From the NCBI RefSeq assembly GCF_038022665.1, contig NZ_CP150629.1, positions 2,648,480-2,712,479 on the forward strand: a DNA stretch of 64,000 bases, in the 5' to 3' direction. This stretch comes from Methanolobus sp. WCC4. GTDB taxonomy: Archaea; Halobacteriota; Methanosarcinia; Methanosarcinales; Methanosarcinaceae. A model generated the notes under the pieces. That model worked only from the letters and a program-made list of their open reading frames with translations, had not been told where the DNA came from and did not search any database. Positions 1 through 64,000 of the stretch are shown piece after piece (within the stretch, counting starts at the first letter, position 1; every line of letters starts with the position of its first letter). The position numbers and the translations under genes are program-made.

Positions 1-95
1 GGTTGAACTGTGAGAACATATCTTTTACACCTGCCAGATTGATATTTATACCAGAAGTATGGCAGGTAAGAGTATAAAAATATTAGTATCAGGCA

Positions 96-794
96 CTAGA
101 AATTGCCTTTATAGACCTTCAGGCCATTATCAGACACAGTAAGGATCCATGGTTCCATACTATGAGAAGATGCACGCATTTTCCTGACTCTCAGATACCT
201 GTTGGCAACATTGCCCTTAAGCTGGAGACCAAGTTCGATTATCCCATCTGCAAGATAGCCTTCCATTCCAGTTGAAGGGTCCGCTATGCCGGACAGTTTT
301 TCCTCCTCAAGTATAAGGAACGTCGTGAATTCCTCGCGTCTGAGCGTCTCAAGCATCTTATACAGATCTTTTCTGAGATCCCTGGGTTCAAGGTCTAAAA
401 GTGAATACAGGGCTCCGAGTGAATCGATAGCAACACACGTACATTTATCATCGACGTTCTTTTTGAACTGTATAATATTATCCACAAGCAGAGTTAACAG
501 GTCATCAGAGAGATCATCATACATGACCCTGTAATCGCTGAAATCCGATATGTGAAGCTTGTTTGAGAGGTCGATACCCATACTGTCCATGTTCTGCAGA
601 TGATTCTCTTTACTTTGCTCAAGAGTTATGTACAGGCCATATTCATCCTGCTGTTCAAGATAATTGGAGAGTACCTGGAAAGTGAAGCCTGACTTTAAGG
701 TTCCGGCTGCACCCGTTACAAGAACAACGCTGTTTTTGGGTATATCCGTCGCAAAGACCTCGTTCAATCCATCTATCGTATCCACAAATCGCAT
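96..794 (-). CDS. KaiC/RecA-superfamily ATPase domain protein
   Basis: A 232-residue single-domain protein of the RecA/KaiC P-loop ATPase superfamily. A Walker A motif lies at about residues 28-35 (GAAGTLKS) and a Walker B strand ends at D124 (CVAIDSLG). The C-terminal part (GIADPSTGMEGYLADGIIEL, then a basic RVRKMR) resembles the end of KaiC-type domains in archaeal signalling proteins. Full KaiC has two such domains; this has one and no HTH or zinc finger. A ribosome site (AGAGGTT) lies just before the ATG and a TATA-like run lies at 852-866. It is downstream of, and codirectional with, a REC-PAS-PAS-DUF835 regulator, so a shared signalling role is inferred. The superfamily is certain; the substrate and partner are unknown. 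Confidence 0.75.
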   Translation of the reverse strand: MRFVDTIDGLNEVFATDIPKNSVVLVTGAAGTLKSGFTFQVLSNYLEQQDEYGLYITLEQSKENHLQNMDSMGIDLSNKLHISDFSDYRVMYDDLSDDLLTLLVDNIIQFKKNVDDKCTCVAIDSLGALYSLLDLEPRDLRKDLYKMLETLRREEFTTFLILEEEKLSGIADPSTGMEGYLADGIIELGLQLKGNVANRYLRVRKMRASSHSMEPWILTVSDNGLKVYKGNF

Positions 795-851
795 TATAAA
801 CCTCTTTCCTTTTTAGCACCGCAAAAAAGAAGTAAGTATAATTATGTGAAA

Positions 852-866
852 ATAATATATATCTTT
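852..866 (-). promoter_or_regulatory. Putative TATA box for the KaiC-like gene
   Basis: An AT-only run read on the minus strand as AAAGATATATATTATT, about 60-70 bases before the start codon, in a 146-base gap after the upstream regulator gene. It suggests that the ATPase gene can be transcribed on its own. Inferred from sequence only. Confidence 0.35.
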
Positions 867-940
867 AATCCCGAATTTTAATCAGGGATAAGTGAAAGAA
901 TAACTAAGCAGGCACGTCCAACCAGTATATCCTGTAAGAA

Positions 941-2578
941 CTATTTTTCCTCTGACAGGGATCTCATCCATCTTTTAAGCAGATGGAATTCCTTTGTCTC
1001 AAGAACAGCAGGATCCAGTTGCAGGATCATCCTTGAACTTGATGCCATGATAGCATCATTGGTCTGTTCGATGAGCTTTACTATTGACATGAGGTCATTA
1101 TCCAGTAACAGGTATTCCAGTCCATCTATAAGGACGACACCATCCTCAACCTTGCTGAGAAAATCAGCAATTGTCGGATAGATCCTGAATATCTCCGCAG
1201 GATCGATAGATTGCTGACCTTCTATCCGGTTCTTTGTAAGCCAGATAATAGGTGTCTTTGTAATACCATACATATTGCGAACCTTGTCGGGATTCCTTCT
1301 TGTGATGCATAGTCCGGGTTTCCCGCTCCTGACAAGTTCAGAGAATGTCCCATAGCTCTTTTCAGGAAGAACACAGTCCAGAAGATAGACATAGCCACTT
1401 TCAAGTTCAACTTCACTGTTCCCGGTATCTTTTACCACATCCTCAGTAAGAGGAGTGATGAACAAACCCCTTAGACGTGAGCGATCCTGAAGTGTAACTA
1501 TAAGCCCCTGTTTCTCACCATTCTCTTCAAGCAGGGATGTCGAAACGTTCATTGTGAGCTTTTCACCATATTTTGTGAAAAAGAGCATTTCAAAGTCTTT
1601 CTTATCAGCAAATTCAAGCAGATCCACGTTGTCTGTAAAGTCTTTTACAGGCCTTGCTATAAGTTCACCAACATCATAACCCAGAAGACCAGCAGCATTC
1701 TTATTCGCTGTCACTATCTTCTTTTTATTATCAAGGGACATTATAGCAATAGGGGATGCTTTGAGGAGGTTGTCAAGATATTCATTTGCCCTCTTTATCT
1801 TGGATTCCGCATCAAGCCTTTCAGTGATATCCTCACCCGATACAAGCAGACCTGTTATGTTGCCTTCTGAATCACCGAGAACGATATTGTTCCAGCTCAT
1901 TATCCTTTTTTGCCGTTTGCTGTTCAGGAATGGGATCTCGAAGTATCCGCTTTTCATATCTTCACCGGACAGCAACCTGTCAAATCCATCCCGTGCATGT
2001 TCCCTGAATATCCCCGGGACGTAATTATCGAACCAGTCATTCCCTATTATTTCATCCTCAGTATAACCAAGGATGTCACATCCCTTCCTGTTGATAAGCT
2101 TAACAATTCCCTTCTCATCAAGAACAATGAGCATAACTCCTGCAAGGTCCAGATAATTCTGTGCCTGATCCCTTTCAGCAACGAGTTCATCATGGAGTTT
2201 TTTTATCCTCAGAAGGGATCCTACCCTGGTCTGGATCTCAAGCCTGTCAAGAGGCTTTGTAAGAAAGTCATCTGCACCTGCATCTATACCCTTGATACGG
2301 TCCTCTATGCTTGAAAGTGCTGTGACCATGATGATAGGGATAAAACGGGTCTTCTCTGAATCCTTCAGTTTTTTACATACTTCAAAACCGGTGATATCCG
2401 GCATCATGAGATCAAGAAGGATTATATCAGGATTATGAGCTTCCACCTTTTCCAGGGCCTCGAGCCCGCAATTTGCGGTGATGATCTCATAATCGTTCGT
2501 AAGGTAGGCATCAAGTAGCCTGATGTTCATAGCCTCATCGTCAACTACAAGCACTTTTCCTTTCTTTTGTTCATCCAT
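941..2578 (-). CDS. Response regulator with two PAS domains and C-terminal DUF835
   Basis: About 545 residues: a receiver domain (KVLVVDDE near the N-terminus, phosphoacceptor Asp in LLDLMMPD, Lys in TKPLD), two PAS domains (about 145-260 with a PAC-like end VSGEDITER, and about 265-370), and a C-terminal DUF835 domain (from GYVYLLD to the end). There is no histidine kinase or DNA-binding domain, so output probably goes through protein contacts or DUF835. I chose the ATG at 2578 over the upstream in-frame GTG at 2587, because GAGTGA precedes it at a usable distance. A strong TATA box lies at 2664-2674. The downstream neighbour is a KaiC-like ATPase. The domain order is clear; the signal sensed is unknown. 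Confidence 0.85.
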   Translation of the reverse strand: MDEQKKGKVLVVDDEAMNIRLLDAYLTNDYEIITANCGLEALEKVEAHNPDIILLDLMMPDITGFEVCKKLKDSEKTRFIPIIMVTALSSIEDRIKGIDAGADDFLTKPLDRLEIQTRVGSLLRIKKLHDELVAERDQAQNYLDLAGVMLIVLDEKGIVKLINRKGCDILGYTEDEIIGNDWFDNYVPGIFREHARDGFDRLLSGEDMKSGYFEIPFLNSKRQKRIMSWNNIVLGDSEGNITGLLVSGEDITERLDAESKIKRANEYLDNLLKASPIAIMSLDNKKKIVTANKNAAGLLGYDVGELIARPVKDFTDNVDLLEFADKKDFEMLFFTKYGEKLTMNVSTSLLEENGEKQGLIVTLQDRSRLRGLFITPLTEDVVKDTGNSEVELESGYVYLLDCVLPEKSYGTFSELVRSGKPGLCITRRNPDKVRNMYGITKTPIIWLTKNRIEGQQSIDPAEIFRIYPTIADFLSKVEDGVVLIDGLEYLLLDNDLMSIVKLIEQTNDAIMASSSRMILQLDPAVLETKEFHLLKRWMRSLSEEK

Positions 2579-2663
2579 CACTGTCACTCGTTAATTGCCC
2601 GGTATTCAAATATGAATGGTCAGAGACGTATATCTCCTGCTTAGAAACAGTATAATATTAAAG

Positions 2664-2674
2664 CTATATAAATA
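2664..2674 (-). promoter_or_regulatory. TATA box for the REC-PAS-PAS-DUF835 gene
   Basis: Read on the minus strand as TATTTATATAG, a near-consensus archaeal TATA box about 85 bases before the start codon, in the divergent spacer shared with the DUF434 gene. Weaker AT-rich runs near 2697 and 2730 could serve the plus-strand gene. Confidence 0.5.
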
Positions 2675-2772
2675 AGACCTAAGACCCGGCCATAAACATA
2701 TATTACCACGTTGACCGCATGTGACCCATACATATAATTCTTCAAAGATACAGAAATAGAACCAGATAACCG

Positions 2773-3480
2773 ATGACCGAAAAGAATGCCCCCGCAAAAG
2801 ATGAACTTCGGGAAGGTATGAAAGAAGCAGCAGCAGCAGCAGATCTCCGCTATCTGCTTGAGAGAGGATACCGAAGGGATAGCTCCATTCGCTTTGTCGG
2901 GGACCACTACGGAATTGGCAGGAATGACAGATACATACTTGCAAGAACTGTGTTTTCAGACGGGACAGCCAGAGAACGTAAGAAGAAGATGGTCCAGTGT
3001 GACCAGCTTCAAAACAGATCGGTCCTTGTGGACGGATACAATGTGCTCATTACATTGGAGAGCCTGCTCAGAGGAGAAAGAGTATGGCTTGCAGATGATT
3101 CCTTCTTAAGGGATATCCGGGGGGTTTTCAGGAACCATTCGAATGACAGGTTCACAACCGAGGCAGTGGAGGAAATGCTCTCATTCTTTGTAATGTCGGA
3201 AGTAGGAACAGCATGTATACTTCTTGACAGCCAGATGAAACACAGCGGTGATCTGGCATCTTTCATCAGAAAGAGAATGCATGAACTCTCGATAACAGGT
3301 GATGCAAAAACATCAAAACATGTGGACCATGACCTGAAAAACTGTGATGGTTCATATATCGTAGCCACTGCAGATGGGATAATTATCGATTCTGTCGGAA
3401 AGGTCATTGATATCCCCGGATGCATATACAGGAATAAGGCCTCTGTAAAAATCCCCTATATTAGTACAAACCACAGATGA
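2773..3480 (+). CDS. DUF434-family protein (archaeal, PIN-like C-terminal half)
   Basis: A 235-residue protein of the DUF434 type: an N-terminal helical part with DLRYLLERGYRR and a long C-terminal domain starting at SVLVDGYNVLITLES, which has the look of a PIN/NYN-like fold (Asp in the VDGYN strand, LLDSQMKHSG, and a late Asp in SYIVATADGIIID). The cellular role is unknown. The last 13 or so codons and the stop codon do not belong to the ancestral gene: they are read from the left end of a TIR element that begins at 3439, just after its 8-base target duplication. The normal C-terminus was therefore replaced. Confidence 0.7.
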   Translation: MTEKNAPAKDELREGMKEAAAAADLRYLLERGYRRDSSIRFVGDHYGIGRNDRYILARTVFSDGTARERKKKMVQCDQLQNRSVLVDGYNVLITLESLLRGERVWLADDSFLRDIRGVFRNHSNDRFTTEAVEEMLSFFVMSEVGTACILLDSQMKHSGDLASFIRKRMHELSITGDAKTSKHVDHDLKNCDGSYIVATADGIIIDSVGKVIDIPGCIYRNKASVKIPYISTNHR

Positions 3481-3631
3481 ACACAGATAAACGCAGATTC
3501 AAATTATCGATATCTGCGTGACCTGCTGAACGAAAGTTCAGCAGGCATCCAACTCCGAAGGAGATGGATGTATCTGTGTTTATCTGCGGTTATTAGTGTA
3601 GCTCATCAACAAGTAGGATTTCTACAGAGCC
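3439..3631. mobile_element. MITE-like element, copy 1 (193 bp, TIRs, 8-bp target duplication)
   Basis: The left end reads GCCTCTGTAAAAATCC and the right end, reverse complemented, reads GGCTCTGTAGAAATCC, giving 14 of 16 matches. The flanks are GGAATAAG at 3431-3438 and GGAATAAG at 3632-3639, a perfect 8-bp direct repeat. The interior holds inverted blocks of the type CCACAGATGAACACAG and CTGTGTTTATCTGCGG, so the RNA would fold into a long hairpin. No ORF is present, so it must be moved in trans. Ends starting GG and 8-bp duplications fit the ISL3 family, but that assignment is inference. The left end lies inside the DUF434 coding frame. Confidence 0.85.
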
Positions 3632-3677
3632 GGAATAAGCAACAAATCTAATAATACTGAATACTTTAAGTGCTCAC

Positions 3678-4586
3678 ATGAAAAAGCTGGGAATCGTTGT
3701 AACCGATCCTGATGATTGGACTGCAAATGCATTGATACAGGAAGCCAGAAAAAGAGGTTTTGAAACATGCTGCCCAAACCTTGGAAAACTGGAAACCTCT
3801 ATCATGAAGGAGACCGAGCATACTGCAGATGATGTGAACCTCTCTGAACTTGATGCCATAATCATAAGGGATATGGGACCTGGTAAGAACGATGCCCACA
3901 TATTCCGTTTCGATGTACTTCAGGAACTTGAGGAAAGCGGAAAGATAATGATCAATCCTCCGGTTGCGATCCAGAATGCCGCCAACAAGTTCCGTGCAAG
4001 CTGTCTGATAGCAAAGGAAGGGATTCCCACACCTGATACATTTATCACACAGGATACCGAAACAGCCCTGAAGTTCATAGAGGAGAGGAACGATGTTGTC
4101 CTCAAACCGGTTTTCGGGTACAAGGGAATTGGCATCAAGCGCATAAAGGACAATGTTGTCCTTGGCCCTGACGGAAACCGGGAAGGAACAGATGCCTGTG
4201 ACCTTGTATCATCTTATATAGAAGAAAAAGGAATTGTTTATATACAGGAATTCATCGAGAATCCCGGCCAGGATATCAGGGCATTCGTGGTCAACGGAAA
4301 GGTCACAGGTGCTATCTATCGAAAAGCACCGGATGGATGGTGGCTGAACAATCTCAGTCAGGGAGGCACTCCGCAGGAATGTAAGCTTTCCACAGAACAG
4401 GAGAATATGTGCCTGAAAGCTGCAAAGGCTATCAATGCCGTATATGCCGGAGTAGACCTCATTGAGAACGAAGAAGGATGCTATGTCCTTGAAGTGAATG
4501 CAACACCTTCAGGAGCAGGCATCTACAGGTCCCTGAACATAAACGTTGCAGAACATATATTGGATACTATTGAGAACAGGCTATGA
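3678..4586 (+). CDS. mptN: Tetrahydromethanopterin:alpha-L-glutamate ligase (RimK-like ATP-grasp)
   Basis: A 302-residue ATP-grasp protein of the RimK family. Visible features are the [15 protein letters not shown] strand-loop that binds ATP, the [18 protein letters not shown] segment, and the metal-binding [12 protein letters not shown] near the C-terminus. In methanogens the RimK relatives are MptN, which adds glutamate to tetrahydromethanopterin to make tetrahydrosarcinapterin, and CofF, which caps F420. Methanosarcinales use tetrahydrosarcinapterin, so MptN is preferred. The gene starts 46 bases after the right end of the TIR element and overlaps the next reading frame by 4 bases (ATGA). 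Methanogen RimK-type ligase is certain; the exact substrate is inferred. Confidence 0.75.
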
Positions 4587-4606
4587 AATGCCTAAAAGGA
4601 AGAAAA

Positions 4607-4954
4607 ATGAGCGAATATAAACAATGTATTGTCATCAGGGATGATCTGAAACTATCCAAAGGCAAACTGGCCGTACAGGTGGCACATGCTGCCGTTTCTG
4701 CTTCGGAGTGGGCTGACCGTAACACCCTGGACAAATGGAAAGAAGGTGGACAGAAGAAAGTAGTTCTCAGAGTTCCCACATTGAAGGACCTTTTCGCACT
4801 GAAGGAAGTGGCAAGGAGAGAAGGACTTCCAACTGCACTCATACAGGATGCAGGACGCACGGAGATAGCACCCGGAACAGTTACTGTACTTGGTATCGGA
4901 CCTGCGAAGGAAGAGGAACTTGACAGAGTTACGGGAGACCTGAAGCTTCTTTAA
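4607..4954 (+). CDS. pth2: Peptidyl-tRNA hydrolase, archaeal Pth2 type
   Basis: A 115-residue Pth2, which releases peptides from peptidyl-tRNA dropped by stalled ribosomes. The family signature is clear: [28 protein letters not shown], and [20 protein letters not shown] followed by GIGPA. The ATG at 4607 follows an AGGAAG ribosome site and gives the usual family length. The upstream in-frame ATG at 4583, which overlaps the mptN stop, would add eight residues that the family lacks. It lies second in the plus-strand run from mptN to truD. Confidence 0.95.
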
Positions 4955-4992
4955 GGGACTTTCCTGTGCCTGCAGGTTTTTCGGTGGTTACA

Positions 4993-6171
4993 ATGAAAAA
5001 GGATACAAAAACGAACTTGCTGATGTATGCAATAATTTGTGTGGCATTGACAGGAGCTATACTGTCATCCGGATGCCTCTCAGAACCGATGAGCAAGGTG
5101 GGGGATATCTTCAGTCCCTCTTCCGGGAACCTTTTCCAGAAAGATGATCACTATATACTGGATACAGCCGACCTCACCATTCCTGTTGTCACGACCGATC
5201 AGATAGATAAATATGAGGATATGCCTGACGAGCTTTCAGACAGGTCCCCTGGTTTTGAACTTTCGAGTTACTACAAATACATGCAATTCTATGAAGGAAG
5301 CGAGAGTGTTGTCAGTGTAAACGTTAAGAACACTGGAGATAACTCCGTCTTCGTATACCAGTTCGGCTTAAAGCTGACATCTGAAAATGAACTTATAGCA
5401 CAGGATACTGGTGTGACCATAGAGCCGGGTGAAGAAAAGAATATCGGCATCATAGCACTTGATGTTCCCAAAAATGTAGAGGAAATAGAACTTGAGCTGC
5501 AGTTGTCAATGCTGGCACAGACAAAAACAGACAGATGGCATGATTACAAAGAACAGTACTTTGAGGAGATAACTATAGACGTTTCCGAAGCCCAGGCCAT
5601 GCAGGAACCAGAATACACATCCAACCCCGAGAACCTGTTCACGCAGATCAATGAGATGATAGACCCTTCTGATGTAGGTGTCCGTACCATGGCTGCTGCC
5701 TCAGCAAAGAAATATCCCGGACAATACAACATATATCAGATATGTGCCCTTTTCGACGATACGAAAGAAGAGATACAATACATCAGCGACCCAAGAGGCA
5801 AGGACCTGTGGTGCGCTCCGGGAGATACGATAACAGTAGGTGCAGGGGATTGTGATGATTATGCCATACTCCTCTCATCATTGATAGAGGCCATCGGAGG
5901 AACCTCAAGGGTCTACCTTACAGACACGCATGCCTTTACAGCAGTATACATAGGCAATGAAACGGAAGAGATAGCAAACGCAATTGGAGAATACTACGGC
6001 CCTGTACCGATATATTACACTACGGACCAGTACGGTTCATGGCTTATGCTGGACCCCACATCAAGCATATATGCAGGAGGACTTCCCGGAGGAACTGCTC
6101 CCACAGATGAGGGATGGACCTTCCTGGACACCACCACGGTCACAGTGATCGACATTGCACCCAAGGAATAA
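4993..6171 (+). CDS. Transglutaminase-like domain lipoprotein
   Basis: About 392 residues. An N-terminal hydrophobic segment ends in a lipobox-like SSGC, so the protein is probably exported and lipid-anchored outside the cell. The middle (about residues 60-190) is a beta-rich domain. The C-terminal half is a transglutaminase-like (papain-fold) domain: Cys in GAGDCDDYAILLSSLIEA, His in DTHAFTAV, and an Asp in WLMLDPTS complete the triad. Archaeal proteins of this kind may be proteases or cross-linking enzymes. The ATG at 4993 is preferred to an upstream GTG at 4966 because it places the charged MKKD start right before the signal segment. Target unknown. Confidence 0.75.
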   Translation: MKKDTKTNLLMYAIICVALTGAILSSGCLSEPMSKVGDIFSPSSGNLFQKDDHYILDTADLTIPVVTTDQIDKYEDMPDELSDRSPGFELSSYYKYMQFYEGSESVVSVNVKNTGDNSVFVYQFGLKLTSENELIAQDTGVTIEPGEEKNIGIIALDVPKNVEEIELELQLSMLAQTKTDRWHDYKEQYFEEITIDVSEAQAMQEPEYTSNPENLFTQINEMIDPSDVGVRTMAAASAKKYPGQYNIYQICALFDDTKEEIQYISDPRGKDLWCAPGDTITVGAGDCDDYAILLSSLIEAIGGTSRVYLTDTHAFTAVYIGNETEEIANAIGEYYGPVPIYYTTDQYGSWLMLDPTSSIYAGGLPGGTAPTDEGWTFLDTTTVTVIDIAPKE

Positions 6172-6185
6172 CAGGATGATAACAG

Positions 6186-7499
6186 ATGATACCACCGATC
6201 GAAAAGAAGATGGGAATTGACCTTTATAGTACAGACACCAGCGGAATAGGAGGTGTATTGAGACAGGTCCCTGAGGATTTCATTGTCAGGGAGATTACCA
6301 ACCGCGAGGAAGGTGACAGCGGAAAACAGCTCATCCTTGAACTTACAAAGACCAACTGGGACATGCACCACCTCATCAGGGATATGTCCCGCAAACTTGG
6401 CATCAGCCAGAAGAGGATCGGTTTTGCCGGTACCAAGGACAAAAGGGCAAGGACCACCCAGAAGATCAGTATATACGACATCTCTAAGGAGGATATCGAG
6501 GGATTCTACCTTAAAGATGTTGAATTGAAGGTGATTGGAAGGTCAAAGAGGTCCATCGGACTTGGTGACCTCTATGGGAACGAGTTCATGATCACAATAA
6601 GGGACATAGATCTCAGTCAGGATGAACTGGAGAAAGAGCTCAAGAAGACCACAGACGAGATCGTTTCCTTCGGTGGTGTGCCTAACTTCTTCGGCATCCA
6701 GAGATTCGGGGCTATCAGACCTGTCACCCATTTGGTAGGTGAACAGCTCCTCAAAGGAGACTTTGAGAAAGCAGCCCTCACTTATATTGCACAGTCCTTC
6801 CCTGATGAGACAGATGATGTGAAGGAAGCAAGGGACTTTGTGATGGAGACCAGGGACTTTGTTGAAGGACTCAAGATATACCCTCTGCGTCTCAGGTATG
6901 AGAGAGCCATGATGCATTACCTCGTTGAGAATCCGGGTGATTTTGCCGGTTCTTTCGGTGTACTTTCAAATAACATAAGCCGGATGTTCATCCACGCCTA
7001 CCAGTCATACATCTTCAACCGTATCATATGCAGGAGAATAGAGAAAGGACTCGCCCTTGATAAGGCATATCCTGGAGATATCATCTGCTTCAAGAACAAG
7101 GAAGGTCTTCCTGATGTCACAAAGATGCAGAAGGCAGACGAAGACAACGTTGCTGGCATGAACAATCTTCTCAAAAGAAGAAGGGCATTCATCACAGCAC
7201 CACTTGTGGGATATGAGACAGAGTTCGCATCGGAACTCTCCGGTGAGATCGAGAAAGAGATGTTCGAAGAGACAGGGATGGAACAGGAAGATTTCAAGAT
7301 CTCGCAGATATCAGACCTTTCATCAAAGGGTCTTCGCAGGGAGATATTACTCTACTGTGAACCCGTTTACGAGACGGGAGAGGATGAACTCAACCCCGGA
7401 AAGAGCAAAGTCACGCTGACATTCTCCCTTCCAAAGGGCAGTTATGCCACTACGGTACTCAGAGAGTACATGAAAACAGAACCTTTAAAAATGAGTTAG
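6186..7499 (+). CDS. truD: tRNA pseudouridine(13) synthase TruD
   Basis: A 437-residue TruD, which isomerises U13 of tRNA to pseudouridine. The catalytic Asp is D85 in RIGFAGTKDKRARTTQ, the family hallmark. NFFGIQRFGAIRPVTHLVGE and the inserted TRUD subdomain follow, with NISRMFIHAYQSYIFN in the middle. The length is normal for archaeal TruD. It ends in TAG at 7497-7499 and is followed at once by a hairpin terminator and then by the second TIR element. It is the last gene of the mptN-pth2-lipoprotein-truD run; the 14-base gap to the previous gene suggests cotranscription. Confidence 0.97.
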   Translation: MIPPIEKKMGIDLYSTDTSGIGGVLRQVPEDFIVREITNREEGDSGKQLILELTKTNWDMHHLIRDMSRKLGISQKRIGFAGTKDKRARTTQKISIYDISKEDIEGFYLKDVELKVIGRSKRSIGLGDLYGNEFMITIRDIDLSQDELEKELKKTTDEIVSFGGVPNFFGIQRFGAIRPVTHLVGEQLLKGDFEKAALTYIAQSFPDETDDVKEARDFVMETRDFVEGLKIYPLRLRYERAMMHYLVENPGDFAGSFGVLSNNISRMFIHAYQSYIFNRIICRRIEKGLALDKAYPGDIICFKNKEGLPDVTKMQKADEDNVAGMNNLLKRRRAFITAPLVGYETEFASELSGEIEKEMFEETGMEQEDFKISQISDLSSKGLRREILLYCEPVYETGEDELNPGKSKVTLTFSLPKGSYATTVLREYMKTEPLKMS

Positions 7500-7501
7500 A
7501 T

Positions 7502-7525
7502 GTCCGAAAATATTTCGGGCTTTTT
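7502..7525 (+). terminator. Terminator after truD
   Basis: CCGAAA, a three-base loop, TTTCGG, then CTTTTT directly after the truD stop codon. The T-tract coincides with the target site of the TIR element, whose duplication (GGCTTTTT on the left, GACTTTTT on the right) copies it. Confidence 0.6.
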
Positions 7526-7657
7526 GACTCTGTAGGGGAATCCTCAGTAATATTAAACCACAGATTAACGTAGATACACACAGATAGTGTTTGTTCGCAT
7601 CTGTGTTGATCTGCGTGTATCTGCGGTTTTTGTAAAATGAGATAATTCTACAGAGCC
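7526..7657. mobile_element. MITE-like element, copy 2 (132 bp, TIRs, 8-bp target duplication)
   Basis: The left end reads GACTCTGTAGGGGAATCC and the right end, reverse complemented, GGCTCTGTAGAATTATC. The flanks are GGCTTTTT (7518-7525) and GACTTTTT (7658-7665), 7 of 8 identical. Inside is the same ACCACAGATTAACG and ATCTGCGTGTATCTGCGG inverted block as in copy 1, but the centre is about 60 bases shorter. No coding capacity. It sits between the convergent truD and pyrG genes, where it harms neither. Confidence 0.8.
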
Positions 7658-7686
7658 GACTTTTTATTCTTATTTTAATTGATTAT

Positions 7687-9267
7687 TTAGTCCAGCATTG
7701 ACTGGATGAAGGCCTTGAAAGGTGGGGATGGCCTGCCCGGTCTGGACTTGAATTCCGGATGGAACTGGGATGCGAAGAAGAACTTCTTGCCGGGTATCTC
7801 AGCAATCTCCATCCTGTTCCTGTTCTTGCCGGAGAACACCATGCCACTTTCCTCTATCCTTTCAACGTAGTTAGGATTGACCTCATACCTGTGCCTGTGA
7901 CGCTCTATTATCTGGGACTGACCGTATATCTCCTCTGCCAGTGAACCTTCCTTCAGGTCCGCATAGTAGTCACCAAGACGCATTGTCGCACCCATGTCAA
8001 GCACACCCTCCTGTTCAGGAAGGATATCGATAACAGGATAAGGTGTGTCCTCGTCGAACTCGGTACTGTTGGCATTCTCAAGACCTGCCACATTTCTGGC
8101 GAACTCTATAACGGAAAGCTGCATACCAAGACAGAGACCAAGATATGGGATGTCATTCTCCCTGGCAAACTGTATGGCTTTTATCTTACCCTCGGTACCC
8201 CTTTCACCAAAGCCTCCCGGAACAAGTATACCGTCATATTCCGAAAGTGATGAAATGGATGCAGGGTCATCCTCGAAGGATTCGGCATTGATCCAGCAAA
8301 CATCATAATTCACACCGCATTCGATAGCGGCATGTTTAATGGAAGCACTGATACTCAGATAAGAATCCTCCAGGTGTGTGTATTTTCCCACTATACCTAT
8401 CTTTACCTCACCTTTAAGGGAGTGCATCCTGTCGACCATCTTAGCCCAGGAATCATCTGAACCAGTAGCTGTCAGTTTGAGATGCTTCATCAGGAAATCG
8501 GTAAGTCCTTCCTTTTCCATCATCAAAGGTACATCATAAATATCCTTTGCATCATGGGCGCTGATGACAGCTTCTTCAGGTACATCACAGAAAAGGGATA
8601 TCTTTGAGACAGTACTTTCAAGCAGAGGTTCAGGACATCTTGTTACTATAATATGGGGTTTCAGGCCAAGTTCCCTTAACTCTTTAACGGAATGCTGTGT
8701 TGGCTTAGTCTTCTGGTCACCCTGTGGGTCCATGGGTACAAGTGTAACATGGACAAAAGCCAGGTTCTCTGCCGGTTCTTCCCTGTACATCTGCCTTACA
8801 GCTTCAAGGAAAGGCATACTCTCGATATCACCAACAGTACCTCCTACCTCTATAAGACAGACATCTGCCCCGCTCTTAGCAGCCACCCTACGGATCCTGT
8901 CCTTTATCTCATTGGTTATGTGAGGAATGATCTGTACGGTCTTTCCGAGGTATTCACCCCTGCGTTCCTTGGAGATAACGGCCTCGTAGACCTTTCCTGT
9001 GGTCAGGTTGTGTTCTCTGGTAAGCTCTGTGTCAAGGAAACGCTCGTAGTTCCCAAGATCAAGGTCAACCTCACCTCCGTCCTTAAGTACGAATACCTCT
9101 CCATGCTGGAAAGGACTCATAGTACCCGCATCGATATTGATATAGGGATCGATCTTGATGGCTGTGACCTTGTATCCCTTGTTCTTGAGGTTACGCCCGA
9201 TAGAGGCAGTGGTAATTCCTTTTCCTAGCCCACTCATTACGCCGCCGGTTACTATGATATATTTCAT
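7687..9267 (-). CDS. pyrG: CTP synthase
   Basis: About 526 residues. CTP synthase amidates UTP to CTP with glutamine and ATP. The N-terminal synthetase domain opens with [20 protein letters not shown] (P-loop) and contains [20 protein letters not shown]. The C-terminal class I glutamine amidotransferase domain has [10 protein letters not shown] with the nucleophilic Cys and a late FHPEFKSRP with the His-Glu pair. I start at the ATG at 9267, which gives the conserved MKYI opening; an in-frame ATG three codons earlier lies only three bases after GGTG. Convergent with truD across the TIR element. Confidence 0.97.
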
Positions 9268-9287
9268 ATTGATCATCTACACCTTGA

Positions 9288-9995
9288 TTATTTTCTAATA
9301 TTGGGAAGTCGTATTAACAGATAAAACATAAATGCTGTCAGTAATATCGAATAGAATACTGACTGATAGAATCCAAAGAACTGTGAAAGGTCAACTGACC
9401 TTATGGCAACAACAAGAACTGATAGTACCAGCAACAACAGGACCAGTCTTACTAGTATTCCCAAATGCGAACCAACCATTCCTGAGATAGAGTTTATCAT
9501 CTCAGCCGAAAGTGCAGGAAGCTGAGCACTCCAGTGGTCCCTGTCATACATGCCGGTAGAGGATGGTTTTGATGGTTTGGAAGGCTTTGCTGCTTTAGAT
9601 ACCTGTGCAGGTTTGTACAACGATTCGTCAACATCCACCACAAAGTTCTTTTCATCTGGTCCCGGATAACCCAGATTCAGATTAAAAGCCTGTCTTTTGG
9701 AACCGTAACCAACGGTTATGAAGATCTGACCTTTGGTATATAGCCTGCCATCATAGGGTATCCTTGTTATCAGCGGGATATACTCCTCATGTCTGACATA
9801 AGGATTGTCCTCAAGGATCGTGATATTCTCCCTTAAAGGGTCACTCACAGATATATTTACATGGGTCGGTGCACCGTAGTTGATCATCACGATCTCAAAA
9901 CTACGTTCCTCGCCGGGAGATAACGGTAACTCCACCGTATCCGTCTCGAACTCTATCGAATTAACTCCCAGTCTGTTAATATGCACCTGCTGCAA
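9288..9995 (-). CDS. Conserved membrane protein with Ig-like N-terminal domain
   Basis: A 235-residue protein that I cannot assign to a characterised family. Residues 1-125 look like a beta-sandwich (SPGEERSFEIVMINYGAPTH, VNISVSD) of the kind found outside the membrane. A Pro/Lys/Ser-rich linker (KPSKPSKPSS) follows, then two hydrophobic segments near the C-terminus (LVRLVLLLLVLSVLVVAI and SVFYSILLTAFMFYLLI). There is no cleavable signal, so the topology is C-terminally anchored. The start is a TTG preceded by GAGG at seven bases; a GTG at 9986 is an alternative. It lies just upstream of pyrG on the same strand. Confidence 0.6.
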   Translation of the reverse strand: MQQVHINRLGVNSIEFETDTVELPLSPGEERSFEIVMINYGAPTHVNISVSDPLRENITILEDNPYVRHEEYIPLITRIPYDGRLYTKGQIFITVGYGSKRQAFNLNLGYPGPDEKNFVVDVDESLYKPAQVSKAAKPSKPSKPSSTGMYDRDHWSAQLPALSAEMINSISGMVGSHLGILVRLVLLLLVLSVLVVAIRSVDLSQFFGFYQSVFYSILLTAFMFYLLIRLPNIRK

Positions 9996-10013
9996 TGGAT
10001 TTCCTCACTTAGT

Positions 10014-10196
10014 TCATTCCCTGAGGTCAGGAGGAAGCATGTTTGGTATCCCATCCTCTATAGGGTAATATTCATTGCAGACAGAACAGTACAGGGTGCC
10101 CGAAATAACCTCATCCCCTTCCTCTTTCTCTATATTGAGGACAAGGTCCCCTTTGCATACAGGACATGCCAGAATATCCATAAGGTTCTTTTTCAC
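10014..10196 (-). CDS. Trm112-family zinc-binding protein
   Basis: A 60-residue protein matching the Trm112 family: MDILACPVCKGDLVL supplies the first Cys pair and LYCSVCNEYYPIEDGIPNML the second. In archaea Trm112 binds and activates several tRNA and rRNA methyltransferases, which fits an abundant small partner protein. The GTG start at 10196 follows a near-perfect GGTGGTGAT ribosome site; the longer frame from a TTG at 10214 would bury that site in the coding region. It is followed on the same strand by the Ig-like membrane protein gene. Confidence 0.85.
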   Translation of the reverse strand: MKKNLMDILACPVCKGDLVLNIEKEEGDEVISGTLYCSVCNEYYPIEDGIPNMLPPDLRE

Positions 10197-10347
10197 TCGA
10201 TCACCACCCTTCAATACGTTATCATCAATATAAGGTTTTTCTATCGCATGTCCAGTATAATAGTTCAGACAATGAAACTCGCAATGACAGACACTATCAA
10301 CCAGATAAGAGATAATTTAATCTACTTCCAGACATGTACAATAACCC

Positions 10348-11286
10348 ATGTTCTCGATCTTCCTTAAGGTGCTGGAGTTTGCCATTCCCATACTTATCAT
10401 GATCTTTGTGGGACTTTTCGGCACAGGCATCCTTATCGAACTTGGATTCATGCAGAAGTTCGCAGGGCTTGTCAGGCCTATTTTCAAATACACCAACCTT
10501 CCTGACACATGTGCATCCTCTTTTCTTGTAGCATTGGGTTCTACTGTAGCTGCAAATGGTATGGTTGTCAACTTCAAGGAAAGCGGTTGTATCAATGAGA
10601 GGGAGACAATGCTCTGTGCATTGCTCAACAGCACTCCCGCCTATGTAAGGGAGATAATAACCTACCAGATACCCATAGTCCTTCCTGCACTCGGACCTGT
10701 TGTAGGTGGGTTCTATGTAATGGTGTTCATAATTACAGCGATCGTCAAGGTCAGTGCAGTGATACTTCTCAGCAGGATATTCCTGAAGAAGAACAGATGT
10801 ATGTATGACGAGAATATCTCATCTAAGAAAGTGACACTGAGAGATGCAATCAAAGGCTCCATGAAGCGCAATCGCAGACTGTTCACAAAGATAGCTGTCA
10901 TATACCTTTCAATGACAACACTGGTTTTCATACTCAGGGAAAAAGGAGCATTTGAGATATTCAGTGTCCTGCCACTTGCAGATCTCTTCGGGATCCCATC
11001 CGAGAGCATAGTGCCCCTTACCAGCTACGTTGCAAGTCCCATACTTGGCATCTCACTCCTGGGACCAATGATAAGCAACAATGGCATATCCAACTTGCAG
11101 GCAATGATAGTCCTTATGCTCGGAAGTATGTTCATGCTCCCCATGTTCAGCATTAGGACACTTTTGCCAAGATACATATCAATATTCGGAGCACGGGTCG
11201 GGATAAGGATCGTTGCTTTCTCTACAGGGATCAGCATACTCGTGAGGTTCTGCATATTGCTAATACTATTATCGATAGCACCCTGA
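10348..11286 (+). CDS. Nucleoside-recognition (Gate) domain membrane protein
   Basis: A 312-residue polytopic membrane protein with about eight hydrophobic segments. It has two Gate-like (nucleoside recognition) modules, seen from the paired patterns FAGLVRPIFKYTNLPDTCAS with NSTPAYVREIITYQI and the later DLFGIPSESIVPLTSYVASP with MISNNGISNLQAMIVL. Archaeal members are thought to be transporters, but no substrate has been shown to my knowledge. It ends about 320 bases before the che locus and is not obviously part of it. Confidence 0.7.
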   Translation: MFSIFLKVLEFAIPILIMIFVGLFGTGILIELGFMQKFAGLVRPIFKYTNLPDTCASSFLVALGSTVAANGMVVNFKESGCINERETMLCALLNSTPAYVREIITYQIPIVLPALGPVVGGFYVMVFIITAIVKVSAVILLSRIFLKKNRCMYDENISSKKVTLRDAIKGSMKRNRRLFTKIAVIYLSMTTLVFILREKGAFEIFSVLPLADLFGIPSESIVPLTSYVASPILGISLLGPMISNNGISNLQAMIVLMLGSMFMLPMFSIRTLLPRYISIFGARVGIRIVAFSTGISILVRFCILLILLSIAP

Positions 11287-11606
11287 AGTTGTACATAGTC
11301 CTGTAGTAATTAGTTGTTCTGTCAGCATGGAGTCCGGATACCCCTTTATTTACAGGGATATATGCTTGCATATATACTTTACCGGAACTTCCATATACAA
11401 TTGATCAAATGTAAAATTTGCACATTATTTCTTAGACGTTTTACTCAAGAAAAAGTATAAGTGAATACATCAGGCCTTCACTATAAAGGCAAAAATCATA
11501 TTGAACAATAAATTAATATAATATATTAGCCTCTATATAATAACATAGAGATAGAATACTCTTTCTATCTATTCGCTGTGCAAACTTTGCATATATTGTA
11601 CCAAAT
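11287..11606 (+). promoter_or_regulatory. AT-rich regulatory region upstream of the che locus
   Basis: No gene. It holds an 18-bp inverted repeat at 11358-11375 (ATATATGC, TT, GCATATAT), an inverted repeat at 11549-11570 (AGATAGA and TCTATCT around eight bases), and two related odd-centred motifs, TGTAAAATTTGCAC at 11410-11423 and TGCAAACTTTGCAT at 11579-11592. TATA-like runs lie near 11513-11525 and 11532-11541. Dense symmetry ahead of the only promoter-sized gap in the che locus suggests operator sites. Which protein binds is not visible. Confidence 0.45.
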
Positions 11607-11624
11607 ATGGGAGATATGAATAAA

Positions 11625-11981
11625 ATGGTAAAAGTAATGATCGTTGACGATGCTGCATTTATGCGCATGGTCATCAAGGATATTTTAACAAAAAATGGTC
11701 ACGAAGTAGTTGCCGAATGTGTTGATGGTCTTGATGCCGTTAATCAGTATCCACAGGTAAAACCTGAGCTTGTCTTTATGGACATAGTCATGCCAAATAT
11801 GGAAGGGATCGATGCTCTCAAGAAGATCATGGAAATGGACCCTGCTGCAAAAGTTGTCATGTGCTCATCCATAGGACAGCAGTCTGTTGTGACAGATGCC
11901 CTTAAAACAGGTGCCCTTGACTTCATAGTCAAACCGTTCGATGCAGCTAAGGTGCTGGAAGTAATCGGAAAAGTAGTCTGA
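11625..11981 (+). CDS. cheY: Chemotaxis response regulator CheY
   Basis: A stand-alone receiver domain of about 118 residues. It has the acidic pair in KVMIVDDAAFMRMVI, the phosphoacceptor Asp in LVFMDIVMPN, the Ser in MCSSIGQQS (Thr/Ser switch position), and Lys in DFIVKPFDA. CheY phosphorylated by CheA acts on the archaellum motor through CheF, which is not in this window. Several in-frame ATGs exist (11607, 11616, 11625, 11637). A GGGAG lies at 11609-11613, so 11625 is my choice, with 11607 possible. It is the first gene of the che locus; cheB follows with a one-base gap. Confidence 0.93.
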   Translation: MVKVMIVDDAAFMRMVIKDILTKNGHEVVAECVDGLDAVNQYPQVKPELVFMDIVMPNMEGIDALKKIMEMDPAAKVVMCSSIGQQSVVTDALKTGALDFIVKPFDAAKVLEVIGKVV

Positions 11982-11982
11982 T

Positions 11983-13077
11983 ATGACGATCAATGTACTT
12001 GTAGTCGATGACTCTGCGCTCATGCGTAAAGTAGTCTCTGACATCTTAACAGAAGATCCGGAGATGAAGGTTGTAGCTACTGCAAGGAATGGACAGGAAG
12101 CCGTAGAAAAGGTCGAGAAATTCAGGCCTGATGTTGTAACTCTTGACGTTGAGATGCCAGTTCTGGATGGATTGCATGCTCTTGGATATATTATGAGTGA
12201 GTGTCCAACCCCGGTAGTGATGTTAACAGCGATCGACTCCAGGTCAGCAGAAACTACATTGAATGCATTCGAGTATGGAGCGGTGGATTTCATACAGAAA
12301 CCATCAGGAAATATAAGTTTGAACATCGCGGATATTGCTAAAGAGATCCGCATTAAAGTAAAAATGGCCTCTAAAGTGGACCTGAAGAAATTGGGGTTCA
12401 TGGAAGAACACGTGAAGAGATCACGTGAAAATGAAGGGAAAAAAGTGCGTCCCACACAAAGAAAACAGGCTATCAAAAAGAACAGACACCATGCAAATGG
12501 CAAGATCATTGCTATTGCCTCTTCAACAGGCGGACCTCGTGCTCTTGAACAGGTCATACCTAAATTACCAGGAAACCTGAAAGTTCCTGTAGTGATCGTC
12601 CAGCACATGCCTGCAGGATTTACAGCATCACTTGCACAAAGACTTGATGGACAGTCCCAGATAACTGTGACCGAGGCAAAGGATGGAGATGTACTCCATG
12701 CAGGACATGCATACCTTGCTCCGGGGAACTATCACATGGAGATAGTATCCAGGGAGAAGGGAGGCGTTTTCCATGAAGTCATCAAACTCAATCAGAACCC
12801 AAAAGAACAGGGAGTTAGGCCCTGTGCCAACATATTGTTCAAGTCACTGGTACCTATCTATGGATCAAACATAGTAACTGCTGTTCTGACCGGTATGGGG
12901 ACAGATGGGGCGGACGGAGTAGAGGATATCAAGAAAGCCGGTGGCAAAGCAATTGCAGAGGATGAAAGATCATGCGTGGTCTATGGCATGCCTAAGGCGA
13001 TTGTGCAACGAGATCTTGCAGACAGTATCGTGCCACTGGAAAAAGTATCAATTGAGATACTCAGGATGCTGGAGTGA
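11983..13077 (+). CDS. cheB: Chemotaxis protein-glutamate methylesterase CheB
   Basis: A 364-residue CheB. A receiver domain occupies residues 1-125 (VDDSALMR, D55 in TLDVEMPVLDG, K106 in FIQKPSG), a basic linker about 130-172, and the C-terminal methylesterase/deamidase the rest. The catalytic triad is visible: S181 in ASSTGGP, H208 in IVQHMPAGFT and D308 in TGMGTDGADG. It removes methyl groups from MCP glutamates and is activated by CheA. The start codon follows the cheY stop by one base, implying translational coupling. Confidence 0.97.
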   Translation: MTINVLVVDDSALMRKVVSDILTEDPEMKVVATARNGQEAVEKVEKFRPDVVTLDVEMPVLDGLHALGYIMSECPTPVVMLTAIDSRSAETTLNAFEYGAVDFIQKPSGNISLNIADIAKEIRIKVKMASKVDLKKLGFMEEHVKRSRENEGKKVRPTQRKQAIKKNRHHANGKIIAIASSTGGPRALEQVIPKLPGNLKVPVVIVQHMPAGFTASLAQRLDGQSQITVTEAKDGDVLHAGHAYLAPGNYHMEIVSREKGGVFHEVIKLNQNPKEQGVRPCANILFKSLVPIYGSNIVTAVLTGMGTDGADGVEDIKKAGGKAIAEDERSCVVYGMPKAIVQRDLADSIVPLEKVSIEILRMLE

Positions 13078-13140
13078 TCCGGTGATCGAAATGTTCAGGG
13101 AAAAAAAGAAGATCATAATGATCCCAGGGTTGGTGTGACC

Positions 13141-15204
13141 ATGGATATGTCAGAATACAAAGAAATATTTAAAGCAGAATCAGAAGAACATCTTCAACAA
13201 CTTAATGATTCTTTACTGGGGCTTGAACAGAATCCCAATGATCTGGAATACATCAATACCATGTTCCGTTCAGCTCATACATTGAAGGGAATGTCAGCAA
13301 CAATGGGTTTTAACACCATTGCAGAGCTGACCCATGAAATGGAGAATCTGATGGATATGGTGAGGAAATCACAGGTAGCTGTGAGCAACGGACTCATTGA
13401 CATTCTTTTCGAGTGTCTCGACACGCTTGAAGCTCTTGTGGAAACAGTTGACAACAATGATCAACTGGACATCAGCACCCTTCAGGCTACGCTTGCAAAA
13501 GCAATGGAGGGAAACCTGCCTGCAAATAATGCAGCAGTGAATGTCACTGAAAACGTGAATAACATAGAGAATGATACTGGAGAAGAAACGATACCTGAAG
13601 AGGAAATATCTCCCGAGATAGGTATTGAACTATCAGATATTGAAAAACAGGCGATCCAATGCGCTGCTGCCGAAGGTAACAGGGTTGTTTCTTTAAAGGT
13701 CGTTCTTGATGATTCCTGCGTCCTCAAGTCAGCCAGGTCCACACTTGTACTTATCAACATCACAAAGATGGGAGAGATCATAAAGTGCGAGCCCAGCGAA
13801 GAAGAGCTGGAGGATGAGAAATTCGATCTTGATTTCACAGTTATATTTGCTACGAAGACCGGAGATGAAGAGATAGTTGCAACCCTGAAGAAGATATCCG
13901 AGATCAAAGATATCATTCCGACAACTATAGCTGATGAAAACTCCGCTTCTGAAGATGCAGAAGAAGATGCTGCTGAGAAAGAGACAGAGAGTAAGAATGA
14001 CAATGAACCACAGCAGAAGAATGCTTCCACGGTTAAAAGATCGGACGCAGTAAAAAGCATACAGAGTGTCAGGGTCAATATTGAAAGACTTGATAATCTG
14101 ATGAATCTCGTGGGAGAACTTATCATTAACAAGATCAGGCTGAACCAGCTTGCTTCCGATCTTAATGCCAAGGATCTCGATGAATCACTTGCAAACCTTG
14201 ACCGTCTTACAAATGAGATACAGACCGAGGTCATGGAATCAAGGATGGTCCCTATAGACCAGATATTCAGCAGATTCCCGAGAATGGTAAGGGATCTGGC
14301 CAAATCCGAAGGGAAGCAGATCAATCTGATCATTGAAGGAAAAGAGATCGAACTTGACAGAACGGTCCTCGATGAGATAGGAGACCCGCTCGTCCACCTG
14401 CTTCGTAATGCGGTCGATCACGGTATTGAACCTGAGGAAGAGCGTAAGAAGCTTGGAAAACCTGTTGCAGGTCTTGTCAGACTGGCTGCCTCACGTCAGA
14501 GGAACAGTGTCCTTATTGAAGTAGAAGATGACGGAAAGGGAATGGAACCCGGACATCTGAGAGATGTGGCTGTCAAGAAAGGGATTATGACCAGGGAGGA
14601 AGTGGACAAGCTCTCTGATACAGATGCCCTTAACATTATTTTCATGCCTGGATTCAGCGGGGCCAAAGTGGTCACTGACGTATCCGGAAGAGGCGTGGGA
14701 ATGGACGCTGTCAAGACAAAGATAGAAGCCCTTGGCGGAACTGTGAAGATTACTTCAGTACCCGGACAGGGTAGTATCATGAGATTACAGCTTCCTTTGA
14801 CAGTAGCTATCATCCAGTCCCTGATGGTCACTGTTTCCGATGAGACATATGCCATTCCACTTGGTAATGTTATCCGCGATGTAGGGATCAAGGCCAGTGA
14901 CATAAAAAGCATAGAAGGAAAAGAAGTGATCATGCTGAGAGGCGAGGTGTTGCCACTCCTCAGACTGCATGATGTACTTGACTGTCCGGCCGAACAGGAA
15001 GACAAAGAGAACCTGATAGTTGTTGTTGTCGAAAAGATGGGAAACAACATAGGATTTGTTGTTGACGACCTTCTTGGACAGCAGGAAGTAATAATCAAAA
15101 CACTTGACAATAAAATTTTGAAGAATACCAGGGGATTTGCAGGTGCAACCATTCTGGGAGATGGTAGTGTCGCACTTATCCTGGACATTGCTACATTGAT
15201 CTAA
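13141..15204 (+). CDS. cheA: Chemotaxis histidine kinase CheA
   Basis: About 687 residues with the full CheA layout: HPt domain with the phosphorylated His in SAHTLKGMSATMGF (about H46), a P2-like domain around 160-270 flanked by acidic linkers (SEDAEEDAAEKETE), the dimerisation helix pair (RLDNLMNLVGELI), the ATPase domain (LLRNAVDHGIEPEEER, DDGKGM, VSGRGVGMDAVK), and the CheW-like regulatory domain to the end. It phosphorylates CheY and CheB in response to receptors. The ATG at 13141 is preferred over the GTG at 13135; GGTGTGA precedes it. cheC follows after 15 bases. Confidence 0.97.
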   Translation: MDMSEYKEIFKAESEEHLQQLNDSLLGLEQNPNDLEYINTMFRSAHTLKGMSATMGFNTIAELTHEMENLMDMVRKSQVAVSNGLIDILFECLDTLEALVETVDNNDQLDISTLQATLAKAMEGNLPANNAAVNVTENVNNIENDTGEETIPEEEISPEIGIELSDIEKQAIQCAAAEGNRVVSLKVVLDDSCVLKSARSTLVLINITKMGEIIKCEPSEEELEDEKFDLDFTVIFATKTGDEEIVATLKKISEIKDIIPTTIADENSASEDAEEDAAEKETESKNDNEPQQKNASTVKRSDAVKSIQSVRVNIERLDNLMNLVGELIINKIRLNQLASDLNAKDLDESLANLDRLTNEIQTEVMESRMVPIDQIFSRFPRMVRDLAKSEGKQINLIIEGKEIELDRTVLDEIGDPLVHLLRNAVDHGIEPEEERKKLGKPVAGLVRLAASRQRNSVLIEVEDDGKGMEPGHLRDVAVKKGIMTREEVDKLSDTDALNIIFMPGFSGAKVVTDVSGRGVGMDAVKTKIEALGGTVKITSVPGQGSIMRLQLPLTVAIIQSLMVTVSDETYAIPLGNVIRDVGIKASDIKSIEGKEVIMLRGEVLPLLRLHDVLDCPAEQEDKENLIVVVVEKMGNNIGFVVDDLLGQQEVIIKTLDNKILKNTRGFAGATILGDGSVALILDIATLI

Positions 15205-15219
15205 AAATGAGGGAATAAC

Positions 15220-15837
15220 ATGGCAGAAATGGACGAAATGACAAAGGGAGCATTTCAGGAAGCAGGAAATATTGGAATGGGCCATCTGGCCACCTCACTT
15301 TCAAAAATGGTGAACAGGGACGTTAAGATCGACATCCCTACTGTTGAAATGATGAGTCTGGAAGAGATAATCACAAAGAGTAATGAAGAAGGCAGGAACA
15401 AGAGCGTCGTAGGTATACATCTGCATATGACAGGTGATGTTACCGGTGGGACCCTTATACTGCTTCCTAAATTCTCAGCACTTTCATTTTCAGACCTGCT
15501 TATGAAAAAATCCATAGGCTCTACAAACAAGATAGAAGAACCACAGATAAGAAAACTTCGTGAGATGGGACTTAACCTCTGTAGTTCCTACATGCGTGTT
15601 GTAAATGAGTTCTTAGGAATAAACCTCAAGATAGGTGACCCGAACATCGAGGTGAACCTGGAAGGAGTAGGTGACTTCATTAGGCAGGAGATCGGTGACC
15701 TTGCTGATGAGTTCATAGTTGTGAAAGGAGAATGCCTGATACCTTCCACAAATTCAAAGAATGAATTCAACATGCTCTTCGAACCAGGTGCATCAGACAT
15801 TATCATGGCAGCTGTTATGAAAAAGATGATGGGATAA
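15220..15837 (+). CDS. cheC: CheC-family protein 1 (second catalytic site degenerate)
   Basis: 205 residues of the CheC/CheX/FliY phosphatase fold. CheC dephosphorylates CheY-P and binds CheD. Each half of a typical CheC carries an E-x-G-N-I helix. The first is intact (AFQEAGNIGMGHLATSLSKM). The second reads LREMGLNLCSSYM: the Asn position is Leu, so this half is probably inactive. The protein is followed after a single base by the FtsA-like ATPase gene. It is one of four CheC-type genes in the locus and the most divergent of them. Confidence 0.85.
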   Translation: MAEMDEMTKGAFQEAGNIGMGHLATSLSKMVNRDVKIDIPTVEMMSLEEIITKSNEEGRNKSVVGIHLHMTGDVTGGTLILLPKFSALSFSDLLMKKSIGSTNKIEEPQIRKLREMGLNLCSSYMRVVNEFLGINLKIGDPNIEVNLEGVGDFIRQEIGDLADEFIVVKGECLIPSTNSKNEFNMLFEPGASDIIMAAVMKKMMG

Positions 15838-15838
15838 G

Positions 15839-17959
15839 ATGAGTGGTTCCCATTTTGCGCTGGATATCGGAACAAGGACCGTTGTTGGGCTCATTACAGA
15901 TCAAGAGCACCTGAACATCAGGGCTGCCTGCATACACGAACATGGCGAGAGAAGTATGCAGGACGGCCAGATACATGATGTTGACAAGGTAGCGAAAGTA
16001 GTGAGTGAGGTCAGGAAGGATCTGGAAGGGCAAATAGGACACGAACTCTCAAATGCATCTGTCGCCGTTGCCGGCAGAGCATTAAAGACATCAAAAATAA
16101 GACTTTCTCTGGAGATCCCCTACAGGGAGATCACAAAACAGGATATCTCCGAGCTTGAGTTCGAAGCTGTTGCAAGAGCAGGGAATGAACTGGGAGCTGA
16201 TGAAGGGTTCAACTGTGTGGGATACTCTGTTGTCAGTTACGAGCTTGACGGGCAGAGGATATCCAACATAATAGGACAGAAGGGCAATTCCATTTCCGTG
16301 GAAGTACTGGCAACTTTTCTACCCGAGGCTGTGATCAATAGTATGTTCGCTGTCCTTGATAGGTGCGGACTTGAAGCCTCCAGTGTGACACTGGAACCGA
16401 TCGCTGCATTGAATGTGGCCATACCGGCAGATATGCGCAAGCTCAACATTGCACTTGTGGATATCGGGGCTGGTACATCAGACATTGCAATTACGGATAA
16501 TGGAACTGTCATCGGCTATGGAATGGTGCCGGAGGCAGGGGATGAGATCACGGACTTCATCTGTGACAGGTATCTTGTGGATTTTAAAAAGGGAGAGATG
16601 ATCAAAAGATCCCTTACTACGCAGGAGACAATTGAACTGGAGGACATCTTTGGAGTGGTCACGGAAGTTCCTGTTAGCCAGGTAATCTCTGACATCGAGG
16701 AAGAGGTAGACAAACTGGCGCTACATATCGTTGAAGAGATAAAGAAGCTCAATAACAGAACTCCCAGAGCTGTAGTGCTCGTTGGAGGAGGGTCACAGAC
16801 AGCAGGACTGAAAGAGCACATATCCAGACATCTGGAACTACCGATACAAAGGATAGGATCCCGTCTTCCAAAACAGGTGGAGGACTTTTCAGATAGCACC
16901 GGTATGATCAACGGTGCGGACATGATAACGCCCATGGGAATAGCAAGTATGGGCATCAGGAAAGAAGGGATGGAATTCATCGATGTTACTGTGAATGGTT
17001 CCGATGTGCATCTTCTGGATGTCAACGGGGCATCCATTATGGATGCACTTGTTGCTGCAAAGATCAAACGCCTCTACCCGCGCCCGGGAATGGCACTTAG
17101 TTTTAATGTTAATTCAGAATTCATCACCGTTGAAGGTGAGATGGGAGAACACGCGATGATCACCATCGATGGGGAGAAAGCAACCCTTGGAGACCATATT
17201 CACAAGGGAGCTGCAATAGACTTCACAGCACCGGTAGATGGTAAGGATGCGCATGTGAAGATAAAAGACCTCATCGAAAGGATCGGGATCAGGAACGATA
17301 TCAGGATCACGGTCAATGGAGAGGGAAGAGAACAAGATCCTTTTGTCACGATAAATGACAAAAAAGCATCTATTAACGATAATGTTCCTGACAGGGCACA
17401 GGTAGTGATAAGAACTGCCAGTTTACAGGACATCCTTGAACAGGAATTCGACACTGCAGAAGCAGAGATGATCACGATCACGATCAATAACCGTATACAG
17501 TATTTTGACAGCACAAAGTTCGTTGTAAAACTTAACGATGAGGTGATCGACCCCTCCATGCTCGCAGATACACTAATCGAGGATGAAGATAGGATAGATA
17601 TCAAAAAGGCCGAGTTCGAATACAGGCTGGAAGATATCCTTTCAAAACCCGAAGATGGCAGAAAGATAACCGTGGTCCTGAACGGCGAGGAAGTCATCTT
17701 CGATGGTTCCATGCCGTCTATCAGCCTTAACGGGAAGAGAACGGACCTTTCTGCGAAGGTGAAGGATGGCGACAATGTCAGCTTCAAGAATGGAGATGAA
17801 GCGGACCCCATTCTTTCTGATCTTTTTGAATTTATGGATATTAAAAAGGAAGAACTTGTTGGCAAGAGGATGAGACTCCTTGTGAACAATGTTCCGGCCA
17901 GGTTCACAACCCCACTGAGAGATGGAAACAATGTGACTATAGAATTTGTAGAGGGATAA
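15839..17959 (+). CDS. FtsA/PilM-like actin-fold ATPase with C-terminal beta-rich repeats
   Basis: 706 residues. Residues 1 to about 375 are an actin-fold ATPase of the FtsA/PilM/MreB group: phosphate-1 DIGTRT at 9-14, phosphate-2 VDIGAGTSDIAI at 207-218, and adenosine motif VVLVGGGSQTAGL at 312-324. The segment between (about 85-165, AVAGRALKTSKIRLSL onward) has the place of the FtsA SHS2 (1C) domain. Residues 376-706 hold several short repeats of the type ITVNGEGRE, ITINNRIQYFD, VVLNGEEVIFDG and LLVNNVPARF, each followed by a DGDNV-like turn, probably beta-grasp modules. There is no C-terminal amphipathic FtsA anchor. Long FtsA-like proteins with such tails occur in Firmicutes. It sits one base after cheC and two before cheR, so it is coexpressed with chemotaxis. 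Its role is unknown; a polymer- or array-positioning ATPase is a guess. Confidence 0.8.
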   Translation: MSGSHFALDIGTRTVVGLITDQEHLNIRAACIHEHGERSMQDGQIHDVDKVAKVVSEVRKDLEGQIGHELSNASVAVAGRALKTSKIRLSLEIPYREITKQDISELEFEAVARAGNELGADEGFNCVGYSVVSYELDGQRISNIIGQKGNSISVEVLATFLPEAVINSMFAVLDRCGLEASSVTLEPIAALNVAIPADMRKLNIALVDIGAGTSDIAITDNGTVIGYGMVPEAGDEITDFICDRYLVDFKKGEMIKRSLTTQETIELEDIFGVVTEVPVSQVISDIEEEVDKLALHIVEEIKKLNNRTPRAVVLVGGGSQTAGLKEHISRHLELPIQRIGSRLPKQVEDFSDSTGMINGADMITPMGIASMGIRKEGMEFIDVTVNGSDVHLLDVNGASIMDALVAAKIKRLYPRPGMALSFNVNSEFITVEGEMGEHAMITIDGEKATLGDHIHKGAAIDFTAPVDGKDAHVKIKDLIERIGIRNDIRITVNGEGREQDPFVTINDKKASINDNVPDRAQVVIRTASLQDILEQEFDTAEAEMITITINNRIQYFDSTKFVVKLNDEVIDPSMLADTLIEDEDRIDIKKAEFEYRLEDILSKPEDGRKITVVLNGEEVIFDGSMPSISLNGKRTDLSAKVKDGDNVSFKNGDEADPILSDLFEFMDIKKEELVGKRMRLLVNNVPARFTTPLRDGNNVTIEFVEG

Positions 17960-17961
17960 AA

Positions 17962-18783
17962 ATGCTTGATACCATGCAAAAAAAAGATGCAGACTATGAG
18001 ATGCTTAAGAAACTCATACACCAGAAGCTTGGATTCAACTGTGAACAATACAAGGATTCACACTTCAAGAGAAGGATCGATGTCAGACTACGTGCCACCA
18101 ATTCGAAGACATACGGAGAATATGTTGCATGCCTGCAAACTGACAGGAATGAATTTCCGGAACTAATGGAGACACTGACCGTTAACGTAACGAATTTCTT
18201 CAGGAATCCCGAGGTTTATGATGTCATTGAGAAACAGGTACTTCCTGCGATCATCAAAGCAAAGAGCACTGGTCTGCGATCAATTCGCATATGGAGTGCA
18301 GGATGTTCCATCGGTGTCGAAGCATATTCCATCGCAATGTTGTTGAAGCACCTTCTGGGTGATGATTTCAAGAGATACAGTATCAAGATCACGGGAACTG
18401 ACATTGACAAGGAAAGTCTTGCCAGGGCCCAGAGAGGTGTTTACTCCAGGATGGAGGTGAAGGATGTAAGACCTGCTTTCCTTAATAAGTTCTTTACAAA
18501 GGAAGGTAACGATTACGTCATCAACGATGAACTGAAGAAAATCACACAGTTCAAGAAACAGGATCTCATATCCGGACCAAAGATGAGCGGTTTTGATGCA
18601 GTCTTCTGCAGGAATGTAACAATATATTTCGAGAAGGAACTTCAGGAAAAGCTCTACATGGATTTCTATAATGCCCTTTCAAAGGATGGGTTCTTCGTAA
18701 TGGGAAAGACAGAGACATTACTTGGACCTTCAAAGGACACTTTCAAACCATTCAATTCCAAAGAAAGGATCTACCAGAAATGA
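17962..18783 (+). CDS. cheR: Chemotaxis protein methyltransferase CheR
   Basis: A 273-residue CheR. The N-terminal helical domain contains FKRRIDVRLRATNSKTYGEY, and the methyltransferase domain has the SAM-binding IRIWSAGCSIGVEAYSIAML, then ITGTDIDKESLARAQRGVYS and DAVFCRNVTIYFEK. Canonical CheR reads W-S-A-x-C-S-T-G-E-E; here I-G-V-E replaces T-G-E-E, a mild variation near the SAM site. It methylates MCP glutamates, opposing CheB. The visible C-terminus of the MCP at 59.7 kb has no CheR-binding pentapeptide. Confidence 0.95.
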   Translation: MLDTMQKKDADYEMLKKLIHQKLGFNCEQYKDSHFKRRIDVRLRATNSKTYGEYVACLQTDRNEFPELMETLTVNVTNFFRNPEVYDVIEKQVLPAIIKAKSTGLRSIRIWSAGCSIGVEAYSIAMLLKHLLGDDFKRYSIKITGTDIDKESLARAQRGVYSRMEVKDVRPAFLNKFFTKEGNDYVINDELKKITQFKKQDLISGPKMSGFDAVFCRNVTIYFEKELQEKLYMDFYNALSKDGFFVMGKTETLLGPSKDTFKPFNSKERIYQK

Positions 18784-18837
18784 CATGCGTTGTCCTTGAG
18801 AAGTGACAACATCTAAAATGTGATCAGGAGTTAGCAA

Positions 18838-19455
18838 ATGAAAGATAAGATAGCAGATCTGACCGAATTACAGATCAGTGCACTAAGAGAAGTTGTTAAT
18901 ATCGGCGTTGGTAATGCTGTTACTTCCCTTTCAAAGATGATCTCTAAAGAGGTCAGGATAGAAGTTCCGGGACTTAAGGTCGAATTGATCGAGAGAGTGC
19001 CGGAAGTTTCTGGCGGAGCAGATGCTGTCGTAGCTGGTGTTATTATACAGGTAGCAGGTGACATTGAAGGATACATAATGATGATGCTTTCCGAAGAATC
19101 TGTAAAGACCGTATGTGCAACCATCACAGGTGACCATAATGCGGATATCCTGGATCCTTTGAGCCAGTCCCTCATAGAAGAGGTGGGGAACATACTGGCA
19201 GGATCCTATGTCAGTTCACTTTCAGATTTCCTTAACCTGGGCATTAAGCTGTCGCCCCCTATGCAGACCTTTGACATGCTTGGTGCGATAATCGACCATA
19301 TCCTGATAGAGATGAGTAAGAAAGCTGAGCATGCACTGCTCTTTGACACATTGTTCACGATCGAAGGACATGAGATGGATGGAATACTCCTGACACTTTT
19401 CGATCCGGATTCAATGGATGTACTGCTTGAACGCATAGACGGAATGATGGGATAG
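18838..19455 (+). CDS. cheC: CheC-family protein 2 (both sites intact)
   Basis: 205 residues. Both phosphatase helices are complete: LREVVNIGVGNAVTSLSKM in the first half and LIEEVGNILAGSYVSSLSDF in the second, each with Glu and Asn three residues apart. This is the most canonical CheC of the four and the likeliest true CheY-P phosphatase and CheD partner. It begins 54 bases after cheR, with GATCAGGAG ahead of the ATG. The stop codon is TAG. Confidence 0.93.
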   Translation: MKDKIADLTELQISALREVVNIGVGNAVTSLSKMISKEVRIEVPGLKVELIERVPEVSGGADAVVAGVIIQVAGDIEGYIMMMLSEESVKTVCATITGDHNADILDPLSQSLIEEVGNILAGSYVSSLSDFLNLGIKLSPPMQTFDMLGAIIDHILIEMSKKAEHALLFDTLFTIEGHEMDGILLTLFDPDSMDVLLERIDGMMG

Positions 19456-19466
19456 GAGAGAGAAAG

Positions 19467-20081
19467 ATGAACATAATACTTGATAAATTCTATTATGATG
19501 CATTGAATGAAGTAGGGAACATCGGGATGGGAAATGCGACCACTGCCCTGTCACAACTTGTCGACAAGACAATAAGCGTAAGCGGTTCATCCCTTACCCT
19601 GCTGGACGCACGTGACCTTAGCAAGAATGTACACCTTGACAGAGTCGGAGCGATCGTACGTGTAATGGGAGACCTGAACGGCGGATTCATACTCAGTATC
19701 AGAAAACAGCATTCAGATGCACTTACTGAACTGCTGGTAAAGGATAGTGAACATGCAGAGGATGAATATCTGAGAAGGTCGGCTTTTGTCGAGGTCTCGA
19801 ACATCCTTGCAGGAAGTTACTACAATGCACTTTCAAAGTTCCTGAATCTCTCAATAGTCCCTTCGCTACCAAAAGTAACAGAAGGAACCTCTGATGAGAT
19901 TTTCACCAAGGCAAAACAGCACATCAACGGGAAGATGGAACATGTTTTCGGATTGACAACGCTTTTCGAGGTTATGGGAGAAGATGAATACCACAGCCTG
20001 GGAGGGGACATGTACATGTTACTGGATTCAGCTTCATTGCAGACCATACTTGAAAGGATAGAAGAGATGCGTACGAGATAG
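19467..20081 (+). CDS. cheC: CheC-family protein 3 (both sites intact)
   Basis: 204 residues. The first helix is LNEVGNIGMGNATTALSQL and the second FVEVSNILAGSYYNALSKF; both keep the Glu-x-x-Asn pair. It is about as long as its neighbour at 18838-19455 and lies 11 bases after it (GGAGAGAGAAAG before the ATG), which marks a tandem duplication. cheD starts two bases after its TAG stop, so this copy is translationally linked to cheD. Confidence 0.93.
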   Translation: MNIILDKFYYDALNEVGNIGMGNATTALSQLVDKTISVSGSSLTLLDARDLSKNVHLDRVGAIVRVMGDLNGGFILSIRKQHSDALTELLVKDSEHAEDEYLRRSAFVEVSNILAGSYYNALSKFLNLSIVPSLPKVTEGTSDEIFTKAKQHINGKMEHVFGLTTLFEVMGEDEYHSLGGDMYMLLDSASLQTILERIEEMRTR

Positions 20082-20083
20082 AC

Positions 20084-20557
20084 ATGATAATAGTGGGAAT
20101 GGCAGATAGTGCGGTGGCGAAGAAGCCTTTGAAGCTCACGACCCTTGGACTTGGGTCATGTGTAGGTATCTCACTGTATGATAAGAGCACTGGTGTTGGC
20201 GGAATGGTACATATCATGCTTCCAACCGTTGAAAGTGCAAGATCAAAAGAAAATATTGATAAGTTTGCCGATACCGGCATACCCGCACTTCTTGACAGTA
20301 TGGTAAAAGAAGGTGCATACAAGCACCGCACGGTCGCTAAGATCGCAGGTGGTGCGAGCATGTTCTCATTCAATTCCAACTCCAATCTCAATGTAGGAGA
20401 GAGGAACATAGCAGCTACAAAGACAGCTCTTAAAGCATTGAAGATTCCCATTGTTGCAGAAGATACAGGACAGAATTACGGACGTACGATCATACTTGAC
20501 ACAGAGAATGGAGAACTGACCGTCAAGAGTGCGCTTAAAGGCATAAAAACATACTAA
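20084..20557 (+). CDS. cheD: Chemoreceptor glutamine deamidase CheD
   Basis: 157 residues. The catalytic Cys is C26 in LGLGSCVGISLYD and the His is H43 in GGMVHIMLP; KIAGGASMF supplies the conserved Gly-rich loop after the third catalytic position (Thr/Ser region). CheD converts receptor glutamines to glutamate and also activates CheC when bound to it. Coupled to the preceding cheC. The AT-rich gap after it carries a TATA box, so the che transcript may end or restart here. Confidence 0.95.
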   Translation: MIIVGMADSAVAKKPLKLTTLGLGSCVGISLYDKSTGVGGMVHIMLPTVESARSKENIDKFADTGIPALLDSMVKEGAYKHRTVAKIAGGASMFSFNSNSNLNVGERNIAATKTALKALKIPIVAEDTGQNYGRTIILDTENGELTVKSALKGIKTY

Positions 20558-20567
20558 TATATAAAAG
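20557..20567 (+). promoter_or_regulatory. TATA box before the membrane DUF835-like gene
   Basis: ATATATAAAAG, near-consensus, 40 bases before the ATG at 20607 and directly after cheD. It suggests a second promoter inside the che locus for the last three genes. Confidence 0.5.
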
Positions 20568-20606
20568 TAGAATAATATATCTGAGATAGATACAGGTGGC
20601 GGCAGG

Positions 20607-21611
20607 ATGTTAACCCCGGAGATTACAATAATACACATAATATTCGTTTCCATATCGATGGCATGCGGATTGGCAGCGATATACTTCTGGCTCAGGGTCT
20701 ATTTTGAGACTAAGAAAGGATCCATTGCCTGGTTACTCCTGGCACTTACAGCCATATTCCTTATCACAACATCAGTATTCCCATCGATCGCCATAAGTTC
20801 CCAGGATGCGGATATAACCGAAATGATATTGTTGTTCATGGGTCTGTGGAGTATGGTCTATACAGGCATCTTCGCTGCGGCCGGAATTATGATGTTCCAG
20901 GCATTCCAGACAGTACCGAGGGAGAAACTTGGAGATTTCCTGATCGAAGGAATGGTATTCACTGAACCTGAAGAGGGAATGGAGACACTTCCGGAAGTAG
21001 AGCAGATATCCACCCTTCTTAGCAGGTCCACCCTGATAGAGTACACACCCAGGACCAGGTATGAGGATTCTGTCATAGAGATATGCCTGCGTCTTTACGG
21101 AGAAATGGTGAACACCGTCCTTGTATCCACACAGCCTCGTACCGCCATGTACCAGGAAAAGATCGGAGACCTCATGGATATCGGTGCTATGAAATTCATA
21201 GAGATCTCATCCACCAACAAGAATCTCAGCAACGAGGAAGGGATCATCAAATTACCAGATGATGAACTTGATAAGTTCTTCGAACTTACCAGCAAGCTTC
21301 CAAAGGGTTGTGCTGTTGTCTTCGAACCGATCACCCAGCTACTCCTTACAGAAGGAGAAGAGAAGTGCTATACATTCATTTCAGAAATGGTTCAGAGGTT
21401 TGCATCCAGCGAACTTCTGCTTGTAGGTATGATAAACAAGGCCGCCCATGATGAACAGACTATCTCACGCTTTGAAGGATTATTCCTGAACCTTGCAGAG
21501 GAAGAAGATGCAAAGATACGACTGGTAAAGGGTGGAAAAGAGGAATACATCAGATTCTATGTTGGAGATAAATTCTACATGGAACCGGATGTTGAAGTAA
21601 AACTTGAATGA
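20607..21611 (+). CDS. Membrane protein with DUF835/KaiC-like cytoplasmic domain
   Basis: 334 residues. Three hydrophobic segments fill residues 1-95 (IIHIIFVSISMACGLAAIYF, WLLLALTAIFLI, LWSMVYTGIFAAAGIMMF). The cytoplasmic part (about 130-334) looks like the RecA/KaiC-type fold seen in DUF835 and related archaeal domains: TLIEYTPRTRYEDSVI, VNTVLVSTQPRTAMYQEKI and GCAVVFEPITQLLLTEGEEK, ending with RLVKGGKEEYIRFYV. There is no Walker A Gly-Lys-Ser/Thr, so ATP hydrolysis is unlikely. Ribosome site GGTGGCGGCAGG lies directly upstream. It overlaps the next gene's upstream region. Its place among che genes suggests a membrane-bound chemosensory accessory; function unknown. Confidence 0.6.
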   Translation: MLTPEITIIHIIFVSISMACGLAAIYFWLRVYFETKKGSIAWLLLALTAIFLITTSVFPSIAISSQDADITEMILLFMGLWSMVYTGIFAAAGIMMFQAFQTVPREKLGDFLIEGMVFTEPEEGMETLPEVEQISTLLSRSTLIEYTPRTRYEDSVIEICLRLYGEMVNTVLVSTQPRTAMYQEKIGDLMDIGAMKFIEISSTNKNLSNEEGIIKLPDDELDKFFELTSKLPKGCAVVFEPITQLLLTEGEEKCYTFISEMVQRFASSELLLVGMINKAAHDEQTISRFEGLFLNLAEEEDAKIRLVKGGKEEYIRFYVGDKFYMEPDVEVKLE

Positions 21612-21627
21612 TACAGGAGAATTGCAG

Positions 21628-22254
21628 ATGGATAAAGAACTGGACAGTTTGTCAATTGATGCTTTCAAGGAAATAGGAAGCATTGGAATGGGGAATGCTA
21701 CAACATCCCTTTCCAGACTGATAGAGAAAAGGGTCCAGTTGAATATGTCGGATGCCAGGCTGTTCGAACCATCCGGCATCATTGATATGATCCCTGAATC
21801 GGTTACCATGACAGGTATAATGGTACCTCTGAAAGGTGACCTGAAAGGACTTGTTATGCTGATGTTCGAATTCAGCAATGCTGTATATCTTAGCAACCTG
21901 CTACTTCAGGGTTTTGAACACGATGATGATCCTAACCTGTATGAATCAGCGCTTCTTGAGACCGGAAACATCATCGCGGGATCATACCTTAACTCACTTT
22001 CATCTTTCCTTGGAATGGAATTACTACATTCCGTACCTGACATCAGTATAGGGAATATAAAGGACATACTTGACAAAGGAATGAGTAAACTGGGAGATAA
22101 ACCTGCAAAGATATTGAACATTGAAACGATGTTCGTGGTCTATTCCTCTGAGAAAGATGTTGGAGCCGGAACTATCTACGGAGATATGTTCCTTTTATTA
22201 GATTCAGATTCACTTGACAAATTACAAAGCTCACTCATGAATATGCTGGGATGA
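21628..22254 (+). CDS. cheC: CheC-family protein 4 (first catalytic site degenerate)
   Basis: About 208 residues. The first helix reads AFKEIGSIGMGNATTSLSRL, where the catalytic Asn is Ser. The second, LLETGNIIAGSYLNSLSSF, is intact. This is the mirror image of CheC 1, which has lost the second site. I start at the ATG at 21628, which follows GGAGA at a normal distance; the longer frame from a TTG at 21604 overlaps the previous gene. It probably binds CheY-P or CheD with reduced or altered activity. Confidence 0.88.
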   Translation: MDKELDSLSIDAFKEIGSIGMGNATTSLSRLIEKRVQLNMSDARLFEPSGIIDMIPESVTMTGIMVPLKGDLKGLVMLMFEFSNAVYLSNLLLQGFEHDDDPNLYESALLETGNIIAGSYLNSLSSFLGMELLHSVPDISIGNIKDILDKGMSKLGDKPAKILNIETMFVVYSSEKDVGAGTIYGDMFLLLDSDSLDKLQSSLMNMLG

Positions 22255-22289
22255 GACTTAATTGACAAAATAACCGATGGTTGAACTCT

Positions 22290-22814
22290 ATGAAGAATAT
22301 ATGGACACAGCATCTTGAACGGTCTGCAGATAATGACCGTAGCAGGAACACTACATTCCCCGGGATGCTGCATTCCCTTGTAAAGAACAGTGTAGAAGCA
22401 GATGCAACTGCCGGAACAACTCTTTTCCTTCCGGATGATGTTAGTTGCAAAGAGATACCGTACCCTGTCAGAGATAATGCCGGAAATGAAGCACTGACGG
22501 AAGAGACAACACCTGTATTGAACGATGATGGTGTTGATGTTTCCTATGCGGCTGAGACCGAACTAGCGGTCTGGACCGCAAAGAGCCAGAAAGGATACGA
22601 GCTTGGACTTACAAGCTGTGACGAGGATTCTGTAAAGCTCCTTATGAGTGAAGGTGGCAGACTGTTCCTGCGTTACGATGTTGCCGGAGAGAGTCCCTTT
22701 GAGATGAACGTGAGATCAGAGGAAGAAGCCGAACAGATAATAGAGGAAGACAATTCGACAACTGAACAATTGTATCCATCTGAGCCAGAGTTGAAATGGA
22801 TTAAAATAAATTGA
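22290..22814 (+). CDS. Unknown acidic protein at the end of the che locus
   Basis: About 174 residues; I recognise no family. The protein is acidic and lacks hydrophobic segments. A compact region around 95-140 (TELAVWTAKSQKGYELGLT, VKLLMSEGGRLFLRYDVAGE) could be a small beta domain; the tail is Glu-rich (SEEEAEQIIEEDNSTTEQ). It follows the fourth cheC by 35 bases in the same direction, so it is likely cotranscribed and may be a chemotaxis adaptor. An in-frame TTG at 22281 is an alternative start. Function unknown. Confidence 0.5.
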   Translation: MKNIWTQHLERSADNDRSRNTTFPGMLHSLVKNSVEADATAGTTLFLPDDVSCKEIPYPVRDNAGNEALTEETTPVLNDDGVDVSYAAETELAVWTAKSQKGYELGLTSCDEDSVKLLMSEGGRLFLRYDVAGESPFEMNVRSEEEAEQIIEEDNSTTEQLYPSEPELKWIKIN

Positions 22815-22868
22815 ATTTAATAAATTTCAGCGAATTCAATGGCAAAGATTAAAAACCATTACGACAAT

Positions 22869-22881
22869 AAATATATAAATA
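22869..22881 (+). promoter_or_regulatory. TATA region for the tandem paralogue genes
   Basis: AAATATATAAATA in a 120-base AT-rich gap, about 55-65 bases before the ATG at 22936, which itself has an AAAGGAGAG ribosome site. It separates the paralogue pair from the che locus. Confidence 0.5.
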
Positions 22882-22935
22882 TACAAATATAGTGTGAATA
22901 TAAATTATACCGGACGATAAAGGAGAGCTATAATC

Positions 22936-23562
22936 ATGATGGACATTGCAATATACTCACTTGTTGATGATATGGTCAGCAAGGCAGGGACTGAAGGTGT
23001 CGTGGAATACTGGCTTCGTGTAGGTGAAAGCTACGCTGAGAGGATGGGAAAAGAAGCATACGTAGGATGGCCAGCCTTTAATGTAGCAATGAAGGATGGA
23101 AGGACATCACTTACAGTTGAGGGAGATGTCAATGTCCAGACCGATCTTGCTATCACAGATAAGGACGGGGATGTCATCGGTTACGTTTATGCCCTTAAGG
23201 TCTGCCCGATGGCACCAAGTATGGGACGATATATCTCAAGGATAGGACCTATCCCGGATTCAGACACCGATGTTGCGGACAGCTATAACAATCGTATCAG
23301 GGATTCCGCAGTTTCAAATTATTGTATAACACACCAGAAGTTCAGAGAAGTTGCAGCTAACAACATCACTGTTGCAAAACAGGCACTTGAATGCCTGCAG
23401 CTTGCAAATAAAGGAATGACCGGTGAAGTGAAGATGGTACCTGAGAACCTTGCAAGGATCAATGTGGATGAGAGACACATCAAGAGTATACTGCGTAATG
23501 CATCCTGTGTCTTTGCCCTCATTGTGAAAGGTAAGAGTGCAGGTGAAGAGATAATCGATTAA
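22936..23562 (+). CDS. Unknown protein, paralogue 1 of a C-x-x-H-Q pair
   Basis: 208 residues; I do not recognise the family. Paralogous to the next gene. Shared features in order: an N-terminal helical region with GVVEYWLRVGESYAERM, a K-V-C-P motif (YALKVCPMAPSMGRYISRIG), then D-x-Y-N-x-x-I-x-x-S-A (DSYNNRIRDSAVSN), then C-x-x-H-Q (CITHQKFREV), and a C-terminal strand ending in CVFALIVKG. The conserved Cys and His could bind a metal, haem or thiol ligand, but this is inference. No signal or membrane segment. A second ATG follows immediately. Own promoter region upstream. Confidence 0.6.
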   Translation: MMDIAIYSLVDDMVSKAGTEGVVEYWLRVGESYAERMGKEAYVGWPAFNVAMKDGRTSLTVEGDVNVQTDLAITDKDGDVIGYVYALKVCPMAPSMGRYISRIGPIPDSDTDVADSYNNRIRDSAVSNYCITHQKFREVAANNITVAKQALECLQLANKGMTGEVKMVPENLARINVDERHIKSILRNASCVFALIVKGKSAGEEIID

Positions 23563-23574
23563 GGGTGATCACAC

Positions 23575-24180
23575 ATGGCTGAGAATATCGAGTCAAATCC
23601 TTTTGTTGATGTATCGGTTTTCCTCTTCTTTGAGGATATATCGGACAAACAGGGTGTTGAAGGTTTTACGAACTATATGGTAGGACAGGCAGAGTCACTT
23701 GCAAAATCAGTACCAGAGGAAGAATACAAGACCTGGGAAGATTTCACAAATGCTGTTATTAACGGAGAATCCGTCCTTTCATCTTTCGAACACATAGGAC
23801 AGATAAGTGAATACGGTTTCGTTACAAAGGTATGTCCATTCTCCAAGGCTATCAGAGAATACATCAAACGTATCGGGAATTTCAATCCTGTACACATGGA
23901 AGCTACCGACCACTATAACCATACTATCCAGCCTTCCGCTGCACACAGTGCATGCATGATGCACCAGACATACAGAAAGGAAGTCGCAAAGAGAATAAAG
24001 ATCGGCGGCAAACCACTCCAGTATGCCCAGATAGCAGCAAAGGCATATACCGGAAAGATAGCACTCCCACCTGAATCATGGAAGAAGGTATTACTGGAAA
24101 AAGCAGGAATATCAGAAACCCAGGGATTCATGGAGATGCGTGAGAACAGCTGTCTTTATCTCCTCTACGTTGAAGAATAA
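23575..24180 (+). CDS. Unknown protein, paralogue 2 of a C-x-x-H-Q pair
   Basis: 201 residues. It repeats the layout of its neighbour: GVEGFTNYMVGQAESLAK, then TKVCPFSKAIREYIKRIGNF, DHYNHTIQPSAAHSA, CMMHQTYRKEV, and the closing strand SCLYLLYVEE. Identity to paralogue 1 is low overall but high in these blocks, so the duplication is old and the blocks mark a functional site. The genes are 12 bases apart and end at a strong terminator, so they form a two-gene operon and may make a heterodimer. Function unknown. Confidence 0.6.
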   Translation: MAENIESNPFVDVSVFLFFEDISDKQGVEGFTNYMVGQAESLAKSVPEEEYKTWEDFTNAVINGESVLSSFEHIGQISEYGFVTKVCPFSKAIREYIKRIGNFNPVHMEATDHYNHTIQPSAAHSACMMHQTYRKEVAKRIKIGGKPLQYAQIAAKAYTGKIALPPESWKKVLLEKAGISETQGFMEMRENSCLYLLYVEE

Positions 24181-24201
24181 ATTTCCTGACATAGATCGGT
24201 C

Positions 24202-24229
24202 GGGCAGTATGGGAAACTATATACTGCCC
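24202..24229 (+). terminator. Hairpin terminator after the paralogue pair
   Basis: GGGCAGTAT, a ten-base loop, ATACTGCCC: a nine-pair stem 21 bases after the stop codon. No long T-tract follows. The permease starts 18 bases beyond, so the hairpin may also act as a leader or attenuator. Confidence 0.5.
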
Positions 24230-24247
24230 TAAACCGAACATCTATTG

Positions 24248-25528
24248 ATGCACCCTATACTCATTTTCCTTTTCTCTTTAATCCTTATCCTCATCCTCAC
24301 CGCAAAGCTGAGGATACATCCTTTTCTTGGACTCATCCTAACATCGGTCATCACCGGAGTACTTGCAGGTGAAGCATCGACCACCATCAGTACAATAACC
24401 ACCGGAATGGGAAAGGTCTTTTCCAATTTCGCGATAATCATCGCTGCAGGAAGCATCATTGGACTGATACTACACAGAACCGGCGGTGCAAGGCTCATTG
24501 CAACTGATGTCATTAAGCTATCAAGAAAACCACTTTTCGGACTGAATATACTTGGATTCATCTTCTCAGTGCCACTTATGTGCTGCATCCTTGCCTATGT
24601 GATATTTATCCCTGTGGCAAAGGAGATAAGGATAAGACAGGAGTTGCCAAAGGTACTCACTGCATCGGTACTTGTCTTCGGTACACTGGCATCCTATAAT
24701 CTAGTTTATCCTTCCCCGGTGGTCTATTCCGCAGTGTATGAACTGGGACTGAAAAGTAGCGATATACTGATTCCGGGAATTGTCATAGCATTTATTGTTT
24801 CAATTGCAGGATATCTCTATGCAGTTAAATTCTGTAACACTGGTGATCTGTCAGGTCTCCTTGATGATATAGAGAATGATGACCAGACAAATGGAGAGCC
24901 TTCCAGGATCGCTGCCTATTCACCTATCGCCATCCCTGTTACCCTCATATTCGCAGATGTATTCACAAACATACAGTTCTTCGACATCCTTGGTGAACCT
25001 GACATGGCACTCCTGATCGGTGTTGTCCTTGCAATACTCTTCGCTTACAGACAATATGATATCAGTAATGTCAGGGAATGGCTGGAGAAAGCTGTCAGAA
25101 GAAGCGGCGTGGTTATCCTTGACATGTGCGGAGGAGGAGCGCTCGGAGCAACTCTTGCAATGACAGGAGTTGGAGAAGAGATGGGAACCCTCCTTTCAGG
25201 ACTACCGTTGCCTGCGATACTTGTCCCATTCCTCATCGCCGTTGCTATACAGAGCGTTCAGGGTTCCCGTGTGGTTACCTTGCTTGTGGCACCTTCAATA
25301 GTTATACCACTTGTGCCGGTCCTCGGACTACCACCTGAGATAGTGCTTTTCTCAATGACTTCAGGAACATTTCTCATCTCACATTTCAATGACCCTTTCT
25401 TCTGGATCTATAAGGATCTGGCAGAGCTGGAGACTTCCGAGGTTCTTAGAAGTTATACACTGGGTGGAGCTGTGATGGGGGTTGTCAGTCTGGTGCTGAC
25501 TGGTGTGATGTATCTGTTGTTCTATTGA
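24248..25528 (+). CDS. GntP-family permease
   Basis: About 426 residues with around twelve hydrophobic segments, of the GntP (gluconate:H+ symporter) family. Typical pieces are LILILTAKLRIHPFLGLIL at the N-terminus, GMGKVFSNFAIIIAAGSIIG, ILDMCGGGALGATL and the signature IQSVQGSRVVTLLVAPS with FLISHFNDPFFWIYKDL. The family moves gluconate and other sugar or organic acids; for a methylotrophic methanogen the substrate is unclear. The ATG at 24248 is one codon inside the longest frame, which opens with TTG. The gene stands alone. Confidence 0.85.
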   Translation: MHPILIFLFSLILILILTAKLRIHPFLGLILTSVITGVLAGEASTTISTITTGMGKVFSNFAIIIAAGSIIGLILHRTGGARLIATDVIKLSRKPLFGLNILGFIFSVPLMCCILAYVIFIPVAKEIRIRQELPKVLTASVLVFGTLASYNLVYPSPVVYSAVYELGLKSSDILIPGIVIAFIVSIAGYLYAVKFCNTGDLSGLLDDIENDDQTNGEPSRIAAYSPIAIPVTLIFADVFTNIQFFDILGEPDMALLIGVVLAILFAYRQYDISNVREWLEKAVRRSGVVILDMCGGGALGATLAMTGVGEEMGTLLSGLPLPAILVPFLIAVAIQSVQGSRVVTLLVAPSIVIPLVPVLGLPPEIVLFSMTSGTFLISHFNDPFFWIYKDLAELETSEVLRSYTLGGAVMGVVSLVLTGVMYLLFY

Positions 25529-25882
25529 TCAAGTAACACAAAAACAATCTACAAACTAAAAACAAGGCAAGCATCCGCCGAAGGCGGCACATTCCAATAC
25601 CACTGTATAGAAATATTTCAAAAAATAATTGGATTTTTGCTTCCAAGTCTGGGAAGTACACAATAATTTCGTTAATAACACATTCAAAAGTACTACGCAA
25701 ATTGTTTTGTTTCATCTTCTGGGAAAGCGCCGGCTTCGCCGGACCCTCCGGGATGGCTTTAGTAATCCATAATGAAAATTGATGAATCCAAAATTACAGC
25801 AATTGCAGAATTCTACAGATTTGATATTAAATAAGTGCTATATCGAGAGCAACAATAAAAACAGTAATCCAAAAAAAGAAAA
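25529..25882. other. Intergenic region with GC-rich hairpins
   Basis: No gene seen in about 350 bases of AT-rich DNA. Two GC-rich hairpins stand out: CCGCC-GAA-GGCGG at 25575-25587 and CCGGC-TTC-GCCGG at 25730-25742, the latter followed by CTCCGGGATGG. The first may terminate the permease transcript. The contrast with the AT-rich surroundings suggests inserted repetitive hairpins of REP type, but I see only these two and they differ from each other. Confidence 0.4.
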
Positions 25883-25917
25883 GAGCTGACCGGCCAAAGC
25901 CGGTCTTCTATTTTAAA
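25883..25917 (-). terminator. Terminator of the fpo operon
   Basis: On the minus strand GACCGGC, a four-base loop, GCCGGTC, then AGCTCTTTTCTTTTTTTGG. It lies directly after fpoO and has a seven-pair GC-rich stem plus a T-tract, so it should end the 10-kb fpo transcript. On the plus strand the following run is also T-rich, so it may work both ways. Confidence 0.75.
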
Positions 25918-25919
25918 AT

Positions 25920-26282
25920 TTAATGATGTGCGTGTTCGTCTTCAGCCTTCTGTTCTTCCCATGCCTCGTGTGCTTCGTTGATAGAACCTAGACACTTCTT
26001 GCAGAGCTTGACGTTGTCCTCTTCAGCACCCATTGAGAATGAAGGTCTGCTGATGGTCACATCGTAGAGCTGTGCGATTGCACCACAGAAATCACACTTG
26101 CCTGCTTCGCCGCAGCCTGGTGATTCTTCCAGTGCATCATGGGTTTTTTTTCCGGCATTCAGGCATCCTTCGCAGAGTCCCTGCCACATTCCATGAGGAT
26201 ATGAGTGGGCGTACTTTGGTTTGTACACCCTTACAGGAGCTACTGTTGGGATTCCTACTCCACAGAGATCACAATCTGTCAT
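25920..26282 (-). CDS. fpoO: F420H2 dehydrogenase subunit FpoO
   Basis: 120 residues, soluble, with four Cys pairs (CDLC, CEGC, CDFC, CKKC) and a His-rich tail. FpoO is found only in methanogen Fpo complexes and is thought to carry an iron-sulfur cluster; its exact role is not settled. Last gene of the operon; its ATG is one base after the fpoN stop and has GGAGG ahead. Confidence 0.93.
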   Translation of the reverse strand: MTDCDLCGVGIPTVAPVRVYKPKYAHSYPHGMWQGLCEGCLNAGKKTHDALEESPGCGEAGKCDFCGAIAQLYDVTISRPSFSMGAEEDNVKLCKKCLGSINEAHEAWEEQKAEDEHAHH

Positions 26283-26283
26283 T

Positions 26284-27735
26284 TTACATACCTCCAGGAA
26301 TCAGTACTTTTGCAGCTTCCATTGCCCAGTAGACAAATGGCTCGGACCAGAAACCAATTACAAGTACACCAATTGCTGCAATTATCAGTGCAACAGTGTA
26401 TGGGAATGGTTCTGAGACCTTCTCCTGGTCAGTTGGAAGGAAGTACATGTACTTGACGATCTTCGCATAGTAGCCAAGTGAGATCGCACTGTTGAGGATA
26501 GCGATCACTGCAAGCCATACGAATCCTGACTGGATGGTTGATGAGAACAGTACGAACTTGCTCATGTAACCTGCTGTGAGCGGGATACCTGCCAGTGCGA
26601 ACACGAACAGTGTCAGGCACACAGCAGTTATTGGCATTCTCTTACCGAGACCTCTGAAGTTATCGATGTGGTCAGGGTCAGGAGAGTCCTTGTTCTCTGA
26701 AAGTACCATGTATGTCACTGCGGCTGTTGCAATGAAAGCTCCTGCCTTCATGAAACCGTGTGACAGTGCATAGAATATACCACCACCAAGTGCCAGTGGT
26801 GTGAGTACCACGAATGCCATTGTGATGTAACCTGCCTGTGCAAGTGAGGAGTATGCAAGCATTCTCTTTACACTTGTCTGTTTGAGAGCTACAACGTTAC
26901 CGTATGTCATTGTGACAACTGCGAGTATCGCGAATACGGTCTGCCATTCAGCCTGGAGTGCTATGAGAGCCACTACGAATACCTTGAGAGCTGCTACAAT
27001 ACCCATCTTCTTGGATCCTGCTGCAAGCAGTGCGGATACAACTGATGGTGAACCCTGGTATGTGTCAGGTGCCCACATGTGGAATGGTACAAGAGCGATC
27101 TTGAAACCGAATCCTGCGACCAGGAGAACAACTGCTACAATACCCATTGGGCTTGATGCAAGTACACCTGCGCTGGCTGCGATAGCCGGAATGCTGGTGG
27201 TTCCTGTTGCTCCGTAGACATATGAGATACCAAGAAGCATAAGTGCTGCTGAAAGTGAGCCGATGATGAAGTACTTCATAGCTGCTTCCAGTGACTTTGC
27301 GTTCTGTTTCTCAAAGCCTGCAAGTGCATAGGTTGCAAGACTTGCAAGTTCGAATGCGACGAAGAGTACCATGAGGTCGTTTGCGGATGCAACGAACATC
27401 ATACCGATCGTACCGAATATACCGAGCGCGAAGAACTCCTCTGTGTGACTGTTGCCTTCAGTGTATTTGATACCTGCGATCGTAAAGAGCAATGCGACCA
27501 CAAGGAACACTATCTTGAAGTACTGAGACAGGGCATCGATGGATACCGTGTCATTGAATGCTGTTGCTTCGGTTCCGAGACTGGAGACAGTGAGAAGCAG
27601 GGCAATTAAGACACCAATGGATGCCAGGTAGCCGAGTATCTTCTTAGAGTCTGTCGGAATGAATAATCCGATAAGCAATACTGCCAGTCCTGTGAGAACA
27701 AGGGTAATTTCAGGTGCGAATAACATTACATCCAT
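26284..27735 (-). CDS. fpoN: F420H2 dehydrogenase subunit FpoN (NuoN-like)
   Basis: 483 residues, about fourteen membrane helices, antiporter-like subunit of the NuoN class. Recognisable parts include FVAFELASLATYALAGF with the conserved Glu, and GFGFKIALVPFHMWAPDTYQGSP with Lys and His used in ion translocation. It forms part of the membrane arm that pumps protons or sodium during F420H2 oxidation. Confidence 0.96.
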   Translation of the reverse strand: MDVMLFAPEITLVLTGLAVLLIGLFIPTDSKKILGYLASIGVLIALLLTVSSLGTEATAFNDTVSIDALSQYFKIVFLVVALLFTIAGIKYTEGNSHTEEFFALGIFGTIGMMFVASANDLMVLFVAFELASLATYALAGFEKQNAKSLEAAMKYFIIGSLSAALMLLGISYVYGATGTTSIPAIAASAGVLASSPMGIVAVVLLVAGFGFKIALVPFHMWAPDTYQGSPSVVSALLAAGSKKMGIVAALKVFVVALIALQAEWQTVFAILAVVTMTYGNVVALKQTSVKRMLAYSSLAQAGYITMAFVVLTPLALGGGIFYALSHGFMKAGAFIATAAVTYMVLSENKDSPDPDHIDNFRGLGKRMPITAVCLTLFVFALAGIPLTAGYMSKFVLFSSTIQSGFVWLAVIAILNSAISLGYYAKIVKYMYFLPTDQEKVSEPFPYTVALIIAAIGVLVIGFWSEPFVYWAMEAAKVLIPGGM

Positions 27736-27738
27736 ACC

Positions 27739-29226
27739 TTACACCCCCATTACAGCCATAAGGCTGACTATCTGATCAGAGTTCGTCAACATCATTTCAA
27801 GCACCGGGCTTGGGTTAAGTCCGAAGTACAGTATGAGTATCGCAATGACTCCCATGGAGAATGTCTGGAAGGTATTGATATCTGCCACTGTACCGAGTTT
27901 CTTATTATATACACCAAACATTGCCCTCTGGAGAGCCCACAGGTGATATGCTGCGGTTATCACGATTGCCAGAAGTGCGATCATCACATATGATGGCAGG
28001 TTCACGAAGCTTCCTGCAAGTACTGATACCTCTGCAATGAAACCACTGAGACCTGGAAGTCCGAGTGATGCCATGAAGGTCATTACCATAATGACTGCAA
28101 GTTTTGGCATCTTCTGTGCAAGTCCGCCAAGGTCGTTGATGATCCTTGTGCCTGTTGCATTGTTGATAATACCGCATGACATGAACATAATGCTCATGAT
28201 AAGTCCGTGTGAGAACTGCTGGAACATTGCTCCTGAAACGGAGAGTGATACCATACCGGCTGCACCGAGTGTTACGTAGCCCATGTGGCTTACACTGGAG
28301 TATGCAACCATTCTCTTGAGGTCCTTCTGTGAGAGTGCAAGGAATGCACCGTAGAGAACACTCACTGAACCAAGGGCTGCCATGATGGTTATCATCAGGT
28401 TTGGTGATGCTGTGAATGGCAGCATTGGAAGCATGACCTTGAAGAGTCCGTATCCACCGATCTTGAGCATGACAAAGAGCACACTGCCGGCAGTTGGTGC
28501 CTCAGTATATGCATCAGGAAGCCATGAGTGGAATGGGAAACTTGGTATCTTGACAATGAAACCGAAGAGCAGTGCAAGGAAGATCATATCCTTTGCAATT
28601 CCGGATTCAATGAACTGGAACTGGGCAATGAGTGTTGGTATGTCCAGTGAAGGGGTTCCTGTCAGTTTCCATGCTTCGAAGTAAAGTCCGAATATACCCA
28701 GAAGCATCACAAGTGAAGCTACGTGAGTGTAGATAAAGAACTTAATTGCTGCGTTGTGTTTGTTGGGTCCTCCCCATATGCTCACCATGAAGAAGAGCGG
28801 TATGAGAGTAAGTTCCCAGAATACGTAGAACAGGAAGAAGTCCAGTGCGGTGAATACACCAATTACTGCACCCTCTGTTGCGAGTATGAATGCGTAGAAC
28901 TTGTTCGGTGATTTTCTCTCGTCGTTCCATGTGAAGAGAACGAGAAGTGGAAGAACGATAGCATTGAGAAGTATCAATGGCATTGCAATTCCGTCAACAC
29001 CGAGGTGGTAGGTAATTCCAAGGGATGGTACCCACGGGATAAGTTCCTCGAATTGGTTATCTGCTATAGTGCTGTCGAAGTTAAAGTACATGTATACTGT
29101 GAGCAACAGTACGATAACAGTACCGGTAAGAGCAATTACTCTTGCCTGTTCCTTTGTTTTTGTAAATAATGTAAGTGCTGCGAATATCAGAGGTATCAGC
29201 ACGATCATTGAAAGTATCGGCATCAT
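27739..29226 (-). CDS. fpoM: F420H2 dehydrogenase subunit FpoM (NuoM-like)
   Basis: 495 residues, antiporter-like subunit of the NuoM class. It shows FYVFWELTLIPLFFMVSIWG with the key Glu, the KIPSFPFHSWLPDAYTEAPT block and LKRMVAYSSVSHMGYV. The start overlaps the fpoL stop by one base (TGATG) behind a GGAGGT site, so the two are translationally coupled. Confidence 0.97.
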   Translation of the reverse strand: MMPILSMIVLIPLIFAALTLFTKTKEQARVIALTGTVIVLLLTVYMYFNFDSTIADNQFEELIPWVPSLGITYHLGVDGIAMPLILLNAIVLPLLVLFTWNDERKSPNKFYAFILATEGAVIGVFTALDFFLFYVFWELTLIPLFFMVSIWGGPNKHNAAIKFFIYTHVASLVMLLGIFGLYFEAWKLTGTPSLDIPTLIAQFQFIESGIAKDMIFLALLFGFIVKIPSFPFHSWLPDAYTEAPTAGSVLFVMLKIGGYGLFKVMLPMLPFTASPNLMITIMAALGSVSVLYGAFLALSQKDLKRMVAYSSVSHMGYVTLGAAGMVSLSVSGAMFQQFSHGLIMSIMFMSCGIINNATGTRIINDLGGLAQKMPKLAVIMVMTFMASLGLPGLSGFIAEVSVLAGSFVNLPSYVMIALLAIVITAAYHLWALQRAMFGVYNKKLGTVADINTFQTFSMGVIAILILYFGLNPSPVLEMMLTNSDQIVSLMAVMGV

Positions 29227-31241
29227 CAGATTACCTCCATTACCACTTTAACAAGAATCACCAGGAGACTTACTCCGGTTATTACTGCTGTGGCGTAATT
29301 CTGTACTGCTCCTGTCTGGAACTGGCGCAGTGATTCACCGGCCTCCAGTGCCAGGTCACTGAACCACTTGGTCATCCAGTCAAATCCTCTGTCAGTGGCA
29401 CGTCCTGCGAAGGCCAATCCTTCGTAGATGAACTTGACGGAGAAGAAGTTGGTGAACAGGGAGTTCTGGTAGTACCTGTTGTACAGGAGTTTGTAAATTG
29501 GGTTGTTTCTTGAAACAAGACTGTCCATGTTGACGATCCTGAGTCCGTATACAAGGTAAGCAATGACCAGACCTGCAAGTGCTACTATAAGTGGCATCCA
29601 GAGGATGATCAGTGGTTCGTGGTGACCGCCATGTTCTGCAAGGTGATAACCACCGAGTGTTGCAAGCTCATGGATGTCCATGTGTACGAAATCGTTCACA
29701 AATGTCTCACTGACAAATGTGTTGAATGTCTTTGATGTCAGGGCTCCGAAGAACAGTGACAGCAGTGCAAATATTGAAAGTGGGATCGTCATAGATGCAG
29801 GTGACTCATGGCCTCCGTAATCTGTACGTGGTTTTCCGAAGAATGTCATGAAGATCAATCTGAAAATGTACAGTGAAGTGAGCAGAGCTGCAAGGATGGA
29901 GAATATGTATGGCAACCATGTACCTGTTGTGTCTCCGAAGAGGTATGCGCTCTCGATGATCGCATCCTTACTGAAGAAACCACTTGTACCTATTACCGTA
30001 CCTGGAATACCCATACCAGTGAGCGCCAGTGATGCGATGATCATTGTTGCTGCGGTTATCGGCATTACCTTTGCGACACCTCCAAGCTGTCTCATGTCGT
30101 GTGTACCTACAGCGTGGATAACGCTACCTGCACACAGGAAGAGAAGAGCCTTGAAGAATGCGTGGTTGACCAGGTGGAAGATGGATATACCGACTGCCTC
30201 AGCACCGATAGCTGCTCCAACACCAAGTCCGAGCATCATGTAACCGAGCTGACTTACTGTGGAGTATGCGAGTACACGCTTAAGGTCGTTCATCACGATA
30301 CCCATTGTTCCTGCGAACAATGCAGTGAATCCACCTACGTATGCTACAACCATGAGTGAATCAGGAGCTGCGATGAACATTGGGAATGTCCTTGCAACCA
30401 GGTAGACACCGGCTGTAACCATTGTTGCTGCGTGTATGAGAGCTGAAACTGTGGTTGGACCTTCCATTGCATCAGGAAGCCACACATGGAGTGGGAACTG
30501 ACCTGACTTACCAACAGCACCACCGAAGAACAGGAGTGTTATCAGGGTGATGTGGCTGACCTCTATTCCGAGGATGTTCGCATTCATTGCTGCGAGTTCC
30601 GGAATGTGGGCAAATATCTCGTCGAACCTGAGTATATAGACACCATCAGGGATGGTACCGTTGAATATCTTGAAAAGGTCTGAGAACAGGACGATTATAC
30701 CTGCAAGGAACATTACGTCACCGATCCTGGTGGTGAGGAAAGCCTTCTTAGCTGCTGTTGCAGCGGATGGTTTCTCGAACCAGAATCCAATAAGCAGGTA
30801 TGAACAGACACCCACAAGTTCCCAGCAAATGAAGAGCTGGAGGATGTTGTCAGAAAGTATCAGACCAAGCATTGAAGCTGTGAACAGTGCTGTCTCGGCA
30901 AAGTACCTGGAAGGTGCCTTGTCGTGTGACATGTAACCTGTAGAGTAGATGTGGATAAGCAGACTTGCGAATGTTACCATTGTAAGCATGACTGCTGCCA
31001 GTGGGTCAACAAGGATACCTATGTTGAGCATGGCAAACCAGCTATATGACTGGCTCACTACCTCTTCAGGGTTTGCAAGCAGTTTCAATGTAATTAACAG
31101 TGATATCACAAATGATATTGCAATAGCTGTTATTGGAATTATTGAACCGCCATTTGGTAATTTCTTCCCGAGGAAGAATGTCAGTACAAAGGCCAGTGCA
31201 GGCAGGACCGGTATTAAGAATGCATAGTTTTCTACTGCCAT
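29226..31241 (-). CDS. fpoL: F420H2 dehydrogenase subunit FpoL (NuoL-like)
   Basis: About 671 residues, the largest antiporter-like subunit (NuoL class). It has LFICWELVGVCSYLLIGFW, KSGQFPLHVWLPDAMEGPTT and LKRVLAYSTVSQLGYMMLG, plus the C-terminal lateral helix that lies along the membrane arm (NSLFTNFFSVKFIYEG onward). I use the ATG at 31241, three bases after the fpoK stop and preceded by GAGGTGG; the GTG at 31250 lies upstream of a good site. Confidence 0.96.
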   Translation of the reverse strand: MAVENYAFLIPVLPALAFVLTFFLGKKLPNGGSIIPITAIAISFVISLLITLKLLANPEEVVSQSYSWFAMLNIGILVDPLAAVMLTMVTFASLLIHIYSTGYMSHDKAPSRYFAETALFTASMLGLILSDNILQLFICWELVGVCSYLLIGFWFEKPSAATAAKKAFLTTRIGDVMFLAGIIVLFSDLFKIFNGTIPDGVYILRFDEIFAHIPELAAMNANILGIEVSHITLITLLFFGGAVGKSGQFPLHVWLPDAMEGPTTVSALIHAATMVTAGVYLVARTFPMFIAAPDSLMVVAYVGGFTALFAGTMGIVMNDLKRVLAYSTVSQLGYMMLGLGVGAAIGAEAVGISIFHLVNHAFFKALLFLCAGSVIHAVGTHDMRQLGGVAKVMPITAATMIIASLALTGMGIPGTVIGTSGFFSKDAIIESAYLFGDTTGTWLPYIFSILAALLTSLYIFRLIFMTFFGKPRTDYGGHESPASMTIPLSIFALLSLFFGALTSKTFNTFVSETFVNDFVHMDIHELATLGGYHLAEHGGHHEPLIILWMPLIVALAGLVIAYLVYGLRIVNMDSLVSRNNPIYKLLYNRYYQNSLFTNFFSVKFIYEGLAFAGRATDRGFDWMTKWFSDLALEAGESLRQFQTGAVQNYATAVITGVSLLVILVKVVMEVI

Positions 31242-31243
31242 TT

Positions 31244-31546
31244 TTACCACCTCAGTACGTTAATGTGGTCAAGACTGATCGTATCCTTCATTCTGTAAAG
31301 GGCCATCAGTATAGCAAATCCGATAGCTGCCTCACATGCTGCCAGTGCGATAGAGAACAGTGCGAAAACCTGTCCTGTAAGGTCACCGTTGTAGCTTGAG
31401 AACGCCACAAGGTTGAGGTTGGCGGCATTGAGCATGAGTTCCACGCACATGAGAATACGAATACCACTGCGCTGTGTCATAAGTCCGTAGAGACCTATTG
31501 AGAATATTATTGCTGCAACAGCAAGATAAAGTGCAATTGGTATCAT
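31244..31546 (-). CDS. fpoK: F420H2 dehydrogenase subunit FpoK (NuoK-like)
   Basis: 100 residues with three membrane helices, the NuoK class. The conserved Glu residues appear in [13 protein letters not shown] and [13 protein letters not shown]. It links the membrane arm channels. The start overlaps the preceding gene by four bases (ATGA), with GGAGATGAT upstream. Confidence 0.95.
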
Positions 31547-31851
31547 TTGTTATCATCTCCTTTTGCCATGTAGATGGCACCCATCAATGAGGACAACAGT
31601 ACGATAGACATTATTTCGAACGGAACCACGAAATCTGTAAAGATAAGCACTCCGATACCCTCGATGTTACTCTGATCCCCGATATTCTGAGGGAGCTGAT
31701 CGAGTGATGGCCAGTTTGTAAAGGCGATTGCCACTATCATAACTGACAGGAACAGAGCAGCTATTACCATTCCAAGGATACGTGGTCTAAGGTAGTCATA
31801 CACAGATGTGATAATGTCCATTGCTGTGAATGATATCTCTTTATTCAGCAT
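31543..31851 (-). CDS. fpoJ: F420H2 dehydrogenase subunit FpoJ, C-terminal part
   Basis: About 102 residues corresponding to the C-terminal half of bacterial NuoJ. It has a membrane segment ([20 protein letters not shown]) and the late block [29 protein letters not shown] with a charged residue in the membrane. The N-terminal half is encoded by the preceding gene; the two frames overlap by 11 bases. A TTG at 31860 is a less likely start than the ATG at 31851, which follows GGAG. Confidence 0.88.
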
Positions 31852-32119
31852 CTGTACCAAACTCCTTCTTTGTAAGCATTACAGCGAACAGGATCAATAC
31901 TCCTACTGCACCGATGTATACCAGTACCTGGGCAACACCAAGGAACTGCGCATTCAGCATTATGTAGAAAGCTGCAACAACGAACATTGTCACTACAAGC
32001 CCGATCGCGGCCCTTACTACATCCTTAGCTGTCACGACAAATATTGCGAACACTATCGATACAAGAGCAAGGATCACAAAGATGATCAATTCAATTATAT
32101 TACCTATTGTGGGGTCCAT
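31841..32119 (-). CDS. fpoJ: F420H2 dehydrogenase subunit FpoJ, N-terminal part
   Basis: 92 residues matching the N-terminal half of NuoJ: IIELIIFVILALVSIVFAIF, VVRAAIGLVVTMFVVAAFYIM and GVAQVLVYIGAVGVLILFAVML. NuoJ is one protein in bacteria; here two overlapping frames encode it. Because both have start codons, ribosome sites and complete helices, this is an organised split and not a fresh frameshift. Confidence 0.9.
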   Translation of the reverse strand: MDPTIGNIIELIIFVILALVSIVFAIFVVTAKDVVRAAIGLVVTMFVVAAFYIMLNAQFLGVAQVLVYIGAVGVLILFAVMLTKKEFGTDAE

Positions 32120-32547
32120 CTGCTCACCTCTTCACCAGCCTCTTCTTCAGCATTGATATCAACTTCCCTTGCCAGCATGTCCGGCGTGAAGAGAAGATCC
32201 TCATGGTTCCAGCGGATAACACCTGTCAGGTATACCTTTGTGCTCTCGAGTGCGTCCTTTGGACACTGGTCGATACAAAGGCCACAGAACAGACAGTGAC
32301 CAATATCAATTGCAGGGAACCATCTCTGCTTGTCACTTTGTGGATTGATACGTGCTCTGACTATCTTAATAGCATTATTTGGACACGTGTTGGCACATAT
32401 TCCACAACCGATACATTTCGTTTTATCTAACTTTTGCAAGCCCCTGAACCTGTCTGAAAGTTTCGTTGGTACTTCCGGACACATTCTTGTAACAGGCGGG
32501 CCGAAATAAATGTTCTTTACTGCTGTTATGATATTTTTAATAACCAT
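32104..32547 (-). CDS. fpoI: F420H2 dehydrogenase subunit FpoI (2[4Fe-4S])
   Basis: 147 residues, NuoI class, with two ferredoxin motifs: CIGCGICANTCPNNAI and CLFCGLCIDQCPKDAL. It relays electrons from the F420-oxidising FpoF, which is not encoded here, towards FpoB. The ATG follows the fpoH stop directly. Confidence 0.97.
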   Translation of the reverse strand: MVIKNIITAVKNIYFGPPVTRMCPEVPTKLSDRFRGLQKLDKTKCIGCGICANTCPNNAIKIVRARINPQSDKQRWFPAIDIGHCLFCGLCIDQCPKDALESTKVYLTGVIRWNHEDLLFTPDMLAREVDINAEEEAGEEVSRWTPQ

Positions 32548-33585
32548 TTAGTATACCCCCAGCAGACCAAGTCCGATAACCCATCCGAGGTTAAGGAGGG
32601 ACAATGGCAGAAGTTTTTTCCAGCTCAGGTCTACTACCTGATCGATCCTGTACCTTGGAACAGCCCATCTGATCATGATGATAAAGAGGATCACCAGTGC
32701 TACCTTCAACAGGAAGAATGCTGTTGGAAGGATAATACCAAGGATCGTGATATCAGTCAGGAATGCAGGCAGATTCCATCCACCAAGGAACAATAGCACA
32801 ACAAGCATTGAACCAAGGATCAGGTGAATATATTCTGCAAAGAAACAGTAACCGAATCTCATACTTGTGTACTCGGTCATCCAACCTGCAATAAGCTCTT
32901 CCTCGGACTCGTTCTGGTCAAAAGGAAGACGACCCATATCAGCCATAAGAGCGATGAAGAACACAAAAGCTCCAAGAGGCTGCATTATTATGAACCAGAG
33001 AGGGCTCTGAGCCTCGGCGATCTCTACTATGTTCAGTGAACCTGCCATGATAGCAACACTCACGATACAGATACCAAGAGGGACTTCGTATCCGATCATA
33101 CGTGCAAAGTTCCTGAAAGCTCCGAGAACAGAGAACTTGTTGTTCGCACTGTATGCAACCATGAAAATACCGATAATTGAGATAGCGGACATCGCTTCAA
33201 TATAAAGGATACTTATATCCATCTCGGTTGCTGCGATCACATAACTCTGACCATCTATGATGATAGCGCCAAAAGGCATTGCGACAAGCATCAGGAAAAC
33301 AGATCCCATAAGGAGGATCGGTGCTGAAACGAATAATAACCTGTCAGCGTTCTTTGGTATGATATCTTCTTTCGTGAACAGCTTGATAGCATCGGCAACA
33401 AGCTGAAGTAATCCGTGGGGACCTACCCTCATAGGACCGTATCTCTGCTGGACATCTGCAGAGAGTTTACGCTCGAACCAGACAGCTACACAGGCGCCAC
33501 CGAAAACTGCACCCATGATACATAATCCCAGGATACCTCTTAAAAGAGGGTTATAGATTATTGATTCTATATCCATTGACATCAT
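32548..33585 (-). CDS. fpoH: F420H2 dehydrogenase subunit FpoH (NuoH-like)
   Basis: About 345 residues, eight or so membrane helices, NuoH class, which joins the soluble and membrane arms and frames the methanophenazine site. Recognisable: RYGPMRVGPHGLLQLVADAI, MADMGRLPFDQNESEEELIA and a late MIRWAVPRYRIDQVVDLSWK. The ATG at 33585 follows AGGTGATC; the GTG at 33591 would overlap the fpoD stop. Confidence 0.96.
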   Translation of the reverse strand: MMSMDIESIIYNPLLRGILGLCIMGAVFGGACVAVWFERKLSADVQQRYGPMRVGPHGLLQLVADAIKLFTKEDIIPKNADRLLFVSAPILLMGSVFLMLVAMPFGAIIIDGQSYVIAATEMDISILYIEAMSAISIIGIFMVAYSANNKFSVLGAFRNFARMIGYEVPLGICIVSVAIMAGSLNIVEIAEAQSPLWFIIMQPLGAFVFFIALMADMGRLPFDQNESEEELIAGWMTEYTSMRFGYCFFAEYIHLILGSMLVVLLFLGGWNLPAFLTDITILGIILPTAFFLLKVALVILFIIMIRWAVPRYRIDQVVDLSWKKLLPLSLLNLGWVIGLGLLGVY

Positions 33586-33587
33586 GA

Positions 33588-34712
33588 TCACCTGTCAACC
33601 TCACTGGTACATGTGTCCATACTGCCGGCAATTGCCACAATATCTGCAACAGGCACACCTTTAAGCAGTGGTGGCAGTGTCTGCAGGGTTGGGTACACAG
33701 GTCCTCTTATCTTTACACGGTATGGTTTGTCCGATCCATCGGATACCATATAGAATCCCATCTCTCCTCTTGGGTCCTCTACACGGTGGAAGACCTCTCC
33801 GGCTGGAACTCTCATTACAGGGGATCTCTTACCATACGGAGTGTTCTCCGGGAAGAGTGGTCCTGAAGGGATCTGGTCAAGACACTGCTCGATTATGTAC
33901 ATGCTTTCACGCATCTCATCGAGACGGACCTGGATCCTCGCGTAGACATCACCATCTGTCTGGGTACATACCTTGAAATCAAGGTCCTTGTACACAAGGT
34001 AAGGTTCATCCTTACGGATATCAAAAGCAACACCTGTTGCCCTGAGCGGAGGACCGGAAACACCAAGGTCCTTTGCAACATCTGCTGTAAGTACTCCGAT
34101 ACCTTTTGTTCTTGCCTTGTAGATCTGATCGGTACTGTACAGCTCCTCATAATTGTCAATTGCCTTTCTAAGGTTTCCGAAAACGTATGCAACGTCATCC
34201 TTGAATCCTTCAGGAAGATCATCCTTTACACCACCATAACGCAGGAAACTATGTGTGACACGTGCTCCTGTTACGGAGTCGATAAGTGACATCACATCTT
34301 CCCTGTCCCTGATGGTGTACATGAACATACTCACAAAACCAATGAAGGATGCATATTCACCCATTCCAAGGATGTGACTCTGTAACCTTGAAAGTTCTTC
34401 CATTATAACGCGGATGTACTGTGCTCTTTCAGGCACTTCAATGCCTGCAAGCTTCTCAACACAACCAACGTAAGCTTCTTCGTTTGTCATTGCTGCAAGA
34501 TAACATATCCTGTCAACAATGGTGATACCCTGGAGATAGGTCTTGCTCTCAAGGATCTTCTCGATCCCTTTGTGGATCCAACCCATCTCGACCTCGGAGT
34601 CCACAACGGTCTCACCCCTCAATTTTGCATTCAGCCTGAATGGTCCTGGCATCATGGGGTGTTGCGGGCCAAGGTGTACTATCATTTCAGAAGGTCCAAC
34701 TATTTCATCCAT
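33588..34712 (-). CDS. fpoD: F420H2 dehydrogenase subunit FpoD (NuoD-like)
   Basis: 374 residues, NuoD class (49-kDa type), related to hydrogenase large subunits but without NiFe cysteines. It opens with the conserved MIVHLGPQHPMMPGPFRL and shows HKGIEKILESKTYLQ and ELSRLQSHILGMGEYASFIG. With FpoB it forms the chamber that reduces methanophenazine. Confidence 0.97.
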   Translation of the reverse strand: MDEIVGPSEMIVHLGPQHPMMPGPFRLNAKLRGETVVDSEVEMGWIHKGIEKILESKTYLQGITIVDRICYLAAMTNEEAYVGCVEKLAGIEVPERAQYIRVIMEELSRLQSHILGMGEYASFIGFVSMFMYTIRDREDVMSLIDSVTGARVTHSFLRYGGVKDDLPEGFKDDVAYVFGNLRKAIDNYEELYSTDQIYKARTKGIGVLTADVAKDLGVSGPPLRATGVAFDIRKDEPYLVYKDLDFKVCTQTDGDVYARIQVRLDEMRESMYIIEQCLDQIPSGPLFPENTPYGKRSPVMRVPAGEVFHRVEDPRGEMGFYMVSDGSDKPYRVKIRGPVYPTLQTLPPLLKGVPVADIVAIAGSMDTCTSEVDR

Positions 34713-34721
34713 ATTTAACCC

Positions 34722-35198
34722 TCACACCAAATTCCTGGCAGTCTTGTTTGGGAAGCCTCCGTAATCCTTACGCAGTGGCCACTCACCGAGCATATCCTCC
34801 GGAAGTACAAGAGGTCTAAGGTCAGGGTGGTCAAGATACTTCACACCAAACAGTTCGTACGTTTCTCTTTCGTACCAGTTAGCATTCCAGTAAACAGGCA
34901 CTACGGACTGGATCACCGGGTTATCCCTTGGAAGGAGAGCCTTCATGGTAAGGATGACCGGGTGTTCGTAGGAACCTATTACGTATATTACTTCGATCTC
35001 ATTCCTGTCAGGATAGTCTGCTCCGAATTCACAGCAGAGGTGTCCGAAAGACAGGTCTTCCTTGAGGTAGCGGCAAACTTCCACTACATTTTCCGGCTTC
35101 ACTTTGGCAACGGTCCTTATGTCAGACTCGATGTCTGCATCATAGATGTCTTCAGGGAACTTACCTGTAAGTGAAGAAATTATAGAATTAGCGTCCAT
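34722..35198 (-). CDS. fpoC: F420H2 dehydrogenase subunit FpoC (NuoC-like)
   Basis: About 158 residues, NuoC class (30-kDa type). The signature is WYERETYELFGVKYLDHPDLR followed by PEDMLGEWPLRKDYG. It is a structural subunit of the connecting fragment. The ATG at 35198 follows GAGGTGAATTG; a TTG codon precedes it. Confidence 0.95.
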   Translation of the reverse strand: MDANSIISSLTGKFPEDIYDADIESDIRTVAKVKPENVVEVCRYLKEDLSFGHLCCEFGADYPDRNEIEVIYVIGSYEHPVILTMKALLPRDNPVIQSVVPVYWNANWYERETYELFGVKYLDHPDLRPLVLPEDMLGEWPLRKDYGGFPNKTARNLV

Positions 35199-35207
35199 CA
35201 ATTCACC

Positions 35208-35768
35208 TCAATAATCAGTACCTTTGTCCTTCTTTGCTTCGATCTTTTTCTGAAGCTCAACAAATCCCTGAATTAGAGCTTCACATCTTGGTGGACATCC
35301 GGGTACAAAAACGTCTACAGGGAAGATATCATCAACGTTCTGATGGGTGCTGTATGATTCATAGAATGGGCCACCACTGATAGCACAGTCACCGAAGCAT
35401 ATTACCCACTTTGGTGCTGGCATCTGATCCCAGACCCTCTTCAAAGCTGGAAGGTACTTCTTTGTAACGTAACCACTGATGATCAGTACGTCGGCGTGTC
35501 TTGGGGAGTTACGTGGGATAATACCAAAACGGTCAGTATCGTAGTGAGCCATACCTGTAGCAAGCAGCTCTACACCACAACAACCCATTGCATTGACCAT
35601 AAACCATAAAGAGTTCTTACGACCCCAGTTGAGAACATCCTGGACCTTTGTTTTCTTAATGAATTCGCAGATCGCATTTGAGTCGGTAAGCATCGTTCCC
35701 GGAACGTCGGTATACCCAACGTCTAAAACATCATTTTGTTCGACATTCGTCTGCTCTATTTCATCCAT
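35208..35768 (-). CDS. fpoB: F420H2 dehydrogenase subunit FpoB (NuoB-like)
   Basis: 186 residues, NuoB class, carrying the N2-type [4Fe-4S] cluster that passes electrons to methanophenazine. The ligands are visible as the vicinal pair in NAMGCCGVELLA, the Cys in CFGDCAISGG and the Cys in DVFVPGCPPRCEALIQG. The start lies inside the end of fpoA (13-base overlap). Confidence 0.97.
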   Translation of the reverse strand: MDEIEQTNVEQNDVLDVGYTDVPGTMLTDSNAICEFIKKTKVQDVLNWGRKNSLWFMVNAMGCCGVELLATGMAHYDTDRFGIIPRNSPRHADVLIISGYVTKKYLPALKRVWDQMPAPKWVICFGDCAISGGPFYESYSTHQNVDDIFPVDVFVPGCPPRCEALIQGFVELQKKIEAKKDKGTDY

Positions 35769-36148
35769 TTAAGAGCCTCCTTCTTGATCAGATAAACGTA
35801 GCCAAACAATACAACAAAAATAAAGACTAACATTTCAACGGTTGCTATAAAATCAATATTATGTCCTTTGAAGATCGTAGCCCATGGATAAAGGAAAAGG
35901 ACTTCAATATCAAAGAGAACAAAAGCAATGGCATAGAGGTAATACTCGACATTGAACTGTATTCTGGCAGTTCCTATCGGTAAGGAACCAGCCTCATATG
36001 TCGTGTACTTTGCTGATGCTTTACTCCTTGGACTTAACAATTTAATGATAAGCATTGTCATAGGAGGCATCACTAGTGCCACAATGAGAATTATTGCAAC
36101 CGGTATGTAACTATTGGCTATGTTACTAATATCGATTATTCCTGACAT
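35756..36148 (-). CDS. fpoA: F420H2 dehydrogenase subunit FpoA (NuoA-like)
   Basis: 130 residues with three membrane helices, NuoA class: YTTYEAGSLPIGTARIQFNV is the conserved loop and EVLFLYPWA the following helix. First gene of the operon fpoA-B-C-D-H-I-J-J-K-L-M-N-O. A CAGGAGAATAG ribosome site precedes the ATG. Confidence 0.96.
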   Translation of the reverse strand: MSGIIDISNIANSYIPVAIILIVALVMPPMTMLIIKLLSPRSKASAKYTTYEAGSLPIGTARIQFNVEYYLYAIAFVLFDIEVLFLYPWATIFKGHNIDFIATVEMLVFIFVVLFGYVYLIKKEALKWMK

Positions 36149-36306
36149 AAACTATTCTCCTGAAAGTTATAAAGGTAGATAGACTATTTGTATAAAACAC
36201 CTTCGTGTATGAAAGACACAAACAGTGCTATGTCCACGCTTCGATAAACCATATCTGCCGACATATTTTTCAATAGATAGAGTTCTAATAATTGATAATA
36301 ATTCAT

Positions 36307-36317
36307 CATATTTAAAT
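36307..36317 (-). promoter_or_regulatory. Probable TATA box of the fpo operon
   Basis: Read on the minus strand as ACAATTTAAATATGATG around TTTAAATA, about 160 bases before fpoA. The rest of the 265-base gap (36149-36413) has no gene; a small inverted repeat around ACACCTTCGTGT lies near 36199-36210 in the inferred leader. A long untranslated leader is therefore likely. Confidence 0.4.
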
Positions 36318-36413
36318 TGTCTCAATTACGATAGTAAGAGACATTGAAGTGGACCAAAATCCTAATAAGAAAGAAAAAAGGAAATTATAGATGCTCAAAA
36401 AAAGAGGATGAAC

Positions 36414-36920
36414 TCAGACCAGTTTTGGAGAGAAATACTTCTTGATGACCGTCTCACACTCCGAGCATGAGATGACCATCCAGTCACCCATATCCATACG
36501 GGCGTATTTATCAAAGATAGATGCACCGCAGTTGGGACATACATAATAATCCTTGAAATAATAGTGATAGAACTGCGGGGTTGATCCCAGCCAGTCCAGA
36601 ACCTTCTGCATGTGTTCAAAATACCTTTTCCTGGAAGGATGGTCGCTGCCATTCTCAAGAACACCTGAAACCCGGGCACTTATGTCCTTTATGTGCTTGT
36701 CGGACTTCTGTGACAGTTTCTTGTAATCTGATATGTACTTCGTAGTGTTATTAAGATAATTCAGGTATGCTCCATGGGCCTTAGGTTCACTTTTCCATAT
36801 AGTACGAAGGAAGTACTCGCCCATGACATCCTCCATGATATCGGCACAGGTCGTACAGATATTATATTCGTTAAAGTGTTTGAAATCCTGAAGTTCCCCA
36901 CATATAGCACAGGTTTCCAT
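36414..36920 (-). CDS. Protein with two zinc ribbons, unknown function
   Basis: 168 residues with Cys pairs at both ends: METCAICGELQDF and NICTTCAD at the N-terminus, and YVCPNCGASIFD with VISCSECETVIKKYF at the C-terminus. Between them is a helical, Lys/Tyr-rich section (KYISDYKKLSQKSDKHIKD). No family recognised. It is 13 bases downstream of the DUF22-like gene on the same strand, so they are likely cotranscribed. Confidence 0.65.
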   Translation of the reverse strand: METCAICGELQDFKHFNEYNICTTCADIMEDVMGEYFLRTIWKSEPKAHGAYLNYLNNTTKYISDYKKLSQKSDKHIKDISARVSGVLENGSDHPSRKRYFEHMQKVLDWLGSTPQFYHYYFKDYYVCPNCGASIFDKYARMDMGDWMVISCSECETVIKKYFSPKLV

Positions 36921-36933
36921 GAAATACCTCCAT

Positions 36934-37353
36934 TTATCTGATAGAACGCGGCGTCATTGCTTCACGGGTGAACATTATTGGGAAGATGTTGAGTACCGCA
37001 AGCAGATCACCCTCTCTTATGCGACCACTTTCCTGGCCTATCACATAAGCCGAATTTATGGTACGTTCACTATCTACAGGTTTGGCGCCTCCCTTTGCAC
37101 CGACCTTGATGAGTGAGACGACCGCATGATGGGAGAACGTACATGGAAGTGCAACCATGTCCGGATCAAGCTGGATCTCTTTTACATTGACCCTTTTAAA
37201 CTCGCCAGCCCGTATCTCTGCATCTTCGTCCGATATGACCATCTCCCATTTAGCCCGTGTAGCCATGGTAAATTCATATGGTGCAGCCTTTACTTGCTTT
37301 GATGTCAATTCCCCATTTTCCCTGGAGACGACCTGGATAACTTCTTTCTTCAT
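36934..37353 (-). CDS. DUF22-like conserved archaeal protein
   Basis: 139 residues, soluble, beta-rich. KWEMVISDEDAEIRAGEFKRV and the block SHHAVVSLIKVGAKGGAKPVDSERT followed by AYVIGQESGRIREGDLLAVL resemble the archaeal DUF22 family, which has no known function. The second block looks like an SAF- or beta-clip-type ligand loop, but that is only an impression. First gene of a pair with the zinc-ribbon protein. Confidence 0.55.
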   Translation of the reverse strand: MKKEVIQVVSRENGELTSKQVKAAPYEFTMATRAKWEMVISDEDAEIRAGEFKRVNVKEIQLDPDMVALPCTFSHHAVVSLIKVGAKGGAKPVDSERTINSAYVIGQESGRIREGDLLAVLNIFPIMFTREAMTPRSIR

Positions 37354-37451
37354 AAGGTCACCTAAAAATTAAACGTACCTGCAACTATAAAAATGTTCCG
37401 CGAATCGTTCATGAATAATCATGACATAATGTGTATCTGTGCTCATAAGAG

Positions 37452-37901
37452 TTATTTTTGAAGGATCACACAACTTCTCTCTTTATGACATTTAGTTGTC
37501 AGGATGCTCTGAGAATCCTTTATACCATCCATATTACCAATGACCTGAAGAACATTTTCCTTCAATGAATGTATATCGAATGTCCTTACCTTCAAAAGCA
37601 TATCATAGGGTTCAAGAAGCTCATATATCTCAAGCACATCATCTATGCCCTTAAGGCGGTTCAGTATATTGATCCTCTTACTCTGTTCGATATTGACACC
37701 AATGAAGGTCGTGACATTCAGCCCCACTTCTGCCGTGTCCACCTTGACCGTGAATTCCTTGATCACACCTGTTTCACGCATTTTCTCAATTCTCTTATGC
37801 ACCGTTGATGTAGCCAGCTCCAGATCGGTTGCGATCTCAGTACTATGCATCCTTGAGTTTTTGCAAAGGTGATCCAATATAGCAAGGTCAATTTCATCCA
37901 T
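37452..37901 (-). CDS. Lrp/AsnC-family transcriptional regulator
   Basis: 149 residues: N-terminal winged HTH (DLAILDHLCKNSRMHSTEIA, then LATSTVHKRIEKMRETGVI) and C-terminal RAM/ligand domain (TTFIGVNIEQSKRINILNRL, VLEIYELLEPYDMLLKVRT). Such proteins often sense amino acids and bind short palindromes. Divergent from the mini-ferredoxin gene; the 183-base spacer may be its own operator region. The target genes are not evident. Confidence 0.9.
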   Translation of the reverse strand: MDEIDLAILDHLCKNSRMHSTEIATDLELATSTVHKRIEKMRETGVIKEFTVKVDTAEVGLNVTTFIGVNIEQSKRINILNRLKGIDDVLEIYELLEPYDMLLKVRTFDIHSLKENVLQVIGNMDGIKDSQSILTTKCHKERSCVILQK

Positions 37902-38084
37902 GAAATATAATTACACCTCGATAATAATAAATATTTCTGTTTGGAACAGGAAATGACCAATATGATCACACTACCAGAGTAATGGAACTTAAAGATCATC
38001 CATGATAGAATATCAACACAAAAAGAGGACAATAAGACTTTTTATTGTTGAAAACCTTATACAACGAAATCCGGTGAATATACT

Positions 38085-38240
38085 ATGAAAGTGAACGAGA
38101 ACTGTGTAGGATGCGGTCAATGCACTGCTTTTTGTAATGTTGGTGCAATCGAAGTAAAAGGTAAAGCAACGATCACCTCCGCATGTGTGGATTGCGGATC
38201 ATGTGTCGCGTACTGTCCGGTCAAAGCAATAGAGGCATAG
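38085..38240 (+). CDS. Mini-ferredoxin, 2[4Fe-4S], 51 residues
   Basis: A 51-residue ferredoxin with two cluster motifs: Cys 7, 10, 13, 17 in CVGCGQCTAFCNVGAIE and Cys 34, 37, 40, 44 in CVDCGSCVAYCPVKAIE. The first motif has Asn in place of the usual Pro after its fourth Cys. GGTGAATA before the ATG is a good ribosome site, and a TTTTTATTG run near 38038 may be its TATA box. The stop is TAG, and the flavoprotein gene starts one base later, so this ferredoxin is the likely electron donor for it. Confidence 0.9.
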   Translation: MKVNENCVGCGQCTAFCNVGAIEVKGKATITSACVDCGSCVAYCPVKAIEA

Positions 38241-38241
38241 G

Positions 38242-39522
38242 ATGAAAGCAATAATTATCGGGTCCGGGCTGGGAGGTTTGCTCAGTGCAGCAAAGTTATC
38301 AAAGGAAGGCTATGATGTCGAGGTCTTTGAGCGTCTCCCCATAATAGGAGGAAGGTTCACGAATTTCGACTATGATGGTTTTCAGCTCAGTACAGGGGCA
38401 TTACACATGCTTCCACATGGACCTACCGGACCACTGGCACAGCTTCTTAGTGATGTTGGGGTCAATGTGGAGATCGTCCGCAAGAAACCAACTGCAGTCA
38501 TAAGGATCCCAAGGAAAAGAGGAGATACCGATTATAAATACGGACATAAGGACCTTCTTTTCGAGGACTTTAAAGTTCCTTTCTCATTGTGGAACCGCAT
38601 CAAGCTGATATATTACGTAATAAGTACCCGGAAGAACCCACCATCAGGAAAGTCCTTCGAGCAGTGGTGCAGAGAACACATTGACCAGGACTGGACATAC
38701 CGCATATCGGATGCATTCTTTGGATGGGCACTGAGCCTCAAAGGCGCGGATGTACCGGTGGAAGAAGGCTTTGCGATCATTGAGAAACTCTATCATTTTG
38801 GCGGACCCGGCGTTCCAATGGGAGGATGCAAGGCGATCACAGATGCACTTGCAGACATCATCAGAGCAGATGGAGGAAAGATCCACACCTCTTCAGAGGT
38901 CAGTGAACTCAGGGTCGAAGATGGAAAGGTCACAGGCGTCGTTGTTAATGGAGAAGTACACAATGCAGATCTTGTCCTCAGTGATATCGGTCACCCTGCT
39001 ACAGCAAAGCTCATGGGTGAAGTGGAAGGCATCAATGGACTTGACAACTATGGAAAGAAGGCTTCTGAACTGAAACCATCTGCCGGGATAAAGATATGCC
39101 TCTCATCTGACAAGCCACTTATAGGACACGGAGGAGTACTGCTCACGCCTTATGCAAAGAGAGTGAACGGGATAAATGAGGTCACGAATGTCGACCCGAG
39201 CCTTGCACCAAAAGGAAAACACCTCACAATGGCCCATCAATGTGTACACTGGGATGACATAGATGACCTTGACAGAGAGATAGAGCTCGGACTTGAGGAT
39301 CTCAGGGACATATTTGCAGGAAAGGAATACGAAGTACTTCTGATACAATCATATTCCAACGACTGGCCTGTTAACAGGTCACCATCAGGAGCGGATCTTA
39401 AGAACAGGACACCGATCCCAAACCTATATGTAGTAGGAGATGGAGCGAAAGGAAAGGGTGGCATAGAAGTGGAAGGTATTGCACTTGGAGTAAAGAACTC
39501 CATGCAGGATATTCTGGCATGA
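38242..39522 (+). CDS. Phytoene-desaturase-like FAD oxidoreductase
   Basis: 426 residues. An N-terminal FAD-binding Rossmann motif (AIIIGSGLGGLLSAAKLSKEG then VEVFERLPIIGGRF) and a C-terminal FAD site (PNLYVVGDGAKGKGGIEVEG) place it with the phytoene desaturase/amine oxidase superfamily. Methanogens have few carotenoids, so the substrate may be another isoprenoid, for instance a lipid or methanophenazine chain. The direct linkage to a ferredoxin suggests reduction (saturation) rather than desaturation; this is inference. It is followed by cofG on the same strand after a promoter-like gap. Confidence 0.75.
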   Translation: MKAIIIGSGLGGLLSAAKLSKEGYDVEVFERLPIIGGRFTNFDYDGFQLSTGALHMLPHGPTGPLAQLLSDVGVNVEIVRKKPTAVIRIPRKRGDTDYKYGHKDLLFEDFKVPFSLWNRIKLIYYVISTRKNPPSGKSFEQWCREHIDQDWTYRISDAFFGWALSLKGADVPVEEGFAIIEKLYHFGGPGVPMGGCKAITDALADIIRADGGKIHTSSEVSELRVEDGKVTGVVVNGEVHNADLVLSDIGHPATAKLMGEVEGINGLDNYGKKASELKPSAGIKICLSSDKPLIGHGGVLLTPYAKRVNGINEVTNVDPSLAPKGKHLTMAHQCVHWDDIDDLDREIELGLEDLRDIFAGKEYEVLLIQSYSNDWPVNRSPSGADLKNRTPIPNLYVVGDGAKGKGGIEVEGIALGVKNSMQDILA

Positions 39523-39528
39523 ACCAAG

Positions 39529-39559
39529 CTATAAAAGACATAAGTGAATAAACTTATGT
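39529..39559 (+). promoter_or_regulatory. TATA box and operator-like inverted repeat before cofG
   Basis: GCTATAAAAG (39528-39537) is a good TATA box. It is followed directly by ACATAAGT, six bases, ACTTATGT (39538-39559), a perfect eight-base inverted repeat placed where transcription would start. It could be a repressor site or a weak terminator for the flavoprotein gene. Confidence 0.5.
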
Positions 39560-39587
39560 AACTGATCATCCAATCAAGGAAATAACT

Positions 39588-40574
39588 ATGAATGAATTTG
39601 TCACATTCTGTAGAAATGTTTTCATACCGGTAACGAACATCTGCCGCAACAAATGCGACTACTGTACGTTCCGTCGCGAGCCTCAGGATACAGAGGCAAA
39701 GCTCATGAAGATAGAAGAGATCACCCCCATACTTGAGCAGGGGAAAAAAGCAGGATGTACAGAAGTTCTTTTTACTTTTGGGGAATATGCAGAAGAAGTA
39801 CCCGAATACAGGGAATGGCTCAATGAACTTGGTTATTCCAGTACAATCGATTACATCTGTGAGCTTTGCAGGCTCGCCATAGACATGGGCCTGTTACCAC
39901 ATACCAATGCAGGTGTCATGAACTACACAGAGATGGAAAAGCTCAAGCCATTGAATGCCAGTATGGGACTGATGCTCGAGACCACTGCAGATGTCAAGGC
40001 GCATCAGGGATCACCCGGAAAGGAACCTTCACAGAGGATCAAGACGATACGCTATGCAGGGGATCTGAACATTCCTTTTACAACCGGTCTGCTCATCGGC
40101 ATTGGAGAAACACTTGACGACAGGATAAATTCCCTGCTCTCGATAGCGGAGATACATGAGGAGTACGGCCACATACAGGAAGTGATAATACAGAACTTCA
40201 CTCCAAAACCGGACACTCCAATGGCTGATGTACCTGCACCAACTGAAGAAGAGATGATGCAGACGATACTGATCGCAAGGGAGATACTTCCTGACGATGT
40301 TGCCATTCAGGTTGCACCAAATCTTATCGACCCTTACATCCTGATACAGTGTGGTGCCAGTGACCTTGGAGGGATATCACCCACTACAAAGGACTGGATC
40401 AACCCTGAGACCGAATGGCCAAGTGTGTCTGAGTTGAAAGGAATGGTGCGTGAGTTCACCCTCAGGGAAAGACTTCCAATCTATCCTCAATACATAAAGA
40501 AGGGTTGGTACAGCGATGAACTGAAAGACCTCATAGAGAGTCTTGCAGATAATGATGGATATCGGAAAGTTTGA
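39588..40574 (+). CDS. cofG: 7,8-didemethyl-8-hydroxy-5-deazariboflavin synthase subunit CofG
   Basis: 328 residues, radical SAM enzyme. The [4Fe-4S]/SAM motif is CRNKCDYC in VTNICRNKCDYCTFRR. With CofH it makes the F0 chromophore of coenzyme F420. HTNAGVMNYTEMEKLKPLN and IIQNFTPKPDTPM are typical of CofG. CAAGGAAATAACT precedes the ATG. The stop is 54 bases before cofH, with a short GC hairpin (CCCC-AAC-GGGG at 40577-40587) in between. Confidence 0.97.
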   Translation: MNEFVTFCRNVFIPVTNICRNKCDYCTFRREPQDTEAKLMKIEEITPILEQGKKAGCTEVLFTFGEYAEEVPEYREWLNELGYSSTIDYICELCRLAIDMGLLPHTNAGVMNYTEMEKLKPLNASMGLMLETTADVKAHQGSPGKEPSQRIKTIRYAGDLNIPFTTGLLIGIGETLDDRINSLLSIAEIHEEYGHIQEVIIQNFTPKPDTPMADVPAPTEEEMMQTILIAREILPDDVAIQVAPNLIDPYILIQCGASDLGGISPTTKDWINPETEWPSVSELKGMVREFTLRERLPIYPQYIKKGWYSDELKDLIESLADNDGYRKV

Positions 40575-40592
40575 TCCCCCAACGGGGCACAT

Positions 40593-40602
40593 CTTTTAAA
40601 TA
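40593..40602 (+). promoter_or_regulatory. Possible TATA box for cofH
   Basis: CTTTTAAATA, 26-35 bases before the cofH ATG and just after a small GC hairpin. If used, cofH would have an almost leaderless transcript separate from cofG. Confidence 0.35.
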
Positions 40603-40627
40603 CAAAAGAAAGGTATCAGTGAGAACT

Positions 40628-41743
40628 ATGAACCCTATTATTCCGGAAGAGATCATTGAACGAGCCAATAAGGGCATGACCACAAAGGAAGACGCGCTTT
40701 TTCTATTGGAAGTGCCGCCGTTCAAGCTGTTTGAACTTGCGGACAGGTTGCGTCAGGAGACCATAGGAGATACTGTAACCTATGTGGTCAACCGCAACAT
40801 CAATTTTACCAACCGCTGTATCGGGAACTGTGGGTTCTGTGCGTTCTGCGATAATACCGGCTATATCCTGACCATTCAGGAGATACTTGAAAAAGTAAGG
40901 GATGCAGTGAGCCAGGGAGCAACTGAGGTCTGTATTCAGGGTGGACTTCTTCCTGATGTCGATATTAATTTCTATACAGACATAATCAAAGCTGTCAAGG
41001 CAGAATTCCCACATATTCACACACATGCATTCTCCCCTATGGAAGTGTACCATGCTGCTAAACAGACAGGTATTACTGTCGATGAGGCACTTATAATGCT
41101 TAAGGAAGCAGGACTGGACACTATGCCAGGAACTGCAGCAGAGATACTTTCCGACAGGGTAAGGGAGATCATTTGTTCCAGCAAGCTCAAGACCGATGAA
41201 TGGGTGGATGTTGTCACAAAGGCACACCAGACAGGGATCAATACAACTGCAACTATAATGTACGGCCACATTGAGACTGTTGAGGAACGTATTGACCATA
41301 TAATGCTCATCAGGGATATACAGAAGAAGACCGGTGGTTTCACGGAATTCGTTCCACTGACGTTCATGCCGTATAACAATAGGATCGGCAGTGAAATGAT
41401 AAAGCAGGGCAGATATGCGACCCCGGGAATACAGGACCTCCAATTATATGCGCTCGCACGCATCATACTTAACACTCATATCGAGAACATTCAGGCAAGC
41501 TGGGTCAAGCTCGGCAAGAAACTTGCGCAGGTGGCACTTTACTGCGGCGTCAATGATCTTGGCGGAACCCTCATGGAAGAGAAGATATCAGCTTCCGCAG
41601 GTTCTACAACTGGCCAGTTCATGTCCGCAGAAGAACTTGAATGGTTCATCAAGTCCTCAGGAAGGAAGCCACTTCAAAGGAACACCATCTATAAGCCGAT
41701 AATCAACAGTGATCAGGAACAGATGAAACTCAAGGTTGCCTGA
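40628..41743 (+). CDS. cofH: 5-amino-6-(D-ribitylamino)uracil-L-tyrosine 4-hydroxyphenyl transferase CofH
   Basis: About 371 residues, radical SAM, partner of CofG; it joins tyrosine to the ribitylaminouracil precursor of F0. The cluster motif is CIGNCGFCAFC (C-x3-C-x2-C) after NRNINFTNR. VCIQGGLLPDVDINFYTDII and HTHAFSPMEVYHA are family blocks. The ATG at 40628 is preferred: the longer frame from a TTG at 40571 overlaps the cofG stop and adds a lysine-rich leader the family lacks. Confidence 0.96.
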   Translation: MNPIIPEEIIERANKGMTTKEDALFLLEVPPFKLFELADRLRQETIGDTVTYVVNRNINFTNRCIGNCGFCAFCDNTGYILTIQEILEKVRDAVSQGATEVCIQGGLLPDVDINFYTDIIKAVKAEFPHIHTHAFSPMEVYHAAKQTGITVDEALIMLKEAGLDTMPGTAAEILSDRVREIICSSKLKTDEWVDVVTKAHQTGINTTATIMYGHIETVEERIDHIMLIRDIQKKTGGFTEFVPLTFMPYNNRIGSEMIKQGRYATPGIQDLQLYALARIILNTHIENIQASWVKLGKKLAQVALYCGVNDLGGTLMEEKISASAGSTTGQFMSAEELEWFIKSSGRKPLQRNTIYKPIINSDQEQMKLKVA

Positions 41744-41751
41744 GGAAGCCG

Positions 41752-42384
41752 ATGAAAGCATTGATACCATACAAGAAGAAAAATGCCAAATCAAGGCTTT
41801 CGCCTGCACTTACCCTTGAAGAAAGGGAGAGTTTCGTGGAGCTTATGTTAAGGGATGTTGTCAGCAGCCTTCAGGAAGCAGGAGTAAAAGAGATAGACAT
41901 ACTCACAACACCTGATAACGGCGTACCAAAGGACATCAATGTGAATGTGGTGCTGAACGAGCATGACCTGAACGAGGCCATCAATGAATACCTGAGCCAT
42001 GAGAAAGAACCGATATTCATAATCATGGCAGACCTTCCGCTTGTAAGAGCAGAACATGTGAAGGATATATGTTCAAGACCAGAGGATGTTGTCATTGTTC
42101 CGGGAAAGGGCGGAGGTACGAATGTCATATTCATAAAGGACCCTTCCAATTACCACGTGAAATATTACGGCTCCAGTTTCCTTAATCATTGCAATATAGC
42201 AAAGGACAGGGGCTGTTCGGTATACATCTACGATTCTTTCCTGCTGAGCACCGACATAGACGAGCCTCACGACCTTGTAGAGATAATGCTTCACGGGCAT
42301 GGCAGATCAAAAGAATATGTCCTGGACAGGTTCGATATGGAAACCGGCAAGACAAGAGCTAAGATCAGCTCTTCTAATGCATAA
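41752..42384 (+). CDS. cofC: 2-phospho-L-lactate guanylyltransferase CofC
   Basis: 210 residues, nucleotidyltransferase fold. It activates 2-phospholactate with GTP for attachment to F0 in F420 synthesis. MKALIPYKKKNAKSRLSPAL is the nucleotide-binding N-terminus, IIMADLPLV the metal-binding Asp motif, and VIVPGKGGGTNVIFI the phosphate loop. It begins eight bases after cofH, so the two are cotranscribed. Confidence 0.95.
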   Translation: MKALIPYKKKNAKSRLSPALTLEERESFVELMLRDVVSSLQEAGVKEIDILTTPDNGVPKDINVNVVLNEHDLNEAINEYLSHEKEPIFIIMADLPLVRAEHVKDICSRPEDVVIVPGKGGGTNVIFIKDPSNYHVKYYGSSFLNHCNIAKDRGCSVYIYDSFLLSTDIDEPHDLVEIMLHGHGRSKEYVLDRFDMETGKTRAKISSSNA

Positions 42385-42504
42385 ACAACATATAGTCCCT
42401 GTACCATAATGAGTTCGATATTCATGTTATTCTAATTCATGCATCAGAAAGATATATTTCCTTTTAAACAATTAGAGACAAATTATACAAATCTATAGGT
42501 GATA

Positions 42505-42681
42505 ATGGTGACCATTAATGTAAACAAGTTCAAATGCGGATATTGCGGCGCATGTGTAAGTGTATGCCCGACGGGAGCACTTGAATTGGTCGAAACCTGG
42601 ATCGAGGTCAGTGAGAAATGTACCACATGTGGCATTTGTTCAAAGATATGCCCGGTTGGCGCTATTGAGGTGAAAAAGTGA
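42505..42681 (+). CDS. Ferredoxin 2[4Fe-4S] linked to geranylgeranyl reductase
   Basis: About 58 residues with two motifs, [17 protein letters not shown] and [17 protein letters not shown]. In Methanosarcina acetivorans a ferredoxin encoded next to geranylgeranyl reductase was shown to be needed for full reduction of archaeal lipids in E. coli (Isobe and co-workers), and this gene has the same position. AGGTGATA precedes the start; GTG at 42499 or 42508 are alternatives. It overlaps the reductase start by four bases. Confidence 0.93.
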
Positions 42682-43898
42682 AGAGCGAGTATGATGTTGT
42701 TGTGATCGGTGCAGGACCCGGTGGATCCATTGCCGCAAAGACAGCAGCTCAGAAAGGTCTGGACGTACTCCTTATCGAGAAAAGGCAGGAGATAGGGGAT
42801 CCTGTAAGGTGTGCAGAAGGCGTCAGCAAGATATGGCTCAGGAAGCACATAGAACCAGACCATCGATGGATCTGTGCAGATGTGAAAGGATCACGCATAT
42901 TCGCACCTGACGGCACCATGATAGAGATGTCAGAGGAGATCGCTGGCGGAGAGGTCGGATATGTACTTGAGCGTAAGATATTCGACAGGGCACTTGCATA
43001 TGAAAGTGCAAATGCAGGTGCTGAAGTTATGGTCAAGACAAGGGCCACAGACCTCATAATAGAGAATGGTTTTGTCAAAGGGGTCAGGGTAATGCACCTT
43101 GGCGAGACACACGACATTCGTGCAAAGGTGGTCATTGGTGCTGATGGTGTCGAGTCGAAAATCGGAAGATGGGCAGGGATAGATACCTCACTAAAGCCCG
43201 CAGACATAGAAACCTGTGCACAGTACCTTATGAGTGGTACAGGCATCGATCAGGACTATTGTTATTTTTACATAGGTAATGAGATAGCTCCGGCAGGATA
43301 CATATGGTTGTTCCCAAAGGGCAAAGGCCTTGCTAATGTAGGTATTGGAATACTTGGCAGCAAGTCCGGTGAGAAACATGCGATCGATTACCTGAACGAG
43401 TTCGTCGAGAAGAACTACCCTGAAGCAAAGATACTCGAAATGGATGTAGGAGGAGTCCCTGTAAGTGGTTCCATCGAAAAGACAACAGTCGATGGACTGA
43501 TGCTTGTAGGAGATGCAGCCAGACAGTCCGACCCGATCACAGGAGGAGGCATCATCAATGCAATGGAAGCCGGGAAGATCGCAGGTGAAGTTGCATATGA
43601 CGCCATATCCAGAGGCGATGTATCGGCCAGTGGACTTCAGGAGTATGAAAAAAGGTGGCGTGATTTCATTGGACGTGAGATAGACAACAGTCTGATAGTA
43701 AAGGACATATTCACAGATTTCAGTGACAAAGATATCAACTCCCTTGCGCATTCACTGGAAGGGGTCAATTTCTCAAGCATGAGCCTGTTGGATCTTCTTT
43801 ACGCACTTTTCAAGGCTAACAAGAAACTCCTGTGGGACCTGAGAGTCCTTTTCAAGAACGTTGTCAAATACGAACTTGATTTTGAACATGAGAAGTGA
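42678..43898 (+). CDS. Digeranylgeranylglycerophospholipid (geranylgeranyl) reductase
   Basis: 406 residues, FAD-dependent reductase that saturates the isoprenoid chains of archaeal membrane lipids. FAD motif [20 protein letters not shown] at the N-terminus, then the family block [17 protein letters not shown], and the second FAD motif [18 protein letters not shown]. It starts with GTG overlapping the ferredoxin stop (GTGA). Its own stop codon lies within a 20-base palindrome (43893-43912). Confidence 0.95.
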
Positions 43899-43912
43899 CC
43901 GACCGGTCACTT
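43893..43912. promoter_or_regulatory. Palindrome AAGTGACC-nnnn-GGTCACTT, copy 1
   Basis: AAGTGACCGACCGGTCACTT overlaps the stop codon of the reductase gene. A related 20-base palindrome overlaps the stop of the next gene. It looks like a TetR-type operator, or it is a terminator stem (a T-rich run follows from 43931). Confidence 0.5.
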
Positions 43913-44010
43913 ACCCCTATTTTCATCCTATCTTTTTTTGCATCTTCTGCATAATCTTTTTTACATACCCCACATAGACAATACTACCAGTATATTCTGT
44001 GGAGGACATC

Positions 44011-44853
44011 ATGGGAAAAAGGAAGATGACAATCTCCGAAATTGAGGAAATGAACTATTATGACTTCATGAGTTATCTGGGAGTTCAATATTTCCACATT
44101 GGGGGACCGCGTTCAACCGAAGAGATGGCAAAGCTATGCCACATAGACAGAACAAGCAAAGTACTGATGGTAGGTTGTGGAAGCGGTTTCAGCGCCTGTT
44201 TCCTTGCAAAGATAACAGGCTGTTACGTCATCGGTATCGATATTGCAGAGATGCCGATAAAGAATGCAAGAGTGCGGAGCATTGATGAAAGGGTTGAAGA
44301 CAGGACTGAATTCATTACGGGTGATGCTTATAACCTGCCTTTCAAAGAAGATTCCTTTGATGTCGTAATTACAGAGTTCGTTTCCCAGTTCCTTGATAAG
44401 GAAAGAGCATTCGGAGAATTTATGCGGGTCCTTGGGCCCGGAGCTTATGCAGGGATCAATGAGATGTACAGGGACGATGACATTGAACCTCATCTTAAAA
44501 CAAAGATAGATGAAGCTGAAGCTCTCTTTACAGAAGTTACCGGGCTGCACTTCAATATGCATACACCCGAGGAATGGAGATATTATTTCGAAAGAGCAGG
44601 ATTCAAAGACATAGAGATCCACAAGCACAGACCGTTTGAAGGATTCAGGGACATGCTTGATACCTTCAGGTCCATGGGAGGGATCCTGAATACGACGACC
44701 TTAATCGTGAGAATGTTGAAATATATGATATTAAGCAAGAGGATCAGAGCTCGTTTTTCAAGACTGGATAAAGGAAAAAGGATCCTGTTCAATAATAAAG
44801 ATACGCGAGAGCATGTCGGTTACATACTAGGTATCGCAAGAAAATGTCCTTGA
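44011..44853 (+). CDS. Class I SAM-dependent methyltransferase, unknown substrate
   Basis: About 280 residues. The SAM-binding core is clear: KVLMVGCGSGFSACFLAKI (motif I), GIDIAEMPIKNAR (acidic residue), FITGDAYNLPFKEDSFDVVI and the later FYERAGF-type block EEWRYYFERAGFKDIEIHKH. The C-terminal tail is basic and hydrophobic (LIVRMLKYMILSKRIRARF), which suggests contact with the membrane or a lipid-like substrate. The ATG at 44011 has GGAGGACATC ahead; GTG at 43999 is less likely. The gene is flanked by two related palindromes. It follows lipid reductase, so a lipid or quinone-type substrate is possible. Confidence 0.8.
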   Translation: MGKRKMTISEIEEMNYYDFMSYLGVQYFHIGGPRSTEEMAKLCHIDRTSKVLMVGCGSGFSACFLAKITGCYVIGIDIAEMPIKNARVRSIDERVEDRTEFITGDAYNLPFKEDSFDVVITEFVSQFLDKERAFGEFMRVLGPGAYAGINEMYRDDDIEPHLKTKIDEAEALFTEVTGLHFNMHTPEEWRYYFERAGFKDIEIHKHRPFEGFRDMLDTFRSMGGILNTTTLIVRMLKYMILSKRIRARFSRLDKGKRILFNNKDTREHVGYILGIARKCP

Positions 44854-44872
44854 AGTGACCAGTTGGTAACTT
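44853..44872. promoter_or_regulatory. Palindrome AAGTGACC-nnnn-GGTAACTT, copy 2
   Basis: AAGTGACCAGTTGGTAACTT starts on the last base of the methyltransferase stop codon. It shares the AAGTGACC half and the GGTnACTT half with the copy 960 bases upstream. T-rich DNA follows. Confidence 0.45.
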
Positions 44873-44887
44873 TATCATTTTATTTAA

Positions 44888-46366
44888 TTATTCCAAAAAT
44901 TGACCCTTAAAGCTTTCAAAGTCCCTGCCAAGCTCTTCGATGTGCTTCTTTGCTGCTTTGTTTTTTCCCATTTTCAAATTAAGGAGTGCATATCCTTCAT
45001 GATATGTCTCCTCCCATGAGGATTCAAAAGGAAAATCAGGATCTTTTGTTATAATCTCCTTGCGGATACTTTTTGATCTGTCAAAAGCATATTTTGCCTT
45101 TGTTAGCTGATCATTTGCACTCAGCGAGTTCGCAAGCCGGATATATATGTTTGCCATTTCATATTGCAGTATAAGATCATCAGGAGAGGACTTGAGATAT
45201 TTACGACACAAATGAAGGAGTTTTTTGTAGACTGCGATTGAATCCTCTTGTTTGTCAGTGTTGTAGTATATGATTCCAAGAGCATGCAGAATTTGACGAT
45301 AAGTACTAATCTCCAGGGCACTTGGTACATGAAATTCTGCATAATCAACAATAATTTCAGAGTATTCCCGAAGGCGTTCATAATAAGGTACTGCTGCCCT
45401 AAATTTGTTCTGTGAAAGATAGTAAGCCCCAATGCCTTCCATTTCTTTTCGTACTTCATATGGGAACCAATCCATACCATGACGTACAATGAGATGATAA
45501 GTCCATGCTGCATTTAAATTATATTCCATAGACCTTTTTTCCTTTCCCAGCTTGTCAAATGTTATTCCCAGAGAAGCATAGACATACCCCAGCAGTTTTA
45601 TTTTCGCCCAGTTTATTTCCTTTTTCGTAACAATGGTGAGCAGAAAAGCATCCCTATATTGAGCAGACCCATAAACATCCTCTATAGAATCGATTATTTT
45701 TTTATGTAATCTAAGAATCTTCCTGAATTTCCCTTGGTTTTCATAAATTCCAGTAATGTACCTTACTGTTTTTCCATGTTCCAGGTTGAACTTTTCATCC
45801 TGGAAAAGATTATCACTAATTCTTTCATATGTATCCAGAGCCATTTCGAGGTACTCTTGAGCCGCACCTTCATCACTATCTCTCAAGAGATACCCCAATG
45901 AGGAAAGAGCAAAAGCAATATTCTTTTCATACTGAGAGTCATGCGGATGATGATGGGCAAGTTTGTTGTAAAGCAGCATTTCTTTTTTGTAGATTTCCTT
46001 TGCATCTTCAATTGAATGATTGTTTGCATATAGTGTAGCCAATCGATTGAAAATTCCTGCAACACATTTTGTATTCTCAATAATATCAAAATTTCGTGAC
46101 AGAAGATGTTCGTAGATTCGAATTTCATTCATATAGCATGCTTTTATTTTTTCATATGACCCTTCATCCTCAAAAATAACTGCAAGGTCTGAAAACGACT
46201 GAATAAGAGACAAAAGAAGCGATTCTGATGGAGTTTTATTCAATGAGTTCTTTGTTGATTCTTCCAGAACAACAAGAGCTTTTGCATAATCTCCATCTTG
46301 AATGTTTCTTGCGCTTAATATGAGTGATTGCTTAATTGAAGCAATTTTTTGATGCGACACATCCAT
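44888..46366 (-). CDS. Tetratricopeptide-repeat protein
   Basis: 492 residues, almost all helical, with many TPR-like repeats: GDYAKALVVLEES, KEIYKKEMLLYNKLAHH, AAQEYLEMALDTYERI, KEKRSMEYNLNAAWTYHL, FRAAVPYYERLREYSE and KQEDSIAVYKKLLHLC. No signal, membrane segment or catalytic domain. The coding DNA is visibly richer in A and T than the flanking genes, and the 187-base upstream gap is very AT-rich, so recent acquisition is possible. It probably mediates protein contacts; partner unknown. Confidence 0.75.
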   Translation of the reverse strand: MDVSHQKIASIKQSLILSARNIQDGDYAKALVVLEESTKNSLNKTPSESLLLSLIQSFSDLAVIFEDEGSYEKIKACYMNEIRIYEHLLSRNFDIIENTKCVAGIFNRLATLYANNHSIEDAKEIYKKEMLLYNKLAHHHPHDSQYEKNIAFALSSLGYLLRDSDEGAAQEYLEMALDTYERISDNLFQDEKFNLEHGKTVRYITGIYENQGKFRKILRLHKKIIDSIEDVYGSAQYRDAFLLTIVTKKEINWAKIKLLGYVYASLGITFDKLGKEKRSMEYNLNAAWTYHLIVRHGMDWFPYEVRKEMEGIGAYYLSQNKFRAAVPYYERLREYSEIIVDYAEFHVPSALEISTYRQILHALGIIYYNTDKQEDSIAVYKKLLHLCRKYLKSSPDDLILQYEMANIYIRLANSLSANDQLTKAKYAFDRSKSIRKEIITKDPDFPFESSWEETYHEGYALLNLKMGKNKAAKKHIEELGRDFESFKGQFLE

Positions 46367-46467
46367 ACCAACTATAATTTAACTGATTTAATATAAATTT
46401 TTAGTATTAATTAAAAAAATATCAATCATATTCGCTGTTTTTCGACAAAAGTAAAAATATGATGCAT

Positions 46468-46503
46468 AAAAAAATGTTGATGCTTTCTGCTGTGCTGAAA
46501 GTT
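46468..46503 (-). terminator. Terminator after trkH
   Basis: On the minus strand ACTTTC, an eight- to nine-base loop, GAAAGC, followed by ATCAACATTTTTTTATG, about 50 bases after the trkH stop codon. Confidence 0.5.
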
Positions 46504-46553
46504 CAAAAAAAGTTAGAATCGGAATCAATGAAACAATAAATGATGAAACAATA

Positions 46554-47987
46554 TCATCGTTTCCAGAACTCAGGCGTCAGCAGTACTATTACTGTGAAAA
46601 CCTCAAGCCTTCCTATCCACATATTAGCTATAAGCAGTAGCTTCCCGACAAATGGTATCATATCGAAACTAGCCATCGGCCCTACAAGACTGAATCCCGG
46701 ACCTATATTACCAAGTGTTGCAATGGATGCCGTGATCGATGTCAGCATATCCATACCCATGAGGGCAAGAAGTGATGCTGAAATGGCAAATATCATCAGG
46801 TAGATGACCACAAAAGAAACTATTGCCTGCATCACGTCATCAGGAACGGTCTTGTTGTTGAACTTAATGGGTTTTACAGCCCTTGGATGTATGGACTTGA
46901 AAAGAGCACGCTGACTGTATTTGAGCAGAAGAAGGAACCTCATGACCTTTATACCGCCTGCCGTTGAACCTGCACTTCCCCCTATGAACATGACCGCCAG
47001 CAGAACTATCCTTGCAGAATCAGTCCAGAGATTGAAATCAACCGTTGCATATCCGGTTGTGGTCACAATTGAGACTACCTGGAAGATAGCATACCTGAAG
47101 GCTGTAAAAATGTTCTCACCAACATCATTCCAGAGAGAGAATGTCAGTATCAGGGTAGCTACCAGGACTATCAATGTATAGAAACGGAACTCGTTATCGT
47201 TAATGAGACTCTTACGGTCGGAGTACAATGTTTTGTAATGAAGGGCAAAGTTCGCACCTGCAATGAACATGAAAAGTGTGATAATACCTTCAATAAGAGG
47301 ACTTCCGAATTCTGCAACACTGTTAGCATAAGGTGAAAATCCTCCACATGCCATGGTTGTGAATGTATGGGTCACTGCATCGTATGCATCCATACCGGCA
47401 AGCATCAGGGCAACTACCTCTATAGCAGATATTACTACATATACCAACCACAGTACCTTTGCAGTCTCCCTTATCCTGGGTTTAATCTTGTCCTCGGTTG
47501 GGCCCGGTGCTTCGGCACGGAACAGCTGGCGTCCGGCAACACCAAGTTTAGGCAGGATGGCAATGAAAAGCATGATGATACCCATGCCACCTATCCACTG
47601 GGTCATGCTACGCCAGAAAAGAATGCTGCGAGAATGGTTTTCTATATCCAGCATGATGGTCGCTCCGGTAGTGGTAAAGCCGGACATTGATTCGAACAAT
47701 GCATTTACAGGAGTGAAGCCATCAAACAAATAAGGAAGTGCTCCAAATACAGCAGCAAGGAACCAGCTGAAAGCAACAATAGCAAAACCTTCCCTCTTTT
47801 TCCAGTCCCCCTCTGATCTGTACCTATTAGAGAGGAACAGACCTGTTATTCCCGTTATGACAACGGAAAAAGCAAAAGGATACGGAGAATCACCATAATA
47901 CAGGGCTACGAGTAAGGGGATGATCATCAATAATGCAAGGAGAGAAAGGAGATTGCCCATTACGTTTAAGATTACCTTTTGATTCAC
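46554..47987 (-). CDS. trkH: Potassium uptake protein TrkH
   Basis: 477 residues, about ten membrane helices plus four pore loops. The selectivity-filter segments are visible as SMSGFTTTGATIM, TMACGGFSPYANS, TTTGYATVDF and ATLGNIGPGFS. It carries K+ (or Na+) with TrkA as the gating subunit. The start is GTG after GGGTG. The gene lies 17 bases downstream of trkA on the same strand. Confidence 0.95.
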   Translation of the reverse strand: MNQKVILNVMGNLLSLLALLMIIPLLVALYYGDSPYPFAFSVVITGITGLFLSNRYRSEGDWKKREGFAIVAFSWFLAAVFGALPYLFDGFTPVNALFESMSGFTTTGATIMLDIENHSRSILFWRSMTQWIGGMGIIMLFIAILPKLGVAGRQLFRAEAPGPTEDKIKPRIRETAKVLWLVYVVISAIEVVALMLAGMDAYDAVTHTFTTMACGGFSPYANSVAEFGSPLIEGIITLFMFIAGANFALHYKTLYSDRKSLINDNEFRFYTLIVLVATLILTFSLWNDVGENIFTAFRYAIFQVVSIVTTTGYATVDFNLWTDSARIVLLAVMFIGGSAGSTAGGIKVMRFLLLLKYSQRALFKSIHPRAVKPIKFNNKTVPDDVMQAIVSFVVIYLMIFAISASLLALMGMDMLTSITASIATLGNIGPGFSLVGPMASFDMIPFVGKLLLIANMWIGRLEVFTVIVLLTPEFWKR

Positions 47988-48004
47988 TGCAGCACCCGAT
48001 CAGC

Positions 48005-49339
48005 TTACTTGAAAAGTTTTTCCACTTCTGCGTTTGCGGACTGCAGGGCAAAAACAACCACCCTGTCGCCTTCCTCGATCACATATTCACCACGAGGGAC
48101 TACAGTATTGCCATTGTGCACCACAATACTGACAATGGCATCATCAGGGAAGTTAACATTTTTTAAAGGCTTACCTACGATCTTCGAACCTTTTGAAGCC
48201 GTATACTCTATGATCTCTGCCTTCTCACCCTCGATAGTGGTTATGGATTCAATTCCATGACCCATGCTCAATTTCAGTACTTCGTTAACAGTGGCCTGTC
48301 TTGGACTTACTGCACTGTCAACACCAACCATTTCGAAAAGAGAGACATAATCAGAACGGTCAGACCTTGCTATGACCTTCTTAACACCCAGCTGTTTGGC
48401 AAGCAGGGAACAGAGCAGGTTCTTCTCATCACTGTTAGTAACTGCGATGACAACATCCATCTCGGACACATCCTCGTCCTTGAGCAGGTTTATGTCCGTG
48501 CCATCCCCGTTCAGGACAAGTACATCAGGCAGTTCCTCTGCGATCTCAGCAGAGCGCTGTGCATCGGATTCTATTATCTTGAGGTCGAATTCACTGTGCT
48601 CTATGAGATTTGCAAGATAGAAACCAACGATACCACCGCCTATGATCATTACCTTGCTGCGTTTTCCGGACTTATCGCCGAACTTGTCACGAACCTCTTT
48701 CATGGCAGCAGGTTTTCCGATAACAACGAGATGGTCGTTCTCCTCGATCGTATCCTCGCCACGGGGAATTATGACATCTGAATCTCTGAAAAGAGCACTT
48801 ACGATACAGCAGTTGGCAAGATGCAGTTCCTTCATATCCTTACCCACAAGGGCATTATCCTCGGAGACTACGAATTCCATCATCTCCACCTTGCCGTCTG
48901 CGAAATATTCTGCCTCTATGGCAGATGGTATGGCAAGGATCTCTGCAACTTCCGATGCAAGGGACAGTTCGGGGCAGATCATAGTATCTATGCCTATCTG
49001 GGTACGTTTTGCCACAGGCCTGTCGATATAATCCGGATTACTTACCCTTGCAACCGTTTTAAGCTTCTCTTTATCCTTGACGATGAGCTTGGATGCCATA
49101 CATGCAACTATGTTCACCTCATCGGAACCTGTGACTGCCACAAGCAGGTCTGCATGATCAAGAAAATTACTTAGAATAGAGACATTCGCACCGTTACCCT
49201 GTATGACCTGAACATCCAGCTCATCCACTCGCTGACATGCCTTTTCATCAGAGTCTATAACCACAACATCATGTGACTGGTAAAGTGCCTTTGCAATATG
49301 GTAACCGACCTCGCCAGCACCAATAATAATAGTTTTCAT
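48005..49339 (-). CDS. trkA: Trk system regulatory subunit TrkA
   Basis: 444 residues with two RCK units. Each has a Rossmann nucleotide site (MKTIIIGAGEVGYHIAKAL and SKVMIIGGGIVGFYLANLI) followed by a TrkA-C ligand domain (VEMMEFVVSEDNALVG and AEIIEYTASKGSKIVGKPL). It binds NAD(H) or ATP and gates TrkH. First gene of the trkA-trkH operon. Confidence 0.96.
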   Translation of the reverse strand: MKTIIIGAGEVGYHIAKALYQSHDVVVIDSDEKACQRVDELDVQVIQGNGANVSILSNFLDHADLLVAVTGSDEVNIVACMASKLIVKDKEKLKTVARVSNPDYIDRPVAKRTQIGIDTMICPELSLASEVAEILAIPSAIEAEYFADGKVEMMEFVVSEDNALVGKDMKELHLANCCIVSALFRDSDVIIPRGEDTIEENDHLVVIGKPAAMKEVRDKFGDKSGKRSKVMIIGGGIVGFYLANLIEHSEFDLKIIESDAQRSAEIAEELPDVLVLNGDGTDINLLKDEDVSEMDVVIAVTNSDEKNLLCSLLAKQLGVKKVIARSDRSDYVSLFEMVGVDSAVSPRQATVNEVLKLSMGHGIESITTIEGEKAEIIEYTASKGSKIVGKPLKNVNFPDDAIVSIVVHNGNTVVPRGEYVIEEGDRVVVFALQSANAEVEKLFK

Positions 49340-49493
49340 GATATTCCTTCATAAAATTCCTATAAAGCATACCCTCAAAACAAACACGCCTTATAGCAGG
49401 TACTTGTTTTTAAATCTTGCTGTATGAAGGTACAAAAAGAAAATTGAAAAAATGACGATAGGGAACTGGCAAAGAAAAAAAGTAAAAAAGATA

Positions 49494-50648
49494 TTATGCC
49501 TCAAAAGCACCTTTTACTTTTTCAAAGATACCTTTGCCGCCTTTCGTGCTCTTTACATCAGGACCATCCTCAAGCTCCTGAAGTTTCTGGAGGAGATCCT
49601 TCTGTTCACCGCTGAGCTTTGTTGGGGTCTTCACAATGATCTTCACAAGCTGATCACCATGCGCATGACCATGGAGATGAGGCATACCCTTACCCTTCAG
49701 ACGCAGTATGGAATGTGTCTGCGTTCCGGGTTTGATGTGCATCTTGACCTTTCCATGAAGCGTCGGCACCATTACATCCCCGCCAAGTGCAGCCTTGGTG
49801 AAAGAGATAGGCTGTTCATAGACGATATCATCGCCCATGCGCTGGAACTTATCATGAGGCTCCACATGTATGACAACATAGAGGTCACCGGATGGTGCAC
49901 CCGGACTTCCGTCCTCACCTTCGCCCCTTACCTTGAGACGAAGACCGTTGTCAGCACCCTTTGGCACCTTGACAGAGATCTTACGGACCTTCTTCATCTT
50001 GCCGGTACCCTTACATGCAGGACATGGGTTATCTATTGTCTGACCACGTCCGTGACAGGCACTACAGGTGGTTGTTGACATGAATCTTCCGAATGGAGTG
50101 TTGCGTGCCTGTGTGACCTGACCTGAACCATGGCATGTGGGACATGTCTTCGGACTTGTACCTGCCTTTGCACCGGTACCGTCACATGACTCACAGTTCT
50201 CGGCCCTCGGGACATTGAGAGTTGTCTCTACACCCTCTGCTGCCTGCTCAAGAGTTATACCCAGATCATAGCGAAGATCGGAACCCCTCGTCGGACCCTG
50301 TCTCCTCTGTCCGCCACCGAAACCTCCGAAACCTCCAAAGCCACCGCCGAATATACTTCCCAGTATATCCCCGAGATCACCGAAGTCAGCACCTCTGAAG
50401 ATATCCTCCTGACTGTAGCGACCATCGATACCTGCATGGCCGAACCTGTCATACTGTTCCCTCTTCTCAGCGTCGGAAAGTACAGCATAGGCCTCGGAGA
50501 TCTCCTTGAACTTCTCTTCAGCGTCCTCTTCCTTGTTCTTGTCCGGGTGATATTTCATTGCAAGCTTTCTGTAAGCTTTCTTTATCTCGGACTCTGTGGC
50601 ATCCTTTGATAAACCTAAGATCTCGTAATAATCGCGTGTCGTGGACAT
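49494..50648 (-). CDS. dnaJ: Chaperone DnaJ
   Basis: 384 residues: J domain with the HPD motif ([19 protein letters not shown]), Gly/Phe-rich linker ([14 protein letters not shown]), four zinc-binding C-x-x-C-x-G-x-G repeats ([32 protein letters not shown]), and the C-terminal substrate domains. It is the co-chaperone of DnaK. Archaeal DnaK systems were acquired from bacteria; the set here is complete in the order grpE-dnaK-dnaJ. Confidence 0.97.
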
Positions 50649-50695
50649 GGATGATTCCTGTGATAATATATGATATTCATTGAATTAAAAACTAA

Positions 50696-50726
50696 AGTAA
50701 GATACTCGCCTTCAGGAGTATCCTAC
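50696..50726 (-). terminator. Terminator between dnaK and dnaJ
   Basis: On the minus strand GATACTC, eight bases, GAGTATC with extra pairs outside, then TTACTTTAGTTTTTAATTC. It follows the dnaK stop by about 20 bases, so dnaJ probably receives reduced read-through or has its own promoter. Confidence 0.65.
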
Positions 50727-50745
50727 TGTGTTATCCATGTTTAAC

Positions 50746-52602
50746 TTATTTGTCTTCATCGACCACTTCGTAGTCAGCATCCATAATGGTCTCATCTTCA
50801 TCTGAGCCTGTGGAGCTTTCAGTGTCCTCAGCAGCAGATGCTGCAGCTGCAGCTTCTTCCTGAGCCTTCTGGTACATTGCAGCGGACACATCGTAGACAG
50901 CGGTCTGAAGTTCTTCGGTCTTGGCCTTGATATCCTCGATATCGTCACCTTCAAGAGCAGTCTTAAGAGCACCTATTGCTGCCTCGATCTTTGACCTCTG
51001 CTCATCGGTTGCAACCTCGTCTGCTTCCTTGAGTGTCTTTTCAGCAGCATTTACAAGGGATTCGGCCGTGTTCTTAACCTCAACCTCGTCCTTACGCTTC
51101 TTGTCCTCTTCAGCATGCATCTCTGCATCCTTGACCATCTGGTCGATCTCCTCATCTGTGAGACCGCCTGGCTTCTGGATGGATATGGACTGCTCCTTAC
51201 CGGTTCCCATGTCCTTTGCATTTACATGGAGGATACCGTTAGCATCGATATCGAATGTGACCTCGATCTGTGGAAGTCCTCTTGGTGCTGGTGGTATACC
51301 ATCAAGTGTGAACCTGCCGAGGGACTTGTTACCTGAAGCAACACCCCTCTCACCCTGAAGGACATGGATCTCCACAGATGGCTGGTTGTCAGCTGCTGTT
51401 GAGAAGATCTGGCTCTTCTTTGTAGGGATGGTGGTGTTCCTTTCGATAAGAGGTGTTGATACTCCTCCAAGGGTCTCGATACCGAGGGTCAATGGAGTTA
51501 CATCGAGCAGAAGTACATCGTGGACCTCTCCACCAAGTACACCAGCCTGAATTGCTGCACCAACTGCTACAGCCTCATCAGGATTGATATTCTTGTACGG
51601 ATCCTTTTCTGTTGCCTTCTTTACAAGCTCGGCCACAGCAGGCATCCTTGTGGAACCTCCTACAAGAAGTACCCTGTCAATGTCCTTTGCTGAGAGCTTT
51701 GCATCCTTCATTGCCTGGTTGACAGCTACAAGTGTCCTGTCAAGCAGGTCAGCGGTCATCTTCTCGAACTGTGCCCTTGTAAGATCGATGTCAATGTGCT
51801 TTGGCTGTCCATTGGCATCTGCAGTGATGAACGGAAGGTTGATGTTGGTAGAGGTCACGCCGGAAAGCTCGATCTTTGCCTTCTCTGCTGCATCCTTTAA
51901 ACGCTGGAGTGCTGCCTTGTCCTTTGAAAGGTCGATACCTTCGGTCTTATTGAACTCCTCAACAAGGAAGTCAACGACCCTCTGATCAAAGTCATCTCCA
52001 CCGAGGTGGGTATCTCCTGCGGTTGCGAGTACTTCGAATACTCCGCCACCAAGCTCAAGGATGGATACATCGAATGTACCTCCACCAAGGTCGTAGATGA
52101 GGATCTTGTGGTCTTCCTCGTCCTTGTCAAGACCATATGCAAGTGATGCTGCGGTCGGCTCGTTGATAATTCTCATTACCTCAAGACCTGCAATGGTACC
52201 TGCATCCTTTGTTGCCTGTCTCTGTGAGTCATTGAAGTATGCAGGAACAGTGATGACCGCCTGTGTGATGGTCTCACCAAGGTATGCTTCCGCATCTTCC
52301 TTCAACTTACGAAGGATCATTGCAGAGACTTCCTGTGGAGAGTATTCCTTGTCATTAAGGGTTACTTTGTAATCACCTTCACCGATATGTCTCTTGATAG
52401 AGCTTACACTGTTATCGGCATTGGTAATGATCTGCCTTTTAGCAACCTGACCTACCAGTTTCTCCCCCTTTTTGGAAAAACCTACTACAGAAGGAGTCGT
52501 CCTTCCACCCTCTGCATTAGGGACGATTGTAGGTTCTCCACCTTCGATCACAGCCATACATGAGTTTGTAGTTCCCAGGTCAATTCCCAATATCTTTCCC
52601 AT
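50746..52602 (-). CDS. dnaK: Chaperone DnaK (Hsp70)
   Basis: 618 residues. ATPase signatures [29 protein letters not shown] and [13 protein letters not shown]; the substrate domain contains [15 protein letters not shown] Gln/Ala/Glu-rich C-terminal tail ends in acidic residues ([10 protein letters not shown]). Folds proteins with DnaJ and GrpE. GAGGTAATAAT precedes the ATG, and an AT-rich gap of about 90 bases to grpE could hold a promoter. Confidence 0.98.
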
Positions 52603-52689
52603 ATTATTACCTCTTATGAATTAATTGCAGTATATGTTAATAATTATTTTCACTTATATTGAAAGTATCCTTCGTTCCTGATCCAGAAC

Positions 52690-53205
52690 CTATTTCTCAG
52701 GTTTCTTTGAAACGGTCACCATAGCAGGCCTTATGACCTTTGTATGCAGGTAATACCCTGGCTTGCAGACATCTATGACCGTGTTCTCATCATGGTCGGG
52801 ATGTTCCACATGCATCATAGCTTCATGAAGGTACGGATCGAACTCATTTCCTACACACTCGATCCTTTGAAGACCTTCCTTCTCAAGTATTCCTGTAAAC
52901 TGTTTGAAGACCATTTCAACTCCCGTGATAACAGATGAGATATCATCGGTCTGTTTTGCAGAGTCGATCGCACGCTCGAAGTTATCATAGACCTCAAGGA
53001 GATCCATAATTATCTGCTCCACAGCAAACTTACGATATTCCTCTTTTTCCCGGGAACTTCTCTTTCTGAAATTATCGAACTCGGCTGTCAGGCGCAGGAG
53101 TTTATCCTTAAGCTGTGCAGCCTCGTCTTCAGCAGAGTTACCTTCGACAGTTTCATCTACTGGTTCAGTATCTAAATTCTCACAATTCTCTGATCCATTA
53201 GCCAT
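52690..53205 (-). CDS. grpE: Nucleotide exchange factor GrpE
   Basis: About 171 residues: an acidic N-terminus, a long coiled-coil helix (AAQLKDKLLRLTAEFDNFRK) and a beta domain with GVEMVFKQFTGILEKEG and the family end HTKVIRPAMVTVSK. It releases ADP from DnaK. The ATG at 53205 follows GCGGAGATATTGATA; the TTG at 53211 is less likely. First gene of the chaperone cluster. Confidence 0.96.
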   Translation of the reverse strand: MANGSENCENLDTEPVDETVEGNSAEDEAAQLKDKLLRLTAEFDNFRKRSSREKEEYRKFAVEQIIMDLLEVYDNFERAIDSAKQTDDISSVITGVEMVFKQFTGILEKEGLQRIECVGNEFDPYLHEAMMHVEHPDHDENTVIDVCKPGYYLHTKVIRPAMVTVSKKPEK

Positions 53206-53266
53206 TATCAATATCTCCGCATAGTCTATGCGCGGTAATGTGCATCCGAGCTAATGATTGTTTGAA

Positions 53267-53280
53267 GTTCTATAAATAGT
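53267..53280 (-). promoter_or_regulatory. Putative grpE promoter (TATA box)
   Basis: Read on the minus strand as ACTATTTATAGAAC, 60-75 bases before the grpE ATG. The symmetric ACTATTTATAG core could serve either strand, but only the minus side has a gene within reach. Confidence 0.5.
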
Positions 53281-53361
53281 TTTCGCATACATCCCTTGTT
53301 TTATCGAAATGATATGCACAAAACAGAAAAAAAACCTACATATTGAATGCAGGCCAAATGT

Positions 53362-53772
53362 TCAAAAAGCATTCTTCAATTTATGCTGCAGAATCCGGAT
53401 AATGAACATGCTGGCCACCATACAAATAGCAAGAGCAGAAACTACCTGCCCGGGACCAAGTTCAACTATACCACCCTCTATGCCATACTTCACACCACTG
53501 AAAAAAGCCGTTGTAGAGAATGTTGCAACCAGAGAAGCTATTGCCCCGCCTGCAAGGGAACCTATATAATCGGCACCCTTTGATTCAAAATAGACCGAAC
53601 CTGCTATGAAGATCACTGCAAAGATAAGAAGAATGAGCGGTATCGGAACATCAAGGCCTTCTTTTGCCATGTCCATAAGCCCAAAGGCCACACCGACCAT
53701 GAAGATCGCCATTGTGGTTGAAACTACCATTGCCTGCACAAATGGATTCTCAGTATTTACATCCATATTCAT
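53362..53772 (-). CDS. Small membrane protein, four helices, unknown
   Basis: 136 residues with four hydrophobic segments (AMVVSTTMAIFMVGVAFGLM, IPLILLIFAVIFIAGSVYF, IGSLAGGAIASLVATFSTTA, VSALAICMVASMFIIRIL) and a basic end (RILQHKLKNAF). I recognise no family. It ends about 150 bases before grpE on the same strand, with the grpE TATA box in the gap, so it is probably a separate unit. Confidence 0.6.
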   Translation of the reverse strand: MNMDVNTENPFVQAMVVSTTMAIFMVGVAFGLMDMAKEGLDVPIPLILLIFAVIFIAGSVYFESKGADYIGSLAGGAIASLVATFSTTAFFSGVKYGIEGGIVELGPGQVVSALAICMVASMFIIRILQHKLKNAF

Positions 53773-53922
53773 CCCAGCCCTCTATCAGTGATCATAGTAT
53801 ATAGATATTGTTAATATATAGATATAAACTATATATAAGTGGATTCATGAGAAAGCACCACAAAGGCCCTGTTGACATCCCGGCATATTGTAAAGACGAA
53901 CAACATTACGACCAGGCTTTGA

Positions 53923-54708
53923 CTACAGGTCAGTTATTGGCTTTGACCTCAAAAGATAATACTCGAACAGTTCCCTTCCCCAGTTCAGTGCATCTTCATT
54001 GCAGAATACGAGATCTTTGCGGTCATAGTTCCCACTTCTGTCGAAAAGACACATCATAAGGAATTCATCAGTGATAAAAAGCGAAGCAAGGTCCAGGTTC
54101 CCGGGATAGACGAAAAGCTTCCCCTTTTTACTTTTAAGGAATACCTCTAGCTCATCCTTATAGTCCTGTATATGCTTTTCCAGAGCAGGTTCGGACATCA
54201 CAATAGAAACATCGATACCATTTTTTACAAGATCCAATAGAAATGAAGGAAAAGCAGGATGTAAAAATGAAGTAGCACCCATTATAGATCCCGAGTTCAG
54301 TGCCTGTTCAACCAGTTCCCGGTTAAGTTCGAACATGTCATTAAGATCAGGCTCCAGCACATGACAGCTATGCAATTCCCTTATCCTTCTGAGAAGATGA
54401 AGAGGAATAGGACTTAGATCGTGTTCCATCCAGTACTGGTGATTCCCCTCAAGAGTAGCAATCGTGCCTACCAGAGGTGACATATCATCTACTATGATCT
54501 CACCCATTTCAGTGAGTCTGCAAATATCTTTACTCTTGATCACAAGACCATGTTCAGATAATATCTTTATCTGAGGAAGCATGGCATGGCGAGTGACATC
54601 AAGGGTCTCAAGTATCTCTTCCATTTTACGAGGGCCATTCCTGAGGAGCAATAACAGATTCTTTCTTTTCTCTGACATGAAAACAACATCTATCAGTGAA
54701 CGTCGCAT
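53923..54708 (-). CDS. Winged-HTH regulator with FilR1 (DUF1724) domain
   Basis: 261 residues. An N-terminal winged helix (SEKRKNLLLLLRNGPRKMEE then LDVTRHAMLPQIKILSEHGL) is followed by the methanogen-specific FilR1/DUF1724 domain (about 125-255, IMGATSFLHPAFPSFLLDLV, VSIVMSEPALEKHI and KLFVYPGNLDLASLFITDEF). Relatives control methyltransferase genes in Methanosarcina and filament growth in Methanothrix. GGAGG lies before the ATG. No obvious target nearby, though the microprotein genes lie just upstream on the same strand. Confidence 0.85.
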   Translation of the reverse strand: MRRSLIDVVFMSEKRKNLLLLLRNGPRKMEEILETLDVTRHAMLPQIKILSEHGLVIKSKDICRLTEMGEIIVDDMSPLVGTIATLEGNHQYWMEHDLSPIPLHLLRRIRELHSCHVLEPDLNDMFELNRELVEQALNSGSIMGATSFLHPAFPSFLLDLVKNGIDVSIVMSEPALEKHIQDYKDELEVFLKSKKGKLFVYPGNLDLASLFITDEFLMMCLFDRSGNYDRKDLVFCNEDALNWGRELFEYYLLRSKPITDL

Positions 54709-54889
54709 AACAGGAGCCTCCTTTTTTCAATTATAATTATGTATTCAGCCAGTATAAACATTATCCATCAGAAGCCATTGATACCCTGAAAATAACAATA
54801 GGATCTAAAAGAGCATGAAAAATGAGAATATATCACTCAAATCCCTAAAAAGAGTGAAATAAGACATAATTTCGAATTGATCGCTTATT

Positions 54890-55015
54890 TCAAATAAAAT
54901 GAGCACTGGTCATGCTGCCACATTGAGGACAATAGTAGACAATATTCACGCCCAGTTTTTGTTTTTTCAATGTGCCCCTGCAACGTCCACATGACCTCTG
55001 TGATTCTTTTTCCAT
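54890..55015 (-). CDS. Zinc-ribbon microprotein, 41 residues
   Basis: Reads MEKESQRSCGRCRGTLKKQK and onward, with Cys pairs C-x-x-C at 9-12 and 29-32 (YYCPQCGSM), so a single zinc ribbon. It is basic. The ATG is 13 bases after the stop of the next microprotein upstream, and there is no good ribosome site, which suggests coupling. Too short to be proved by length; the ordered Cys pairs are the evidence. Function unknown. Confidence 0.55.
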   Translation of the reverse strand: MEKESQRSCGRCRGTLKKQKLGVNIVYYCPQCGSMTSAHFI

Positions 55016-55028
55016 TTTAAACAACCGA

Positions 55029-55184
55029 TTATAGTAACGCTGTAACTTCGTCATAGATCATCAATGACCCAGTTCTAGCTGTGTTCTCCCCTGTCCAGTA
55101 CCCACATACCTTACAGACCAATACCCCTTTTATTCCGGTTTGAAATTCACCATGACATTCCGGACATTTTTTTAATGACCCCAT
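55029..55184 (-). CDS. Zinc-ribbon microprotein, 51 residues
   Basis: Begins MGSLKKCPECHGEFQTGIKG and has a second pair in LVCKVCGYWTGE, so four Cys arranged as in a zinc ribbon. A GTGGAG ribosome site lies eight bases before the ATG. Middle gene of three tandem small frames on the minus strand. It could be a nucleic-acid or protein-binding accessory factor; unknown. Confidence 0.65.
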   Translation of the reverse strand: MGSLKKCPECHGEFQTGIKGVLVCKVCGYWTGENTARTGSLMIYDEVTALL

Positions 55185-55202
55185 ATTTGATACTCCACTT
55201 TT

Positions 55203-55295
55203 TTACACTTGAATCCTGAACATTGTCAACCCACATACGAAAGGTGACAGGATGGCAATGATCCATCCTGTCCATTTATGCCTGGTTCTGTTCAT
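55203..55295 (-). CDS. Single-helix membrane microprotein, 30 residues
   Basis: Begins MNRTRHKWTGWIIAILSPFV: a basic N-terminus followed by one hydrophobic stretch to about residue 26, then FRIQV. A GGTGGT sits directly before the ATG. It lies 18 bases upstream of the 51-residue zinc-ribbon gene. Evidence is limited to a start, ribosome site, plausible helix and position. Confidence 0.4.
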   Translation of the reverse strand: MNRTRHKWTGWIIAILSPFVCGLTMFRIQV

Positions 55296-55814
55296 ACCAC
55301 CTGAAAATGACAGCAGACATTCACCTTTCTATGGATTCCCTTATTCAGTCCCTTAATTCCTTACTCCACCCCCACGGCTCATGCTGGTCGATCTGAATGG
55401 CACCGCCTCAGTGACATATACCGTTTCAGTAGACCCGCATAGCTGAAGAAACCCCTCCCCAGCCCGCAGATGATTTCGATCGAAATGCCTTATTCGATCG
55501 CCACTATATCGATTACAATTCTTTGTATATAAGGTAATTTTGATGTAAAATGTCAGGCCTTACTAAATTATAACGACGTTATAATTTCAGATACAACATT
55601 AAAAGCGTGTGAACTTTAAGAAATTGAGAAAAATACCACTATTACATTAGCACACTATTGATTGCCAATAATACCGTACTATCATTAGTATGTTACGCCA
55701 ACTCAGGAAACTTCAGGGAACTATCCGGATAGAACACTGGCCAGTGATCGATACACTTTAAAATCAGGATCTAAAAATACCTGATCCAAAAATGATGGCT
55801 ACATAATAGCAAAG
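55296..55814. other. Gene-poor region with palindromes between microproteins and mfnD
   Basis: No gene seen. It contains the perfect palindrome ATTTCGATCGAAAT near 55468-55481, ATTCGATCG shortly after, and a 23-base palindrome at 55565-55587 (arms AAATTATAACG and CGTTATAATTT around one A). CCTTATATACAAAG read on the minus strand near 55522-55535 is a candidate TATA box for the microprotein genes, implying a long leader of about 200 bases. Confidence 0.5.
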
Positions 55815-55815
55815 G

Positions 55816-55826
55816 ATATATTAAAT
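55816..55826 (+). promoter_or_regulatory. TATA box of the mfn operon
   Basis: ATATATTAAAT ends 18 bases before the mfnD ATG, with no ribosome site in between, so the mRNA is probably leaderless. Confidence 0.5.
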
Positions 55827-55844
55827 AATGCAGTTGCATCCAAC

Positions 55845-56774
55845 ATGAAGATACTGCTTGCAGAATACGCCATGGGAATAGGACTTGAAGGAACACTGCT
55901 CCTTGAAGGAAAAGCAATGTTAAGCACACTTGCTGACAGCTTCCATCGCCTTGGACATGAGGTCACATACCTCAGCGCAGGCAGCATTCTCAAGAGTGGG
56001 AACATGGTAGGTTCGGACGAAGCAACATTCGAAACGGTTCTTGAAAAAGTATCAAAGGAAAGTGATGCAGGTCTTGTGATAGGACCTGATGAACTCCTCG
56101 GAGACCTAACGAACATAATAGAAAAGAACACAGTGAATCTGGGATGTTCTTCCGTGTCTGCCAGAATGTGTGCAGACAAACTGACATGTACACAGATACT
56201 GGAATCCGCTTCTATAGATGTTCCGAAGATACTGGGTGAAAAAGATAACTCTGAGTGCGTTACAAAACCCAGGTTCGGATGTGCATCCGAAGGGGTCCGC
56301 ATGGGCCAGACTGACAGACCAGAAGAAGGTAATGAAGAATACATCGCAACCGAATACATTGAAGGAGAGCACCTCAGTGTAAGCATGATATGCGGGCAGA
56401 GAACACTTCCAATGAGCCTGAATAAACAACTTATTGAGATGATCCGGGACGATAGCGGGACGATATTCGATTACAAAGGGAATCAGGTACCTTATATAAC
56501 AGAATACGAGGATGAAGTGTTCAATGTTGCAAAAAGGACAGTTGAAACACTTGATTGTAATGGTTTTGTAGGGATAGATGTGATATACGGCGATAGACCG
56601 TACGTCATAGATGTCAATCCCCGACCTACAACAGCTATATTAGGCCTGGCAAAGATACTTGATCATGAGATAGCAGAACTTCTGCTTTTGAATATGTTCG
56701 GAACACTTCCCGATTCAGTAACCCTTGAAGGGGAGTGTTATTTTACCAAAGATGACATTGAGGACATCATATGA
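55845..56774 (+). CDS. mfnD: Tyramine-L-glutamate ligase MfnD (ATP-grasp)
   Basis: 309 residues, ATP-grasp fold. MfnD joins glutamate to tyramine in methanofuran synthesis. It opens MKILLAEYAMGIGLEGTLLL, has GPDELLGDLTNIIEKNTVNL, the ATP-binding ECVTKPRFGCASEGVRMG and the metal site FVGIDVIYGDRPYVIDVNPR. The assignment to MfnD rests on these plus linkage to mfnF and mfnE. The stop overlaps mfnF by four bases. Confidence 0.9.
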   Translation: MKILLAEYAMGIGLEGTLLLEGKAMLSTLADSFHRLGHEVTYLSAGSILKSGNMVGSDEATFETVLEKVSKESDAGLVIGPDELLGDLTNIIEKNTVNLGCSSVSARMCADKLTCTQILESASIDVPKILGEKDNSECVTKPRFGCASEGVRMGQTDRPEEGNEEYIATEYIEGEHLSVSMICGQRTLPMSLNKQLIEMIRDDSGTIFDYKGNQVPYITEYEDEVFNVAKRTVETLDCNGFVGIDVIYGDRPYVIDVNPRPTTAILGLAKILDHEIAELLLLNMFGTLPDSVTLEGECYFTKDDIEDII

Positions 56775-57760
56775 GAATAATAGGGATCGATATTGGCGGT
56801 GCAAATACCAAGATAGCATCTGCCGACGGAGAGATCATAGAACTTCACTATATACCGTTGTGGAAGGACACAACATTGCCAACCTCCCTGGAGGACATTG
56901 CAGAAGAACTTAAACCTGATATGGTAAGCGTTGTAATGACAGGAGAACTTGCAGATTGCTTTGAGGACAAACTCCAGGGAATAGATTTCATTATGCGCTC
57001 TGTCAATGATGCATTCGATTGCGATGTCAGATACATTGACAGTAATGGACATTTCTTTAAAGAAGCAGAGAACATGCGGGATCTGGCTGCAGCGAACTGG
57101 GCAGCATCTACAAGGCTGATAGGCTCGGAGATGGGAGATTGTCTTTTCGTTGATGTGGGAAGCACGACCAGTGATATAATCCCCATAAAGGACGGAAAGC
57201 ATGCTGCAGGACTTACGGATTTCTCAAGGCTGGTGCGCAATGAGCTTTTCTATGCAGGGACACTCAGGACGAATCTGGCTTACCTGCTGGATAAAGTGAA
57301 TGTAGCGGATGGAGAGTGCAATATCGCATCTGAGCTGTTCTCCACCACTGCCGATGCATACCTCCTGCTGGGGGACATCACAGAAGAGCTATACACCTGT
57401 GAGACTGCCGACGGTGCAGGCAAGAGCAAGACCGATGCCATGAGAAGACTGGCACGTGTTATATGTGCTGACCTGTCAGAGGTCTCTGCAGACGAGATAT
57501 ACAATCTGGCACAGCAGGTCAGGGAAAGACAGATAACGCTTTTGAGCGAGGCTATAACGGTTGTCGCCGAAAGGAACCGCCTGAACAGGATAGTCTGTGC
57601 AGGTCTTGGAGAGTTCCTTATCAAGGAAGCTGCTGCAAGACTTGGTTTTGAATGCACTTCCGTTGCTGACATATGGGGAGCTGATATCTCGAAAGTATTC
57701 CCTGCATATGCAGCAGCAAGGATACTTGAAGAAGAGGCGGAATATCCGGGAAAAGAATAA
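56771..57760 (+). CDS. mfnF: Methanofuran biosynthesis protein MfnF (ASKHA fold)
   Basis: 329 residues. MfnF couples the aminomethylfuran diphosphate to gamma-glutamyltyramine. The ASKHA-type nucleotide motifs are visible: IIGIDIGGANTKIASADG at the N-terminus and FVDVGSTTSDIIPIKDG in the middle, then RIVCAGLGEFLIKEAA late. These proteins were long annotated as H4MPT-linked C1 transfer proteins. Coupled to mfnD by ATGA overlap. Confidence 0.9.
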   Translation: MRIIGIDIGGANTKIASADGEIIELHYIPLWKDTTLPTSLEDIAEELKPDMVSVVMTGELADCFEDKLQGIDFIMRSVNDAFDCDVRYIDSNGHFFKEAENMRDLAAANWAASTRLIGSEMGDCLFVDVGSTTSDIIPIKDGKHAAGLTDFSRLVRNELFYAGTLRTNLAYLLDKVNVADGECNIASELFSTTADAYLLLGDITEELYTCETADGAGKSKTDAMRRLARVICADLSEVSADEIYNLAQQVRERQITLLSEAITVVAERNRLNRIVCAGLGEFLIKEAAARLGFECTSVADIWGADISKVFPAYAAARILEEEAEYPGKE

Positions 57761-57821
57761 GTCATGTCAGGACAGATATCTAATATCTGAGGATATTCGA
57801 GTATCCAGGGGGCAAGGTTGA

Positions 57822-58451
57822 ATGAGGGCTGTTATAAAGATAGGTGGAAGCCTGATGAGGGATTCTCCCTCCATCATAAAGGCACTTCAAGATTATTTTG
57901 CGGACAGGGAAGGGGACTCTATACTTATAGTACCAGGAGGAGGAGTGTTCGCCAACCACATACGTTCCATAAGCGAGAGATGTTCTATCGGCGATGATGC
58001 ATCCCACTGGATGGCCATCCTTTCAATGGAACAATATGCGTACTACCTTATTGACAAGACAGAGGCGACTCCTATAGATGCCATAGATGAACTACCATCT
58101 GGTGTATCCGTACTTTTCCCTTACAGACTTCTCAGGGAGAGTGACAGGCTTCCACATTCATGGAATGTCACATCCGACACTATCGCAGCATGGGTGGCAA
58201 GAGAGACAGGATCACGTTTTGTCAAGGTCACCGATGTTGACGGGGTCATGGCAGACGATATAGTCCAGACCTGGATGACAGCAAAGGAACTTTCAAGAAT
58301 GGGAGTTACCTGTATCGATAGCTCACTCCCCGGTTTTTTGATGGAGAGCATGATGGACTGTGTCGTTGTCAATGGGCTATATCCTGAAAGGGTCATTGAT
58401 GCCGTTATCGGAAAAACTGTCCTGGGCACTCACATCAAGGGGAATATTTAA
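57822..58451 (+). CDS. mfnE: Aminomethylfuran phosphate kinase MfnE
   Basis: 209 residues, amino acid kinase fold. MfnE phosphorylates [5-(aminomethyl)furan-3-yl]methyl phosphate to the diphosphate used by MfnF. RAVIKIGGSLMRDSPS and ILIVPGGGVFANHIR are the phosphate-binding loops; FVKVTDVDGVMADDI is the acidic site. It begins 61 bases after mfnF, preceded by a stretch of short inverted repeats around GATATC and a AAGGTTG site. Confidence 0.9.
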   Translation: MRAVIKIGGSLMRDSPSIIKALQDYFADREGDSILIVPGGGVFANHIRSISERCSIGDDASHWMAILSMEQYAYYLIDKTEATPIDAIDELPSGVSVLFPYRLLRESDRLPHSWNVTSDTIAAWVARETGSRFVKVTDVDGVMADDIVQTWMTAKELSRMGVTCIDSSLPGFLMESMMDCVVVNGLYPERVIDAVIGKTVLGTHIKGNI

Positions 58452-58541
58452 ATTATATACTGCGTATGTACTGAAATCACTGACATGCTGATTTTTCAGT
58501 ATTTATATTGATCATATATCATTTACAGTAGGAGATTATAA

Positions 58542-58709
58542 ATGGCAAGTAAAGTCGATAATTGCACCACATGTAACAAGAGTCTTGTGGAAACAGGCTA
58601 TGTACGCTTCCCATGCCCGGTTTGCGACAAAGAGCTCGGTAGATGTACAAGCTGCAGACAGCAGAGTAATCCATATGAATGCCCAAAATGTGGCTTTACA
58701 GGAGCCTGA
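58542..58709 (+). CDS. Archaeal zinc-finger protein, 55 residues
   Basis: 55 residues with eight Cys in four C-x-x-C pairs: CTTC, CPVC, CTSC and CPKC, ending GFTGA. This matches the small archaeal zinc-ribbon protein that is commonly encoded directly before EF-1beta and binds two zinc ions (HVO_2753 type in Haloferax). GGAGATTATAA precedes the ATG. The gap to EF-1beta is ten bases, so the pair is cotranscribed. Its role in translation or regulation is unproved. Confidence 0.9.
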
Positions 58710-58719
58710 GGTGAATTAA

Positions 58720-58989
58720 ATGGGAGAAGTAGCAGCAACAATGAAGATCATGCCAGTCGATGTCGAGACAAACCTTGAGGACCTCAAGGACAGGCTGATC
58801 GCAGCATTGCCGGAAGGAGCAAAGTACGGCACCCACGAAGAAGAGCCTATCGCTTTCGGACTTAAGGCTATCAACATGGTCGTCCTTGTAGGAGACCTTG
58901 AAGGCGGCACAGAGAGCGTAGAGGAAGCCTTTGCAGCAGTCGAAGGCGTAGAGAGCGTACAGGTTACCAGCCTCGGTAGACCAGTATAA
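58720..58989 (+). CDS. Translation elongation factor EF-1beta
   Basis: 89 residues, the guanine nucleotide exchange factor for aEF-1A. Typical pieces are VAATMKIMPVDVETNLEDLK, EEEPIAFGLKAINMVVLVGD and VEGVESVQVTSLGRPV. The T-rich stretch 58995-59040 should end the transcript. Confidence 0.95.
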   Translation: MGEVAATMKIMPVDVETNLEDLKDRLIAALPEGAKYGTHEEEPIAFGLKAINMVVLVGDLEGGTESVEEAFAAVEGVESVQVTSLGRPV

Positions 58990-59040
58990 TACTCTCGATC
59001 TTTCTTTTTTTTATTCATTTTTCAACTTCATAATTTTTTT

Positions 59041-59113
59041 CAGGTGCGTCGACCAGGGACTCATCATTACGTTCGCAATGTAAAGACCGCGAGTTCAGAC
59101 CCCACCCGACCCA
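59041..59113. other. GC-rich foldable segment, possible repeat or small RNA
   Basis: About 73 GC-rich bases set between T/A runs on both sides. CATTACG and CGCAATG pair in the middle; GGACTC (59057-59062) can pair with GAGTTC (59090-59095); GGTG at the left can pair with CACC at the right. It is not a tRNA: there is no T-stem pairing around TTCAGAC. I have an impression of similar sequence elsewhere in Methanosarcina genomes, which I cannot verify. Confidence 0.3.
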
Positions 59114-59157
59114 GTGAAAAAAAGAGGGACATATCGTCCTCAGTTCAAAAAATGGGA

Positions 59158-59670
59158 TCATGCAGGAATAGCACCTGCACCATCCATGTTGGCCATCATC
59201 TCTTTCTGTTCATCGGTGAATATCCTTTCAATATCCAGAAGGATGAGCAACCTTTCATCTATTTTCCCAACGCCCTGTATATACCTCTCACTTACACCTC
59301 TTGTAATGATATCAGGTGCTTTGTCAATATTGTCAGGAGATATACGGAGCACCTCACTTACAGAATCAACTATCATCCCGGCAGTAAGGTTACCAAGTTC
59401 CACAACAACTATGCGTGAATCCTCATCCGTTGTGCTCCGTTTAAGGCCGAACCTTTCAGCAAGATCGATCACAGGAACCAATGATCCCCTCAGATTGATA
59501 ACACCTTCCACATAATTGAGTACCTGGGGGATCCTGGTGATCTCAGGCATACGGATGATCTCTTTAACTCCGGATATCTTAATGCCGAACTCTTCACCGG
59601 AAAGTTGACATATGACCAATTGTAGCAGCTCTTCAGAAGAGCTGCTTTCCCTCGTATCTAATTCTGCCAT
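59158..59670 (-). CDS. cheW: Chemotaxis adaptor CheW
   Basis: About 170 residues: LQLVICQLSGEEFGIKISGV and IPQVLNYVEGVINLRGSLVP with VIDLAERFGL are the CheW signatures. It joins receptors to CheA. The ATG at 59670 gives a typical length; an ATG at 59700 inside the end of the receptor gene would add ten residues. It is translationally linked to the poly-HAMP receptor and is far from the main che locus, so the pair may form its own signalling input. Confidence 0.95.
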   Translation of the reverse strand: MAELDTRESSSSEELLQLVICQLSGEEFGIKISGVKEIIRMPEITRIPQVLNYVEGVINLRGSLVPVIDLAERFGLKRSTTDEDSRIVVVELGNLTAGMIVDSVSEVLRISPDNIDKAPDIITRGVSERYIQGVGKIDERLLILLDIERIFTDEQKEMMANMDGAGAIPA

Positions 59671-59686
59671 CAGAATACCCACTGAA

Positions 59687-62600
59687 TCATACCAATACAT
59701 TCCGGGAATAGTCTGTAGACAGTTCCTGGTCCTCTAATGATCGGACCTGATCGATGTCAACAGTTGAATCCTTGCCTGCAGTATCCAGTTTGAACTTGGA
59801 AACTACCAGTTGCATGTTGGCTGCAACATCTGAAAGTTCCTGAGCTGATCTTGCCAGTTCCTGCATAGAAGCTGTCTGCTCCTGTACAGATGCAGAAGCC
59901 TGTTCTGAACCTGCAGCTGATTGCTCGGATATAGCAGATACCTCTTCTACAGATGATGTGACCTCTTCGATAGAAGCGGACTGTTCTTCTGCAGCGGCAG
60001 CAATCTCCTGGACCATGTTAACGATAGTATTTCCAGCCTCTACCACCTCACCGATCGCAACTACGGAGTTCTCAAGGGAAGCTGCACCTGTATCAACTTC
60101 TTCAGCACCTCGCTTCATTGAGGAAACAGCATCCATGGTTCCTTTCTGCATCTCAGTAATAAGTTCTGCGATCTGCTTGGCAGCATTACCCGAATCCTCA
60201 GCCAGTTTCCTAACCTCATCAGCAACCACGGCAAATCCTTTGCCATGTTCTCCTGCCCTTGCAGCCTCAATAGCTGCATTAAGGGCAAGCAGGTTGGTCT
60301 GATCAGCAATACTTGTGATCAGGTTCACGATCTGTCCGATCTGATTGGACTTCTCATCCAGCTCATTGATAACATCTGATGAATCACCAACAGCAGATTT
60401 GATACTGTTCATCTTTAACATGAGATCCCTTGACATCTCTCCGAGGTTCTGTATCAATTTGTTGGATTCAACGGCATTCTGTGCAGCCTTATCAGAATTT
60501 GTAGCTACTTCCTGAACAGTACGATTCATATCACCCATTGCCCTTGATACTTCTTCAGCCTTGCTGGACTGGACCTGAGTACCTCTTGAGATCTCAGCCA
60601 CAGTACCTGTGATCTGTTCAGCGGTAGCAGACATTTCTTCGCTGGATGCAGACATCTCCTGAGCGGTTGATGCAATAGCCTCAGCGTTATCCGTTACAAG
60701 ACTTACCATGTCATTAAGTGAGGACCTGCAGTTCTCCACACCTTCAGTGAGCTGGACAAAGTCCCCTACACCATACACGGATACCTTTCTTGTGAGGTCA
60801 TTTGATGATATAGCATCAAGAACAGCACATGAATCGCCAATGATACCCTGTAATGTGTCACCGAAACCATCAAGCGTGTCCCCAAGGACCTTGAAGTCGC
60901 CCCTGGCATCAATAGCAACCCTTGCGTCAAGGTCACCTTCTGCATAGGATGTGATTATCCTTGAAGCCTCATTCACCGGACCTACAACAGCATCAAGACA
61001 GTTATTGACACCTTCGACGATCTTGAGATAATCGCCCTGATGCTTTGATGCATCGGCACGAGTGCCCAGTTCACCGTTAATACCGGCCTGTGCCAGGACA
61101 TCTGCATCGGCAACCAATGTGTTTATCGCATCAATACAGGTGTTAAGGTTATCCTTTATCTCATTGAAATCACCATGGTATTCATCTGTTATGTGTTGAG
61201 GGATATCACCATGGGCGATACGGTCAACATATTCAGCAGCCACGTTGAGTGGACCGATAACGGCATCAAGAGTATCATTAACACCTTCGACAATAGCTCT
61301 GTAATCACCATGGTGCCTGGAAGCATCGGCACGAGTATCGAGCTTACCTTCGACCGCTGCTACGGAAAGCATATTGGCATCCGAAACAAGCAGGTTTATT
61401 GCATCGATACACTGATTGAGGTTGTTCTTGATGGTGTTGAAATCACCGTTGTAGTTATCAGTGATCCTTTCAGGAACATCGCCTCTGGATATCTTATCGA
61501 CATAATCGGCTGCCACATTGAGCGGACCGATGACAGCATCAAGAGTACCATTAACACCTTCAACAATGGCCCTATAATCACCGTGGTGCTTGGAAGCATC
61601 GGCACGAGTATCAAGCCTTCCCTCTACAGCAGCCTCTGATAACATATTGGCATCGGCAACTAGTTCGTTTATTGCAGTGATACACTGGTTAAGGTTGTTC
61701 TTGATAGTGTTGAAGTCACCGTTGTAGTCGTCAGTGATCATCTCAGGAATGGCACCTTTAGAAATGTGATCGACATAATCGGCTGCCACATTAAGCGGAC
61801 CGATAACAGCATCAAGGGTATCATTAACACCTTCAACGATAGCCCTGTAATCACCGTGGTGCCTGGAAGCATCGGCACGAGTATCAAGCTTACCTTCAAC
61901 AGCTGCTGCAGAAAGCATATTGGCATCAGAAACAAGCAGGTTTATTGCATCGATACACTGGTTGAGGTTGTTCTTGATGGTGTTGAAGTCACCATTGTAA
62001 TCATCAGTGATCCTCTCAGGAACATCGCCTCTGGATATCTTATCGACATAATCGGCTGCCACATTGAGCGGACCGATAACGGCATCAAGGGTATCATTGA
62101 CGCCTTCAACAATAGCACGATAGTCACCGAAGTGCTTGGAAGCATCGGCACGAGTATCAAGTCTGCCCTCTACAGCAGCCTCCGATAACATATTAGCATC
62201 AGCAACAAGCTCATTTATTGCATCGATACACTGGTTAAGGTTATCCTTGATCTCATTGAAGTCACCATTGTAATTGTCAGTGATCTTATCAGGTATCTCA
62301 CCATGAGATATACGATCAACATATTCAGCAGCCACATTGAGCGGACCGATGACAGCATCAAGGGTATCATTAACACCTTCGACAATAGCACGATAATCAC
62401 CGTGATGCTTAGAAGCGTCAGCACGAGTATCAAGACGACCCTCAACAGCAGCCTCTGATAACATATTGGCATCATCAACAAGCAGGTTTATTGCGTCGAT
62501 ACACTGGTTGAGGTTGTTCTTGATAGTGTTGAAGTCACCATTGTAATCATCGGTGATCCTCTCAGGAACATCTCCTCTGGATATCTTGTCGACATAATCG

Positions 62601-64000
62601 GCTGCCACATTAAGTGGACCGATAACAGCATCAAGAGTACCATTCACACCTTCAACAATGGCCCTATAATCACCGTGGTGCTTGGAAGCATCGGCACGGG
62701 TATCAAGCCTACCCTCAACTGCTGCTTTGGACAACATATTAGCATCAGCAACAAGCTCGTTTATTGCATCGATACACTGGTTAAGGTTGTTCTTGATCTC
62801 ATTGAAATCACCTGAATATTCATCACTTATCTTGTCAGGTATTTCTCCATGTGATATACGGTCAACATATTCAGCAGCCACATTAAGCGGACCAATAACA
62901 GCATCAAGGGTATCATTAACACCTTCGACGATAGAACGATAATCTCCCTGGTGTCTTGAAGCATCAGCACGGGTATCAAGCTTACCTTCAACAGCTGCTG
63001 CAGAAAGCATATTGACATCTTCCACCAGAGCACCGACAGTATCTATACACTGGTTTAGATTGTTCTTGATCTCATTGAAGTCACCTCTGTACTCATCGGT
63101 GATCCTCTGGGGAATGTCACCATTAGAGATACGTTCGATGTATTCAGCAGCTACATTGAGTGGGCTTATCACAGCATCCAGTACCTGATTGAAGCCTTTT
63201 GGTATCTCCTCGAAGTCAATGCTTACATTGGTATCTGCCCTTCTGTCAAGCTTACCATTGATCGTATCATCGGTCAGTTGCTTAAAGTCATCTACTATCT
63301 TGTTTATTGGCTTTGATATGAGCTTAGAGATAAAGAATGCCATTGCAGTTCCTGCAATAATAGCTACGATGACCATTATGACCAGTGTAGATATCGCACT
63401 TTGAATTTCCTGGTCCATCTTCTCTTTCTGGTCAGCACGTGCCTCCTCCGTTATGACCTGAACAGCGGTTGCTTGCTGCAGCATTGTCTCCTTTGCAACT
63501 TTCTGCTCTTCTGAAAAGGATACATAATTATTGAAGTCCTCTTTGTACAGGGCTGCTGCGGCAATTATTCCCTGTGCATTAGCTTTGTCTTCAGGATCCT
63601 GGAAACGTGAATCCAGGGTTTCTGCAAGAACTATGATCTCATCCATGCCATCGTTGACATTATTCACGTGCTTGTCTTCACCATAGAACATGTAACGCAG
63701 TGCTTCACCACGGGATATAAGGGTCAACTGCATAAGCTGATTGGCATAATCCACATTTGCGGTCTCGCTCTGTATGATGGCAGCATCTGCGTTTTGTTCA
63801 ATTGCATTTGAAAGGTCTTTTTCCTGACTTGCAAGAATCTGATCGATCTGATCACCAAGAACAGTTCCCTGCTCAATCAGAACTGCTTCAGCTTCCTTTT
63901 TTTGAAGCTCCATATCTACATAATCATTGAATGCGCCATTATAACCTAATGCCGCTGCCTGAACATCATCCATCTGCTGGTCGTTCACAGGATCAGTGAA
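59687..64000 (-). CDS. Methyl-accepting chemotaxis protein with poly-HAMP array (partial)
   Basis: At least 1433 residues and cut by the window edge: the frame stays open beyond the GTG at 63988. Numbered from that codon, 1-200 is a helical sensor domain, 201-220 the second membrane helix ([20 protein letters not shown]), 221-270 the first HAMP, and 271-998 eight tandem 91-residue units, each with two HAMP-like modules ([13 protein letters not shown] with [13 protein letters not shown]; then [18 protein letters not shown] with [11 protein letters not shown]). A ninth, diverged unit leads to the signalling domain with the hairpin tip [20 protein letters not shown]. There is no CheR-binding pentapeptide at the C-terminus. 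The N-terminal membrane helix should lie outside the window. Confidence 0.93.
60995..63178 (-). repeat. Eight tandem 273-bp repeats encoding HAMP pairs
   Basis: Eight in-frame units of exactly 91 codons (2184 bp). Units 3, 5 and 7 share [13 protein letters not shown], units 2 and 4 share [12 protein letters not shown], so a 546-bp double unit seems to have been duplicated. Units 1, 6 and 8 are more diverged. The array would be prone to slippage and to misassembly from short reads. Confidence 0.92.

Follow-up and report, generated by a model that had tools for sequence, protein, structure and literature searches.

Between the cheC and cheR genes of a che operon in Methanolobus sp. WCC4 lies the gene for an FtsA-superfamily ATPase of Bacillota type, and we hold it to be an evenly balanced proposition that this protein, laterally acquired, has an accessory role in the chemosensory apparatus. 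Few signalling systems have been studied as well as chemotaxis, and to our knowledge no actin-fold ATPase is known to be part of it; the superfamily is known, and the FtsA-like family described here and its chemosensory role appear undescribed. No account of such a protein in chemotaxis or in archaeal che operons was found in the literature searched, whose coverage mostly excluded subscription journals, and an earlier description is possible.

The gene was read from a window of 64,000 nucleotides of the WCC4 genome, where an open reading frame of 706 codons for amino acids starts one base after the cheC stop and ends two bases before the cheR ATG, in agreement with the coordinates of the initial annotation. 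It is the fifth gene in the order cheY, cheB, cheA, cheC, FtsA-like gene, cheR, cheC, cheC, cheD, a gene for a 334-residue protein, and cheC (Table 1).

Table 1. Features of the che operon and of the FtsA-like protein, in window coordinates
Feature	Position	Strand	Basis
cheY	11607..11981	+	Pfam Response_reg
cheB	11983..13077	+	Pfam REC and CheB_methylest
cheA	13135..15204	+	Pfam Hpt, P2, H-kinase_dim, HATPase_c, CheW
cheC paralogue 1	15220..15837	+	Pfam CheC E 3e-7
FtsA-like actin-fold ATPase with beta-grasp tail (706 aa)	15839..17959	+	Fold, motifs, profiles
Actin-fold core, FtsA/PilM type, residues 1-375	15839..16963	+	VIA (Z 34.2 to FtsA 7q6i)
Phosphate-1 motif LDIGTR, residues 8-13	15860..15877	+	L8, D9, G11, T12, R13 invariant, I10 nearly, 32 sequences
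Family signature MQDGQIHD, residues 40-47	15956..15979	+	Invariant across 32 aligned sequences
FtsA-specific subdomain 1C region, residues ~80-165 (approximate boundaries)	16076..16333	+	DSSP E83-97, H100-117, E124-136, E148-162; within FtsA alignment
Phosphate-2 motif VDIGAGTSDIA, residues 207-217	16457..16489	+	D208, G210-I216 invariant, 32 sequences
Adenosine motif VGGGS, residues 315-319	16781..16795	+	G316-G318 invariant
Beta-grasp module 1, residues 378-467	16970..17239	+	SAMP1 Z 8.7, TGS Z 8.2
Beta-grasp module(s) 2, residues 489-595	17303..17623	+	ThiS 1zud Z 9.5; Pfam ThiS 512-588
Beta-grasp module 3, residues 612-706	17672..17956	+	Molybdopterin synthase chain (MoaD) 2q5w Z 6.2, weak
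cheR	17962..18783	+	Pfam CheR E 4e-54 and CheR_N; vertical archaeal origin
cheC paralogue 2	18838..19455	+	Pfam CheC E 7e-23
cheC paralogue 3	19467..20081	+	Pfam CheC
cheD	20084..20557	+	Pfam CheD
cheC paralogue 4	21604..22254	+	Pfam CheC

An AlphaFold2 model of the monomer (mean pLDDT 85, pTM 0.61) contains the actin core that had been read from the sequence, and its best match is FtsA (E 2e-27 by Foldseek; Z 34.2 across 359 residues, from 2 to 375 of the model), with PilM (Z 30), EutJ (Z 26), MreB (Z 25) and the nucleotide-binding domain of DnaK (Z 24) among the other matches; a profile search likewise puts FtsA first among relatives of solved structure (E 1e-23). Judged on an alignment and profile of 32 family sequences, all three actin-fold nucleotide motifs are present and near-invariant, and certain members outside the alignment have the family signature as MLDGQIHD or MYDGQVHD. 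The predicted fold places the protein in the superfamily without telling apart FtsA-, PilM- or EutJ-like action, and the actin core would be expected to bind ATP.

Although the broad Pfam domains for FtsA (PF14450, 36.7 against a cut-off of 31.8) and PilM (PilM_2, PF11104, 42.7 against 27) are both reached, the protein scores 112.6 bits with the FtsA equivalog TIGR01174 (curated cut-off 175.85) and 48.9 bits with PilM TIGR01175 (curated cut-off 133), and its scores with EutJ TIGR02529 (NCBIfam E 1e-15) and MreB also lie under the NCBIfam cut-offs. It shares with FtsA (7q6i, 1e4f) an actin fold that includes the 1C region and the three nucleotide motifs (Z 30-34, ~360 residues), but it lacks the C-terminal membrane helix, carries a 330-residue beta-grasp tail and the signature MQDGQIHD, and is encoded outside a division cluster, with cheC and cheR on its flanks; no ftsZ was recognised among the inspected Bacillota neighbours of FtsA-like genes. 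PilM (2ych, 5eou) has the same superfamily fold (Z 27-30) and offers the concept of a cytoplasmic adaptor ATPase, from which the Methanolobus protein differs by its tail, and neither pilN nor pilO is found in the Methanolobus che operon; EutJ (3h1q) and MreB share the actin-fold ATPase core (Z 25-26) over fewer aligned residues (about 250-280). Scores below the curated FtsA and PilM cut-offs, together with the missing membrane helix, thus set the protein apart as a separate family within the superfamily, so that the distinction from bacterial FtsA drawn in the initial annotation holds.

The C-terminal 330 residues, previously described as repeated beta-grasp-like modules, are indeed tandem beta-grasp modules by model matches and by Pfam ThiS (E 3e-7), and their top Foldseek match is a multi-ubiquitin-domain protein; one member of that group forms filaments. 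The resemblance extends to single or tandem modules of multi-ubiquitin-domain proteins (9cd2, 9d5b) and of ThiS, MoaD, SAMP1 and TGS; these, however, have no actin-fold ATPase, and the FtsA-like family has no conserved di-glycine end. A functional sulfur carrier or ubiquitin-like modifier was rejected because the family alignment has no conserved C-terminal GG, and S4-domain matches of the tail profile (YabO, HP1423; E 0.2-0.9) were distrusted. The model ends in beta-grasp strands (residues 676-682 and 698-705), with no terminal helix of the amphipathic, membrane-targeting kind seen in FtsA at its C-terminus, and comparison within Methanolobus indicates faster evolution in the tail than in the core.

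Among archaea, the gene was found in 14 of 120 genomes of an order-level sample and in 20 of 393 Halobacteriota genomes, all of them Methanolobus. Restriction to that genus was nonetheless overturned by one more carrier, G767, which belongs to another Methanosarcinaceae genus, was not seen in the 393-genome phylum sample and came to light among the che operons of other genera. The gene sits between cheC and cheR in the seven Methanolobus loci examined and in the second genus, in each case with a single base between the cheC stop and its ATG; cheR starts no more than four bases past its stop in 7/7 Methanolobus loci, and may overlap it in the second genus. Selection on the Methanolobus gene is purifying, as judged from a dN of 0.11-0.20 against a saturated dS of 1.5-2.7 (dN/dS well below 1), and the kept position and cheC junction, with this low ratio, argue that its presence in the operon is more than chance.

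In the che operons of the other Methanosarcinaceae genera examined, the FtsA-like gene is absent and cheC and cheR directly adjoin. In a midpoint-rooted tree, the archaeal sequences form a single group (support 100) separate from every sampled Bacillota row; given this rooting, we infer the direction of transfer, and the narrow archaeal and broad bacterial range, together with the cheC-cheR junctions free of the gene elsewhere in Methanosarcinaceae, favours acquisition from bacteria. Lateral acquisition by Methanosarcinaceae is therefore likely. Co-transfer of cheR was rejected, the window CheR being 50-68% identical to most other Methanosarcinaceae CheR and only 32-36% identical to the Bacillota CheR linked to FtsA-like genes. 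Archaellins occur in 27/27 Methanolobus genomes searched, which suggests that the che system probably drives an archaellum.

Full-length relatives are encoded by 167 of 299 sampled Bacillota genomes (~56%), and the surroundings of 140 of these loci were surveyed over ~6 kb by profile searches of six-frame translations. In 25 of the 140, a cheR lies within 3 kb, against a chance expectation of ~0.55, and in 24 of those 25 it is upstream on the same strand; two more loci have cheB, cheC and cheD within ~5 kb, joined in one of them by cheA. The cheR linkage belongs mostly to one broad clade, with two or three scattered cases, and its sub-groups are flanked variously by genes that we take, from their sequences, to be hemB/hemL, hepT, ppdK and a gamma-carbonic anhydrase, so that the pair of cheR and FtsA-like gene is preserved in differing surroundings. 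For 9 of the 25 genomes, no CheR other than the linked one was found, and it presumably serves the chemosensory system of that genome.

Encoding with che genes thus covers the archaeal loci examined and 27/140 Bacillota loci, the other 113 having no che gene in the ~6 kb examined. Most Bacillota homologues therefore lie outside che loci, a finding that the initial annotation had named as speaking against its chemosensory reading; despite it, the link to chemotaxis is carried by co-occurrence. CheW is present in 167/167 carriers versus 83/132 non-carriers among the 299 Bacillota genomes (Fisher p 9e-21, a value that treats genomes as independent and is inflated by shared ancestry, with incomplete assemblies weakening such statistics too), CheR in 163/167 versus 87/132 and FliG in 159/167 versus 87/132. 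Where the two systems part, the gene is carried by 8 of 12 genomes that have CheW but lack FliG and by 0 of 8 that have FliG but lack CheW (p 0.005, or p = 0.08 when a five-genome clade is collapsed to one; the eight carriers span about four lineages, and five of them form this clade), so that it tracks chemosensory and not flagellar machinery. As 83 CheW-containing genomes do without it, the protein is not a core chemosensory part. With CheW in every carrier, the recurrent cheR neighbours and capture into an archaeal che operon, the proposed tie to chemosensory signalling is supported, and it is independent of the single Methanolobus operon.

In the mechanism that we favour, the actin core would bind ATP, and the nucleotide state, possibly with oligomerisation, would be used for scaffold or adaptor work; the multi-beta-grasp tail would dock onto signalling proteins, most likely CheR or receptors, and the docked ATPase would organise the array or give the methylation machinery access to it. 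The FtsA-like protein would thus be best viewed as an ATP-dependent scaffold or adaptor of the chemosensory apparatus that probably acts with CheR or receptors. Somewhat more tentatively, and just short of an even call, the widespread Bacillota family may as a whole be a dedicated chemosensory accessory, working with CheR or receptors by way of its tail and taken up by methanogens into a che operon, in which case it would be the first actin-superfamily component of chemosensory systems. A CheC-regulated polymer, suggested in the initial annotation, lacks independent support, the recurrent Bacillota neighbour being CheR and not CheC.

A role with CheR has to be weighed against that of a polymerising cytoskeletal element which, like ParC/ParP or MinD4/MinD2/CetZ1, would see to the positioning or segregation of the chemosensory array and perhaps of the archaellum; we rate this as a minority possibility of perhaps one chance in four. 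It draws on the FtsA-type core (Z 34), whose matches include double-filament crystal forms, and on the filament former in the group of the tail's top match. Archaea place arrays by cytoskeletal NTPases, with MinD4/MinD2 and CetZ1 as the Haloferax examples (PMC11312570, PMC11621097), and ParP/ParC set a precedent for array positioning in Vibrio (PMC5706961). These systems resemble our candidate in having an accessory part in array organisation or placement, and most are NTPases, but their folds are unrelated (ParA/MinD P-loop ATPases, tubulin-like), so that the analogy is functional only; moreover, function does not follow from a fold match, and what recurs beside the gene is the methylation enzyme CheR rather than CheA or CheW. 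On another reading, the protein would be a general Bacillota motility or envelope factor, FtsA- or MreB-like and active for instance in flagellum assembly or cell shape, its co-occurrence with chemotaxis arising only from both being marks of motile, free-living cells and its archaeal site reflecting motility co-expression. We consider this improbable, at roughly one chance in five: FliG is indeed present in nearly all carriers, and seven or eight related loci adjoin flagellar rod genes, mreB and wecG, but eight genomes with CheW and without FliG, including the five-genome clade, keep the gene, and all eight with FliG and without CheW lack it. It is also kept beside cheR in archaea, which have no bacterial flagellum.

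Less probable again, and on balance doubtful, is an Hsp70- or EutJ-like ATPase that acts on chemoreceptors or CheR as a chaperone or in their assembly, in place of a cytoskeletal scaffold. The EutJ profile match, the structural matches to EutJ and the DnaK nucleotide-binding domain, and a tail that could bind clients agree with it, but the FtsA/PilM match (~330-360 residues, 1C region included) is more complete than that to EutJ (247 residues). That an unrelated bacterial gene, a division paralogue or a selfish gene, was inserted into the che operon by chance seems to us very improbable: it would fit the majority of Bacillota copies, which are not close to che genes, but hardly the one-base spacing kept under purifying selection in a second genus as well as in the examined Methanolobus loci, nor what is seen independently in Bacillota, where the gene is linked to cheR and co-occurs with CheW, and one ~11-kb operon makes up 0.4% of the genome.

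Should the association with chemotaxis be functional, a family present in more than half of the sampled Bacillota genomes would gain a role, and array organisation and receptor methylation in Gram-positive bacteria and archaea would become testable. The archaeon would have taken up a single bacterial gene directly within a che operon, next to cheR, its recurrent neighbour in Bacillota.

Several further observations concern these loci. In seven Bacillota loci (L140, L150, L151, L157, L163, L165 and L168), the FtsA-like gene is flanked on one side by a group comprising mreB, wecG and flgF/G-like flagellar rod genes and on the other by the ctsR-mcsA-mcsB-clpC operon, and in a Bacillota clade with CheW and CheR and without FliG (L264, L269, L284, L287 and L289) it lies just upstream of the atp operon. 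In the window, four divergent cheC paralogues share a single operon (15220-22254). The 334-residue protein of the operon (20607-21611), which has no Pfam match and a chance-level NCBIfam match only, is apparently membrane-spanning in its N-terminal part and is kept in 7/7 Methanolobus loci. Two neighbouring, related proteins of 208 and 201 residues (22936-23562 and 23575-24180) are likewise kept in 7/7 Methanolobus che loci, a pair without a match in a Pfam search that may possibly have a sensory or output role. Beyond the che operon, the WCC4 genome has four more CheW-domain genes, three of which adjoin a ~478-residue protein of one family.
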